A stretch of DNA of 40,575 bases from Verrucomicrobiales bacterium (lineage in GTDB: Bacteria > Verrucomicrobiota > Verrucomicrobiia > Limisphaerales > UBA9464): positions 1 to 40,575 of the forward strand of contig JAIXZE010000006.1 of NCBI GenBank assembly GCA_027489875.1, read 5' to 3'. Shown here piece after piece: positions 1 to 40,575 of this stretch. The notes below the pieces were generated by a model. That model was not told the DNA's origin. It made no database searches and was given only the letters and a program-made list of their open reading frames with translations. The first letter of the stretch is position 1; each line of letters opens with the position of its first letter. The translations under genes were made by a program, and so were the position numbers.

Positions 1-315
1 AGGGTCGGGGCGGCGACGTCCCCGTCGCCCTCTCGCAAAGCGCCTCCTCACAGCGATGAGGACATCGCCTCCCCGTTCCAGGGTCGGGGCGGCGACGTCC
101 TCGTCGCCCTCTCCCAAAGCGCCTCCTCACGGCGATGAGGACATCGCCTCCCCATTCCAGGGTCGGGGCGGCGACGTCCCCGTCGCCCTCTCCCAAAGCG
201 CCTCCTCACGGCGATGAGGACGTCGCCTCCCCATTCTAGGGTCGGGGCGGCGACGTCCCTGTCGCCCTCTCCCAAAGTGCCTCCTCACGGCGACGAGGAC
301 GTCGCCACCCCGTTG
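1..315. repeat. 79-bp tandem array of paired palindromes (family A, four units)
   Basis: Four head-to-tail units begin at 2, 81, 160 and 239, an exact 79-bp period; the last unit diverges after about 315. Each unit holds two 18-bp hairpins: one with loop GTCCYC (12-29, 91-108, 170-187, 249-266) and one with loop GAGGAC (52-69, 131-148, 210-227, 289-306), separated by about 22 bp. The second hairpin's stem closes as GGCGAT/ATCGCC in one unit, GGCGAT/GTCGCC (T-G wobble) in the third and GGCGAC/GTCGCC in the fourth. The array starts at the window edge and may extend further left. An apparent reading frame on the minus strand here only reads through the repeat and is not a gene. Confidence 0.93.
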
Positions 316-443
316 CTTGGGGGCAGTGTCAAGGTGCGTCCATCACCCAGCCTCGACCCGCTGCAGGGTTGCCCAACCCCCGCTTCCTTGTCCCTCTCAG
401 CGTCTCTGCCCCTCTGCGCGAATCTCTACTTCATGGAAATGGC
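316..443. other. intergenic tail with no recognisable feature
   Basis: About 130 bp between the repeat array and the stop codon of the PEP-CTERM gene. It begins with a GGGGGCAGTGTCAAG-type tail that recurs at the end of other family A elements (about 17594, 35639 and, reversed, 37040). I see no convincing terminator or open frame. Confidence 0.6.
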
Positions 444-1112
444 TCAGCGCCGCCACCGCCGCCACACCCCAAACACTCCCAGCGCCAACGCTCCCACGAG
501 CACCGTCGTCGCAGGCTCCGGCACCGGCGTGATGATCAACTCCCAGGAGTCCAACCGGGCCAGACCACCCGTGGCCAGGTCTGCGGCAAACAGCGTCCAC
601 GTGCCGTTGGGATCGATCCCCGTGAAACTGTCGAAGGTCGCCACACGCGGGGTGGTATCCAACACCTCGGAAGGATCCGCGAACCGCGCATCCGGCTCCC
701 ACCGCCCGGTCAACGGCTCCAGGATGGTGTTCTCGTCCGTGCCGAGGATCGACCGGTAGTTGTGGATGTCCCCCTGCGTCCCCGTGGAGGCAAAGGTGAC
801 GTTGAACCCGTTGTCCGGCGATCCGAACGAATCCAGCGCGGTGACCCCGGGACGATTCAGGAGGACACTGAAGCCCGACCCGTGCTGCAGGGTCAGGTAC
901 AGGTCCCCGTTGTAGGCACCGGCACCCACGCCGGCGATGTTCACCCGGACCTCCAACGAGAGGATGCCGGGGGTGGTGGTGACGACAGTCCGGACATCCA
1001 CCAACCCGGTGCCGTCATTGTCGGGAATGAACCCGTTGTTCACGTTGAACAGGAACGACTGGGCCGCGAGCGGGCTGGCAGCAAGGACCAGTGCGAGGGG
1101 CAGGTATTTCAT
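444..1112 (-). CDS. exported P-domain-like protein with VPEP-CTERM sorting signal
   Basis: A 222-residue exported protein. The start chosen is the ATG at 1112, because it opens a clean signal peptide (MKYLPLALVLAAS, likely cut after LAA near residue 18); the longer frame would overlap the upstream gene. Residues about 20-195 resemble the beta-sandwich P (Homo B) domain of proprotein convertases: a GDLYLTLQH strand, an NGTWTLFAAD strand and a final DSWELIITP strand. The last 26 residues are a PEP-CTERM anchor: VPEP at about 197-200, a hydrophobic stretch and the basic tail WRRWRR. Such tails are normally processed by an exosortase, which is not in this window. It begins 23 bp after the stop of the giant gene, so the two are probably co-transcribed. 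No strong Shine-Dalgarno is visible. The catalytic part of a protease is absent, so a structural or binding role is more likely. Confidence 0.85.
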   Translation of the reverse strand: MKYLPLALVLAASPLAAQSFLFNVNNGFIPDNDGTGLVDVRTVVTTTPGILSLEVRVNIAGVGAGAYNGDLYLTLQHGSGFSVLLNRPGVTALDSFGSPDNGFNVTFASTGTQGDIHNYRSILGTDENTILEPLTGRWEPDARFADPSEVLDTTPRVATFDSFTGIDPNGTWTLFAADLATGGLARLDSWELIITPVPEPATTVLVGALALGVFGVWRRWRR

Positions 1113-1135
1113 GGTCGGCTCTGTGGAGGTTGAGG

Positions 1136-4100
1136 TCAGGGAGCGGTGACGTCGACACTGCGATAGTACCGTGTCGCATGGCTTGCGGCATCGTTGTCGG
1201 TGAATTCGAAGAGTCCGTTGACACCCGCCGTGGCGGTGCCCAACGAAGTCCACGTCGGAGTGCCAAGATCCGGCGTGGCTTCGATGCGGTAAAGTCGGCC
1301 GGGAATGCCGGCGAATCGGATGGTCACGCGCCCCGTGAGGTCGCGATCCAGCGTCAGGACGTTGCGGCTCGGCGTCGTGTTGCCACCGATCACGTTGACC
1401 TGCACCACGCCGATCCCGAGGCCGCCACGTCCATCCGACACCTGATAGGTGAAGGAGTCCGGGGCATCGCTGCCCGTCGGCGGCGTGTACAGGATCCAGG
1501 GTCCGCTGCGGCGGACGCTGCCACCGTTGGCGGTCGGCGAGGTCACCGAGGCGAAGCGCACCGGATCGAAGTCCGGATCCGTGTCATTCGCGAGCAACTC
1601 GGAGATCGCCACCTTCAACGCTTCACCCGGCTTGCGCGAGACCGTGTCCGCACCCGCGATCGGTGAGTTGTTGCGCGCCGTCACGGTCACCAGGAACGAC
1701 GTCGAGGCGGACGCCGAACCGTCGCTCACGGTGAGCGTGATCGTGGCGAGGCCTGCCTGACCCGAGGCAGGGGTGAGGGTCAGCGTGCGTGCCGCGCCAT
1801 CACCGGAGATCGCCACGGAGGCCGACGAGATCAGGCCGGGGTTCGACGAACCCACGTTGATCGTGAGTTCGTTCAACGGCGTGTCGGAGTCGCCCACGTT
1901 GAAGGACAATCCGGTGATCGGCAGTCCCGCCGGCGTCGTCTGCGGCGCAATGCCCGAGATCGTCGGCGCGCTCGAAACGAACGCCACGGCCGTCTGGGCG
2001 TCGGGCGATGCCGGCTGGGCTTCCACATTCCCCGCCTGGTCGCGCGCCCGACTGAAGAACGCGTAGGTGCGTCCCACCGTTCCCGGATAGATGGATCCGG
2101 TCAGCGGCGTGGCGGTGAGCCAGGCCGCAAACGGTCCGCCGTCCTCGGACACGTAGATGTCGTACGAGGTCACTCCCGTGTTGTCGGATCCCGACCAACT
2201 CACGGGGATCTGCGCCGGGCTGTTCGCAGGCAGTGGCAGCACCGCGCTGACCGGTGCGACACCGTCCGGAGCCGGAGGATCCACGTAGATCAGGCGGTAG
2301 CTGCCCGTCGAGTTGTGGTCGATCAGGTGCAGCATCTGCTCGTAGATCGGACGCGCCCCGAGGCCCGGGAAGGTGCGGTCCGTCACCCAGAATTCGCGGT
2401 CGAGACCGAGTTCCTTGCCGTCCGAGCGGACGATCCGCCGCAGACGCAGCGAACCATTCGAAGGTTCCGGAATCCGGAGATAGGTCCAGCCAGCAGGCAT
2501 GGCCGCGTTGACGGTCACTTCGGTGACGCCACCGCCGGGCACACCGGACACGGAGGCCAGTTCGACCAGCGCCACGTCATTGGTGCTGCCATCGCTCAGG
2601 TACAGCGTGTCCGGCATGTTGCGCGGGTCGCCCTTGTCGTTCACGAGGAAGTCCGGCTTGCCGTCATTGAACGGTGCCCCGACCTCCACCATGCGGGTCA
2701 TCTCATGGATCGTGACGGCTTCGATGAGCGACAGCCGCGGGTCGCCAAGTTCGTCCTGATGGGCGAACGACGCGGTGTACTCACGGAAGTTGCCCTGCAG
2801 GGTCGACGTGAACAGCCAGCGGCCGATCACGATCTGACCCGGACCGACGTTGCCGAAGTTCGCGGTCAGCGACGGCGTCAGGTTCTGGCCCGCCACCTCG
2901 GTGGCGATGATCTTGAAGTCCACGAGCAGGCCGCGCTCGTTTTCGATGATCTCGGGCTGGCCCGAGATGATCCGGAAGTTACGCGCCGTGCCGTAACCTT
3001 CGTTGCGCACCAGGACGCCGAGGGTGAACGGAATCGAAGGCTCGATCGGATCGGTGAACGGATCATCCGAGAACACGTCGCGCTGGTGGAAGTATTGGAC
3101 CACCAGGTTCGGGTTCGGGAGCACCTCGATGCGGCTCGGCGCGAGCGGCACGGTGATCAGGACACCGTCCTGACGGTACCGGAGCGTGCCGCTGACGTAG
3201 TGGACGGTCGGAACCGTCGGGGCCGCATCGCTCGTCGGGACCAGGATCCACGTCGCCTTGCCCGTGGAGGACGCCCCGATCACGCCGGAGCCATCCACCG
3301 CGCTCAAGCCGGTCAGGGTCGGCGTGCGGACGCCGAAGTCGATCGTCGATTCGGAACCGTCCTCACGCTCAACACGCAGGTCGACATCGACCAGGTCGAG
3401 CGCACCCGCGGTGTTGTTCTCGACTTCGAGAGTCGCCTTGAAGGCATCGCGGGTGATGACCGCTTCCTGTTCGAGGCGGAGCTTCACACGCGCGCAGACC
3501 CCGCCGCCGTTCAGCAGGGCGTTGTTCAGGCGGTCGCGGGCATCCTTGATCGCGGAGTACTCGTCATTGAAGCCCTCGGCGATGTTCTCCTCACGCGCGG
3601 CCGCAGCCTCGGCGAGCAATCCCTGCAGGACGTCGTCCGCGATGAAGTCTTCGTTGAAGCCGTCCGGAAGATCCGTCCAGTTGGTGATGCCACCGCGGCG
3701 GTATTCCACCGTGCGGTTCCAGCGGTTCAGGAACTTCAACACGCTCTCACCCGGGACACCGGCCGGCGGCGTCAGCGCCACCAGTTGGCCGAACTCCGCC
3801 AGGTTCAGCAGGTGCTGGTCGGCGGACGCACCGCTCGACCGCTCCGCGAACGCCGCCCAGAACGCGATGTTCATTTCGTCCGTCGCCTTCGCCGCGGCCC
3901 ACGCCTCGTCGTCGAGGACATAGACCATCGGTGCCATCATCCGGCGCAACCGATCCGTCCGGGTGCGGAGTTCCGCGAGTTCCGGAACATTCGGCGGGAC
4001 GATCGGCAGCGGGTTCAACCGCAGGTAAACCTGCTCATGATCGGGTCCGACCGCCACACCTGCCGCACGGCGTGAGCCGCCGCCACCACCGCCGCCACCG

Positions 4101-7100
4101 CACTTGTCGAGGGTGTCGCGGGTGAACGGCGTATCGGTGAGCTGGCAGAGACATTGGGCGATGCCCGAACTGTTCCCGTTCACGCAGGCGCAGAGCAGAC
4201 CGCGGATGCACGAGAACTCGGACAGCCCGGGAATCTCGATGGGCGAACAGCCCGGGATCGTATTCAGGCAGTCCAACGACAACGCCCCGCCAAGCCCCTT
4301 GTCGGCGATCTTGCCGCCGCACTTCGAGAGCGCGTACATGCAGTTCAGCGCCTTGATCAGCGGGAACTTGTTCGCCAACTGGTCGATCACACACTCCGCG
4401 AGACCGATCCCCAGGTTCAGCTTGCAGGGATCGCAACCCTCGGGTGCCGAGGCCGGGGTCACCGGGATGTGGTAGGTCGGCACCGAGCAAAGGAAGCAGG
4501 GGCCACCGCCTCCGGGTCCACCGCCGGGCCCGACTTCGCCACGGAAGTCCAGGCGCGGGAAGGTGCTGCCGCCATTGCCACCGCAACCGGCACCCGCGTT
4601 GTACATGACATAGGGCACCGTGTACTTGTTGGTCTGCTCACCGCAGACAAGCTCGTAAACCGTGAACCCGGCGGTGATGCACGGGCCACCACCGGCTGCA
4701 GTTGCCGCCACGCGTCGCAGGGCACTGCCGCCACCCGGAGCCGACGCACGCCGGATCGTCATGGGGACCACCAGCGAGGTCTTGGCCGGCAGGTCGCCGA
4801 ACTCGCGGATCAACGGCTCGAAGATCCAGTCCGGATGCTCGGGCACCTGCAGGCTGGCGTTCTTCGCCGCGATCAAACCGTGGTTCGTCACCTTGAAGTT
4901 CACCTGGCCCTCGGTCCCCACGATCGACGCGAGATCCACGCTGGCCGGTTCAATGGTGACCACCGGCAGCGGCACGGCCGTCTCGAACACCGTTTCGATC
5001 ACGATCTTCGTGCGATCCTCGATCTCGGTCGGCTCGACCTTCCACGTGTAGCGCACCGCCTGACGCGCCAGGAACGCTGTCACGTTCGTCGTCCCGCCCG
5101 CCGGCACGAGATGCACCTGCTGGTAGGACGAATGCTGGTCGGCCGAAATCTCCAGCCGGTAATAATTCTCCGCCAATCCCGGCAAGGTCACGAGACCCGT
5201 CGGACCGCTGTTCGTCTCCAGCACGGACAAACCCGTGAAGGCATCCACGAGGCGGATCGCGGCGTTCGCCACGCGCGGTGCACCCTCGGCGTAGAAGGTA
5301 TACTCGTCGGTGACCTCGACCACCATCCCGCCAATCGAATCCGACAGGCAGCGGAAGGTGAACGGAACCGTCACCTGCGAATTGTCCGAACCCAGCAGCA
5401 GCGATCCGCTGTAAGGCCCGAGCGGCAGGTCCGCAGGCGGTGTCAGCAGGAGCGAGATCGTCGTCGTCTCGCCCGGGGCCAGCGACGGAAGGTCCGCCGT
5501 CGACGCACTGCTGAGCCAGGGAATCGGGGGCAGCAACAACCGCATCGGACCGGTCGCCAGCCCACCCTGGTTCGCCACTTCAAAGGCCACCGTGACCTGC
5601 GTGCCACGACGCATTCCCGTGACGATGCTTCCCGGGGTCGCCACGAGTCGCGGCCGGAGCGCATCGACCTGGATCGGCAGATCCACCAGTCCCGACACCC
5701 CCTCCTGGGTCGTGACGCGCAACCGGGCCGTTCCGCCACGAACCACGCCCACCGGCGCAGTCACCGCGTAGCCCAACATCAACCGCCCGTCACCCGGCAG
5801 CACCGTGCCCGACAGGTTCGCCGTCACGTTGAGCCCCGCCGGCTTGCTGACGACTTCCACAGCCGCCGCGTTGAGGTCGATCTCGGAAAGGTTGTCGACC
5901 GCCAACGAACCGGTCGCGGATCCGCCCTCGATGACCGAGATGGTTCCCGGGGCCGCGATGCGGAACCCGAGCAGCACGAACACATCCTGCGTCGGCGGCG
6001 CCGAGACTCCGGGATGCGCCGCGGCAATGTCGTAATGCCCGGCCTCGCCCGGCAACGGCGTGAAGTTCAACCGGAACTCACCCGCCGAATCCGTCAGGGC
6101 CGAAATCACACGCCGGGTTCCGCGCACCACCACGTGCACGTTGACCAGCACCGACGGTGCCGGTGAACCGTTGTTCAGGCGCGCCACACCGCGCATCGGG
6201 ATCACTGTTCCCGCCGGCACGACATCCACGTCCGTCGACACCGTCGCGTTGTAGGCCGGGACAATGTTGATCGGAGCCGAGATCGCCGTGTTGTTGGCTT
6301 CGTCCGTTTCCGTGACGACGCCGTTCACGTCCACCACCGCGATCAGGTAACGCGCTCCCGTTTCGCGCGGCAGCCGGATCGGCGGGTTCACCTCGAAGAA
6401 ACTCCCCGCCGGAACTTCGCCGGGGAAACTGTATTGCGAGGCGAGGACATCGCTCTCGTTGAAGGTCGTGTCGGACGACAGGAACAAACGGATCGTGAAT
6501 GGCGTCGCCGCACGCAGGCCACGATTCTCGATGCGGTACGAGCCCGTGACGAACGTGTCCGTCTCCCCGGTCGCCGGCAGCGAAACCGACGCCACCACGA
6601 GATCCGGCAGGTTGATGTCGCTCACCGTCATCTGGGCAATGCCCGGCGTGAATCCATCACGCCCCGCCGTCACGGTCACCCGCTTGGCACCGTCCGGGGT
6701 CCCGTCATCCACCGTCCCCACCGGGAAGGTCACCGAGGCCGAACCTACTGGAATCGTCACCGTCGGCGGCAACACCAGTTCGCCCGTCACATCGACGGCC
6801 AGCGCCACTTCCAGAGGCACCGACGTGTCCGTGTTGCGTCGAAGCGTTCCGATCGCGCCACCGACCACTCCTTCGGCCAGCGTCCCACGATTGAAGCTCA
6901 ACAGCAGCGTCGCGCCGTCATCGTCGGTCACGGTCAGGTCTCTCGAAACGGCATCACCTGTTGGGACCCCGCCCCACAGCAGCACCACTTGCAGCGTCAC
7001 CGGTTGGTTGCCATCGACCACGTCGTCGTTCACCGCGGCGACATTGAAGTTCACCGAAGCCTGCCCCGCCGGAATGATCACCGTCGAAGGCACCGTCGCC

Positions 7101-10100
7101 GCCGTCGTGTCCGACGACGTCAACCGGACGCTCAACGCACGATCACTGGGGAACGATCGCGTGACCGTGCCTTGCGTGGCTGCCGATCCCGCACCTTCCG
7201 GGAAGGACGCCGCGTTCACGGTCAGGGCCAGCGTCGGCAGGTCGTCATCCACCACCGTCACCTGCACAAAGGCCGCAACGTGCCCGATCGAAGTCGCGTC
7301 CACGCGGTAGGCCGTGTCCGGCTCGATCAAGGTGTCCGCCGCGCCAATCAGCGCGAAGGTCACCGAGCTCTGGCCCGCGGGAATGATCACCGACGAGGGG
7401 GCGATCAATTGGCCCGGGTTGCTGCTCACCAGGTTCACCGTCACAGGAACGGGCGTCACCGTGCCCCGGGATATCGTGGCCGAAACCGTCAGGCCTTCGG
7501 CCACCGTCGGGCTGGCCACGGTGAGGGTCAGCACGGGTTGGTCCACGTTGCGCACCGTCACCGTCGCCGAAGCAGAGGTGAACGCAGCGGCCAACGCCTG
7601 CACCGTCACCGACGCATCGTCATCGACCACGCCATCGGCCACCGGCGTGCCGTTGAATCCGACGGAACCCGCGCCGGCAGGAATGATCACTTCCACCGGA
7701 ACCGCCAATTCACCCGCGTCGGAACTGGTCAACGTCACCGGCAAGGCCGCCGTGCGCGCACCATTGCGGGTCACCGTGAAGCCAATGGCCGCACCGGTCT
7801 CCGTCGTCTGCGCCGTCGAGGCCACCAGGCGGAGCTGGGTGGGAATCACCAGCGAACCCGCGCTGATCGCGGCATTGTTCACCTCGGATTCCTCCACCAC
7901 CTGCAAGCCCACGTCGACGGTCACCACACCACGGTAGGTGCCAGCGATGCCGTCATGGGGAATGAGCACGCTGGCCGAACGTTCGACCGAGACTCCCGCG
8001 GGCAGCGGTGCCGCCACCGGAACGCTCACCTGCAACAGATCGCCGCCGATCTCACCATCAACCGACAGCGACACCGTCTCGGTCCACGGAGCCACCGCCA
8101 CCACCGCTCCGGTGTTCCGTGTGGTCCAGGTCACGTTGAACGGCACGCCCGGCGTCACCGTCGGCGGCACCACGATGTTCTCAACCACGAGATCCGGCCG
8201 CGGCGGCGGGCTCAGGAGCAGCGCCTCCGATGTCCGGGTGTTGTTGGTTTCATCCGATTCCGCCAACTGGAACGACGCATCCGTCGTGACCGCGATGCGA
8301 TGCGATCCCGCCGTCAACCCGTTCAACGGGATGTTCACCGTCTGGGAAAGGTTCACGCTCGCGCCCGGAGCCAGCGGGGCCGCCGCGCCGGCGGGCCGCA
8401 CGCCCAGGTTCGCGACCACACTGCCGCCTTCGGTCCGCAGCGTGATCTGGTCGTTCCAATTCGCCGCCGGGGCATTGCCCGCGTTGCGCACCGTCCACTG
8501 CACCAGCAGGGGCGCGCCAAAGGTCGAGACCCCCGGCACGGTCAGCACGTCCACGACGAGGTCGGGCCGAGGGAGGTTGTCGATCTGTGTCGCCGCCGAG
8601 CTTCCCACGTTGTTGCCCTCGTTCGCTTCCGGCAACTGGTTGGCCCCGTCCGAAACCACGAGGAACCGGAACAGTCCCGGTGCGACGCCGCCGATGCCGG
8701 GCAGCGCGAATGTGCCTTCCATCGGCTGCTTGGCTCCCGCCGCCAGCGGCGTGGCAAGCGCGCCCGCCGAGCCAAGATAGATGTCCCCACCGCTCAGGAC
8801 GTCATCGAGCGAAAGGTACACATAGGTCGTGACCGGCCCGTTCGCATCGACGCTGCCCGCGTTGCGCAGGGTCCACCGCACCGTGCCCGTTGACCCGAAG
8901 TAAGGCGTGGGCACCACTTCCACCGCATCGGTCACGAGATCGGGTTGCGAGATGTTGATCCGACCCGCCCCGACGGACGTGTTGTTGGCCGGGGATCCCG
9001 ATTCCTGCACCACCTCGCCTGCATCCGTCGTCACCACGAACCAGTGATCCCCGCTGACTCCCGCGGGCAGCTTCACGCTGCGGGATTGCACCACGGACTC
9101 ACCCGCCGCCAGTGGCCCGGGCACCGAGAAGGTTCCCAACACCTGATCGGAACCCGCCACGCCATCCGTGGACAGGAAGACTGTTTCGGTCCAAGGACCG
9201 ACAGCCGGGACCGAACCCAGGTTCGTCACCGTGTAATCCACCGTGATCGAGGCACCGGCCGCGCCGGCCGCGGGCCCCGCCACACCCGCCATCACGAGGT
9301 CAGGCAAGGCCACAGGCGACACGAACGCCAGGTTGTCGATGGCTGCCGTCTCCGCACCGGACCCCAGGGTCACCCGCACACGGGCGATGCCCGGGGCGCT
9401 GATGGTGACCAACTCGCGCGACCCCGCACCTGCCTGGCTCGTCCGCGTATAGATCTCCGTACCGGCGGCGTTGTAGGCCTTGGTCACCGTTCCCGGCGCT
9501 GCCGCATCAATCACGAAGAACGCGACGAACGGCGTCGTCGCCGGCGTCGTCGTCCCTGGACTCACAAAGCGGATCTCGATCTGCGAAGCCGCCGCGGGAT
9601 CGCCCAAAACACGCGTCGCCGACACCGGGACAAAGGTCGCCGGATTCGCCGAGGTGGTCACCGGATTGCCGGCGAGGGTCTCGAACACCACGCCCTCCGA
9701 CGCGTACTGCGTCGTCAGCACCGAATCAGCCGGCACTTCCTCGAAGGTGATCAACCGATCACCCAGATCCGGGGAAACATACATCCGGTTCTGGGGAACG
9801 ATTCCGCCTCCAGTGTTCGCGGCCGTCGCCCACGCAAACTCGAGGCCACTGGCCCCGATGGCATTTGCAGCAAAGAGCAATTCCACCGGGTACAACCCGG
9901 GCTCGGCAAAGCTCACGGGCATCCAGGAATAAGTGAATCCACGGTCGCCCGCCGATCCCAGCACCTGATCGCCCACCGTGAGGTAGAATCCATCGTCACT
10001 GCCCACGCCAAACTGGATGTCGATCTCCGGCGTCACCGGGAACATGTCGAGATCCGGCGTGATGCTGATGAAGAACCGATGCCGCAGGATGAAGTTCCGT

Positions 10101-13100
10101 GCGGCCAACCCCAGCACCTGCTCCGGCGGCGTCGTCGTGTTCTGGAAGAAGGTATTGAAGCTCGCTCCCACCCCAATGCTCGTCCCCGGTCTCGGGAAAT
10201 CAATGAACGGACTCAACGTCGTCCCACTCGGAGACCGGCCAGCCAGTGCCGCCGGCGTGGGCGTCGTGCCACCGCCAATGCCGTTGAACAGTTCGATCGC
10301 CACGCCGTTGCCCGGCACCGGCGGGATCGTCGTACGTTCGGCATCCGCCACAGGAACCAGGATGCCGTAGTTCTGCTGCACATCCAGAAACGCCCCGCTG
10401 CTCGGTGTCGTCCCACCCGCATCCGTAACCAGGCAGCGATACGTTGCTTCATCCGCCAACTGGACGTTCACCAACTCCAGTGTCGGATCCGTCTTTCCGT
10501 CCAGGTTGCTCCCGTTCTTTTGCCACTGGTACGTCACCGGAGCCGTCGCATTCGCGCTCACGCTGAACTGGACCGTCGAGTTCCGCAGCACGGTCACTCC
10601 GCTCGGATGCGAGGTAATCTGCGGCGGCGTCAGGATCTGGAATGTTCCCTCAAACCGATCCTCGATCGCTTCGCCCGGGGTCCCGTCGGCATCCGTGTTC
10701 ATCAGGTTGCCCACCAGATCCGCAATGGCCGGCCCAACCCGGAGGGTATAGGTCCCGTTCATCCGCTGACTCGGGAAGTTGACCGTGTACCGCGTCGCAC
10801 TCGTGCGGGAGACAGAGTTGGCTCCCACCACCGATCCATCCGGCCGCACCAATGCAAAATCTGCAGCAGCCACCGACGCCATGAGGACCGGCTCGTTGAA
10901 GTCGACCTGCACGCTGGAAACAGGCACCAGGCTCGTGCCGCCCGGCGTGAAGGAGGCCACCGTCGGTCCCACCGGATCCAACGTGACACTCGTCCTAAAT
11001 GTCCCATCGGCCGCGCTCGGCAGGAGCACGCGGACATTGTCGATCGCCCAACTCTCGTCCCCGATGCTTTGCAAGCCACGCCCACGGAACCCAAGGGCCA
11101 CCGACGAAGCCGTGTGTGGCACCGTGAAGGTCAGGTCCCGATACAGCGCATCCGGGTTCCCGGAATAGATGAAGTTCGCCCCATAGAGCGCCGGCTCCGT
11201 CAACGTGTAGCTCTGGAGCGCACGGTTCCCGTTGTTGAACGTGTATTCCCATGCCGGCGTCGCACCGCCGTCAACGAGCACTCCGAAGTAATCCGGCCCC
11301 ACGCCGCCCGCCGTGTTGCCATCCCACGTGTCGATCAGCAGGCCATCCCACGTCACCCGAACACTCTCATGCGGCGGCAGGTTCCCCAACGTCAGGGTCA
11401 CCGTCTCGTTCCCGAAACGCCCCAGAACCTGCGTTGTCGTCGTCGTCGTTGCCGTCTCGATCCGATCCCACACTCCCTCGGAGCCGCTCTCGAAATCGGT
11501 CGCGTAGTAAGGCGTGTACGCAACCGGTTTCATCACCTGACCCGCGATGCCAAGGATGTTCGGCCCCACCGTCACCTGATAGGTCCCCGCGGCAGTCACC
11601 GCCGGAAAGGACAGCCGATACCGATCCGCTGCCAGCATCGTCACCGTGAACGTCCCCGGATCCAACACGCCGCCCGGCCCCGTCACCTGGAAATCCGCAG
11701 CCCCGATCGTCGAAGCATCCACCCCCGTGCTGAAGGTGAAGTCCATCTGACTCAGCGAGGAGGTCACCGGCCCCGGCGTCACCGCCGAAACAAAGAAGTC
11801 CGCCACCACCACCGTCAACGCGATCGGTGCCGACGTCGTTGATCCCGTGGGCGAGGAGACCACACACCGATACTGCCCTTCCCGGCTCACCGCCAACGGG
11901 CTCAGACGCAGCGTGGGACTTGTCCCGCCCTGCACATCCGCCCCGGCAATCGTCTCGCCGTTGAACAACCAGCGATAGTTCAACGGTGTGAACGGCGACT
12001 CGGCCGTCACGGAAAACTCGGCCGTTCCACCCGACGGCACCACTTGGTCGGCGCTGGTGCTCGTGATCAGCGGATCCCCACCAAAGATGCGGAGCGAATA
12101 GTTTCCGATGCTGGTCGGGGCCGCCCCACCAAACACCGTCAGCGTGTACGTCCCAACGTAAGCCGCAAAGAAGGAGCGGTCCCCTCCGTCAAGATTGTCC
12201 GTCACGATCACGAAACCGTCGGGAGCCCGCAGTTCCCACCGCATGCCCAGGAACGGGAATCCCGCTGTGCCGATGCGGTCGTCGACATACATGTTCTGCG
12301 CCTTCGTCAGCTCAAACGTGAACACGTCTGCACTTCCGGGCGTTTCAATGGTGCCGGAGCCCGCGCCATGGCTGCCCGGCGCGATCACATCCCCCATCTG
12401 CAACGCAAAGGGACCGCCGTCCACCACGGGCAGGATCGAGAAGGAGTAAGGCCCATTCACCGCGCCCGGCGAAGTCTGGGATTGCACCTCCACCCGGTAC
12501 TGCCCACCCGCTGTCAGGATCCGCCGCCCCGCCGAATTGCCGTCCAGTCGATCCGAGAACAGGACCGAGCCATTGGGCTCGAACACGAACATCGTTGCCC
12601 GGCTCAGCGTGGAGCCACCGTCCTGGAAGTAGAGGAGTGTTCCCGGCTCCACCGTGAACGTGAAAGTGTCCTTTGATCCCAGCACTTCCAGGTTGCCCGC
12701 GCCTGCCGCCGGCACGCCATCGCTGACCACCGCCGGAATCGTCAACGCAAAGGGCCCCTGATCCTCGACGAACGTCAACCCGAAGGCATACGGACCCGTC
12801 AATTCGGGCCATGAGGACGACGCCAGGACACGGATCGTATACGTGCCCGTCGTCGGCAGGACGACCCGGCCCGGATCCACATTGTCCATCCACTCCGAGA
12901 TCAGGAATCCGCCGTCAGGCCTCTGCATCTGGAACAGCAACTGGTTCGAGAAGCCCTCGCGACGATCATTCACATAGATCACCTGCCCTGCCGTCCCTGC
13001 GAAGGTGTACGCGTCCCGCCCCCCCCGCGTCTCGATGTTGCCCGCTCCGATCACCGGCACATCCTGGGACACCTCGACCGGAAGGGTCAGGGCGATCGGC

Positions 13101-15238
13101 CCGTCGTCCACCACCGTAAAAACCCCAAGGGAGTAGGTGCCCATCCAGTCCGGATAACCGCCTGCTGGCCGCACCTCGATCGTCCAGGTTCCCGCTTCGA
13201 TCACGTCGCGCCGGGCTTCACCCCGGTTGTCGAAGGTATTGATGGACTGCAAGCCTCCATCCGGTCCGTAAACCCACATCTCCAGCCCAAAGGACTGCGA
13301 CCCAAGATCCGCGATGAAGAAACTCGTCCCGGCCGGCACGCTGACCTGATACCGATCGATCTGCCCCAGCGCCGAGATCCGCCCCGCCGCCGCCACCGGC
13401 ACGCCATCCGTCACCGTTTCACCGATCGCCAGCAACATCGTCGGCTCATCCACCACCGTCCGGACCACAAGCGAGTAAGAACCAAACTGATCCGAAGAAA
13501 ACGGATAGGGACGGACCACAAGGCGATAGACACCGGTCGACGGCAACCGGATCCGACCGGGATCCGTGTTGCCGAAATACGTTTGGTACAACCGGGTCCC
13601 ATCCGGTCCCTGCAGGTAGGTCTCCAGATTCCCATCATTGCCGAGATGATCGACATACAACAACTGACCCTCCACTCCCGACAGGGTGAAGACATCCTGT
13701 TCCTCGACCGAATCAATCCGTCCCGCACCCACCCCCGGCGAGTCCAACACCACCGGCACATCCAGCGTCAGCGGAAAAACCGCCTCCTCCCCCAGCAACA
13801 CTCCCAACCGATACGCACCCCTCGACCCGCCACTGTAGTCGGTCGAATGAATCACCAACCGATAGGTTCCCGTCTCGGGCAGGATCACCCGCTCCGGATC
13901 CGAGTAATCCAGATAGTTCTGGTTCAACAGGACCGTTCCGGCCGGAGCAATCAGCGTCGAACCCAGACAGCAGCCCTCGGTCATTCCGTTCTCGTCGAGC
14001 ACCAGCGCCTGCCCCGCGGTCCCTTCAAACTCATACACGTCCGCACCCCACGCCGTCTCAATCCGTCCCGAACCCGCCGGAGAATCCGGCTCGATCACAT
14101 CCCCGAGGTTGATCCCAAAGGTCTCAACCCCCGTGACCGGCCAAACAGAAATCTGATAAGTCCCGTAGCCCGTGTTGTAGAACCGCACACGGATCTGATA
14201 CTCACCGGTCTCCGGAAAGGTCCGGATGCCCAGACCCCATGCGTCTATCGAGTCTTCGAAAAGCACGGCACCCGACGGCGAAATCAGGCTCCACACAGGG
14301 CTGTCCCAGAACACACCCTCACTGGAATATCCAAAGTCCATGAACTGCGCCATCTCCCCGGCGTTCGCCGTGAACCGATAGACGTCTTCGCCTCGCGGGG
14401 CCTCGATCCGACCCATGCCAACCTCCGGACTGTCTGCGGAGATCGTTCGCTGCTCCAGCACATCGCCCAGGTCGAAGACCTCGGGCGGGGGGATGTTCCG
14501 GAAGGCAAACGCATACGAACCCGTGTACGCCTGCCACGTATCCTCCGAACGGACCTCGAAGAAGTACTCGCCATCCATCGGCAGCGTGAACTCCGAGGGA
14601 GATCCATCCAGCCACTCGTTCCAGACATTGTTCCCTTCCGGATCCCAGAGTGCGCCGTAGATCTGGCAGCAGCCCACACCCGCCTGGTCGTCAAAAATCA
14701 GGATCTGCCCCGCCGATCCCGTGAAGTAGTACCCATCTGACGTCCCCGCCGTCTCCAGCACGCCCGCCCCGAAAAACGGGGAGTTCTCAGAAATGAGCTC
14801 ATCCAACCCGATCGCGAAATACTGGCTCTCGCTCACCTGGGTGACGGAGAAAGAGTAATTTCCGATCGTCTCGGGTGCCCACGTTGCCGCCCGTACCACC
14901 AACCGGTAAATGCCCGTCGTGCTCAGCTCGATCCGCCCCGGGTCGTACCCTTCGAGCGGGTTCTGGAAGAGGACGTTCCCATCGGGGTCTTCCAGGTACC
15001 ACTCCAACGTTCCTTCCCCAGAATCCTCGCTCAGGTAGATCACCACCGGTGATCCCACCAGAAACAGGTACTCGTCCATCTCCCCGAGGGTCTCGATCCG
15101 CCCAGCGCCCACCTCCGGGCTGTCCGGGCTCACGTAGGCATCCAATGGCGGAAGGTTGAACGACTCAGCGCGCGTTGGGCTCATCCATCCCAGCACCAGC
15201 AAACACCATCCCACCATGAATTGGGTCAGATTCTTCAT
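1136..15238 (-). CDS. giant secreted modular protein (4700 aa; PPC-like, Ig-like, PA14-like, CARDB and Calx-beta-like repeats)
   Basis: An uninterrupted 4700-residue frame. The ATG at 15238 starts a signal peptide (about residues 1-24, ending SPTRA) and is preceded by GGAAGAG. Approximate layout: nine PPC-like repeats of about 110 residues (25-1060, consensus DSPEVGAGRIET then DPGRI.LP.TG.Y); Ig-like (1056-1146); two SbsA-like Ig domains (1149-1243 and 1413-1536) around a jelly-roll-like region; Ig-like (1536-1620); PA14-like (1623-1826); four CARDB domains, each starting PDLV (1976-2463); four Calx-beta-like units (2470-2870); a fifth CARDB (2876-2990); NEW3- and CnaB-like parts (3090-3400); an insert with 18 cysteines ending in a run of eight glycines (3513-3720); a helical region; FN3-like (4323-4426); cadherin-like and Tandem-95-like parts (4426-4616); and a terminal E..PDL..PTWTSLG module (4623-4700). 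It has no PEP-CTERM tail or membrane anchor. The architecture suggests an adhesin or matrix protein; no enzymatic domain is recognised. Function is inferred from architecture alone. Confidence 0.9.
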   Translation of the reverse strand: MKNLTQFMVGWCLLVLGWMSPTRAESFNLPPLDAYVSPDSPEVGAGRIETLGEMDEYLFLVGSPVVIYLSEDSGEGTLEWYLEDPDGNVLFQNPLEGYDPGRIELSTTGIYRLVVRAATWAPETIGNYSFSVTQVSESQYFAIGLDELISENSPFFGAGVLETAGTSDGYYFTGSAGQILIFDDQAGVGCCQIYGALWDPEGNNVWNEWLDGSPSEFTLPMDGEYFFEVRSEDTWQAYTGSYAFAFRNIPPPEVFDLGDVLEQRTISADSPEVGMGRIEAPRGEDVYRFTANAGEMAQFMDFGYSSEGVFWDSPVWSLISPSGAVLFEDSIDAWGLGIRTFPETGEYQIRVRFYNTGYGTYQISVWPVTGVETFGINLGDVIEPDSPAGSGRIETAWGADVYEFEGTAGQALVLDENGMTEGCCLGSTLIAPAGTVLLNQNYLDYSDPERVILPETGTYRLVIHSTDYSGGSRGAYRLGVLLGEEAVFPLTLDVPVVLDSPGVGAGRIDSVEEQDVFTLSGVEGQLLYVDHLGNDGNLETYLQGPDGTRLYQTYFGNTDPGRIRLPSTGVYRLVVRPYPFSSDQFGSYSLVVRTVVDEPTMLLAIGETVTDGVPVAAAGRISALGQIDRYQVSVPAGTSFFIADLGSQSFGLEMWVYGPDGGLQSINTFDNRGEARRDVIEAGTWTIEVRPAGGYPDWMGTYSLGVFTVVDDGPIALTLPVEVSQDVPVIGAGNIETRGGRDAYTFAGTAGQVIYVNDRREGFSNQLLFQMQRPDGGFLISEWMDNVDPGRVVLPTTGTYTIRVLASSSWPELTGPYAFGLTFVEDQGPFALTIPAVVSDGVPAAGAGNLEVLGSKDTFTFTVEPGTLLYFQDGGSTLSRATMFVFEPNGSVLFSDRLDGNSAGRRILTAGGQYRVEVQSQTSPGAVNGPYSFSILPVVDGGPFALQMGDVIAPGSHGAGSGTIETPGSADVFTFELTKAQNMYVDDRIGTAGFPFLGMRWELRAPDGFVIVTDNLDGGDRSFFAAYVGTYTLTVFGGAAPTSIGNYSLRIFGGDPLITSTSADQVVPSGGTAEFSVTAESPFTPLNYRWLFNGETIAGADVQGGTSPTLRLSPLAVSREGQYRCVVSSPTGSTTSAPIALTVVVADFFVSAVTPGPVTSSLSQMDFTFSTGVDASTIGAADFQVTGPGGVLDPGTFTVTMLAADRYRLSFPAVTAAGTYQVTVGPNILGIAGQVMKPVAYTPYYATDFESGSEGVWDRIETATTTTTTQVLGRFGNETVTLTLGNLPPHESVRVTWDGLLIDTWDGNTAGGVGPDYFGVLVDGGATPAWEYTFNNGNRALQSYTLTEPALYGANFIYSGNPDALYRDLTFTVPHTASSVALGFRGRGLQSIGDESWAIDNVRVLLPSAADGTFRTSVTLDPVGPTVASFTPGGTSLVPVSSVQVDFNEPVLMASVAAADFALVRPDGSVVGANSVSRTSATRYTVNFPSQRMNGTYTLRVGPAIADLVGNLMNTDADGTPGEAIEDRFEGTFQILTPPQITSHPSGVTVLRNSTVQFSVSANATAPVTYQWQKNGSNLDGKTDPTLELVNVQLADEATYRCLVTDAGGTTPSSGAFLDVQQNYGILVPVADAERTTIPPVPGNGVAIELFNGIGGGTTPTPAALAGRSPSGTTLSPFIDFPRPGTSIGVGASFNTFFQNTTTPPEQVLGLAARNFILRHRFFISITPDLDMFPVTPEIDIQFGVGSDDGFYLTVGDQVLGSAGDRGFTYSWMPVSFAEPGLYPVELLFAANAIGASGLEFAWATAANTGGGIVPQNRMYVSPDLGDRLITFEEVPADSVLTTQYASEGVVFETLAGNPVTTSANPATFVPVSATRVLGDPAAASQIEIRFVSPGTTTPATTPFVAFFVIDAAAPGTVTKAYNAAGTEIYTRTSQAGAGSRELVTISAPGIARVRVTLGSGAETAAIDNLAFVSPVALPDLVMAGVAGPAAGAAGASITVDYTVTNLGSVPAVGPWTETVFLSTDGVAGSDQVLGTFSVPGPLAAGESVVQSRSVKLPAGVSGDHWFVVTTDAGEVVQESGSPANNTSVGAGRINISQPDLVTDAVEVVPTPYFGSTGTVRWTLRNAGSVDANGPVTTYVYLSLDDVLSGGDIYLGSAGALATPLAAGAKQPMEGTFALPGIGGVAPGLFRFLVVSDGANQLPEANEGNNVGSSAATQIDNLPRPDLVVDVLTVPGVSTFGAPLLVQWTVRNAGNAPAANWNDQITLRTEGGSVVANLGVRPAGAAAPLAPGASVNLSQTVNIPLNGLTAGSHRIAVTTDASFQLAESDETNNTRTSEALLLSPPPRPDLVVENIVVPPTVTPGVPFNVTWTTRNTGAVVAVAPWTETVSLSVDGEIGGDLLQVSVPVAAPLPAGVSVERSASVLIPHDGIAGTYRGVVTVDVGLQVVEESEVNNAAISAGSLVIPTQLRLVASTAQTTETGAAIGFTVTRNGARTAALPVTLTSSDAGELAVPVEVIIPAGAGSVGFNGTPVADGVVDDDASVTVQALAAAFTSASATVTVRNVDQPVLTLTVASPTVAEGLTVSATISRGTVTPVPVTVNLVSSNPGQLIAPSSVIIPAGQSSVTFALIGAADTLIEPDTAYRVDATSIGHVAAFVQVTVVDDDLPTLALTVNAASFPEGAGSAATQGTVTRSFPSDRALSVRLTSSDTTAATVPSTVIIPAGQASVNFNVAAVNDDVVDGNQPVTLQVVLLWGGVPTGDAVSRDLTVTDDDGATLLLSFNRGTLAEGVVGGAIGTLRRNTDTSVPLEVALAVDVTGELVLPPTVTIPVGSASVTFPVGTVDDGTPDGAKRVTVTAGRDGFTPGIAQMTVSDINLPDLVVASVSLPATGETDTFVTGSYRIENRGLRAATPFTIRLFLSSDTTFNESDVLASQYSFPGEVPAGSFFEVNPPIRLPRETGARYLIAVVDVNGVVTETDEANNTAISAPINIVPAYNATVSTDVDVVPAGTVIPMRGVARLNNGSPAPSVLVNVHVVVRGTRRVISALTDSAGEFRLNFTPLPGEAGHYDIAAAHPGVSAPPTQDVFVLLGFRIAAPGTISVIEGGSATGSLAVDNLSEIDLNAAAVEVVSKPAGLNVTANLSGTVLPGDGRLMLGYAVTAPVGVVRGGTARLRVTTQEGVSGLVDLPIQVDALRPRLVATPGSIVTGMRRGTQVTVAFEVANQGGLATGPMRLLLPPIPWLSSASTADLPSLAPGETTTISLLLTPPADLPLGPYSGSLLLGSDNSQVTVPFTFRCLSDSIGGMVVEVTDEYTFYAEGAPRVANAAIRLVDAFTGLSVLETNSGPTGLVTLPGLAENYYRLEISADQHSSYQQVHLVPAGGTTNVTAFLARQAVRYTWKVEPTEIEDRTKIVIETVFETAVPLPVVTIEPASVDLASIVGTEGQVNFKVTNHGLIAAKNASLQVPEHPDWIFEPLIREFGDLPAKTSLVVPMTIRRASAPGGGSALRRVAATAAGGGPCITAGFTVYELVCGEQTNKYTVPYVMYNAGAGCGGNGGSTFPRLDFRGEVGPGGGPGGGGPCFLCSVPTYHIPVTPASAPEGCDPCKLNLGIGLAECVIDQLANKFPLIKALNCMYALSKCGGKIADKGLGGALSLDCLNTIPGCSPIEIPGLSEFSCIRGLLCACVNGNSSGIAQCLCQLTDTPFTRDTLDKCGGGGGGGGSRRAAGVAVGPDHEQVYLRLNPLPIVPPNVPELAELRTRTDRLRRMMAPMVYVLDDEAWAAAKATDEMNIAFWAAFAERSSGASADQHLLNLAEFGQLVALTPPAGVPGESVLKFLNRWNRTVEYRRGGITNWTDLPDGFNEDFIADDVLQGLLAEAAAAREENIAEGFNDEYSAIKDARDRLNNALLNGGGVCARVKLRLEQEAVITRDAFKATLEVENNTAGALDLVDVDLRVEREDGSESTIDFGVRTPTLTGLSAVDGSGVIGASSTGKATWILVPTSDAAPTVPTVHYVSGTLRYRQDGVLITVPLAPSRIEVLPNPNLVVQYFHQRDVFSDDPFTDPIEPSIPFTLGVLVRNEGYGTARNFRIISGQPEIIENERGLLVDFKIIATEVAGQNLTPSLTANFGNVGPGQIVIGRWLFTSTLQGNFREYTASFAHQDELGDPRLSLIEAVTIHEMTRMVEVGAPFNDGKPDFLVNDKGDPRNMPDTLYLSDGSTNDVALVELASVSGVPGGGVTEVTVNAAMPAGWTYLRIPEPSNGSLRLRRIVRSDGKELGLDREFWVTDRTFPGLGARPIYEQMLHLIDHNSTGSYRLIYVDPPAPDGVAPVSAVLPLPANSPAQIPVSWSGSDNTGVTSYDIYVSEDGGPFAAWLTATPLTGSIYPGTVGRTYAFFSRARDQAGNVEAQPASPDAQTAVAFVSSAPTISGIAPQTTPAGLPITGLSFNVGDSDTPLNELTINVGSSNPGLISSASVAISGDGAARTLTLTPASGQAGLATITLTVSDGSASASTSFLVTVTARNNSPIAGADTVSRKPGEALKVAISELLANDTDPDFDPVRFASVTSPTANGGSVRRSGPWILYTPPTGSDAPDSFTYQVSDGRGGLGIGVVQVNVIGGNTTPSRNVLTLDRDLTGRVTIRFAGIPGRLYRIEATPDLGTPTWTSLGTATAGVNGLFEFTDNDAASHATRYYRSVDVTAP

Positions 15239-15510
15239 AAACGTTCACTCTTCCGGTCCCACTGCCTTCCACGACCACGATTCCGAGACGGGCAATTCTC
15301 AGAATCGCGGAAAAAACCACGAACCTCTAATCAAGCGGTTCGCATGCCGAAATACTCGGGCTTGGTACATTCCCACACTATCCAGCCACGTGCGTCAACC
15401 GATGCCCCCGCCTATCTCCGCCCCGCTGTAAGGAAGTTCCCCACGAGCCCGGGTTCCGCCGCTACACGGGGAGATCCCAGTCTCCAGTTCCCAGACCCGG
15501 GACAGTGAAG

Positions 15511-15530
15511 GCCGGGTGCCCTCACCCGGC
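15511..15530. repeat. family B palindrome
   Basis: GCCGGGTGCCCTCACCCGGC is a perfect 8-bp stem with a CCCT loop. Identical copies lie at 36861-36880 and 36968-36987, and a stem variant at 36896-36915. It sits directly before a family A element. Confidence 0.9.
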
Positions 15531-15535
15531 GGAGA

Positions 15536-15636
15536 ACGGATTCGGGGCGGCAATGTCCTCATCACCTTGGGAATGGCTTTCGAACGGCGACGAGGACGTC
15601 GCCACCCCGTTGCCCGCAGGGGCAGTGTCCAGAGGC
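15536..15636. repeat. family A paired-hairpin element
   Basis: It starts GGATTCGGGGCGG and carries hairpin 1 at 15549-15566 (loop GTCCTC, stem with two mismatches) and hairpin 2 at 15586-15603 (perfect GGCGAC/GTCGCC stem, loop GAGGAC), with a 19-bp spacer. It ends with the GGGGCAGTGTC tail. The same spacer occurs at 37092-37110 and, reversed, at 35581-35600. Confidence 0.85.
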
Positions 15637-15815
15637 CCCCGCCACGCGCTTGGAAACCGCATGAATCTTGAAACTGAAAACTTCCCCCCCCTTCACCACT
15701 CCGTCCATCCGCAGCATTGCTTCCGGACCCGAAACATGCGGCCATGCAAGCGCGCTGTCCGAGCAGTCCCCCGACGGGATGGTCCCCCGGCCCTGCCCGG
15801 AAGCGCACGCATACC

Positions 15816-16223
15816 ATGGAGTTGTTGAGCGAAGAGAATGTGGTCGGACGCAAGACCGTTGAACTGTGCACGGCCTTGGCCGCGTCGCCGGAGTTCACCG
15901 CGATCCGCGGCCGGATTGAACGGTTTTCCGCCGATACCGAAGCCCGCATGCAGTTCGAACTGGTCAACCGCAAGGGGGCCAGCCTCGAAGAGAAGCAGCA
16001 GTCCGGTGCCGAGATCACCGAAACCGAAATCGCCGACTTCGAGAAGATGCGCGATTCGCTGCTCTCCAACGATGTCGCCCGCGAATTCCTCGAAGCCCGG
16101 GAGGAAATGATCGCCCTCCAGGAAGGCGTCCAGCAGTGGGTCGCCAAGACCTTCGAACTCGGTCGCCCGCCCACCCAGGACGAAATGGGCGGCTCCTGCG
16201 GCCCCGGCTGCGGCTGCGCCTGA
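15816..16223 (+). CDS. YlbF/YmcA-family protein with cysteine-rich C-terminus
   Basis: A 135-residue, mostly helical soluble protein that fits the Com_YlbF (DUF964) family: a charged N-terminal helix (VGRKTVELCTALAASPEF), central helices with ARMQFELVNRKG and ETEIADFEKM, and a C-terminal helix. The start is the ATG at 15816; the upstream extension is proline-rich intergenic sequence. It ends GGSCGPGCGCA, three cysteines in a CxxxCxC pattern. In Bacillus subtilis, YlbF works with YmcA and YaaT in a complex that carries Fe-S clusters and affects RNase Y and development. Whether this homologue binds a cluster is inference. It has no operon partner: the gene on the left is divergent and mtnA on the right is convergent. 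Confidence 0.78.
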   Translation: MELLSEENVVGRKTVELCTALAASPEFTAIRGRIERFSADTEARMQFELVNRKGASLEEKQQSGAEITETEIADFEKMRDSLLSNDVAREFLEAREEMIALQEGVQQWVAKTFELGRPPTQDEMGGSCGPGCGCA

Positions 16224-16240
16224 GCCCGGTCACCCATCCC

Positions 16241-16350
16241 ATCGGGGAGGCGACGTCCTCGTCGCCCTCTCCCAAAGCTCCCCCCACGGCGATGAGGACA
16301 TCGCCTCCCCGCTGGTGGACGGGGCGGCGACGTCCTCGTCGCCCTGCAGC
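16241..16350. repeat. family A element, one and a half tandem units
   Basis: Three perfect 18-bp hairpins lie at 16249-16266 (loop GTCCTC), 16288-16305 (GGCGAT/ATCGCC stem, loop GAGGAC) and 16326-16343 (loop GTCCTC). The first and third are 77 bp apart, and the CTCTCCCAAAGC spacer matches the array at 1-315. The element fills the gap between the convergent YlbF and mtnA genes, where the hairpins could also act as a bidirectional barrier to transcription. Confidence 0.9.
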
Positions 16351-16366
16351 AGCCCCCCGACCGGTA

Positions 16367-17461
16367 TCACACCAGCCGCTCGCGGTTCCTCCACAGGTGC
16401 CGCGGCGGCAGGATCCCCACCGGAGTGATGATCCCCGTGATCAGCTCCGCTGGTGTCACATCAAAGCCCGGGTTTCTTGCCGGGCTTCCCGGATTCGCAA
16501 CCTGCACCCGGGTCCGCCGTCCGTCCGCATCCAATCCCCACGCTCCAAGAACTTCCTCGGGCGAGCGTTCCTCGATCGGAATCTGCATCCCATCCGTGAG
16601 TTCCCAGTCGATCGTCGACAGCGGAATTGCCACGTAGAAAGGGATCCGGTGCCGCTTCGCCAACACGGCCTTCGTGTACGTGCCGATCTTGTTGGCCACT
16701 TCTCCCGTCCGACCGAGCACGCGATCGGACCCGACGATCACCAGGTCCACCTCGCCCCGCTGCATCAGATGGCCCGCGGCATTGTCGGCGATCACTGAGT
16801 GCGCGATACCCTGCTGGTGCAGTTCCCATGCGGTCAGGGACGCTCCCTGGCAACGCGGCCGGGTTTCGTCGCAGTACACGTGGAATTTCCGGCCTGCCGC
16901 CTGCGCCGCGTAAAGCGGTGCCGTGGCCGTGCCAACATCCACAAAGGCCAGCCATCCGGCGTTGCAATGGGTCAGCACGCGCATGCCTTCGCGAATGAGC
17001 GGAGCCCCGTGCTCCCCGATTTCCCGACAATGCCGCACGTCCTCCTCCGCGAACGCCCGCGCTGCTTCCACCGCGAGCGACTGCTGTTCCGCCACCGACG
17101 TTCCCGCCGCCATCTGCTGCCGGACGCCGGTCATGGCATTGACCGGATCCACCGCCGTTGGCCGCGCTTCCTTCAGGTGCAGGAACACGCGCTCGACATG
17201 GCGCTCAAACGCCGCCAATCCGCGCCCACGAAATTCCCGCGCGCCCTGCGCCAGTCCGAACGCCGCCGTGGCACCGATGGCCCCCGCCCCGCGCACCACC
17301 ATGTCGCGGATGGCCGCCGCCGTCTCCCGATGCGTCGGCATCGCCACGACCTCGAACCGGTGCGGCAACAGCCGCTGGTCGATCAACCGCACCGCATTCG
17401 CCCGTTCATCAAACTCGACCGTCCGGAACGGCTTTGCTTTCCCACGCTGGATCACGTTCAC
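16367..17461 (-). CDS. mtnA: S-methyl-5-thioribose-1-phosphate isomerase
   Basis: A 364-residue cytoplasmic enzyme of the methionine salvage pathway, converting methylthioribose-1-phosphate to methylthioribulose-1-phosphate. Family signatures are RGAGAIGATAAFG near the N-terminus, THCNAG with the catalytic cysteine (C166) and GSDRV with the catalytic aspartate (D246), followed by EVANKIGTY. The 80-residue spacing of Cys and Asp matches C160/D240 of the B. subtilis enzyme. A longer frame to 17632 reads into a family A repeat and is rejected. Two GTG codons (17461 and 17455) are candidate starts. AGGGGG lies 7 bp before the second, so 17455 is nearly as likely. No other salvage genes are nearby, so it appears monocistronic. 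Confidence 0.93.
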   Translation of the reverse strand: MNVIQRGKAKPFRTVEFDERANAVRLIDQRLLPHRFEVVAMPTHRETAAAIRDMVVRGAGAIGATAAFGLAQGAREFRGRGLAAFERHVERVFLHLKEARPTAVDPVNAMTGVRQQMAAGTSVAEQQSLAVEAARAFAEEDVRHCREIGEHGAPLIREGMRVLTHCNAGWLAFVDVGTATAPLYAAQAAGRKFHVYCDETRPRCQGASLTAWELHQQGIAHSVIADNAAGHLMQRGEVDLVIVGSDRVLGRTGEVANKIGTYTKAVLAKRHRIPFYVAIPLSTIDWELTDGMQIPIEERSPEEVLGAWGLDADGRRTRVQVANPGSPARNPGFDVTPAELITGIITPVGILPPRHLWRNRERLV

Positions 17462-17514
17462 GCCCCCTGACCTGCCGGGTTTAGCCGTGTGAATCCAGTA
17501 AAGACTTCCGGAAC

Positions 17515-17617
17515 GGGGTAGCGACGTCCCCGGCCCGTTCCACAGCCATTCCCAAGGCGATGAGGACATCACCGCCCCGAATCCTTTCCAAAAGGGGGCA
17601 GTGTCCAGATGCGCCCC
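17515..17617. repeat. family A element, degenerate left hairpin
   Basis: It lies between the divergent mtnA and ParD-like genes. The left palindrome (about 17519-17536) is eroded. The right one (17556-17573, GGCGAT/ATCACC, loop GAGGAC) has one stem mismatch. The right tail GAATCCTTTCCAAAAGGGGG followed by CAGTGTCCAGATGCG is nearly identical to that at 35624-35660 and, reversed, to 37031-37070. Confidence 0.85.
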
Positions 17618-17673
17618 CCCGCTCAGCGTCAAGGAGGTTGCATTCTGCCACCCATAGGCCTAGTGCTATCGGC

Positions 17674-18078
17674 ATGGGTACGCCTGTCGCCATCAAGATT
17701 TCCGCCGATTTCGCCGACACCGCCCGTGCCGCTGCCGCCGCCGCGGACCGCTCCCTTACCGGCCAGGTCGAGCACTGGGCCAAACTGGGACGTGCCATCG
17801 AATCCGTCCTAACTGCCACAGCGGCCAACGCGCTCAAGCAATCCGGCAGCAACCTCGACGCCATCGAGGACCCCACCCTGCGGAGCCAAGTGCTGGCGGC
17901 GCTGGACGACTTCCGTGATTCATCCGCATCCAACAAACGCGCCCGCCTTGGCCTTGACCAGCAGACCCGCTACGAACCCGACCCTTCGCGTTCCAAGGGC
18001 CTGATCCGCATCGAACCTGACGGCACCCGCACCCGCGGCACCCGCCAGGGCAAGACCTTTATGCCCTTCACCGACTGA
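17674..18078 (+). CDS. ParD-like antitoxin
   Basis: A 134-residue protein. The N-terminal half (AIKISADFADTARAAA, then DRSLTGQVEHWAKLGRAIE) matches the ParD_like antitoxin family, a ribbon-helix-helix type expected to bind DNA as a dimer. The C-terminus (GLIRIEPDGTRTRGTRQGK) has the tail form I associate with this family and would be the toxin-neutralising part. The start is the ATG at 17674; upstream codons are repeat-derived. The next gene, 51 bp downstream, encodes a zeta-type kinase, the arrangement expected of an antitoxin-toxin operon that the antitoxin itself represses. Family assignment is from motif memory. Confidence 0.8.
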   Translation: MGTPVAIKISADFADTARAAAAAADRSLTGQVEHWAKLGRAIESVLTATAANALKQSGSNLDAIEDPTLRSQVLAALDDFRDSSASNKRARLGLDQQTRYEPDPSRSKGLIRIEPDGTRTRGTRQGKTFMPFTD

Positions 18079-18129
18079 AGAACACGCGCTGCAACCGCCA
18101 CCTATCATCAAACCAGCGCAAGGAAATCC

Positions 18130-18750
18130 GTGCCCCTCGACGCACCTCTCCTCGTGGTGTTCTGTGGCCCCAATGGAGCCGGAAAGTCCACCTTGCGCGC
18201 ACGCACTCTGGGTCACCTCCCGCTCCCATTCGTCAATGCAGACATCATCGCCGCCCGCGTGTTCGGGGACGCAGCTCAAGGACAGGCTTACGATGCCGCA
18301 CGACTCGCGGAGGCCGAGCGTACCCGGCTCTTCAATGAGCACGTCTCCTTCAGCTTTGAAACGGTCTTCAGCGATCCAGTCGGGGAAAAAGTCGCGTTCC
18401 TTCGCACTGCCCGCGACGCCGGGTATCAGGTTCTCGTTCACTTCGTCGGACTCGATTCAGCAGACCGCTCCCGGGCGCGGGTATTCCAGCGAGTAACCGA
18501 AGGCGGCCACGACGTTCCGGATGCCAAACTCGAAGAACGTTATCCACGTGTCCTCGCCAACCTCGCCCGCCTGCTCGACATCCCGGACGAATTGGTGATC
18601 TACGACAACAGTTCCTCCGATGATCCGTATCGCCCCCTCGCCCGACTTCAACGCGGTCACCTCCTTGAGGTGAGCGCCACCCTGCCCGACTGGATAGGCT
18701 TTCTGGCCCTGCCCGCCCGCAGCCAACCATACACCCGCCTCCTGCTATAA
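18130..18750 (+). CDS. zeta-toxin-family P-loop kinase
   Basis: A 206-residue cytoplasmic P-loop protein. It starts at GTG 18130 with a clear AAGGA six bases upstream. It carries Walker A GPNGAGKST (residues 13-21), FVNADIIA (about 34-41) and FSFETVFSD (about 75-83), a pattern typical of zeta/PezT-like kinases. Characterised zeta toxins phosphorylate UDP-N-acetylglucosamine and block cell-wall synthesis; the substrate here is unknown. It is paired with the ParD-like gene rather than an epsilon antitoxin. A housekeeping small-molecule kinase of the same fold cannot be excluded. Confidence 0.83.
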   Translation: MPLDAPLLVVFCGPNGAGKSTLRARTLGHLPLPFVNADIIAARVFGDAAQGQAYDAARLAEAERTRLFNEHVSFSFETVFSDPVGEKVAFLRTARDAGYQVLVHFVGLDSADRSRARVFQRVTEGGHDVPDAKLEERYPRVLANLARLLDIPDELVIYDNSSSDDPYRPLARLQRGHLLEVSATLPDWIGFLALPARSQPYTRLLL

Positions 18751-18867
18751 AGGCATTGGGTCTTGGAAATGCAGCAACCCGACGGGTCCACGCATCCTGC
18801 ACATCGAATACGCCGGCTTCCCCCTGCCCGAAGGCCTGCACTGGCACGAGCAGGCGTAGAGAGGCAC

Positions 18868-18885
18868 AAGGCCTGCCGAGGCCTT
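18868..18885 (+). terminator. possible weak terminator hairpin after the toxin gene
   Basis: AAGGCCT, a 4-base loop GCCG, then AGGCCTT form a perfect 7-bp stem about 120 bp past the toxin stop. Only TTT-CCC follows, so intrinsic termination is doubtful. The rest of the 18751-19008 gap is C-rich (eight C in a row near 18922) and should hold the promoter of the efflux operon, which I cannot locate. Confidence 0.25.
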
Positions 18886-19008
18886 TCCCACAGGGATATC
18901 GATGAGGCGCTTCCCCGCGCGCCCCCCCCCTCCCACACACCAGCCCTCCATCCCCCCCTCCGGACGGGATACCGGGGAAACCCGCCCCCAGCTTAGGGTT
19001 GGCCCCCA

Positions 19009-20118
19009 ATGGACTACCGAGGATCGAAAACATGGTTGAGGCTCGTCTGCGCGGGCTGGGTGACGGCAATCGCCCTCTGCGGATGTCACAAGCCCCACGC
19101 GACGCACGAACACGGCGAAGCCTCCAAGCTGATCGTCACACGCCCCCTCCGGAAGGACACGACCGTGGTGCGGGAGTTCGTGGCCCAGATCCACTCCGCC
19201 CGGAACATTGAAGTCCGGGCGATCGAGCGCGGTTATCTGGAGTCGGTCAAGGTGCTGGAAGGGCAGAAGGTCCAGGAGGGCGAACTGATGTTCAAGATCC
19301 TGCCCGTGCTCTATCAGGCCGAACTGAAGCGCGCGGAGGCCGAAGCCAAGGCCGCCAAGGTCGAATACGACAACACGAAGCGCCTCACCGATTCCAAGGT
19401 CGTCTCCGATACCGAACTGGCCATCGCCGAGGCCAAGCTGGAAAAAGCCCGGGCTGAGGTGAACCTCGCCCAGACCCACCTCGGATTCACCGAGATCAAG
19501 GCCCCGTTCACCGCCCTTGTGGACCGCCTGCACCTCCGGAACGGCAGCCTCGTGGACGAAGGCGACCTGCTCACCACGCTCTCGGACAACAGCGAGGTCT
19601 GGGTGTACTTCAACGTTCCCGAAACCGATTACCTCGAATACGCGTCGCATCCCCAACCCGAGGAGCGCCAGACCGTCCGCCTCATCATGGCCAATGGTCG
19701 GGCCTTCGAACACCCGGGGCGCATCAACGCCATCGAGGCCGAGTTCAACAGCGAGACCGGCACCATCGCGTTCCGGGCGGATTTCCCGAACCCCAAGGGA
19801 CTGCTCCGCCACGGCGAAACCGGAAACATCCGCATGGAAAAGGTGGTCAAGGACGCGCTCCTGATCCCGCAGAAGGCCACCTTCGAGATCCTCGATCACC
19901 ATTACGTCTTCGTCCTCGGCAAGGACGACGTCCTCACCCAGCAACGCATCCATATCAGCGAGGAAATCGAGGATCTGTTCATCGTCACCTCAGGCTTGAA
20001 CCCGGATGACCGGATCGTCCTCGAGGGCCTGCGACAGGCCAAGGCCGGCGAGAAGCCCGTGCATGAGTACCTGGAGCCCGCGAAGGCCTACGGCAACCTG
20101 AAGCTCCGCGCCGAATAA
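19009..20118 (+). CDS. RND efflux periplasmic adaptor lipoprotein (HlyD/AcrA family)
   Basis: A 369-residue membrane-fusion protein linking the inner-membrane pump to the outer-membrane channel. The N-terminal hydrophobic segment ends in the lipobox LCGC (Cys26), so it should be a lipoprotein like AcrA. A lipoyl-like half (IEVRAIERGYLESVKVLEG) leads into a short alpha-helical hairpin (about 103-150, rich in Ala, Glu and Lys), the returning half (FTEIKAPFTALVDR), a beta-barrel with VYFNVPETDY and RLIMANG, and a membrane-proximal domain. It is the first gene of the operon, 18 bp before the pump. No local TetR or MarR repressor is present. Confidence 0.93.
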   Translation: MDYRGSKTWLRLVCAGWVTAIALCGCHKPHATHEHGEASKLIVTRPLRKDTTVVREFVAQIHSARNIEVRAIERGYLESVKVLEGQKVQEGELMFKILPVLYQAELKRAEAEAKAAKVEYDNTKRLTDSKVVSDTELAIAEAKLEKARAEVNLAQTHLGFTEIKAPFTALVDRLHLRNGSLVDEGDLLTTLSDNSEVWVYFNVPETDYLEYASHPQPEERQTVRLIMANGRAFEHPGRINAIEAEFNSETGTIAFRADFPNPKGLLRHGETGNIRMEKVVKDALLIPQKATFEILDHHYVFVLGKDDVLTQQRIHISEEIEDLFIVTSGLNPDDRIVLEGLRQAKAGEKPVHEYLEPAKAYGNLKLRAE

Positions 20119-20136
20119 CAACCCGGACATCCGACC

Positions 20137-23100
20137 ATGTTTACCAAGATCCTCAAGCGTCCGGCCCTCGCCATCGTCATCTCCCTGATCATCCTCTTCC
20201 TCGGAGGACTCTCGATCGTCACCCTGCCCATCTCGCAGTTTCCAGATGTGGCCCCGGTGGTGGTGATGGTGACCCTCGACTACCCCGGCGCCAGCGCCAA
20301 GGTCCTCGAGGAGTCCTGCCTCATCCCCCTCGAACGCTCCATCAACGGCGTTCCCAACATGAAGTACATGACCTCGGACGCCACCAGCGCGGGCGAGGCA
20401 ACCATCCAGGTCGTGTTCAACATGGGCACCGACCCGAATCAGGCCACGGTCAACGTCATGAACCGGGTCAACCAGGTCATGAGCCGGCTCCCACCCCTCG
20501 TGCAGCGCGAGGGCGTGGTGGTGAACAACCTCACCCCGAACATGCTGATGTATGTCAACCTCTACAGCACCGACAAGAACGCGGACATGCAGTTCCTGTT
20601 CAATTACGGCTACATCAACCTCATTCCCGAACTGAGCCGCATCAAGGGTGTCGGCTCCGCCAAGATCCTCGGCACCCGGCAGTACGCCATGCGCGTCTGG
20701 TTGAATCCCGAACGCATGCGTGCCTATGGCATCGCGACCGAGGAGATCATGAAGGCGCTTGCCGAACAGAGCGTGATCGGTTCCCCGGGCCGCCTGGGCC
20801 GCGCGGACAGCAAGGCCTCGCAGTCGCTGGAATACGTTCTGACCTATGTCGGACGGTTCAACGAGGTGGAGCAGTATGAGAACGTCATCCTGCGCGCCAC
20901 CCCAAAGGGCGAACTCCTGCGCCTGAAGGACGTCGCCACCGTCGAGCTCGGAAGCGAGTTCTACGACCTGTACTCGGACCTCGATGGCAGCCCCTCGGCC
21001 GCCATCGTCATCAAGCAGAGCTACGGCAGCAACGCCCACGAGGTGATCAAGGAGGTCAAGGCCACCCTCGCCGAGTTCAAGAAGAAGTCCTTCCCCGCAG
21101 GCATGGACTACAAGATCAGCTATGACGTCTCCGACTTCCTCAACGCCTCCGTCGAGAAGGTCCTCCACACGCTGATCGAGGCCTTCGTCCTTGTCGCACT
21201 CGTGGTGTTCGTATTCCTCGGTGACTGGCGCTCCACGCTGATACCCACGCTCGCCATCCCTGTCTCGCTGATCGGTGCCTTCTTCCTCATGCAGATGTTC
21301 GGCGTGACCATCAACCTCATCACCCTCTTCGCCCTCGTCCTCGCCATCGGCATCGTCGTCGACAACGCCATCGTCGTGGTCGAAGCCGTCCACGCGAAGA
21401 TGCACGAGACCACGCTCTCGCCGTACAAGGCCACCATGCTGGTGATGCACGAGATCGGCGGCGCCGTCATCGCCATCACGCTCGTGATGACCGCCGTCTT
21501 CGTCCCCGTGACCTTCATGAGCGGTCCCGTCGGTGTCTTCTACCGACAGTTCTCCATCACCATGGCGGTCGCCATCGTCCTCTCCGGCGTCATGGCTCTG
21601 ACCCTCACCCCCGTCTTGTGCGGCATGCTGCTCAAGCGTCCGGACCACGCCCACGGTTCCAAGGGTCCCGTCGGGTTCCTCCTCGCCAAGTTCAACACCT
21701 TCTTCGAGAAGGTCACCGACGCCTACACCGCCCTGCTCCGTCGGATTGTCCACCGCTGGGTGCTGACCCTGATCGTCCTCGGGGCCGCCGTCGTGGCCAT
21801 CCAGGTCATCGGCAGCCGGTTGCCCGTCGGCTTCATCCCGGCCGAGGACCAGGGCATGATCTACGCCATCATCCAGACGCCGCCGGGATCCACGCTCGAA
21901 CGGACGTTCGCCAAATCCACCGAACTCCAGCAGATCGCCAACTCCATCGAAGGCGTCGAATCCGTCTCATCGCTGGCGGGCTACGAGGTGCTGACCGAGG
22001 GCCGTGGATCGAACGCCGGGACCTGCCTCATCAACCTGAAGAACTGGTCCAAGCGCAAGATGACCGCGCCCCAGATCATCGCGGAACTCGAACACCGCTG
22101 CAAAGCCATCGCCGGCGTCACCATCGAGTTCTACGAACCACCCGCGGTTCCCGGTTACGGTGCCGCCGGCGGCTTCTCCCTCCGTCTCCTCGACAAGACC
22201 GCCACCGGCGATTACGACAAGCTCCAGGTCGTGAACGACGAGTTCATGGCGGCGTTGGCAAAGCGCAAGGAACTGCGCGGCCTGTTCACCTTCTTCAGTG
22301 CCAGTTACCCGCAGCACGAACTCGTCATCGACAACAGGGCCGCCATGCAGAAGGGCGTTTCCATCGGCAAGGCCATGGACAACCTCTCCATCCTCATCGG
22401 CAGCACCTATGAGCAGGGCTTCATCAAGTTCGGCCAGTTCTTCAAGCTGTACGTCCAGGCCGATCCCAAGTTCCGGAAACTCCCCAAGGATCTGAACGAC
22501 CTGTTCGTCGCCAACGAAAAGGGCGAGATGGTTCCCTACTCCGCGTTCATGACCATCAAGCCCAAGCAGGGCCTCAACGAAATCACCCGCTACAACGCCT
22601 ACCCCGCTCCCTCCATCCAGGGTGCTCCCGCCGATGGCTACAGCAGCGGCGACGCCATCAAGGCCATCCAGGAGGTCGCCGCCCAGACCCTCCCACGCGG
22701 CTTCGACATCGGATGGGCCGGGTTGTCCTTCGACGAAGTCGGCCGCGGCAACGAGGCCCTCTACATCTTCCTGATCGTCCTTGTCTTCGTCTATCTGGTG
22801 CTGGTCGGTCAGTATGAGAGCTTCCTTCTCCCACTGCCCGTCATCCTCTCGCTCCCGGTCGGCGTGATGGGTTCTTTCATGCTGCTCAAGGCCATGGGCC
22901 TGGACAATGACATCTACGCCCAGGTCGGCCTCATCATGCTAGTCGGTCTGCTCGGCAAGAACGCGATCCTGATCGTTGAGTTCGCCGCACAGCGGCATTC
23001 GCAGGGCGTAAGCGCACTCGAGGCCGCCATCGAAGGCGCACGGTCCCGATTCCGCCCCATCCTCATGACCTCCTTCGCCTTCATCGCCGGCATGGTTCCC

Positions 23101-23313
23101 CTCCTTCGCGCCTCCGGCGCCGGTGCCATCGCCAGCCGAACCATCGGAGCCTCCGCCGCCGGCGGCATGCTGCTCGGCACCGTGATGGGTGTGATCGTGA
23201 TCCCCGGCCTCTACTACATCTTCGCCCGACTCTCCGAACGTACGAAACTCCTCCCGGACGAAGACGAACTCCCATTGAGCGAACTCCCCGAAGACGAAAG
23301 GTCCGGCGCATGA
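20137..23313 (+). CDS. RND efflux pump inner-membrane permease (HAE-1/AcrB type)
   Basis: 1058 residues, close to AcrB (1049), with the usual layout of twelve membrane helices and two large periplasmic loops. TM1 follows MFTKILKRPALAIVIS, and the porter domain opens with PISQFPDVAPVVV. TM4 reads AIGIVVDNAIVVVEAV, so the proton-relay pair AspAsp (407/408 in AcrB) is Asp409-Asn410 here. The TM10 lysine is conserved (K941, GLLGKNAILIVEF). This D-to-N change may characterise a subfamily rather than inactivate the pump. It sits between adaptor and channel genes, and its last four bases overlap the channel start. Hydrophobic drug or metabolite export driven by protons is the likely role; the substrate is unknown. 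Confidence 0.95.
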   Translation: MFTKILKRPALAIVISLIILFLGGLSIVTLPISQFPDVAPVVVMVTLDYPGASAKVLEESCLIPLERSINGVPNMKYMTSDATSAGEATIQVVFNMGTDPNQATVNVMNRVNQVMSRLPPLVQREGVVVNNLTPNMLMYVNLYSTDKNADMQFLFNYGYINLIPELSRIKGVGSAKILGTRQYAMRVWLNPERMRAYGIATEEIMKALAEQSVIGSPGRLGRADSKASQSLEYVLTYVGRFNEVEQYENVILRATPKGELLRLKDVATVELGSEFYDLYSDLDGSPSAAIVIKQSYGSNAHEVIKEVKATLAEFKKKSFPAGMDYKISYDVSDFLNASVEKVLHTLIEAFVLVALVVFVFLGDWRSTLIPTLAIPVSLIGAFFLMQMFGVTINLITLFALVLAIGIVVDNAIVVVEAVHAKMHETTLSPYKATMLVMHEIGGAVIAITLVMTAVFVPVTFMSGPVGVFYRQFSITMAVAIVLSGVMALTLTPVLCGMLLKRPDHAHGSKGPVGFLLAKFNTFFEKVTDAYTALLRRIVHRWVLTLIVLGAAVVAIQVIGSRLPVGFIPAEDQGMIYAIIQTPPGSTLERTFAKSTELQQIANSIEGVESVSSLAGYEVLTEGRGSNAGTCLINLKNWSKRKMTAPQIIAELEHRCKAIAGVTIEFYEPPAVPGYGAAGGFSLRLLDKTATGDYDKLQVVNDEFMAALAKRKELRGLFTFFSASYPQHELVIDNRAAMQKGVSIGKAMDNLSILIGSTYEQGFIKFGQFFKLYVQADPKFRKLPKDLNDLFVANEKGEMVPYSAFMTIKPKQGLNEITRYNAYPAPSIQGAPADGYSSGDAIKAIQEVAAQTLPRGFDIGWAGLSFDEVGRGNEALYIFLIVLVFVYLVLVGQYESFLLPLPVILSLPVGVMGSFMLLKAMGLDNDIYAQVGLIMLVGLLGKNAILIVEFAAQRHSQGVSALEAAIEGARSRFRPILMTSFAFIAGMVPLLRASGAGAIASRTIGASAAGGMLLGTVMGVIVIPGLYYIFARLSERTKLLPDEDELPLSELPEDERSGA

Positions 23314-24812
23314 ATACTGCCTTGAAGCATCTCCCCGCGGCCGTTGCCGCAGCCATCCTGTCCATCGCCGCCGGATGCGGAACCCCGCGCACCGGTCCCC
23401 TGCCGCCCAGCACGGTCACGTTGCCGGAACAGTTTCCCGGCGTCGGAACCACTCCGAACCCTGCCATGATCGGGTGGGGCGAGTTCTTCCAGGATCCCGC
23501 ACTGGTCGACCTGATCTCGACCGCGCTCACCAACAACCAGGAGCTCCACATCCTCCAGCAGGAGGTGGCCATCGCCAAGGCCGAGGCCGGCGCGCGCAAA
23601 GGCGAACTCTTCCCCTTCGTGAAGCTGGGTGGACGCGCCGGAGCCGAGAAGGTCTCACGCAACACCCGCGACGGTGCCGTCGAGGAGAACCTCGAAATCC
23701 AGGAAGGCCGGAGGTTCCCCGAACCCCTCCGGAACTACGGCGTCATCGCCGACTTCGATTGGGAGATCGACATCTGGAGGAAGCTCCGCAACCAGCGGGA
23801 TGCCGCCATGTCCCGCTACCTCGCCACCCAGGAGGGGCGGAACTTCATGGTGACCCACCTCGTCTCGGAGGTCGCCGAATCCTACTACGAGCTGCTCGCC
23901 CTCGACAGCCAGCTGGCCATCCTGAAACAGATGGTCGAGGTCCAGCAGCGGGCGCTGGAATCCGTCCGGCTCAAGAAATCCGCCGCACGCGTCACTGAAC
24001 TCGCCGTGCGCCGGTTCGAAGCGGAAGTCTTCAAGAACCGGGGTGCCCTGTTCGCGATCCAGCAGCGGATCACCGAAACAGAGAACCGCCTCAACTTCCT
24101 CGCCGGACGTTACCCCCAGCCGATCCAACGGAATCCGGAAGGCTTCGAGCTCCGGACGCTCAACCAGCTCCAGGCTGGCGTGCCCTCCGAACTGCTGCGG
24201 AATCGTCCCGACATCCGCCAGGCCGAACTCGAACTCGTCGCGGCCGGCCTCGACGTCAAGGCCGCGGGCGCGCGTTTCTACCCTTCCGCCAGCCTCTCCG
24301 CGGCGCTGGGCATCGAATCGTTCACCCTCGGTTCTCCCATCCTCGCCAAGGAGAACCTCGTCTACGGCGCGACCGCCAACCTCGTGGGCCCCCTCATCAA
24401 CCGCAGCGCCATCAAGGCCGCGTTCGCCAGCGCCCGGGCCGACCAGATCGCCGCCATCTACCGCTACCAACAAAAGGTCCTCCAGGCCTACATCGACGTC
24501 GTCAACCAGCTGTCCCAGATCAGCAACATGAGCCAGAGCTACGCGATGAAGTCGCAGCAGGTCGAAGCCCTCGCCAACTCCTCCACCCTCTCCTCCCAGC
24601 TGTTTGACTCGGCCCGTGCCGACTACACCGAGGTGCTCCTCACCCAACGCGAGGCACTCGAATCCCACATCGACCTCGTCGAGATCCGACAGACCCAGCT
24701 CACTGCCCTCGTCAAGGCCTACAAGGCCATCGGCGGCGGCACGTCCAGGACCAACACGGTCCCGCTCCCCGCCCTCCCACCGCGACCGGCAACCCCCTCC
24801 GGAAAACCGTAA
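23310..24812 (+). CDS. outer-membrane efflux channel lipoprotein (TolC/NodT family)
   Basis: A 500-residue outer-membrane factor completing the tripartite pump. The start overlaps the pump stop as ATGA, implying translational coupling. The N-terminus is a lipoprotein signal with Cys23 (SIAAGC). WWEF-like features of the family appear as IGWGEFFQDPALVDLIS, FDWEIDIWRKLRNQRDAA and LLRNRPDIRQAELELVAA, the last being a conserved hinge of NodT-type channels. The two OEP repeats span about 55-260 and 275-470, mostly long helices. The C-terminal tail is proline-rich (LPALPPRPATPSG). Expected to trimerise across the outer membrane. Confidence 0.94.
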   Translation: MNTALKHLPAAVAAAILSIAAGCGTPRTGPLPPSTVTLPEQFPGVGTTPNPAMIGWGEFFQDPALVDLISTALTNNQELHILQQEVAIAKAEAGARKGELFPFVKLGGRAGAEKVSRNTRDGAVEENLEIQEGRRFPEPLRNYGVIADFDWEIDIWRKLRNQRDAAMSRYLATQEGRNFMVTHLVSEVAESYYELLALDSQLAILKQMVEVQQRALESVRLKKSAARVTELAVRRFEAEVFKNRGALFAIQQRITETENRLNFLAGRYPQPIQRNPEGFELRTLNQLQAGVPSELLRNRPDIRQAELELVAAGLDVKAAGARFYPSASLSAALGIESFTLGSPILAKENLVYGATANLVGPLINRSAIKAAFASARADQIAAIYRYQQKVLQAYIDVVNQLSQISNMSQSYAMKSQQVEALANSSTLSSQLFDSARADYTEVLLTQREALESHIDLVEIRQTQLTALVKAYKAIGGGTSRTNTVPLPALPPRPATPSGKP

Positions 24813-24869
24813 AGCCGCACCGCGCACCACGGCTTGTGTAAGCCCCAACGCCCCCTAACCTCCTCCACC

Positions 24870-25511
24870 ATGGAACCCGCCAAGTTGCGCATCCTGCTGG
24901 CGGACGATCACAGCCTCGTCCGTCAGGGCTTCCGACGGATCCTCGAAGGTCAGCACGACATGACCGTCATTGGCGAGGCCTCCAACGGTCGTCTCGCCCT
25001 CGAAATGACCGGTCAACTACGTCCGGACATCCTCGTCATGGATGTCACCATGCCCGAGCTCAACGGGATCGAGGCCACCCGTCAGGTCACCAAGCTGTAT
25101 CCGCGAACACGCGTGGTCGCCCTTTCCATGCAGAAAAGCGGCGTCTACGTCCGCGAGATGCTCCGCGCCGGTGCCCGGGGATACCTGCTGAAGGAGTGCA
25201 CCGAACAGGACCTCGTCTCTGCCATCCGCGAAGTATCCCTCGGCAAGGCCTGGCTCAGCCCGGATGTCAGCAATGCGGTCCTCGAAGACTACCGGAAGCA
25301 CGTCACGGAACCCATCGACCTCCTCTCCCCGCGTGAGCGCGAGGTCCTCCAGTTCATCGCCGAAGGCAAGACCAACAAGGAAATCGCCTCCCAGCTCAAC
25401 CTCAGCGTCTACACCGTCGAAGCCCATCGCGGCCGCGTGATGGAGAAGCTCAACCTCCACTCCAGCACCGAACTCGTCCGGTTCGCCATCCGCCACGGCA
25501 TGGTGGATTGA
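24870..25511 (+). CDS. NarL/FixJ-type response regulator
   Basis: A 213-residue DNA-binding response regulator. The receiver domain has the acidic pair D12-D13 (LLADDHSLVRQGF), the phospho-acceptor D58 (LVMDVTMPELNG) and the conserved lysine in YLLKECT. The C-terminal LuxR-type HTH is LSPREREVLQFIAEGKTNKE followed by IA and a recognition helix with VYTVEAHRGRVMEKL. The ATG at 24870 is preferred because the upstream codons are not conserved in this family. It lies 57 bp after the efflux channel and 13 bp before the kinase gene, so it is probably read with both. Control of the efflux operon is a reasonable inference. Confidence 0.93.
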   Translation: MEPAKLRILLADDHSLVRQGFRRILEGQHDMTVIGEASNGRLALEMTGQLRPDILVMDVTMPELNGIEATRQVTKLYPRTRVVALSMQKSGVYVREMLRAGARGYLLKECTEQDLVSAIREVSLGKAWLSPDVSNAVLEDYRKHVTEPIDLLSPREREVLQFIAEGKTNKEIASQLNLSVYTVEAHRGRVMEKLNLHSSTELVRFAIRHGMVD

Positions 25512-25524
25512 GACGCCCCCGCCC

Positions 25525-26847
25525 ATGGCTTACTCCAGCCTGACGCTCCGCAGCCGAAACGTCCTCCGCGGACTCACCCTCGGCTTCCTCCTGGTCCTCC
25601 TTCTCCTCGGAGCCTCCGGCTGGGTCGCCGTGCGCCGGAGTCGCGCCATCAGCCAGAATGTCGCCAAGCTCGCACGCGACCACCTCATCATCGCCCGCCT
25701 CATCCATGAGATCCAGGCGACCCAGAACGCGATGACCGAGGTCCTCCAACGCATCGTGCAACCGGGACAGGAGCCGCCGGCACCGACGCTTCTCCTCGGC
25801 AACCTCGAAGAGAGCACGCAACAGCTGACCCAACTCTCCGGCGAGGTTCGGGCCATGGCGGGCAGCCCGCTCTGGCTCGAACTGGAGTCGAGCATGAAGT
25901 CCTTCAGCGACGACATCCGTCAGGTCCTCTACGTGACCAACCCCGCTTCACCCGCCCAGATCCAGGACCTCTTCAACCAGAACAACCGGATGATCTCCCA
26001 GGTCAATGAACTCATCCGCAGAAGCTCCGACCGCCTCGCCGAGGCAGAACTCGAAATCCAGGACCAGTCCGACAAGCTGCGCCGCAACTCCACTTCCCTC
26101 CTCGGGACGAGCCTCGTGCTCGCCATCGGCTGCGCCGCCACCACCATCCTGTTCGTACGCCAGAGCATCGACCGCATGAAATGGCAGTCGAGCGAGCTCG
26201 ATCGCGTCTCGTGGCACATGCTCCAGGGCCAGGAGGAAGCCGCCCGCCGCTTCTCCCACGAACTCCATGACGAACTCGGCCAGTCCCTGGCCGCCGTCCG
26301 CTCCAACCTCAACAACCAGGGCAACCACGCCATCGAACTCCTCCGCGCCGACTGCCTCCATCTCGTCGACCAGTCCATCGCCAACGTCCGCGAACTCTCC
26401 CAACTCCTCCGTCCCGTCATCCTCGACGACTTCGGGCTCGAAGCCGGATTGCAATGGCTCGCTGAGTCCTTCTCGCAACGCACGCGCCTCGCCGTCGATT
26501 TCAAGGCGTCGGGCGTCCAACGCTATTGCGACGAGACCGAGACCCATCTCTTCCGCATCGCACAGGAAGCGTTCACCAACATCGCCCGCCACTCCGCGGC
26601 CACCGCGGTGATCGTCCGTCTCCATGCCACCGCCTCCACGATCCTCCTCAGCATCGAGGACAACGGCCGCGGAATGCCCGAAACCCCGCCCGATGGCTCA
26701 AGACCTTCGACGCTCGGCATGGTCGGAATGCGCGCCCGGGCCCGGCAATGCGGCGGCGATTTCACCGTCACCCGCGTCGAACCCCACGGCCACCGCATCG
26801 AAGTCGAGGTCCCCGTCCGCCTGCCACCCCCGGAACCCGCCACGTGA
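25525..26847 (+). CDS. membrane sensor histidine kinase, HisKA_3 type
   Basis: A 440-residue kinase with TM1 at about 16-36, a helical extracytoplasmic sensor (37-188) and TM2 at about 190-212. The dimerisation box FSHELHDELGQSLAAVRSNL carries the phospho-histidine H248. The ATPase domain shows the N box (AQEAFTNIARHS), G1 (SIEDNGRGM) and a GMVGMRARA lid end. It is the cognate partner of the regulator 13 bp upstream, a NarX/DegS-like pairing with the regulator gene first. No PAS, GAF or HAMP domain is evident. The ligand is unknown; sensing a pump substrate or envelope stress is inference. Confidence 0.93.
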   Translation: MAYSSLTLRSRNVLRGLTLGFLLVLLLLGASGWVAVRRSRAISQNVAKLARDHLIIARLIHEIQATQNAMTEVLQRIVQPGQEPPAPTLLLGNLEESTQQLTQLSGEVRAMAGSPLWLELESSMKSFSDDIRQVLYVTNPASPAQIQDLFNQNNRMISQVNELIRRSSDRLAEAELEIQDQSDKLRRNSTSLLGTSLVLAIGCAATTILFVRQSIDRMKWQSSELDRVSWHMLQGQEEAARRFSHELHDELGQSLAAVRSNLNNQGNHAIELLRADCLHLVDQSIANVRELSQLLRPVILDDFGLEAGLQWLAESFSQRTRLAVDFKASGVQRYCDETETHLFRIAQEAFTNIARHSAATAVIVRLHATASTILLSIEDNGRGMPETPPDGSRPSTLGMVGMRARARQCGGDFTVTRVEPHGHRIEVEVPVRLPPPEPAT

Positions 26848-26952
26848 GGCCAGCCCGTGGCCCCAGGCCCGACAGACGATACGCCAAAAGACGCCCCGGA
26901 GGGGGGTGCTGTCGCTTGTCCACGCCGTCCGACCCGATTAACACTTTGCGTT

Positions 26953-29184
26953 ATGCCTCCCCGATCGAACCCGCGCCGCTGGCACTCCCTGTCGATCGCG
27001 CTCTGTTTGCTGGCCGTGCCACTCATTCAGACGGCGGTGGCATCGACGATCCATGCCGCGATAGCCCGAGGTAGCCGCGCGACTTCGTTTGTCCTGGGAG
27101 ACGACGGGCGGTTGTGGTGTTGGGGGTCCAATGATCTCGGTCAGTACGGCGATGGAACCACGGACAGCCGGTTGAGCGGGCGACCGGCACCACTTCCCGC
27201 GGGAGTGACGAAGTGGCGCTGGTTCGCGCCGGGGTTGCGCTACTTCGCAATCGACCAGGATGGACGCCTGTTCGCCTGGGGCGAACCCGAGATCTCGAAT
27301 GAGACCAATCCGTCGTCGGCTCCAAACAGTCGGGCGCCGAGTCCCGTGCGGCTTGGAAGTCGAACCTGGAAGAAGGCGGTGCCCCCTGTGGTCACGGCTT
27401 ATCTGGGGTTGGCGCCATTCGGCATGGGCATTGATGAAGCCGGTGCGCTGTGGTGGTTGCGGGCGCCTCGACCGGCACTCGAGTCCGCCTTGGCATTCTC
27501 CGAGTACCGCGAGGATCCAGCCGGGTTGCCAGCGGACGCGGGACCGGTGGTGGATGTGGTGGGGGGCGGCCGATGCTTCGTGGCGTTGACGCAATCCGGA
27601 CGGGTCTTTGTCGCCGGGCAGGAATCACTGGGCCTGATGGGCCCGCGTAGCGGATTGACGGGCACTTCCTTCAGTACGGGATTCCTGGAGATCGATCCGC
27701 CGGTGGGTGCGAGCGTCTGGACGCGGATCGCGGTGGTATCGAACCAGGTCTTTGCCTGGACGGATCGGGACGAGATCTATGTCTGGGGTCATGTGTTTGC
27801 CCTGGAAACGGGGTTCTCGGAAGCGCCCATGCGGGAACCGCGTTTCGTGCCGGGAGCACCGTCGGGGCTCCCGGTGCGGCAGTTGGTGGGGCTCGGATAT
27901 CACACCGTTGGCTACCTGTTCGTGGACGATAACGGCGAGGTGTCAGGATGCGGGCCGGGAAATACGGTCTGGCCCTTCCCTGGGACCTTGGCCCCGGACC
28001 TCTTCCGGGCAAAGACCCCGCTGCGATTGGAGCCTGAACTGGAGCCGGTTCAGCAATTGTCGGTGACGCCCTTGTTCCAGTTGATCCTCGGTCCGGACGG
28101 ATTGGTCCGTGCGAAAGGCCTCAACGACGATGGTCAATTGGGGCAGATCACCTCCATCGCTCTGGGCGATCCCGGGCCGCTCGTCATCCCCGGAGGAGAG
28201 GCACCATTCCTGGCGGGCGTCCCGGCCGAGGTCCCGCGGCTCCGACTCACGGTGGAGGACGAGCTGATGTTGGAACCAACCACTCCTCGTTTGACGAACG
28301 GGATTCCCGCCCGATTGCTGCTGGAACGGGAGGGAACCGACGTCGTCCCCTTTCGTCAGGTGTTGAGGGTTGCCGCGTTCCTGACCAATGGCCTCCCAAG
28401 TCCGGAGACGAATTTCTGGCGGTTGTTTGTGAATCGAGGTGCCGTCGAGTTTGCCGGGTTGGAGGCGTCCGAGACCAGCCTGTCACTGGCTTTGAATCCA
28501 AGCTACGTCGAGGCGGACAGCACACCGCTGTGGCTGGAGTTCTCGTTGGCTCCCTCCCGCTGGTACGAAGCGGACGGGCAACAAACGGTCCGTGTCCGCT
28601 ATCAGCCAACCGTTCCCGAGAACCTCTCTCCGGCCATCCGGGTGGTCTGGCCGCCGCCGGGAGTCACGGTCTACTGCAGTCGGGGGATGGAGTACTTCGT
28701 GGAGGCTGAGGATCCCGACGGGTACGTGGCCCAGTTGTCCATCGAGCATGACTTCGTCCCCTTCAATCCGTTTCGCGTTACCCGGACGTTTCCTGCGGCC
28801 GCTCCGGGCACGCCGCGTCGTTACCACGTCGAGTTCACGGGGCCGTTTGACATCATCTTTTCGACGATCGAAGCGGTGGATGACCGGGGACGCCGGACGA
28901 TCCGGCGGAGTTCAAATGGCAATGCGTTGGTGTTTCGATCCTACCAGAGGTCGGCCCTGGCCCTGAAGGTGGGTGGGACGACCGTGCCCTTCAAGGTTCC
29001 GCCGACCACCGGTCCCCTCGTGCTGGAGAGTTCCTCCAATCTCCAGGACTGGACGATCGTGCAGGCCTATCAGGTTCCGAATCCAGGCTTGCCGTCGACG
29101 CCGTTCACTCCGGAGGAGAACGGCGGAGTCGCGCGGTTCTATCGACTGCGGAATCCGGATGCCCCGACGAACTTCACGAACTGA
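26953..29184 (+). CDS. exported RCC1-like repeat protein with terminal beta module
   Basis: 743 residues from the ATG at 26953, which opens a signal peptide (RRWHSLSIALCLLAVPLIQT, cut near AVAS). The first 400 residues hold degenerate RCC1-type blades: FVLGDDGRLWCWGSNDLGQY, FAIDQDGRLFAWGE, CFVALTQSGRVFVAGQ, VFAWTDRDEIYVWG and ILGPDGLVRAKGLNDDGQLG, suggesting a seven-bladed propeller. Residues about 440-600 look like Ig or Calx-type sandwiches. The last 70 (LVLESSSNLQDWTIV ending RFYRLRNPD) resemble the C-terminus of the giant protein at 1136-15238. It lies 105 bp after the kinase gene and is probably a separate unit. No enzymatic motif is seen; function unknown. Confidence 0.85.
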   Translation: MPPRSNPRRWHSLSIALCLLAVPLIQTAVASTIHAAIARGSRATSFVLGDDGRLWCWGSNDLGQYGDGTTDSRLSGRPAPLPAGVTKWRWFAPGLRYFAIDQDGRLFAWGEPEISNETNPSSAPNSRAPSPVRLGSRTWKKAVPPVVTAYLGLAPFGMGIDEAGALWWLRAPRPALESALAFSEYREDPAGLPADAGPVVDVVGGGRCFVALTQSGRVFVAGQESLGLMGPRSGLTGTSFSTGFLEIDPPVGASVWTRIAVVSNQVFAWTDRDEIYVWGHVFALETGFSEAPMREPRFVPGAPSGLPVRQLVGLGYHTVGYLFVDDNGEVSGCGPGNTVWPFPGTLAPDLFRAKTPLRLEPELEPVQQLSVTPLFQLILGPDGLVRAKGLNDDGQLGQITSIALGDPGPLVIPGGEAPFLAGVPAEVPRLRLTVEDELMLEPTTPRLTNGIPARLLLEREGTDVVPFRQVLRVAAFLTNGLPSPETNFWRLFVNRGAVEFAGLEASETSLSLALNPSYVEADSTPLWLEFSLAPSRWYEADGQQTVRVRYQPTVPENLSPAIRVVWPPPGVTVYCSRGMEYFVEAEDPDGYVAQLSIEHDFVPFNPFRVTRTFPAAAPGTPRRYHVEFTGPFDIIFSTIEAVDDRGRRTIRRSSNGNALVFRSYQRSALALKVGGTTVPFKVPPTTGPLVLESSSNLQDWTIVQAYQVPNPGLPSTPFTPEENGGVARFYRLRNPDAPTNFTN

Positions 29185-29300
29185 AGGCCGCACCCAGGGC
29201 GGAATCCCCGCACGCAGCCAAGGCGGGTAGCATCACGGACGCAGCCGCCCACCCGGATTGGCCGCCGGTTCCCATCAGCCTGAAAACCGCGGTTGTTTTG

Positions 29301-29440
29301 ACCGCGGATTCCACGGATTCCACAGATGGACGGGACTGGAATGGATGTTTCCAGCGCGGTTGAGCCTTCACCTCGCAGGTGTGTGGCAATGCAAAGCCAG
29401 GTCCCTGCGTATCCGTGCTATCGGCGAAATCCGTGGTTCC
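29301..29440. repeat. 140-bp element with imperfect terminal inverted repeats
   Basis: The left end starts ACCGCGGATTCCACGGATTC. The right end, read on the opposite strand, starts ACCACGGATTTCGCCGATAG. They match at 20 of 27 positions. The ends contain a short internal reiteration of GGATTCCAC. No transposase is inside, so it resembles a miniature non-autonomous element. Only one copy is in this window. Confidence 0.6.
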
Positions 29441-29548
29441 ACTCCCCCGACCGCTGGCCAACCTTTCCTCCGCTTTGCGGCTTTTCCTCATTTGGGGATG
29501 CCCCGTCTGTCGCCCCCGCTGGGGCTGATGATCCACCGGGATGTGGGA

Positions 29549-29568
29549 CCCACGGCTCGCGCCGTGGG
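29549..29568. repeat. isolated perfect palindrome, possible third repeat family
   Basis: CCCACGGC, loop TCGC, GCCGTGGG: an 8-bp perfect stem inside an otherwise non-coding gap, preceded by a GGGGCTGATGATCCACCGGG segment. I recall similar CACGGC/GCCGTG palindromes in other bacterial genomes, but there is only one copy here. Confidence 0.6.
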
Positions 29569-29776
29569 CTACTGTCTGTCGGTGCTCCGCACCTGTGGAT
29601 CCGCGGAGTGGGGGCTGGCTTCAACGGGCTTGGTGCCTTCGACGGATCCCCGACAAAGCGGGATGCGGGGGTGTCGCGGCGGGAAGGAACGGGGGCGTGG
29701 GCGAATTGGAGAGCTTGCGCCGGGGTATGGGCTGGAGTAGCCACGGTCCCGTGTGCGGACGACCATAACGCAGACA

Positions 29777-31105
29777 ATGAAGAGACATCTCGCGCGGTAT
29801 TTCGACCGTTGGTGGCTCCCTGCGCTGGTACAGCTCTGCCTTGTCGGCGGCTTCGCGGCGACGGCAGCTGTCGGATGGCGCCCCTTGCTCTGCGTGACGG
29901 ATGTCCTGTTCGTGCTTGCTGCCCTGGCGTTCCTGGCAGTCATCGCCGCCTGCATCTGGAATTTCACCCAAGGACGACCGGGCACAGCCGTCATGCACCT
30001 GCTCCTCACTTTCTGCTGCGGAGCCGCCAGCTTCATGGCCGTGGCTTTTGCGTCGATTGCGGTCGCCTTTGGCCCCAGCGAGGACGGGTTTGCGGACAAC
30101 CTGACGATTCCGGCAGGCATTGAGATTGCCGAGCCGGAACCGGAAGCACCGGATCCTTGGGGTGCAGAGACACCAGGGAACGTCTACGGGCTTCAGGAGG
30201 CCATCCGAAGGGCACTGACCGTCCCAGGCAACAACACAGCAGAGATCATCCCTGCGATCCCTTCGCTGCGGAAGGCGTCGATGAATCACCCCGAGGCATT
30301 CCGTGACTACGTAAAAGCTTCTCCGGACTGGCATGTGTTCCTTGAGGGAAGAACCCATTTTGCGTCGAGACGATGGAGTTCCGAAGGTGAGCCATTGGAT
30401 ACCCTGGCTGGCAACGCCTCGCATTCCGGTGGAGGACTCGGGTTCCAGACCCGCTGTCTCCTCTGCTTGGATCGAATCCAGTGGAGCAAGGATATCGTGC
30501 GGCATGTGCAGGAGGGAACGGCGCCGGTGGAGCCGGATCTGAGCCTACGTCATGGGCTGCACAAAAGCCGCATCTTGATCGAAAGTGGCGGAGTCTGGGT
30601 TGAGATCCATGAGTACTCCGGCAACCCGGAACGACGGGTGACCAAGGCCACACTTGCCAGACTGGAAATGGAGTTCGCGGAGTTCCTGAAGGACCCGGAC
30701 GCCTCCGTGAAGGCTGCCCGCTCCCGATCCGGTGATCTGGCCAGTCGTCAGGCGGGTCGCCGAGCACAGCCATTCCGACTGCTCACGGGAATGCAGCCAG
30801 GGATCTATGGAGTGACCTACTCGCTCAACCCCGGAGAACCGGGATCCGTTCATCTGAAGGCGTTCGAGGTCACCCAGGGAATCCCATTGTCGGTTAAGGA
30901 GCTGGAAGACCGTTCGAAGAGCCGCATGAAGGGGTCAACCAACCTCCAGGAGCGGTTCGGTGCAAAGGCTGAGTTCAAGATTTACGAGGGTGACTGGGGA
31001 AAGCCCTATGCTGCCCGATTTGAAGTCTGGTTTTCACCCGACTCTGGAAAGCCGTCGCGCAAGCTCGCGGAGCGCGTGTTCAAGATTGAAGGATGGCAAA
31101 GATGA
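29777..31105 (+). CDS. unknown membrane protein with three N-terminal helices
   Basis: 442 residues, not recognised. The ATG at 29777 (MKRHLARYFDRWW) is preferred over an upstream one eight codons earlier. Three hydrophobic helices at about 13-32, 38-63 and 70-97 are followed by a Glu/Pro-rich linker (IEIAEPEPEAPDP) and a soluble domain of about 320 residues. This domain contains GGVWVEIHEYSG, a CLLCLD pair of cysteines and a basic C-terminus (RKLAERVFKIEGWQR). Its stop lies one base from the stop of the convergent WD40 gene. Codon use matches the neighbours, so it looks real. No catalytic motif is apparent. Confidence 0.75.
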   Translation: MKRHLARYFDRWWLPALVQLCLVGGFAATAAVGWRPLLCVTDVLFVLAALAFLAVIAACIWNFTQGRPGTAVMHLLLTFCCGAASFMAVAFASIAVAFGPSEDGFADNLTIPAGIEIAEPEPEAPDPWGAETPGNVYGLQEAIRRALTVPGNNTAEIIPAIPSLRKASMNHPEAFRDYVKASPDWHVFLEGRTHFASRRWSSEGEPLDTLAGNASHSGGGLGFQTRCLLCLDRIQWSKDIVRHVQEGTAPVEPDLSLRHGLHKSRILIESGGVWVEIHEYSGNPERRVTKATLARLEMEFAEFLKDPDASVKAARSRSGDLASRQAGRRAQPFRLLTGMQPGIYGVTYSLNPGEPGSVHLKAFEVTQGIPLSVKELEDRSKSRMKGSTNLQERFGAKAEFKIYEGDWGKPYAARFEVWFSPDSGKPSRKLAERVFKIEGWQR

Positions 31106-31106
31106 A

Positions 31107-32174
31107 TCACCCCTCCACGGCGTAGACCTGGATCCGTCCCCAGGCGGGCCAGGCACCATCCTTCCGCTGGGGCTGGCCGTTGGCACCTGCGAGCACGAGG
31201 GATTTCCCGTCCTTCGAAAACCGTGCGTGCGTGATCCGCTTCTTCGTGTCGATCGAATGAACAAGGCCGCCATCCTCCGTGCCGAAGAGCGCGGCATTCC
31301 ACGTGCCCTGGGCCTGCCGTCCCGCCATCACGAAATGGCGACCATCCGGATGCCAGGCCACCGACTCCATCAACCCCGCTCCGTGCTGGCCGTCGCGGAT
31401 CTGGTCGCGGCGTTCTCCCTTTCGCCAATCCCAGCGTTGCCACGTCATCTTGCCGTTGCCCGCCATGGGATCCGTCATGGGTCCCATGCCGCACCCGATC
31501 AGGGATCCGCCATCGGGTGAAAACGCGAGCCCGTAGATCCCGCCACAAAAGTGGTGGGTCTTGATCGTGCCCCAGGAGGTGAAGTCGGGCGTCGTCCACC
31601 GCGAGACCGGTTCCCTGGCATCGCGTGCGAAGAGATCCCACACGCGAACCTCGCCGCTCATGTTGGCCGCGGCCAGGTGCCGGCCATCGGGACTGAACGC
31701 ACAGCTCAACACCGGAGGCGTGTGCGCGAGTGCGGCCACGAGTTCGCCGGTCGCGGTGTCGAACACCTTCACGGAAGGTTCGGTCTCCGCGGCGGGCTCA
31801 TACTTCCATCCGCCCGCAATGTACTGCCCGGTGGTCGTCGCCACACGCCGGCCATCGGGTGAAATCGCCAGCTGCCAACTCCAGAACGCGTGGGCCTGGA
31901 CCCGACGCCAGCAGCGTCGCGTCTCGATCTCATGCCACAGCAGGCGGCCGTCGTAGCCGCTGCTGAGGAGGGTGGTTCCATCCGGATGCACGACGCATCC
32001 GCTGGCATACGACGTGTGCCGTTCCTCGAAGAGTTCCGCCTTTCCCGACGCCAGGTCCACCTGCTGGATCGAGCCATCGACACAGGACGCGAACCCGCGG
32101 GTGCCATCCGGATGCAGCGCGAATCCCAGCACGCCCGTGGGCAGCTTGTGATCGTGGAGGAGCTTGAGGTTCAT
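31107..32174 (-). CDS. WD40-repeat protein, third gene of the DUF1553-DUF1501 operon
   Basis: 355 residues consisting almost wholly of WD40-like blades: LGFALHPDGTRGFASCVDGS, GCVVHPDGTTLLSSGYDGRL, LAISPDGRRVATT, CAFSPDGRHLAAANMSGEVR followed by VWDL, LAFSPDGGSLIGCG, VAWHPDGRHFVMAG and ARFSKDGKSLVLAGANG, consistent with one seven-bladed propeller. There is no signal peptide, although its operon partners are exported. It starts 10 bp after the DUF1501 stop. WD40 proteins often accompany DUF1549/1553 and DUF1501 genes in Planctomycetota and Verrucomicrobiota; their role there is unknown. The propeller probably serves as a binding scaffold. Confidence 0.9.
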   Translation of the reverse strand: MNLKLLHDHKLPTGVLGFALHPDGTRGFASCVDGSIQQVDLASGKAELFEERHTSYASGCVVHPDGTTLLSSGYDGRLLWHEIETRRCWRRVQAHAFWSWQLAISPDGRRVATTTGQYIAGGWKYEPAAETEPSVKVFDTATGELVAALAHTPPVLSCAFSPDGRHLAAANMSGEVRVWDLFARDAREPVSRWTTPDFTSWGTIKTHHFCGGIYGLAFSPDGGSLIGCGMGPMTDPMAGNGKMTWQRWDWRKGERRDQIRDGQHGAGLMESVAWHPDGRHFVMAGRQAQGTWNAALFGTEDGGLVHSIDTKKRITHARFSKDGKSLVLAGANGQPQRKDGAWPAWGRIQVYAVEG

Positions 32175-32184
32175 GCGGGTTCGT

Positions 32185-33525
32185 TCAGGCCAGCAGGTCG
32201 CGGATCGGTTCGGCCCGGTCCTCCACGCGATGGAAGGTGGGCATGCCGGGGAGTTCGTACTCGCCGTGGGGATCGATCCCGAGTGCGGTGAAGATCGTCG
32301 CGAAGAGGTTCTGCTCGTTGTACGGCTTCTCGATCACATCGACGCCGTCGGCATCGGTCGCCCCGGTGACCACGCCGCGCTTCAGACCGCACCCGGTCAT
32401 CATGAGGCTCCAGGCGTTCGGATAGTGATCGCGGCCGCGGGCTGGATTGAGCCATGGCGTCCGACCGAACTCACCCATCGCCACGACCAAAGTGGAATCG
32501 AGCAGTCCGCGTTGCTCGAGGTCGGTGATGAGGTGGAACAGCACGCGATCCAACTCCGGCACCAGCATCTGGTGGATCTCGTGCTGGAAGACGTGGTTGT
32601 CCCAGCACATCCCGTTCGCGACCATGACGAAGGGAGCGCCGTTCTCGACGAGGTGCCGCGCCATCAGCGTGTGCTGGGCGAAGGCACCGGGGCCGTAACG
32701 CTCGCGGTCGTGGGCCGGAAGACGGTTGACGTCGAAGAGTTCCGCGCTCGCCGCCATGCCACGCATCCTTTCAAACGCAGCGTTCTGGCTGCGCGCGGCC
32801 ACGCTGCCGCGGTCACGCTCGAACTTGGCCGTGAGAAAGCGACGCAGCCGTTCCCGCGATTCGCGATCGTTCTGCGGCAGGGCGTCAGTGGCCGCACCGA
32901 TCATCTTCGAGTAGTCGCCGCCGACGCGCACCGGCGCGTGTTCGGCACCCACCCAACCCGTCCAGTTGCCGGCCTTGAAGGTTTCGAACTCGTTCCCGCC
33001 GGGGATCGGATCGATGAAGACGAAGTTCGGGATCGGCGAATCCAGTTGGCCGAGGGCGTGGGACAAGGCGCTGCCGAGCGTGGGCCGCGTGAAGCCCGCG
33101 CGTTCAGGATTGCCGCGCTGGAGCAGGTTGATCGCCTGGAAGTGTTCCGGCTGCGCGGTCTTCATGCTCCGGACGATGTTGAGCTTGTCGGCGATGCTCG
33201 CGCAGCGGGGCATCAGCGAGGAGAAATGCACGCCGGGAATCCGCGTCGGGATGCTGCCAAACGGACCGCTCGACGGACGGCCGGGCTTGGGATCCCACGT
33301 CTCGAACTGACTGGGTGCACCGCAAAGCCAGAGCAGGATGCAGCGCTTCTGGGCGCGCTTGGCTTCCGCGGCAAAGACCGGGTTGTGGAAGAGTCCGGAG
33401 AAGCTCGTCACGGCCGCAGCCGTGCCACCGGTGAGTCCCTTGAGGAACAGCCGGCGATGCAGCCGGTGTTCGTCCACACGACATTGGCCCGGGGCGACTC
33501 CATGGGTGTCGGCATTCACATTCAT
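32185..33525 (-). CDS. DUF1501 family protein, Tat-exported
   Basis: 446 residues. The ATG at 33525 overlaps the upstream stop (ATGA), which fixes the start; the longer frame overlaps the DUF1553 gene. The N-terminus has a twin-arginine motif (RRLFLKG, R24-R25) before a weak hydrophobic stretch, as expected for DUF1501 proteins. The domain shows ILLWLCGAPSQFETWDPKPG, FGSIPTRIPGVHFSSLMP, MVANGMCWDNHV, VAMGEFGRTPWLNPARGRDH and YPNAWSLMMTGCGLKRG, a sulfatase/alkaline-phosphatase-like fold (GEFGRTP is typical). It is the middle gene of a three-gene operon. The biochemical function of the family is not established. Confidence 0.94.
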   Translation of the reverse strand: MNVNADTHGVAPGQCRVDEHRLHRRLFLKGLTGGTAAAVTSFSGLFHNPVFAAEAKRAQKRCILLWLCGAPSQFETWDPKPGRPSSGPFGSIPTRIPGVHFSSLMPRCASIADKLNIVRSMKTAQPEHFQAINLLQRGNPERAGFTRPTLGSALSHALGQLDSPIPNFVFIDPIPGGNEFETFKAGNWTGWVGAEHAPVRVGGDYSKMIGAATDALPQNDRESRERLRRFLTAKFERDRGSVAARSQNAAFERMRGMAASAELFDVNRLPAHDRERYGPGAFAQHTLMARHLVENGAPFVMVANGMCWDNHVFQHEIHQMLVPELDRVLFHLITDLEQRGLLDSTLVVAMGEFGRTPWLNPARGRDHYPNAWSLMMTGCGLKRGVVTGATDADGVDVIEKPYNEQNLFATIFTALGIDPHGEYELPGMPTFHRVEDRAEPIRDLLA

Positions 33526-35441
33526 GGCATGGTCAGGAACTCCGCACTCGTCATCAGCGCCCACAGCAGATCCCGGCTCGAAGCCCCCGCAGAGGTGTCC
33601 GCGCCGTCCGCCAACGCGAGCGCTGCGGCCAGTTCGTCCGCATCGGCCTGGCGTCCGTAGGTCCGGCGGAAGGCTTCCTGCACGCGGGCCGTGGGCTCCT
33701 TCATCGCCGCCAACCGTGGCACGGTTCCACTGCCTTCCGGCTTGAGCAATTCCGCCAGGGCAGGCGCATGCGCCAGGTACTGCGCCTGCTGGAAGGTGGC
33801 GTTGTATTCGCGGGGAAGCACGTCCGGCAAAGCCGAGGTCGTGGCCCGTCGCAACGTATCGTCGTCCGGGGCCACGCCGGCCGCCACACGCCACGACCGC
33901 GCCAACTGTTCCGCCGTCAGCGGCCGTTCCAATGCCGATGCGAACGCTTCTGCTGGGCCCGTTCCGCGCGCCAGGCTATAGGCCCGGCTCAGAACCAACC
34001 CGCGGACGAACCGCCGCACATCATGGCCACTCCGCGCAAAGTCCGCCGCCAGCCAGTCCAGCAACTCGGGGTGGCTGGGCGCATTCCGGGCGTTCATCTC
34101 GTCGACGGGATGAACCAAGCCTCGCCCGAACAACACCGCCCACGTGCGGTTCACGAACGCCCGCGCCAGCAGCGGATTGTCCTGCGTGGCCGCCTCGGCG
34201 AAGGCCGCCCGACGCGAGAACTTCGGCACCCGCGGCTTGGCCTTCGGATCCACGTACCGGTCGTCGGCATCTTCCTCCTTCGCGCCCGCTGCGGGTCGTT
34301 CCTCGGAAACGACGCGTCCGTTCAGGAGCGTGACGATGGCCGGTTGCGATTCCTTCCGGAGATTCGTGAAGTTGATGAAGCCGCCGACGGCGGACTCGGC
34401 GACCTGGTTTCCGCCGTCGATGTTCTTGCTGCGGTTGAACGCCGCCACCAATCCCCAGTAGTGCGCCTGCTTGATCTCGCGGGCCAGTGGATGGTCGTGG
34501 CACTGGGCGCAATCGATGCGCGTCCCGTAGACAACCGGGGCCACCGCCTCCGCCATGGCCTGATGCTCGTTGCGGCGCTCGTAGAGGAACCACGACGCGC
34601 CCTTCGATTCCGGCGCATCCCCGCGGGCCACGAGGAGATCACGGACCGTTTCGTTCCACGGCCGATTCTTCCGGAAGGCTTCCTCGAGGAATCCCCACCA
34701 GCCGTTCTGCTTCCGGCGATCTTCGTGGTTCTCGCGCTTCGGTCGGCCCATCAGGAACACGTCCCACAACTCGCGCATGCGGACCACGTGGGCTTCCGAT
34801 CCCAGCAATCGATCCACCAACGAACGGCGCCGCTCCTCGGCCGGGAGCGCCACGAAGGCATCGATCTCCTCGGGACTGGGAATGCGGCCCACGAGATCCA
34901 GATACACCCGTCGACACCAGAGCTGATCGTCCAACGGAGCCGCGGGCTGGAGGCCGCGTGCGATCCAACCTTCGGCGAGCAGGGTGTCGACGGCTTCGGG
35001 AATGGAACCGAAGGTCCGCGGCTTGGCGACGCTGGCCGATTCCTGGCGGGCAGGTGCAGCCATCGCCTCGATCCATTCCCGCACGATCGCCTGATCGGCA
35101 TCCGAAAGCTGCTTCTTCGGCGGCATGTGCGGATCCGCGCCGACCGCGAGGTATTGATACAATCGGCTCTTCGCCGCATCGCCGGGGATCACCACCGCCC
35201 CTTCATCGCCACCCTTCAGCACCGACTCCGGGGTATCCAGTTCCAGACCGCTCTTTTGCTCGATCGGGCCGTGGCACTTCACGCAGTGCACATCGAAGAG
35301 GGGGCGCACCTTGGTCGACCAAAGCGTGCCTGCGTCCGCCCCCGTCGCGACGACGGTCCAGCCCAACCCGAACAGGGCGGCCAAGACCTTTGTGAAACGG
35401 GGGATGCGCATGCGGCGTGGGACGATCCTTGCCGGATCCAT
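33522..35441 (-). CDS. DUF1549/DUF1553 protein with N-terminal cytochrome-c-like domain (PSCyt1-PSCyt2-PSD1)
   Basis: 639 residues, exported. The ATG at 35441 is chosen because GGAG lies six bases upstream; ATG 35411 would give a shorter signal peptide and is possible. After the signal (ending about VVATGADA) comes PSCyt1 with haem-binding motif CVKCH (53-57) and MPPKKQLSDADQAIVREWIE. PSCyt2/DUF1549 (about 150-355) follows with DQLWCRRVYLDLVGRIPSPE and a second CxxCH (CAQCH, 311-315, followed by DHP). PSD1/DUF1553 (about 410-630) has NPLLARAFVNRTWAVLFGRG and ends SSRDLLWALMTSAEFL. It is the first gene of the operon and is translationally coupled to DUF1501. A periplasmic redox role is implied by the two CxxCH motifs; the substrate is unknown. 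Confidence 0.94.
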   Translation of the reverse strand: MDPARIVPRRMRIPRFTKVLAALFGLGWTVVATGADAGTLWSTKVRPLFDVHCVKCHGPIEQKSGLELDTPESVLKGGDEGAVVIPGDAAKSRLYQYLAVGADPHMPPKKQLSDADQAIVREWIEAMAAPARQESASVAKPRTFGSIPEAVDTLLAEGWIARGLQPAAPLDDQLWCRRVYLDLVGRIPSPEEIDAFVALPAEERRRSLVDRLLGSEAHVVRMRELWDVFLMGRPKRENHEDRRKQNGWWGFLEEAFRKNRPWNETVRDLLVARGDAPESKGASWFLYERRNEHQAMAEAVAPVVYGTRIDCAQCHDHPLAREIKQAHYWGLVAAFNRSKNIDGGNQVAESAVGGFINFTNLRKESQPAIVTLLNGRVVSEERPAAGAKEEDADDRYVDPKAKPRVPKFSRRAAFAEAATQDNPLLARAFVNRTWAVLFGRGLVHPVDEMNARNAPSHPELLDWLAADFARSGHDVRRFVRGLVLSRAYSLARGTGPAEAFASALERPLTAEQLARSWRVAAGVAPDDDTLRRATTSALPDVLPREYNATFQQAQYLAHAPALAELLKPEGSGTVPRLAAMKEPTARVQEAFRRTYGRQADADELAAALALADGADTSAGASSRDLLWALMTSAEFLTMP

Positions 35442-35557
35442 CCCACGCTCCAGACCATCCCGGATCCCGCCCCTCCCCGTCAATGGCCAGGGCCGTAGAT
35501 GACGAGGTCACGAGGCAGGGCCGGAGGAGTTGCCAGTTCCCAGTGGCAGTTGCCTGC

Positions 35558-35662
35558 GGGGTGGAGACGTCCTCGTCGCCGTTCCAAAGCCATTCCCAGT
35601 GGCGATGAGGACATCGCCGCCCCGAATCCTTTCCAAACGGGGGCAGTGTCAAGATGCGCCCC
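35558..35662. repeat. family A paired-hairpin element, full form
   Basis: Hairpin 1 at 35563-35580 (one stem mismatch, loop GTCCTC), a 20-bp spacer GTTCCAAAGCCATTCCCAGT and a perfect hairpin 2 at 35601-35618 (GGCGAT/ATCGCC, loop GAGGAC). The tail GAATCCTTTCCAAACGGGGG then CAGTGTCAAGATGCGCCCC follows. It lies between the divergent DUF1553 operon and the LytS-type kinase. Confidence 0.92.
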
Positions 35663-35705
35663 CGCCCTTGCAGGCCGCCCCATTCCCGGCCCACCTTCGC
35701 GGATC

Positions 35706-36833
35706 ATGTCAGGTCCGCATTTCCACGTCCCTCTCGCCTGGCGGTTGTCCGGGTTGGCGTTGATCTGGACGTTGGTCGCCCTGGCCTTCGCCGGACAGCA
35801 CTACCTCACCTCCGCAAAGGTGGGCGTGCCCGTGGCGTGGGGATCGGCCATCACGGGGGCGCTCGCCGACTGGTACCTGTTCGGATTGCTGGCGATTCCC
35901 GGAGCGTGGCTGGCGCGGCGGTTCAATCTGGCCGGTCCCCACTGGAGACTCCGCATCGCCCTGCACCTGGTGGCCGGAACGGTTTTCTCGCTTGTCTGGA
36001 TCCTGCTTCGGACCGCTCTCGCCCAGGTCCTGATCCCCCTGCGCGGTGCCGAGAAGCCGTTCGACGAAATGCTGCGCTACGTCCTCGTCGCGACGTTCTT
36101 CTTCAACATGATCGTCTATTGGGTGGTCGTTACCGGCACCCATGCCGTCGCGTATTACAACTCGTTCCGCGAACGCGAACGGAACGTCCTCGAACTGGAA
36201 TCGCGCCTGAGCTCGGCACGACTCCAGGCCCTGCGGATGCAGCTCAACCCCCACTTCCTGTTCAACGCGCTGAATGGCATTGGAACGTTGATGTACCGGG
36301 ACGTCGAGGCAGCCGACAACATGCTGGTCAAGCTGGCCAGCCTGCTGCGGCAATCCCTCGATCGCGGGGATCGGCTGACAGCGCCCCTGCGGGAGGAACT
36401 GGAGTTCATCGACCGGTATCTGGCCCTCGAACAGATGCGGTTCGGAAACCGCCTGATCGTCGAGCGCGACATCGACGCGAACCTGCTCCACCTCCATGTT
36501 CCCACCCTGCTCCTGCAACCCCTGGTGGAAAACGCCATCAAGCATGGCGTCGAACCCGTGCAGAAGCCGGGCACGGTGACCCTGCGGATCCAGGCCACAC
36601 CCGACGGCACCCTGGTGCTGATCGTCGAGGACAACGGCCGTGGCCTACCACCCGAGGGTGTGCACCGCGAAGGCGTGGGAACCTCCAACACCCGTCATCG
36701 CCTCCAGCAGCAGTACGGTGGCAACGCCAGCTTCCGGCTCGATCCGCGCCCTGAAGGCGGCACGATCGCCACCATCCTCATCGACGGCGTGGTGGATCCC
36801 TTGCGCAGCCGGGAATCGGATGACGCCGGGTGA
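35706..36833 (+). CDS. LytS/AlgZ-type sensor histidine kinase (His_kinase family), orphan
   Basis: 375 residues with four membrane helices (about 11-30, 41-65, 75-100 and 115-142), a short coiled linker and a His_kinase domain of the LytS/YehU type. The phospho-histidine is H183 in MQLNPHFLFNALNGIGTLMY. The ATPase domain has LLLQPLVENAIKHGVEP, VEDNGRGLPPEG and a final GTSNTRHRLQQQYG. The start is the ATG at 35706; a longer frame begins inside the repeat at 35499. These kinases normally pair with a LytTR-domain regulator, but none is present in this window and the next genes encode an ECF sigma factor and a Ser/Thr kinase. The partner is presumably elsewhere. Confidence 0.92.
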   Translation: MSGPHFHVPLAWRLSGLALIWTLVALAFAGQHYLTSAKVGVPVAWGSAITGALADWYLFGLLAIPGAWLARRFNLAGPHWRLRIALHLVAGTVFSLVWILLRTALAQVLIPLRGAEKPFDEMLRYVLVATFFFNMIVYWVVVTGTHAVAYYNSFRERERNVLELESRLSSARLQALRMQLNPHFLFNALNGIGTLMYRDVEAADNMLVKLASLLRQSLDRGDRLTAPLREELEFIDRYLALEQMRFGNRLIVERDIDANLLHLHVPTLLLQPLVENAIKHGVEPVQKPGTVTLRIQATPDGTLVLIVEDNGRGLPPEGVHREGVGTSNTRHRLQQQYGGNASFRLDPRPEGGTIATILIDGVVDPLRSRESDDAG

Positions 36834-36860
36834 GGTCATCGAGCCTCCGCCCCATTGCAG

Positions 36861-36915
36861 GCCGGGTGCCCTCACCCGGCATGGTTCATGAAATCGCCGC
36901 GTGAGGGCACGCGGC
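36861..36915. repeat. inverted pair of family B palindromes
   Basis: 36861-36880 is the standard GCCGGGTG/CACCCGGC form with loop CCCT. 36896-36915 is GCCGCGTG, loop AGGG, CACGCGGC, that is the opposite orientation with a compensated G-C to C-G swap in the stem. The spacer is 15 bp. The loops CCCT and AGGG are complementary. Confidence 0.9.
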
Positions 36916-36967
36916 CTACACCGGGAGTGGCCAGTTCCCAGATCCCAGTTGCCAGTCTTGTCTGAAG

Positions 36968-36987
36968 GCCGGGTGCCCTCACCCGGC
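36968..36987. repeat. family B palindrome
   Basis: An exact copy of the 20-bp palindrome at 15511, including flanking GAAG on the left and GG on the right, preceded by a CCAGTTCCCAGATCCCAG motif at 36929. Confidence 0.9.
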
Positions 36988-37030
36988 GGGGGAAAGTTTG
37001 AGGTTTGAAACCAAGCCACTGCGCCGCGTG

Positions 37031-37136
37031 GGGCGCATCTTGACACTACCCCCTTTTGGAAAGGATTCGGGGCGGCGATGTCCTCATCGCCTTGGGAATG
37101 GCTTTGGAACGGCGACGAGGACGTTGTCACCCCGGG
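37031..37136. repeat. family A paired-hairpin element, reversed orientation
   Basis: The reversed tail (GGGGCGCATCTTGACACT, then CCCCCTTTTGGAAAGGATTC) leads to a perfect hairpin at 37074-37091 (GGCGAT, GTCCTC, ATCGCC), a 19-bp spacer and a second hairpin at 37111-37128 (GGCGAC, GAGGAC, GTTGTC), whose stem keeps pairing only through two G-T wobbles. It lies between the LytS-type kinase and the sigma factor. Confidence 0.92.
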
Positions 37137-37174
37137 GATTCTGGAAACTGGATTCTGGGAACTGGCATCTCCCC

Positions 37175-37930
37175 ATGGCATCGTTTGCCCACGTGGCCGC
37201 TGAAGAGTCCAGATCCTCGCCTGCCTTCGCAACGACCCGTTGGACACTTGTCCTTGCGGCCGGCGATGGCGCGTCCAGCGAGGGCCACCTCGCGCTCGAT
37301 CAGCTTTGTCAGGCCTATTGGTTTCCCCTGTACGCCTACGTCCGCCGACGCGGGTACGACGCCCACGCCGCCCAGGACCTGACCCAGGGATTCTTCGCCC
37401 GCCTGCTCGAACGGAACGACCTCGCGCGCATCACCCGCGAAGGGGGGCGGTTCCGCTCGTTCCTGCTCACCGCCCTGAACCATTACCTCGTCAACGAACA
37501 CGAACGGAATACCGCCCTCAAACGGGGCGGTGGCCGGCAGATTGTCTCACTCGACGACGATTCCGCGGAGGAGCGGTACCGCAACGAACCCTCCCACTCG
37601 GAGACGCCAGATCGCCTCTTCGAACGTCAATGGGCGCTGTCGCTCATGGCCGAGGCCTTGAAGCGCCTGACCGCGGAACACTCCGGCACCGGCAAATCGG
37701 CCACCTACGAAGCCCTTCGTCCCTTCCTCAGCCGCGAGCCCGCCGCGGGCGAATACGCCGCCCTCGCCACACGCCTCAACCTGGCTCCGGGCACCCTCGC
37801 CGTGCAGGTTCACCGCCTCCGGGAACGTTACCGCCAACTCGTCCGCGCATCCGTCGCCGACACCGTCGACAGCCCCCTCGAAGTCGACGCCGAGATGCGG
37901 CACCTCCTAGATTCCCTCGGGAGCGCCTGA
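37175..37930 (+). CDS. ECF RNA polymerase sigma factor
   Basis: 251 residues. The start is the ATG at 37175 (MASFAHVAAEESRSSPAF), clear of the repeat that feeds an artificial N-terminal extension. FATTRWTLVLAAGDG opens the protein. The sigma region 2 equivalent includes LCQAYWFPLYAYVRRRGYD and AAQDLTQGFFARLLER (DAHAAQDLTQ box), then FRSFLLTALNHYLVNEHER. The region 4-like helix-turn-helix is around residues 190-225 (EYAALATRLNLAPGTLAVQV, then HRLRERYRQLV). It belongs to the large ECF group of Planctomycetota and Verrucomicrobiota that is often found beside Ser/Thr kinases, and the kinase follows 54 bp downstream. No anti-sigma factor is present, so phosphorylation may control activity; that is inference. 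Confidence 0.92.
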   Translation: MASFAHVAAEESRSSPAFATTRWTLVLAAGDGASSEGHLALDQLCQAYWFPLYAYVRRRGYDAHAAQDLTQGFFARLLERNDLARITREGGRFRSFLLTALNHYLVNEHERNTALKRGGGRQIVSLDDDSAEERYRNEPSHSETPDRLFERQWALSLMAEALKRLTAEHSGTGKSATYEALRPFLSREPAAGEYAALATRLNLAPGTLAVQVHRLRERYRQLVRASVADTVDSPLEVDAEMRHLLDSLGSA

Positions 37931-37984
37931 TTCCCTGCCACTCCGTATGTAATCCGGGGCCGAAAGTCCTGCGATCTCTCCTCG

Positions 37985-40575
37985 ATGACCTCGCCCACTC
38001 CATGCCCGCGATGCGGCTCCGCTCCCGCCGTCGGAGGGCTGGAGGGACAATGTCCACGCTGCCTCGCGTTGCTCGCTTTCGGAACGCCTGCGGTTCCCGC
38101 GGACTCGGGTCTTCCCGGCGTCGACGATTACGAGTTCATCCGCGAACTGGGCCGAGGCGGAATGGGCGTTGTCTACGAGGCCCGCCAACGGCGGCTCAAC
38201 CGCAAGGTCGCCGTGAAGATGCTCCTCGCCGGCGCGTGGGCGCGTCCCGAATTCAAACCGCGGTTCCGGGCGGAAGCCGAAGCAGCCGCACGGCTCCGGC
38301 ACCCGGGCATCGTCACCATCCATGAGGTAGGCGAGATCGATGGCCAACCGTTCCTCGCCATGGAACTGGTCGATGGTCCCAGCCTGGCCGACATCGTCCG
38401 CAGCCATCCCATTCCCGCGGCGCGAGCCACCCGTTATGTCCGACAGGTCGCCGAGGCCATCGCACACGCCCACGACAGCGGGGTCCTGCATCGCGACCTC
38501 AAGCCAGCCAACGTCCTGCTGGATGCGTCGGACCAACCGCGTGTCACGGACTTCGGCCTCGCCAAGCAACTCGACTCCGACATCGACCTCACGCGATCCG
38601 GGGAGATCATGGGATCGCCTGCGTACCTGGCACCGGAGTCCGTTTCCGGCGGCCCGGCAGGTGCCACGGGGGATGTCTATGCCATCGGGGCAATCCTGTA
38701 CGAACTGCTCACCGCGCGGCCGCCGTTCGTGGCCGACAGCGTGGCCGCCACCCTGCAACTCGTCATCCATTCCGACCCGGTTCCACCGCGCACGCTGAAC
38801 GCGAATGTTCCGGCGGACCTCGAAACGATCTGCCTCAAGTGCCTGCGCAAGGAACCCTCGCGCCGTTACGCCAGCGCCGCGGAACTCGTGGCGGATCTCA
38901 CACGATTCGAGAACGGTGAACCCATCCGTGCACGGCCTGTCTCGCGTCTGGAACGACTGGCTTTCTGGGGACGGCGAAACCCCGCGCTTGCCGGGGTCTC
39001 CATTGCGCTCGCCGTAGCTCTCGTGCTGGGGGCCTTCAGCGTCCTCGTCCAGTGGCGTCGCGCGGAAGCCAGCCGCGTGGAAATGGCGCTGAACCTCTAT
39101 GCGGCGGATGTCGCCGCTGCGTCTGTTGCCCTGCGCGAAGGCAACATCGGCCGGGCGCAAAGCCTCCTCGTGCGCCACGGCCATGGACCGGAATCTGGCG
39201 GAGGCAACCCTGCGGACCTTCGCGAGTTCACCTACCGCCTCCTGTGGGAACAGTGCCGCAGCGACGAAATCGCCACGCTCGGCCACCACCCATGGATCGT
39301 CACGTCGGTCGCGGTCTCCCCGGATGGCCGATGGATCGCCTCGGGAAGCCAGGACCTCCCTTCGACGGCGGAACGCACGCTCAACCTGTGGGACCGCCAC
39401 CTCTCCAATCCACCCACCCTGCGGCTTCCCTCCTCCAACACGCTTTGGTCCGTAGCCTTCAGTGCGGACAGCCGCACACTGATCTCCGCCGGTGTCGATG
39501 GCGTCCAGTTCTGGGATCCGCTGACGCGGAACCTGCGGACCAACCTGCCTTCCCTACCCGGCCAGGAAGTCACGACCGCCGGCGAAATCGTCATTTCCTC
39601 ACCCAACCATCCCTTCTTCCGGAGCGCGAATCCCGAACCGTTGTGGCACCTCGACCTCCGCACCGGTGAGCGCCGTCGACTCGGCATCCGCGGCTGGCAT
39701 CCAGCCCTCTCCCCCGACGCCCGGCGTCTGGCGGTCATGAACGCCAACCAGGATCTCCAGGTGTTCGACGCAGCGTCCGAGGCCCTGCTGATGACGGTCG
39801 CCACGAACCAACTCCACTTCCATCTCCGCTTTTCACCCGACGGCCGACAACTCGTCACCTCCGGCCAGAGCACGTCCGCCCGCATCTGGAACCTGGCCAA
39901 TCCCGGCGCAGGACCTCGCTCCTTCCCCAGCCCACACAACGTCTGGGATGCGGCCTTCTCACCGGATGGCGAAACCTTGGTGACGACCACTTCCAACCAA
40001 CAGGTCGAGCTCTGGAATGCCCGCACGGGCGAGCGCCGCGGCACACTCTCAGGTCACACCAATGAGGTCTGGACCGTGGCCGTGGCCCCGGAGGGTCGAA
40101 CCCTCGTCACGGGCAGCAAGGACCGGACCGTCCGCCTCTGGCCGATCGACCCGCCGTCCGGCCCGCCAGCCCTTCCATCGTGGCGATACTTCAACCCGCT
40201 GCTGTCCGCGGACGGCACCCGCCTGTTCACCTACTCGCAGACCAATGGCCGCGGCGGGACCACCGTGTGGAGGCTCCCGCCCCTTTCAAGAACAGGAACG
40301 CCCCACCTGGAAGTCGTGGGGACACTTCGGGGTTTTCCGCGCGGATTTGCCCCCGACGGCACCCACGTTCTCTTCCTCAACGCGGCCGCGAACGCGCTGG
40401 ACTGGCGACTTCCGGGAACGACGAACATTTCGAGGACCACCATCCTGCAATCCGCCCCCACGAACCTCTTCACGGCCGAGTTCGCCATCGCGGGCGACGC
40501 GCGATCCTGCACCTGTCCCGATGAGGCGGGCACCTTCTGGCGCTGGTCCATTCCCGAGGGCCGTCTGCTCGGACG
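37985..40575 (+). CDS. zinc-ribbon Ser/Thr protein kinase with transmembrane helix and WD40 domain, partial at right edge
   Basis: The frame is open from ATG 37985 to the window end: 863 codons are visible and the C-terminus is missing. The N-terminus MTSPTPCPRCGSAP followed by GQCPRC is a CxxC-CxxC zinc ribbon, which supports this start. The Hanks-type kinase domain follows with the G loop GRGGMGVVYEA, catalytic lysine K78 (KVAVKML), HRDLKPANVLL (H169-D171), DFG at D189 (VTDFGLA) and YLAPES. One membrane helix at about 332-355 (AGVSIALAVALVLGAFSVLV) separates it from a long WD40 region starting near residue 430 (VAVSPDGRWIASGS, VAFSADSRTLISAG, LRFSPDGRQLVTSG, AAFSPDGETLVTTT and VAVAPEGRTLVTGS followed by KDRTVRLW). 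The kinase is cytoplasmic and the propeller extracytoplasmic. Its gene lies 54 bp after the ECF sigma gene, a plausible substrate. Confidence 0.93.
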   Translation, partial: MTSPTPCPRCGSAPAVGGLEGQCPRCLALLAFGTPAVPADSGLPGVDDYEFIRELGRGGMGVVYEARQRRLNRKVAVKMLLAGAWARPEFKPRFRAEAEAAARLRHPGIVTIHEVGEIDGQPFLAMELVDGPSLADIVRSHPIPAARATRYVRQVAEAIAHAHDSGVLHRDLKPANVLLDASDQPRVTDFGLAKQLDSDIDLTRSGEIMGSPAYLAPESVSGGPAGATGDVYAIGAILYELLTARPPFVADSVAATLQLVIHSDPVPPRTLNANVPADLETICLKCLRKEPSRRYASAAELVADLTRFENGEPIRARPVSRLERLAFWGRRNPALAGVSIALAVALVLGAFSVLVQWRRAEASRVEMALNLYAADVAAASVALREGNIGRAQSLLVRHGHGPESGGGNPADLREFTYRLLWEQCRSDEIATLGHHPWIVTSVAVSPDGRWIASGSQDLPSTAERTLNLWDRHLSNPPTLRLPSSNTLWSVAFSADSRTLISAGVDGVQFWDPLTRNLRTNLPSLPGQEVTTAGEIVISSPNHPFFRSANPEPLWHLDLRTGERRRLGIRGWHPALSPDARRLAVMNANQDLQVFDAASEALLMTVATNQLHFHLRFSPDGRQLVTSGQSTSARIWNLANPGAGPRSFPSPHNVWDAAFSPDGETLVTTTSNQQVELWNARTGERRGTLSGHTNEVWTVAVAPEGRTLVTGSKDRTVRLWPIDPPSGPPALPSWRYFNPLLSADGTRLFTYSQTNGRGGTTVWRLPPLSRTGTPHLEVVGTLRGFPRGFAPDGTHVLFLNAAANALDWRLPGTTNISRTTILQSAPTNLFTAEFAIAGDARSCTCPDEAGTFWRWSIPEGRLLG

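Follow-up and report, generated by a model that had tools for sequence, protein, structure and literature searches.

The window, the whole 40,575-nt stretch of DNA that was analyzed, is an entire contig (C352) of a 451-contig, 89%-complete, 6.2-Mb genome assembly. Its left end carries a tandem array (Table 1) which, because the window is the entire contig, is cut at the left. Tandem Repeats Finder returned a period of 79, 3.9 copies, 95% matches, and zero indels over positions 1 to 311, bearing out the exact 79-bp periodicity claimed in an earlier, sequence-only reading. A unit contains the 18-nt palindromic arm GGCGAYGAGGACRTCGCC twice, in inverted orientation, with about 22 nt between the two copies. 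The right arm reads AGCGAT..ATCGCC in unit 1 and GGCGAT..ATCGCC in unit 2 (a T-A pair in both), GGCGAT..GTCGCC in unit 3 (T-G), and GGCGAC..GTCGCC in unit 4 (C-G). The T-A, T-G, and C-G states that the same reading had reported for units 2 to 4 are thus present in the arm sequences, and the dispersal of the unit across the window, which it had also described, was found in the form of arms at five further sites between positions 15549 and 37128. The units folded better than their own dinucleotide shuffles (z of −3.4 to −5.6 on the plus strand and −4.1 to −5.7 on the minus strand), but the minimum-energy fold of a unit was one long hairpin uniting both arms and not two small ones. The array is adjoined by a single 4,700-aa reading frame. 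A search of the entire window against Rfam gave one match, to an unrelated Acido-Lenti-1 RNA (RF01687; 48.8 bits, cut-off 37), and none to the array itself.

Table 1. Features of the window and loci of the autonomous elements.
Feature	Location	Strand	Description
Tandem array	1..306	+	Four 79-bp units: left arm GGCGACGTCCYCGTCGCC, 22-nt spacer, right arm GGCGAYGAGGACRTCGCC
Final array arm with flank	289..319	+	C-side element end: C-form arm, ACCCCGTTGC tag, 13 nt to the TIR
Right terminal inverted repeat (TIR)	320..341	-	Minus strand reads GGGCGCATCTTGACACTGCCCC
Predicted gene	444..1112	-	
Long reading frame	1136..15238	-	4,700 aa, adjoining the array
Dispersed copy	15549..15632	-	T-arm/C-arm pair 15549-15603; partial C-side TIR 15619-15632
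TIR-less copy	16249..16343	+	C-arm, T-arm, C-arm; CTCTCCC-type spacer
Degenerate copy	17556..17608	+	Lone T-form arm 17556-17573; partial TIR 17595-17608
Acido-Lenti-1 RNA	29549..29594	+	Rfam RF01687
Dispersed copy	35563..35661	+	C-arm/T-arm pair 35563-35618; right TIR starting at 35640
Dispersed copy	37031..37128	-	Left TIR 37031-37052; T-arm/C-arm pair 37074-37128
Autonomous elements	L185, L186, L187, L194, L201, L204		

The arm is highly repeated in this genome. With at most 1 mismatch, it was matched 1,355 times (690 + 665) in the 6.2 Mb, compared to 0 matches for a reversed-pattern control. Among 50 genomes of the family, this one included, the runners-up had 39, 10, and 7 matches and the remainder had 0 to 6. 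Therefore, the amplification of the arm is species specific. Nearly all arms (243 of 256) took one of two matched forms, the C-form and the T-form, which differ at two variable positions, both of them CpG in the C-form.

In the first contigs sampled, isolated arm pairs were seen to have inverted copies of GGGCGCATCTTGACACTGCCCC on both sides. A sample of 1,043,614 bases (the window, L034-L053, L214-L233, and L236-L255), nonrandom in that its contigs had been picked for matches in earlier searches, contained 35 elements lying between two facing TIRs. Of these, 29 were 130 to 137 bp long, and the remaining six were 87, 212, 214, 289, 296, and 338 bp. The basic element of about 135 bp has the order TIR, C-form arm, 19-nt spacer, T-form arm, TIR, with TIRs of 22 to 23 bp. 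A target-site duplication of exactly 9 bp abutted the TIRs in 14 of 34 elements, and one of 8 bp did so in 1; abutting repeats of 5 to 7 or 10 to 12 bp were found in 0 of the 34, and in control flanks further out the best match among 238 comparisons was 6 of 9. This means that the element transposes with a 9-bp duplication. It is short, is without a transposase, and has TIRs, a duplication of constant length, and TIRs common to an autonomous element (see below), as a non-autonomous, miniature inverted-repeat transposable element (MITE) does. The elements of 212, 214, 289, 296, and 338 bp contained 4, 4, 6, 6, and 6 arms, respectively, compared to 2 in the basic element, and the 214-bp element had a perfect 9-bp duplication and the 212-bp element one of 8/9. 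Since these additional arms lie between the same TIRs, the tandem arrays amount to a MITE core expanded from within, and the sequence-only reading was right to suggest that the array had been amplified from the dispersed unit. Positions 1 to 341 of the window are thus very probably the right-hand part of such a MITE, with its core tandemly multiplied. The repeated arms would permit replication slippage or unequal recombination, multiplying the core in steps of mostly 75 to 92 bp. The left end of this array is probably carried by contig C357, which terminates in the same unit family beside a degenerate left TIR (5/22 mismatches by eye); the target-site duplication between C357 and the array of the window, whose own left TIR lies beyond the contig, matches at only 5/9 by eye.

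The same TIRs were found in relatives. Allowing 2 mismatches, nine genomes of the genus had 373 (this genome), 9, 1, 33, 77, 22, 0, 0, and 63 copies, with 0 in the controls. The exact TIR was present in at least 76 stretches of a named genome collection, mostly titled Verrucomicrobia among the matches listed; the titles Akkermansia muciniphila and Proteobacteria among these were taken for mislabeled bins. The 13 elements from relatives that were read had kept the TIRs, and 11 of them had other cores; the core at L101 was the same as in this species. In folding, 12 of the 13 cores beat their shuffles (z of −2.8 to −30.6). The other, with a z of 1.2, was that of a 741-bp element (L091, 782-1522, genome G001) in which the same TIRs enclose a reading frame beside one double-hairpin module like that of this species; an 8/9 duplication flanks the element (by eye). 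At L087 (1501-1902, genome G004), the same TIRs enclose a 402-bp almost perfect palindrome (core z of −30.6), which is intact in the draft assembly.

Downstream of some TIR copies, a reading frame begins. Its N-terminal peptides (31 and 25 aa) had no match in Pfam or NCBIfam, and the open reading frames (ORFs) beside L134 and L171 included no complete transposase. A search for the 31-aa peptide across the order, however, found it in 29 of 293 genomes and led to autonomous elements, with two facing TIRs (at most 6 mismatches) 1.3 to 1.7 kb apart at 8 of the 30 loci examined. The six that were read fully are 1360 to 1380 bp long, each with two ORFs, one short and one long, that are not in the same frame. 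L186 has an exact 9-bp duplication and the other five have none; L185 (1380 bp; 1 mismatch in one TIR and 0 in the other) comes from a different family of the order. Relative to the short N-terminal ORF, the long transposase ORF is shifted by +1 in all six, and programmed frameshifting is possible. A −1 shift is predicted for the ISMich2 group in the available part of a survey (PMC3942029). By far the best model for the long ORF was NCBIfam ISKra4 (176, 170, and 153 bits against a cut-off of 205), and a match to Pfam UPF0236 also fell under that model's cut-off.

Comparison of the MITEs with the ISKra4 group shows both likeness and difference. According to the same part of that survey, the transposase superfamily makes 8- or 9-bp duplications and has 18- to 39-bp inverted repeats with a terminal cytosine (PMC3942029). 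The MITEs agree with the ISKra4/ISMich2/ISAzba1 group (p-MULT 4, Mutator-like) in a TIR within this range, the terminal C, and the 9-bp duplication, and their TIRs are those of 1.36- to 1.38-kb insertion sequences with an ISKra4-like transposase. They differ in that the foldback cores vary between species and are tandemly expanded, and in that the transposase scores under the ISKra4 cut-off and was not found in this genome. With the long ORF as the query (E ≤ 0.001), no ISKra4-like transposase was found in the 89%-complete assembly; of eight congeners, one gave two distant matches and the other 7 gave nothing. Therefore, the MITEs may be orphaned, or the transposase gene may be in the missing part of the assembly. 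An ISKra4-like transposase (p-MULT 4, Mutator-like DDE) would have moved the MITEs in trans.

The core also resembles a second kind of repeat. REPINs and BIMEs are described, in the portions available of three papers, as a tag plus a hairpin arranged in inverted heterodimers and tandem arrays (PMC3733652, PMC3116915, PMC8266576). As far as those portions go, the two share a tagged small hairpin, inverted heterodimers, tandem alternation of two types, and more than 1,000 mostly intergenic copies. The 1.04-Mb sample contained 172 inverted pairs, of which 153 were heteroform (one C-form and one T-form arm), 3 were C/C, and 0 were T/T; the rest had an arm of mixed form. A REP-like family with GTAG repeats is also reported, in the part available, from Opitutus terrae of the same phylum, the Verrucomicrobia (PMC3733652); its tag differs, and it is likened here by description and not by sequence. 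It is possible, though we think it unlikely, that a RAYT-type (Y1 HUH) transposase has spread the core as a REPIN/BIME mobile in its own right, and that the TIR element is merely one of the places where the core has landed. Away from the stretch ends, where 13 of 112 clusters were omitted, a recognizable TIR was lacking in 14 of 27 arrays and in 13 of 72 single pairs. The distribution of TIR distance is bimodal, and the TIR-less arrays end near CGGGGY...RCCCCG. Some cores may therefore have moved without TIRs, and the genome does have three Y1_Tnp genes. However, no GTAG or CGTC tag adjoins the stem, where the conserved flank is CGGGGY, and not one of the three Y1 genes is both intact and bordered by arms. 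Two of them lack arms in the flanks that were retrieved. The third, an IS200-like Y1 transposase gene, adjoins a truncated MITE (L032, G000:C254, about 685-775), of which the left TIR and core are fused to the 5′ end of the gene and the right part is absent. In addition, single TIR-less copies often retain MITE-like flanks, and at least one arm was found in 35 of 35 TIR elements, which means that the TIR and the core mostly travel together. Unlike REPINs, most single copies are enclosed in an element that has TIRs and 9-bp duplications. These duplications make the TIR element the better unit, and for that reason a plain RAYT/REPIN interpretation was dropped; within the TIR element, the core would be a REP-heterodimer (REPIN/BIME-like) cargo.

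The arms of this cargo are strikingly uniform. When TIRs and length were the sole criteria for choosing elements, changes were found at 21 of 1,044 sites in the arms compared to 54 of 551 in the spacer and 155 of 1,044 in the flanks; even the TIRs, by which the elements had been selected, had 95 of 1,276. Private changes were 17 of 1,044 in the arms and 75 of 2,871 elsewhere (p of 0.07), so that the arms changed at about 60% of the rate elsewhere. The difference was far larger for shared variation, with 4 of 1,044 in the arms and 229 of 2,871 elsewhere (p of about 1e-26, cells treated as independent), the shared figures for the flanks being somewhat inflated because private counts omit gaps and totals include them. 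The outcome was the same when the arms were compared with the spacer alone (p of 8e-14). The near absence of shared variation suggests that the arms matter for spreading, and we read the constraint as one that acts on the copies that spread and not after landing. It would lie mainly in these source copies rather than in an RNA function at the landing place, and the small hairpins perhaps help copying or excision.

The arms might instead be kept palindromic by mutation, through templated quasi-palindrome correction or arm conversion, without any selection. A few paired stem changes are seen more than once (four loci have A-T at stem pair 4), and the right arm of unit 3 is mixed (T..G), which fits such a process. 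But this seems quite improbable. Two positions, always the same ones, distinguish the arms in 153 of 172 pairs, and only 3 pairs consist of two C-form arms, which means that arm-to-arm conversion is rare; private changes, moreover, are fewer in the arms than elsewhere. CpG decay at the two variable positions is not needed as an explanation either, since nearly all arms have one of the two matched forms and it is the place within the element that sets the form. Instability is to be expected of a perfect long inverted repeat and would favor arms that differ.

Our verdict is that the array is the tandemly expanded core of a Mutator-like MITE with a REPIN-like architecture. The parts are of known kinds; what is new is their combination, together with palindromic cores that differ between species and a fixed heteroform. 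A literature search, with most subscription journals outside its reach, found no description of such an element. The element joins two kinds of repeat that are usually kept apart, the DDE-type MITEs with target-site duplications and the REPIN/BIME-like hairpin doublets. A more speculative reading, to which we give rather low credence, is that the ISKra4-type TIRs are a shuttle that gains interchangeable foldback cargoes by species. Here, the cargo would be a REPIN-like heterodimer that also spreads TIR-free, its arms kept different by selection so that the small hairpins are perfect and the large hairpin is imperfect. In the part available of a REP survey, the preference for heterodimers "has no obvious explanation" (PMC3733652). 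With the same two arm differences kept in 153 of 172 pairs and insertions recognizable by their duplications, its cause becomes testable.

The sequence-only reading had taken the T-A, T-G, and C-G series for a pairing-preserving path left by selection on a fold, that is, for compensatory stem changes in an RNA or single strand with paired hairpins. The strong folds of the units and the series itself fit this explanation, which we nevertheless consider very unlikely and which was ruled out as the main one. First, among 29 separate insertions, 0 pairs had changed on both sides, in the small hairpins and the long hairpin alike; covariation was at the level of shuffles, and the TIR helix had 1 pair changed on both sides compared to 1.9 in shuffles. 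Second, the 344 arms of the 172 pairs had 96 one-sided stem changes and 13 two-sided ones. The test set beforehand, whether one-sided changes are as frequent as two-sided ones, thus went against selection on the fold. The 13 exceed the 2.3 expected by independence. This excess is real but is due largely to variants shared between copies, which account for several of the 13, including A-T at stem pair 4 (four loci) and T-G at stem pair 1 (two loci, one an array). Third, single changes in the first 128 pairs left a G-T on one strand 21 times and on the other 24 times, and broke the pair 25 times, so no RNA strand was favored. Fourth, unit 4 is a different part of the element. C-form arms lie 13 to 17 nt from the TIR in 49 of 51 ends and T-form arms 20 to 23 nt in 53 of 55 (6 ends with another arm form omitted); the right arm of unit 4 is C-form with a 13-nt gap, and with its flank it scores 42.5 in alignment to the C-side end compared to 32.0 to the T-side end. 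Therefore, the supposed path compares two different element parts, and the series is mainly the step from internal T-type arms to a C-type end and not a mutational path. The lack of an Rfam match for the array also counts against a selected RNA. A general caution follows for such repeats, in that seeming compensatory change inside one array can stem from the two different arms of an element.

Least credible is a host function in place, such as a terminator or mRNA-stabilizing hairpin behind the predicted gene beside the array: the elements are indeed intergenic (2 of 35 TIR elements overlap predicted genes in DNA that is 80% coding by a crude gene model), but the gaps hosting them (tandem 17, divergent 10, and convergent 3) track intergenic length, no place is conserved, and the amplification is species specific. 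One further array (L219, about 768-1052) has C-form arms that share a two-sided change of the outer stem pair (T..G), a change also seen once at L227 (14762).

Follow-up and report, generated by a model that had tools for sequence, protein, structure and literature searches.

How a secreted protein of 4,700 residues that carries no recognizable anchor could be kept at the cell surface is the question raised by one open reading frame of a Verrucomicrobiales bacterium. The frame (P0001) occupies positions 1136–15238 of the minus strand of the window, the 40,575-nucleotide stretch analysed here, which is the whole of contig C352 in a draft genome of 6.2 Mb (451 contigs, 89 % complete). It starts with ATG, while the same interval read on the plus strand contains in-frame stops. 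Nearly all sequences in this work come from metagenome assemblies, the organism labels of some being doubtful (MAGs filed as Akkermansia muciniphila are an example), and statistics for the whole genome are derived from searches. An open frame of 14 kb far exceeds what chance would produce, and its description in the initial annotation as uninterrupted holds on the minus strand and also in the closest relative, locus L035 (G038:C36), which encodes 4,551 aa with 64 % identity, the same layout and nine repeats. Comparison of the two genes by the Nei–Gojobori method gave a dN of 0.31 and a dS of 1.16 (dN/dS about 0.27), and the gene is under purifying selection in the ortholog; a gene broken in relatives had been named as an argument against the initial reading, and in the relatives it is intact.

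Elsewhere in the window, an interspersed REP-like repeat with the core GGGGCGGCGACGTCCNCGTCGCC is found at positions 1–311, about 15540–15610 and 16249–16343. Allowing up to three mismatches, we counted 674 forward and 683 reverse matches in the genome, of which a single nearly palindromic copy may contribute to both strands, and none for a reversed control pattern. The repeat often forms 79-bp tandem units, and several contigs start or end in it. Positions 15816–16223 (+) hold a short frame (MELLSEENVVGRKTVELCTALA...GGSCGPGCGCA) that resembles a YlbF/YmcA-type protein on visual inspection; the longer frame on the minus strand (15395–16237) is probably spurious.

By a generous count the giant comprises about 30 modules (Table 1). 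Our own HMM delimited nine PPC-like repeats of 113–117 aa each, arranged head to tail, and Pfam detected PF04151 (PPC) at 39.8 bits, above the cut-off of 25.9. As neither Pfam, NCBIfam nor a fold search of the core revealed a peptidase or other enzyme family, the proposal of nine N-terminal repeats without a peptidase was confirmed. The accompanying assignment of PA14-like, CARDB and Calx-beta-like units stood for CARDB, recovered five times by Pfam, but not for the other two: residues 1620–1985 matched no Pfam family, residues 2465–2885 gave no Calx-beta match in Pfam and only LapA at an E value of 0.012, and both labels remain motif resemblances only. With two Ig_3 domains, Big_5, NEW3 and Big_9 in addition to CARDB, the general picture of a secreted, beta-rich and non-enzymatic mosaic of many modules is supported, and an adhesin role appears plausible. 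Between blocks A and B, a Cys/Gly-rich stretch (4079–4681, residues 3520–3720) holds most of the 27 cysteines of the giant; it differs from homolog to homolog and matches no family.

Table 1. Features of the giant and its companion gene in the window. Signal peptides of both proteins were called by eye from the sequence.
Feature	Residues	Window positions	Strand	Basis
Signal peptide	1–25	15164..15238	-	by inspection, MKNLTQFMVGWCLLVLGWMSPTRA / MKNLTQFMVGWCLLVLGWMSPTRAE
Nine tandem PPC-like repeats	31–1059	12062..15148	-	local HMM, nine contiguous matches
Ig_3 domain 1	1056–1128	11855..12073	-	Pfam E 5.6e-10
Big_5	1423–1513	10700..10972	-	Pfam E 1.4e-7
Ig_3 domain 2	1538–1605	10424..10627	-	Pfam E 7.5e-13
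PA14-like stretch	1640–1810	9809..10321	-	motif only, from the initial annotation
Four CARDB	1979–2457	7868..9304	-	Pfam PF07705, whole-protein E 6e-52
Calx-beta-like repeats	2470–2875	6614..7831	-	motif only
Fifth CARDB	2878–2985	6284..6607	-	Pfam E 5.2e-11
NEW3	3210–3276	just N-terminal of block A	-	Pfam E 6e-8
Block A, common to the giant family	3291–3580	4499..5368	-	phmmer over homologous giants
Helical bundle	3752–3910	3509..3985	-	AlphaFold2, pLDDT mostly >85
Block B core (410 aa), Ig-like beta sandwiches	3911–4320	2279..3508	-	40 homologs and predicted fold
Big_9/tandem-95, first half of tail	4523–4615	1394..1672	-	Pfam whole-protein E 1.8e-16
GIPGR-FYR module, second half of tail	4623–4700	1139..1372	-	own profile A5
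Companion (222 aa), predicted P-domain and PEP-CTERM		444..1112	-	23 nt past the stop codon of the giant

No anchor was found in the giant itself, in agreement with the initial annotation. The C-terminus gave no match to TIGR02595 (PEP-CTERM) and ends in the GIPGR-FYR module, Pfam matched no autotransporter-type C-terminal outer-membrane beta-barrel domain, and no family for a T9SS C-terminal sorting domain was matched in Pfam or NCBIfam. The SprA translocon (PF14349) had no match in the genome, and the control genomes were equally without one.

Conservation along the chain is uneven. Compared with L035, amino acid identity is 45 % in the PPC array, the fastest-evolving part of the giant, 82 % in block A and 84 % in block B, a rise that fits a variable distal and a conserved proximal end. 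Only 355 of about 480 residues of the CARDB stretch could be aligned, L035 being short of about 125, which indicates that module number varies; the number of PPC-like repeats was 9 in L035, 8 in L044, 5 in L065 and 4 in both L055 and L063 (own HMM).

The 410-aa core, block B, had no match in Pfam, NCBIfam or PDB sequences, and a PDB sequence search with the giant returned only Ig domains. An alignment of 40 homologs, 35–84 % identical, contained 40 invariant columns. Within the same GTDB family, 20 of 50 genomes encoded block B, at most seven times each and six times in the source genome, almost always within frames thousands of residues long; in a phylum-wide sample, 23 of 288 genomes had it. 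Among 84,980 species genomes we found 418 related stretches, the best 80 of which belong mainly to Verrucomicrobiota; a few are from Planctomycetota and one is from a Nostoc assembly. The AlphaFold2 model of the core region (pLDDT 87.8) consists of a helical bundle followed by Ig-like beta sandwiches, which Foldseek and VIA-align matched to adaptin-ear, transglutaminase and pilin Ig-type domains with a best Z of 8.8 over 100 residues, middling values (Z < 9) that we take only as 'Ig-like'. As modelled, the fold of the core is structural and without sign of an enzyme; an enzymatic core, the finding named at the outset as contradicting a fibre, emerged neither from the domain searches nor from the core fold searches. 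In a single-contig genome of the same phylum (G132:C1), four core giants lie at 4.68, 4.71, 4.74 and 5.22 Mb, with frames of up to 9,641 aa; three of the four share a stretch of about 61 kb.

Besides this core, the initial annotation overlooked a companion gene directly behind the giant and a C-terminal tail shared with other proteins. The companion has a beta-rich domain behind its signal peptide and ends in VPEPATTVLVGALALGVFGVWRRWRR, where a PEP motif, a hydrophobic transmembrane helix and a basic tail are kept in homologs; TIGR02595 matched at 21.5 bits (cut-off 16). Its structural model (pLDDT 78) could be superimposed on the furin P-domain with a Z of 13.6 and an rmsd of 1.9 Å over 122 residues, and on the A. 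sobria serine protease with a Z of 10.8. PF01483 scored 19.3 bits against the companion of the window, under the cut-off of 21, and matched 8 of 10 companion homologs (best E 4.9e-5). The predicted fold of the companion is the jelly-roll of the furin/Kex2 P-domain. Five exosortase genes (PF09721 over cut-off) are present in the genome, and the companion may be cleaved by such an enzyme. Homologs occur across the order, in 70 of 196 genomes and 52 of 107 genera, and in 3 of 240 genomes searched phylum-wide, where the 12 best candidates per genome were scored, so that the cassette appears to belong mainly to one order.

Companion homologs were gathered from the family and the order, and their upstream neighbours were read in a subset. 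Of the distinct stand-alone companions, 76 had sufficient upstream sequence to be evaluated, and 73 of these were directly preceded on the same strand by a gene ending in the 75-aa GIPGR-FYR module, for which Pfam and NCBIfam hold no family. Since our profile of the module was built on family-level loci, the count there has a circular component; the order-level loci, which did not enter the profile, gave about 20 successes together with all three failures (L256, L265 and L271). The tail gene invariably comes first and the companion second, separated by a median of 37 nt (interquartile range 21–61), and the paired partners range from about 250 to more than 5,000 aa. The suggestion in the initial annotation that retention depends on secretion context or a partner thereby gains strong circumstantial support, with a companion 23 nt downstream and a pairing this regular. 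Giant and companion very probably belong to the same operon, and a scan for sigma-70 promoters and terminators around the gap between them yielded nothing, no different from chance. Because the pairing is so consistent in related bacteria, the small gene is probably the dedicated surface partner of the fibre.

As a control, we examined the other PEP-CTERM genes of the genome, of which 2 of roughly 24 located, about two of these locations being doubtful, have a module gene upstream. The genome holds 36 module-like copies, almost all of them at the very C-terminal end of their proteins; the top seven by score are those with a companion, and no companion follows the others that were inspected (29 of 36 unpaired). 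The end of a secreted RCC1-repeat protein at 26857–29184 (+) of the window (..PLVLESSSNLQDWTIVQ..GVARFYRLRNP) resembles the module, and no companion was seen beside it.

Within the core family, all 12 giants with a companion scored at least 53 bits for the module (8 of them outside the training set), and the 71 evaluable giants without one scored at most 45.3 bits. Companion presence changes about five times on the core tree, indicating that tail and companion travel together and not with the core; for the same reason we dropped companion presence as the mark of a single clade of core giants. A test of module versus companion on independent pairs gave 3:0, too small for significance. In another core-giant clade (L110, L129 and L148) a different PEP-CTERM gene lies −4 to 16 nt behind the giant (in L129, for example, ..GEGLGDAIEFAVGMPIPEPG..), possibly a second, independent pairing.

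The conserved tail extends beyond the module. Big_9 was found just ahead of it in 10 of 10 scanned partners (254 to 1,296 residues read) and in 71 of 72 paired partners overall, whereas the figures were 2 of 18 for unpaired module genes from the source genome and 4 of 79 for core giants lacking a companion, a contrast that defines a bipartite tail of Big_9 and module. At two loci, L072 and L186, P-domain, Big_9 and module are fused in a single chain, which fits docking of the tail on the P-domain. At the L072 locus (G038:C15, 6113–10671), a frame of 902 aa containing a divergent core is followed by two successive companions, the first of them fused to Big_9-like sequence and the C-terminal module. 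Distances of module and companion were correlated with a Spearman coefficient of 0.20, above all 2,000 permutations; the correlated divergence is weak and partly due to shared ancestry. Among the pairs that have stayed together, median identity is about 32 % for the module and 39 % for the companion. Linkage would likewise be expected if the pair had been duplicated and inherited as a unit.

On the basis of this architecture, conservation, gene pairing and the predicted folds, we propose that the giant serves outside the cell as a modular fibre or an adhesin-like matrix protein, exported via its signal peptide, whose fast-evolving N-terminal PPC-like and Ig-type modules would point away from the cell and whose conserved C-terminal third would face it. 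In furin/Kex2 convertases, P-domains pack against adjacent domains and stabilize them. The P-domain of the companion may in a similar way bind the last ~180 residues of the giant (Big_9 and the 75-aa module) and so retain it on the surface, after the companion itself has been exported, had its PEP-CTERM tail cut by an exosortase and become attached to the surface of the cell or to exopolysaccharide. PEP-CTERM proteins are described as exported, exosortase-processed and active where the cell surface meets exopolysaccharide (PMC1569441, PMC12188702), their outer-membrane passage and attachment target being unsettled (PMC12188702). We hold this display of the giant through its tail to have an even chance of being correct. 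Since the same tail and companion serve other cargo in related bacteria, the two genes can be viewed as a surface-display cassette, and we suggest more tentatively that any exported cargo tailed with Big_9 and GIPGR-FYR may be captured in trans by the P-domain adaptor of the next gene, order-wide and in a manner so far undescribed.

The same linkage could arise from two separate matrix proteins that are co-expressed, sharing timing and not contact, with the companion stabilizing exopolysaccharide and the giant soluble or loosely bound. Operon linkage by itself requires no binding, and PEP-CTERM proteins are tied to exopolysaccharide and to floc or biofilm formation (PMC1569441, PMC12188702); co-expression, however, predicts neither that linkage tracks one bipartite tail, instead of secreted giants generally, nor that the order of tail gene and companion is constant, and we judge it unlikely, though to be taken seriously. 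An improbable alternative would make the companion a membrane-tethered chaperone or export escort that binds the tail in the periplasm during folding or exit and is not the final anchor. The stabilization of neighbouring domains by the furin/Kex2 P-domains, whose fold the companion shares, would agree with such a role. So would the model in which a PEP-CTERM tail keeps its protein at the inner membrane until processed (PMC12188702), but exosortase processing would set the companion free.

That the tail is a mere terminal Ig-type cap, and the pairing an ancestral relic spread by duplication and horizontal transfer without functional constraint, is in our estimation very improbable: the weak correlated divergence and the abundance of companion-less module-like copies in the genome accord with it, yet pairs endure at low identity, on varied cargo and in several core lineages, where separation would be expected without selection. 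The notion of a large enzyme, such as a PPC-bearing peptidase with an overlooked catalytic domain, starts from the usual occurrence of PPC domains with peptidases and from a helical region and block A that carry no assigned function; with no enzyme family in Pfam or NCBIfam and a core model that is only Ig-like, it is hardly credible, even though about 1,000 residues, in several stretches, have no assigned fold.

Parts of this arrangement have precedents. The companion resembles the PEP-CTERM/exosortase (EpsH) sorting system in its signal peptide, PEP motif, transmembrane helix and basic tail, and exosortases are encoded in the genome; PEP-CTERM genes, however, mostly stand alone, more than 65 % of them being single-gene operons behind long upstream non-coding DNA (PMC1569441), whereas the companion family takes the second place in a closely spaced pair, behind a gene with one specific tail. 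With the proprotein convertase P-domain (PF01483; furin, Kex2, Aeromonas ASP) the companion shares its predicted fold, but it comes without a protease, stands alone, bears an exosortase tail and scores under the Pfam cut-off. Giant1–5 of Apilactobacillus kunkeei (PMC12863079) are likewise thousands of residues long, extracellular and several per genome; they belong to another lineage, and in the present case a conserved core and a partner gene are found. The giant shares standard modules with bacterial Ig-type mosaics (CARDB, Ig_3, Big_9/tandem-95), to which it adds nine peptidase-free PPC-like repeats, an uncatalogued core and an uncatalogued C-terminal module. Giant Ig-type mosaics and PEP-CTERM proteins are already known, and the fixed cassette of tail and companion is the new part; in the open-access literature we found no description of a P-domain joined to PEP-CTERM or of such a gene pair.

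PEP-CTERM proteins are abundant in environmental bacteria, yet the partners they hold are largely unknown, and the constant pairing of a tailed cargo with a P-domain PEP-CTERM protein offers a concrete, testable prediction of binding. Two recognizable, uncatalogued protein families are added, namely the core of 410 aa and the C-terminal module of 75 aa. Taken together, the pairing suggests what dozens of uncharacterized small genes in Verrucomicrobiota may do and offers a possible explanation of how anchorless giant fibres stay on the cell.
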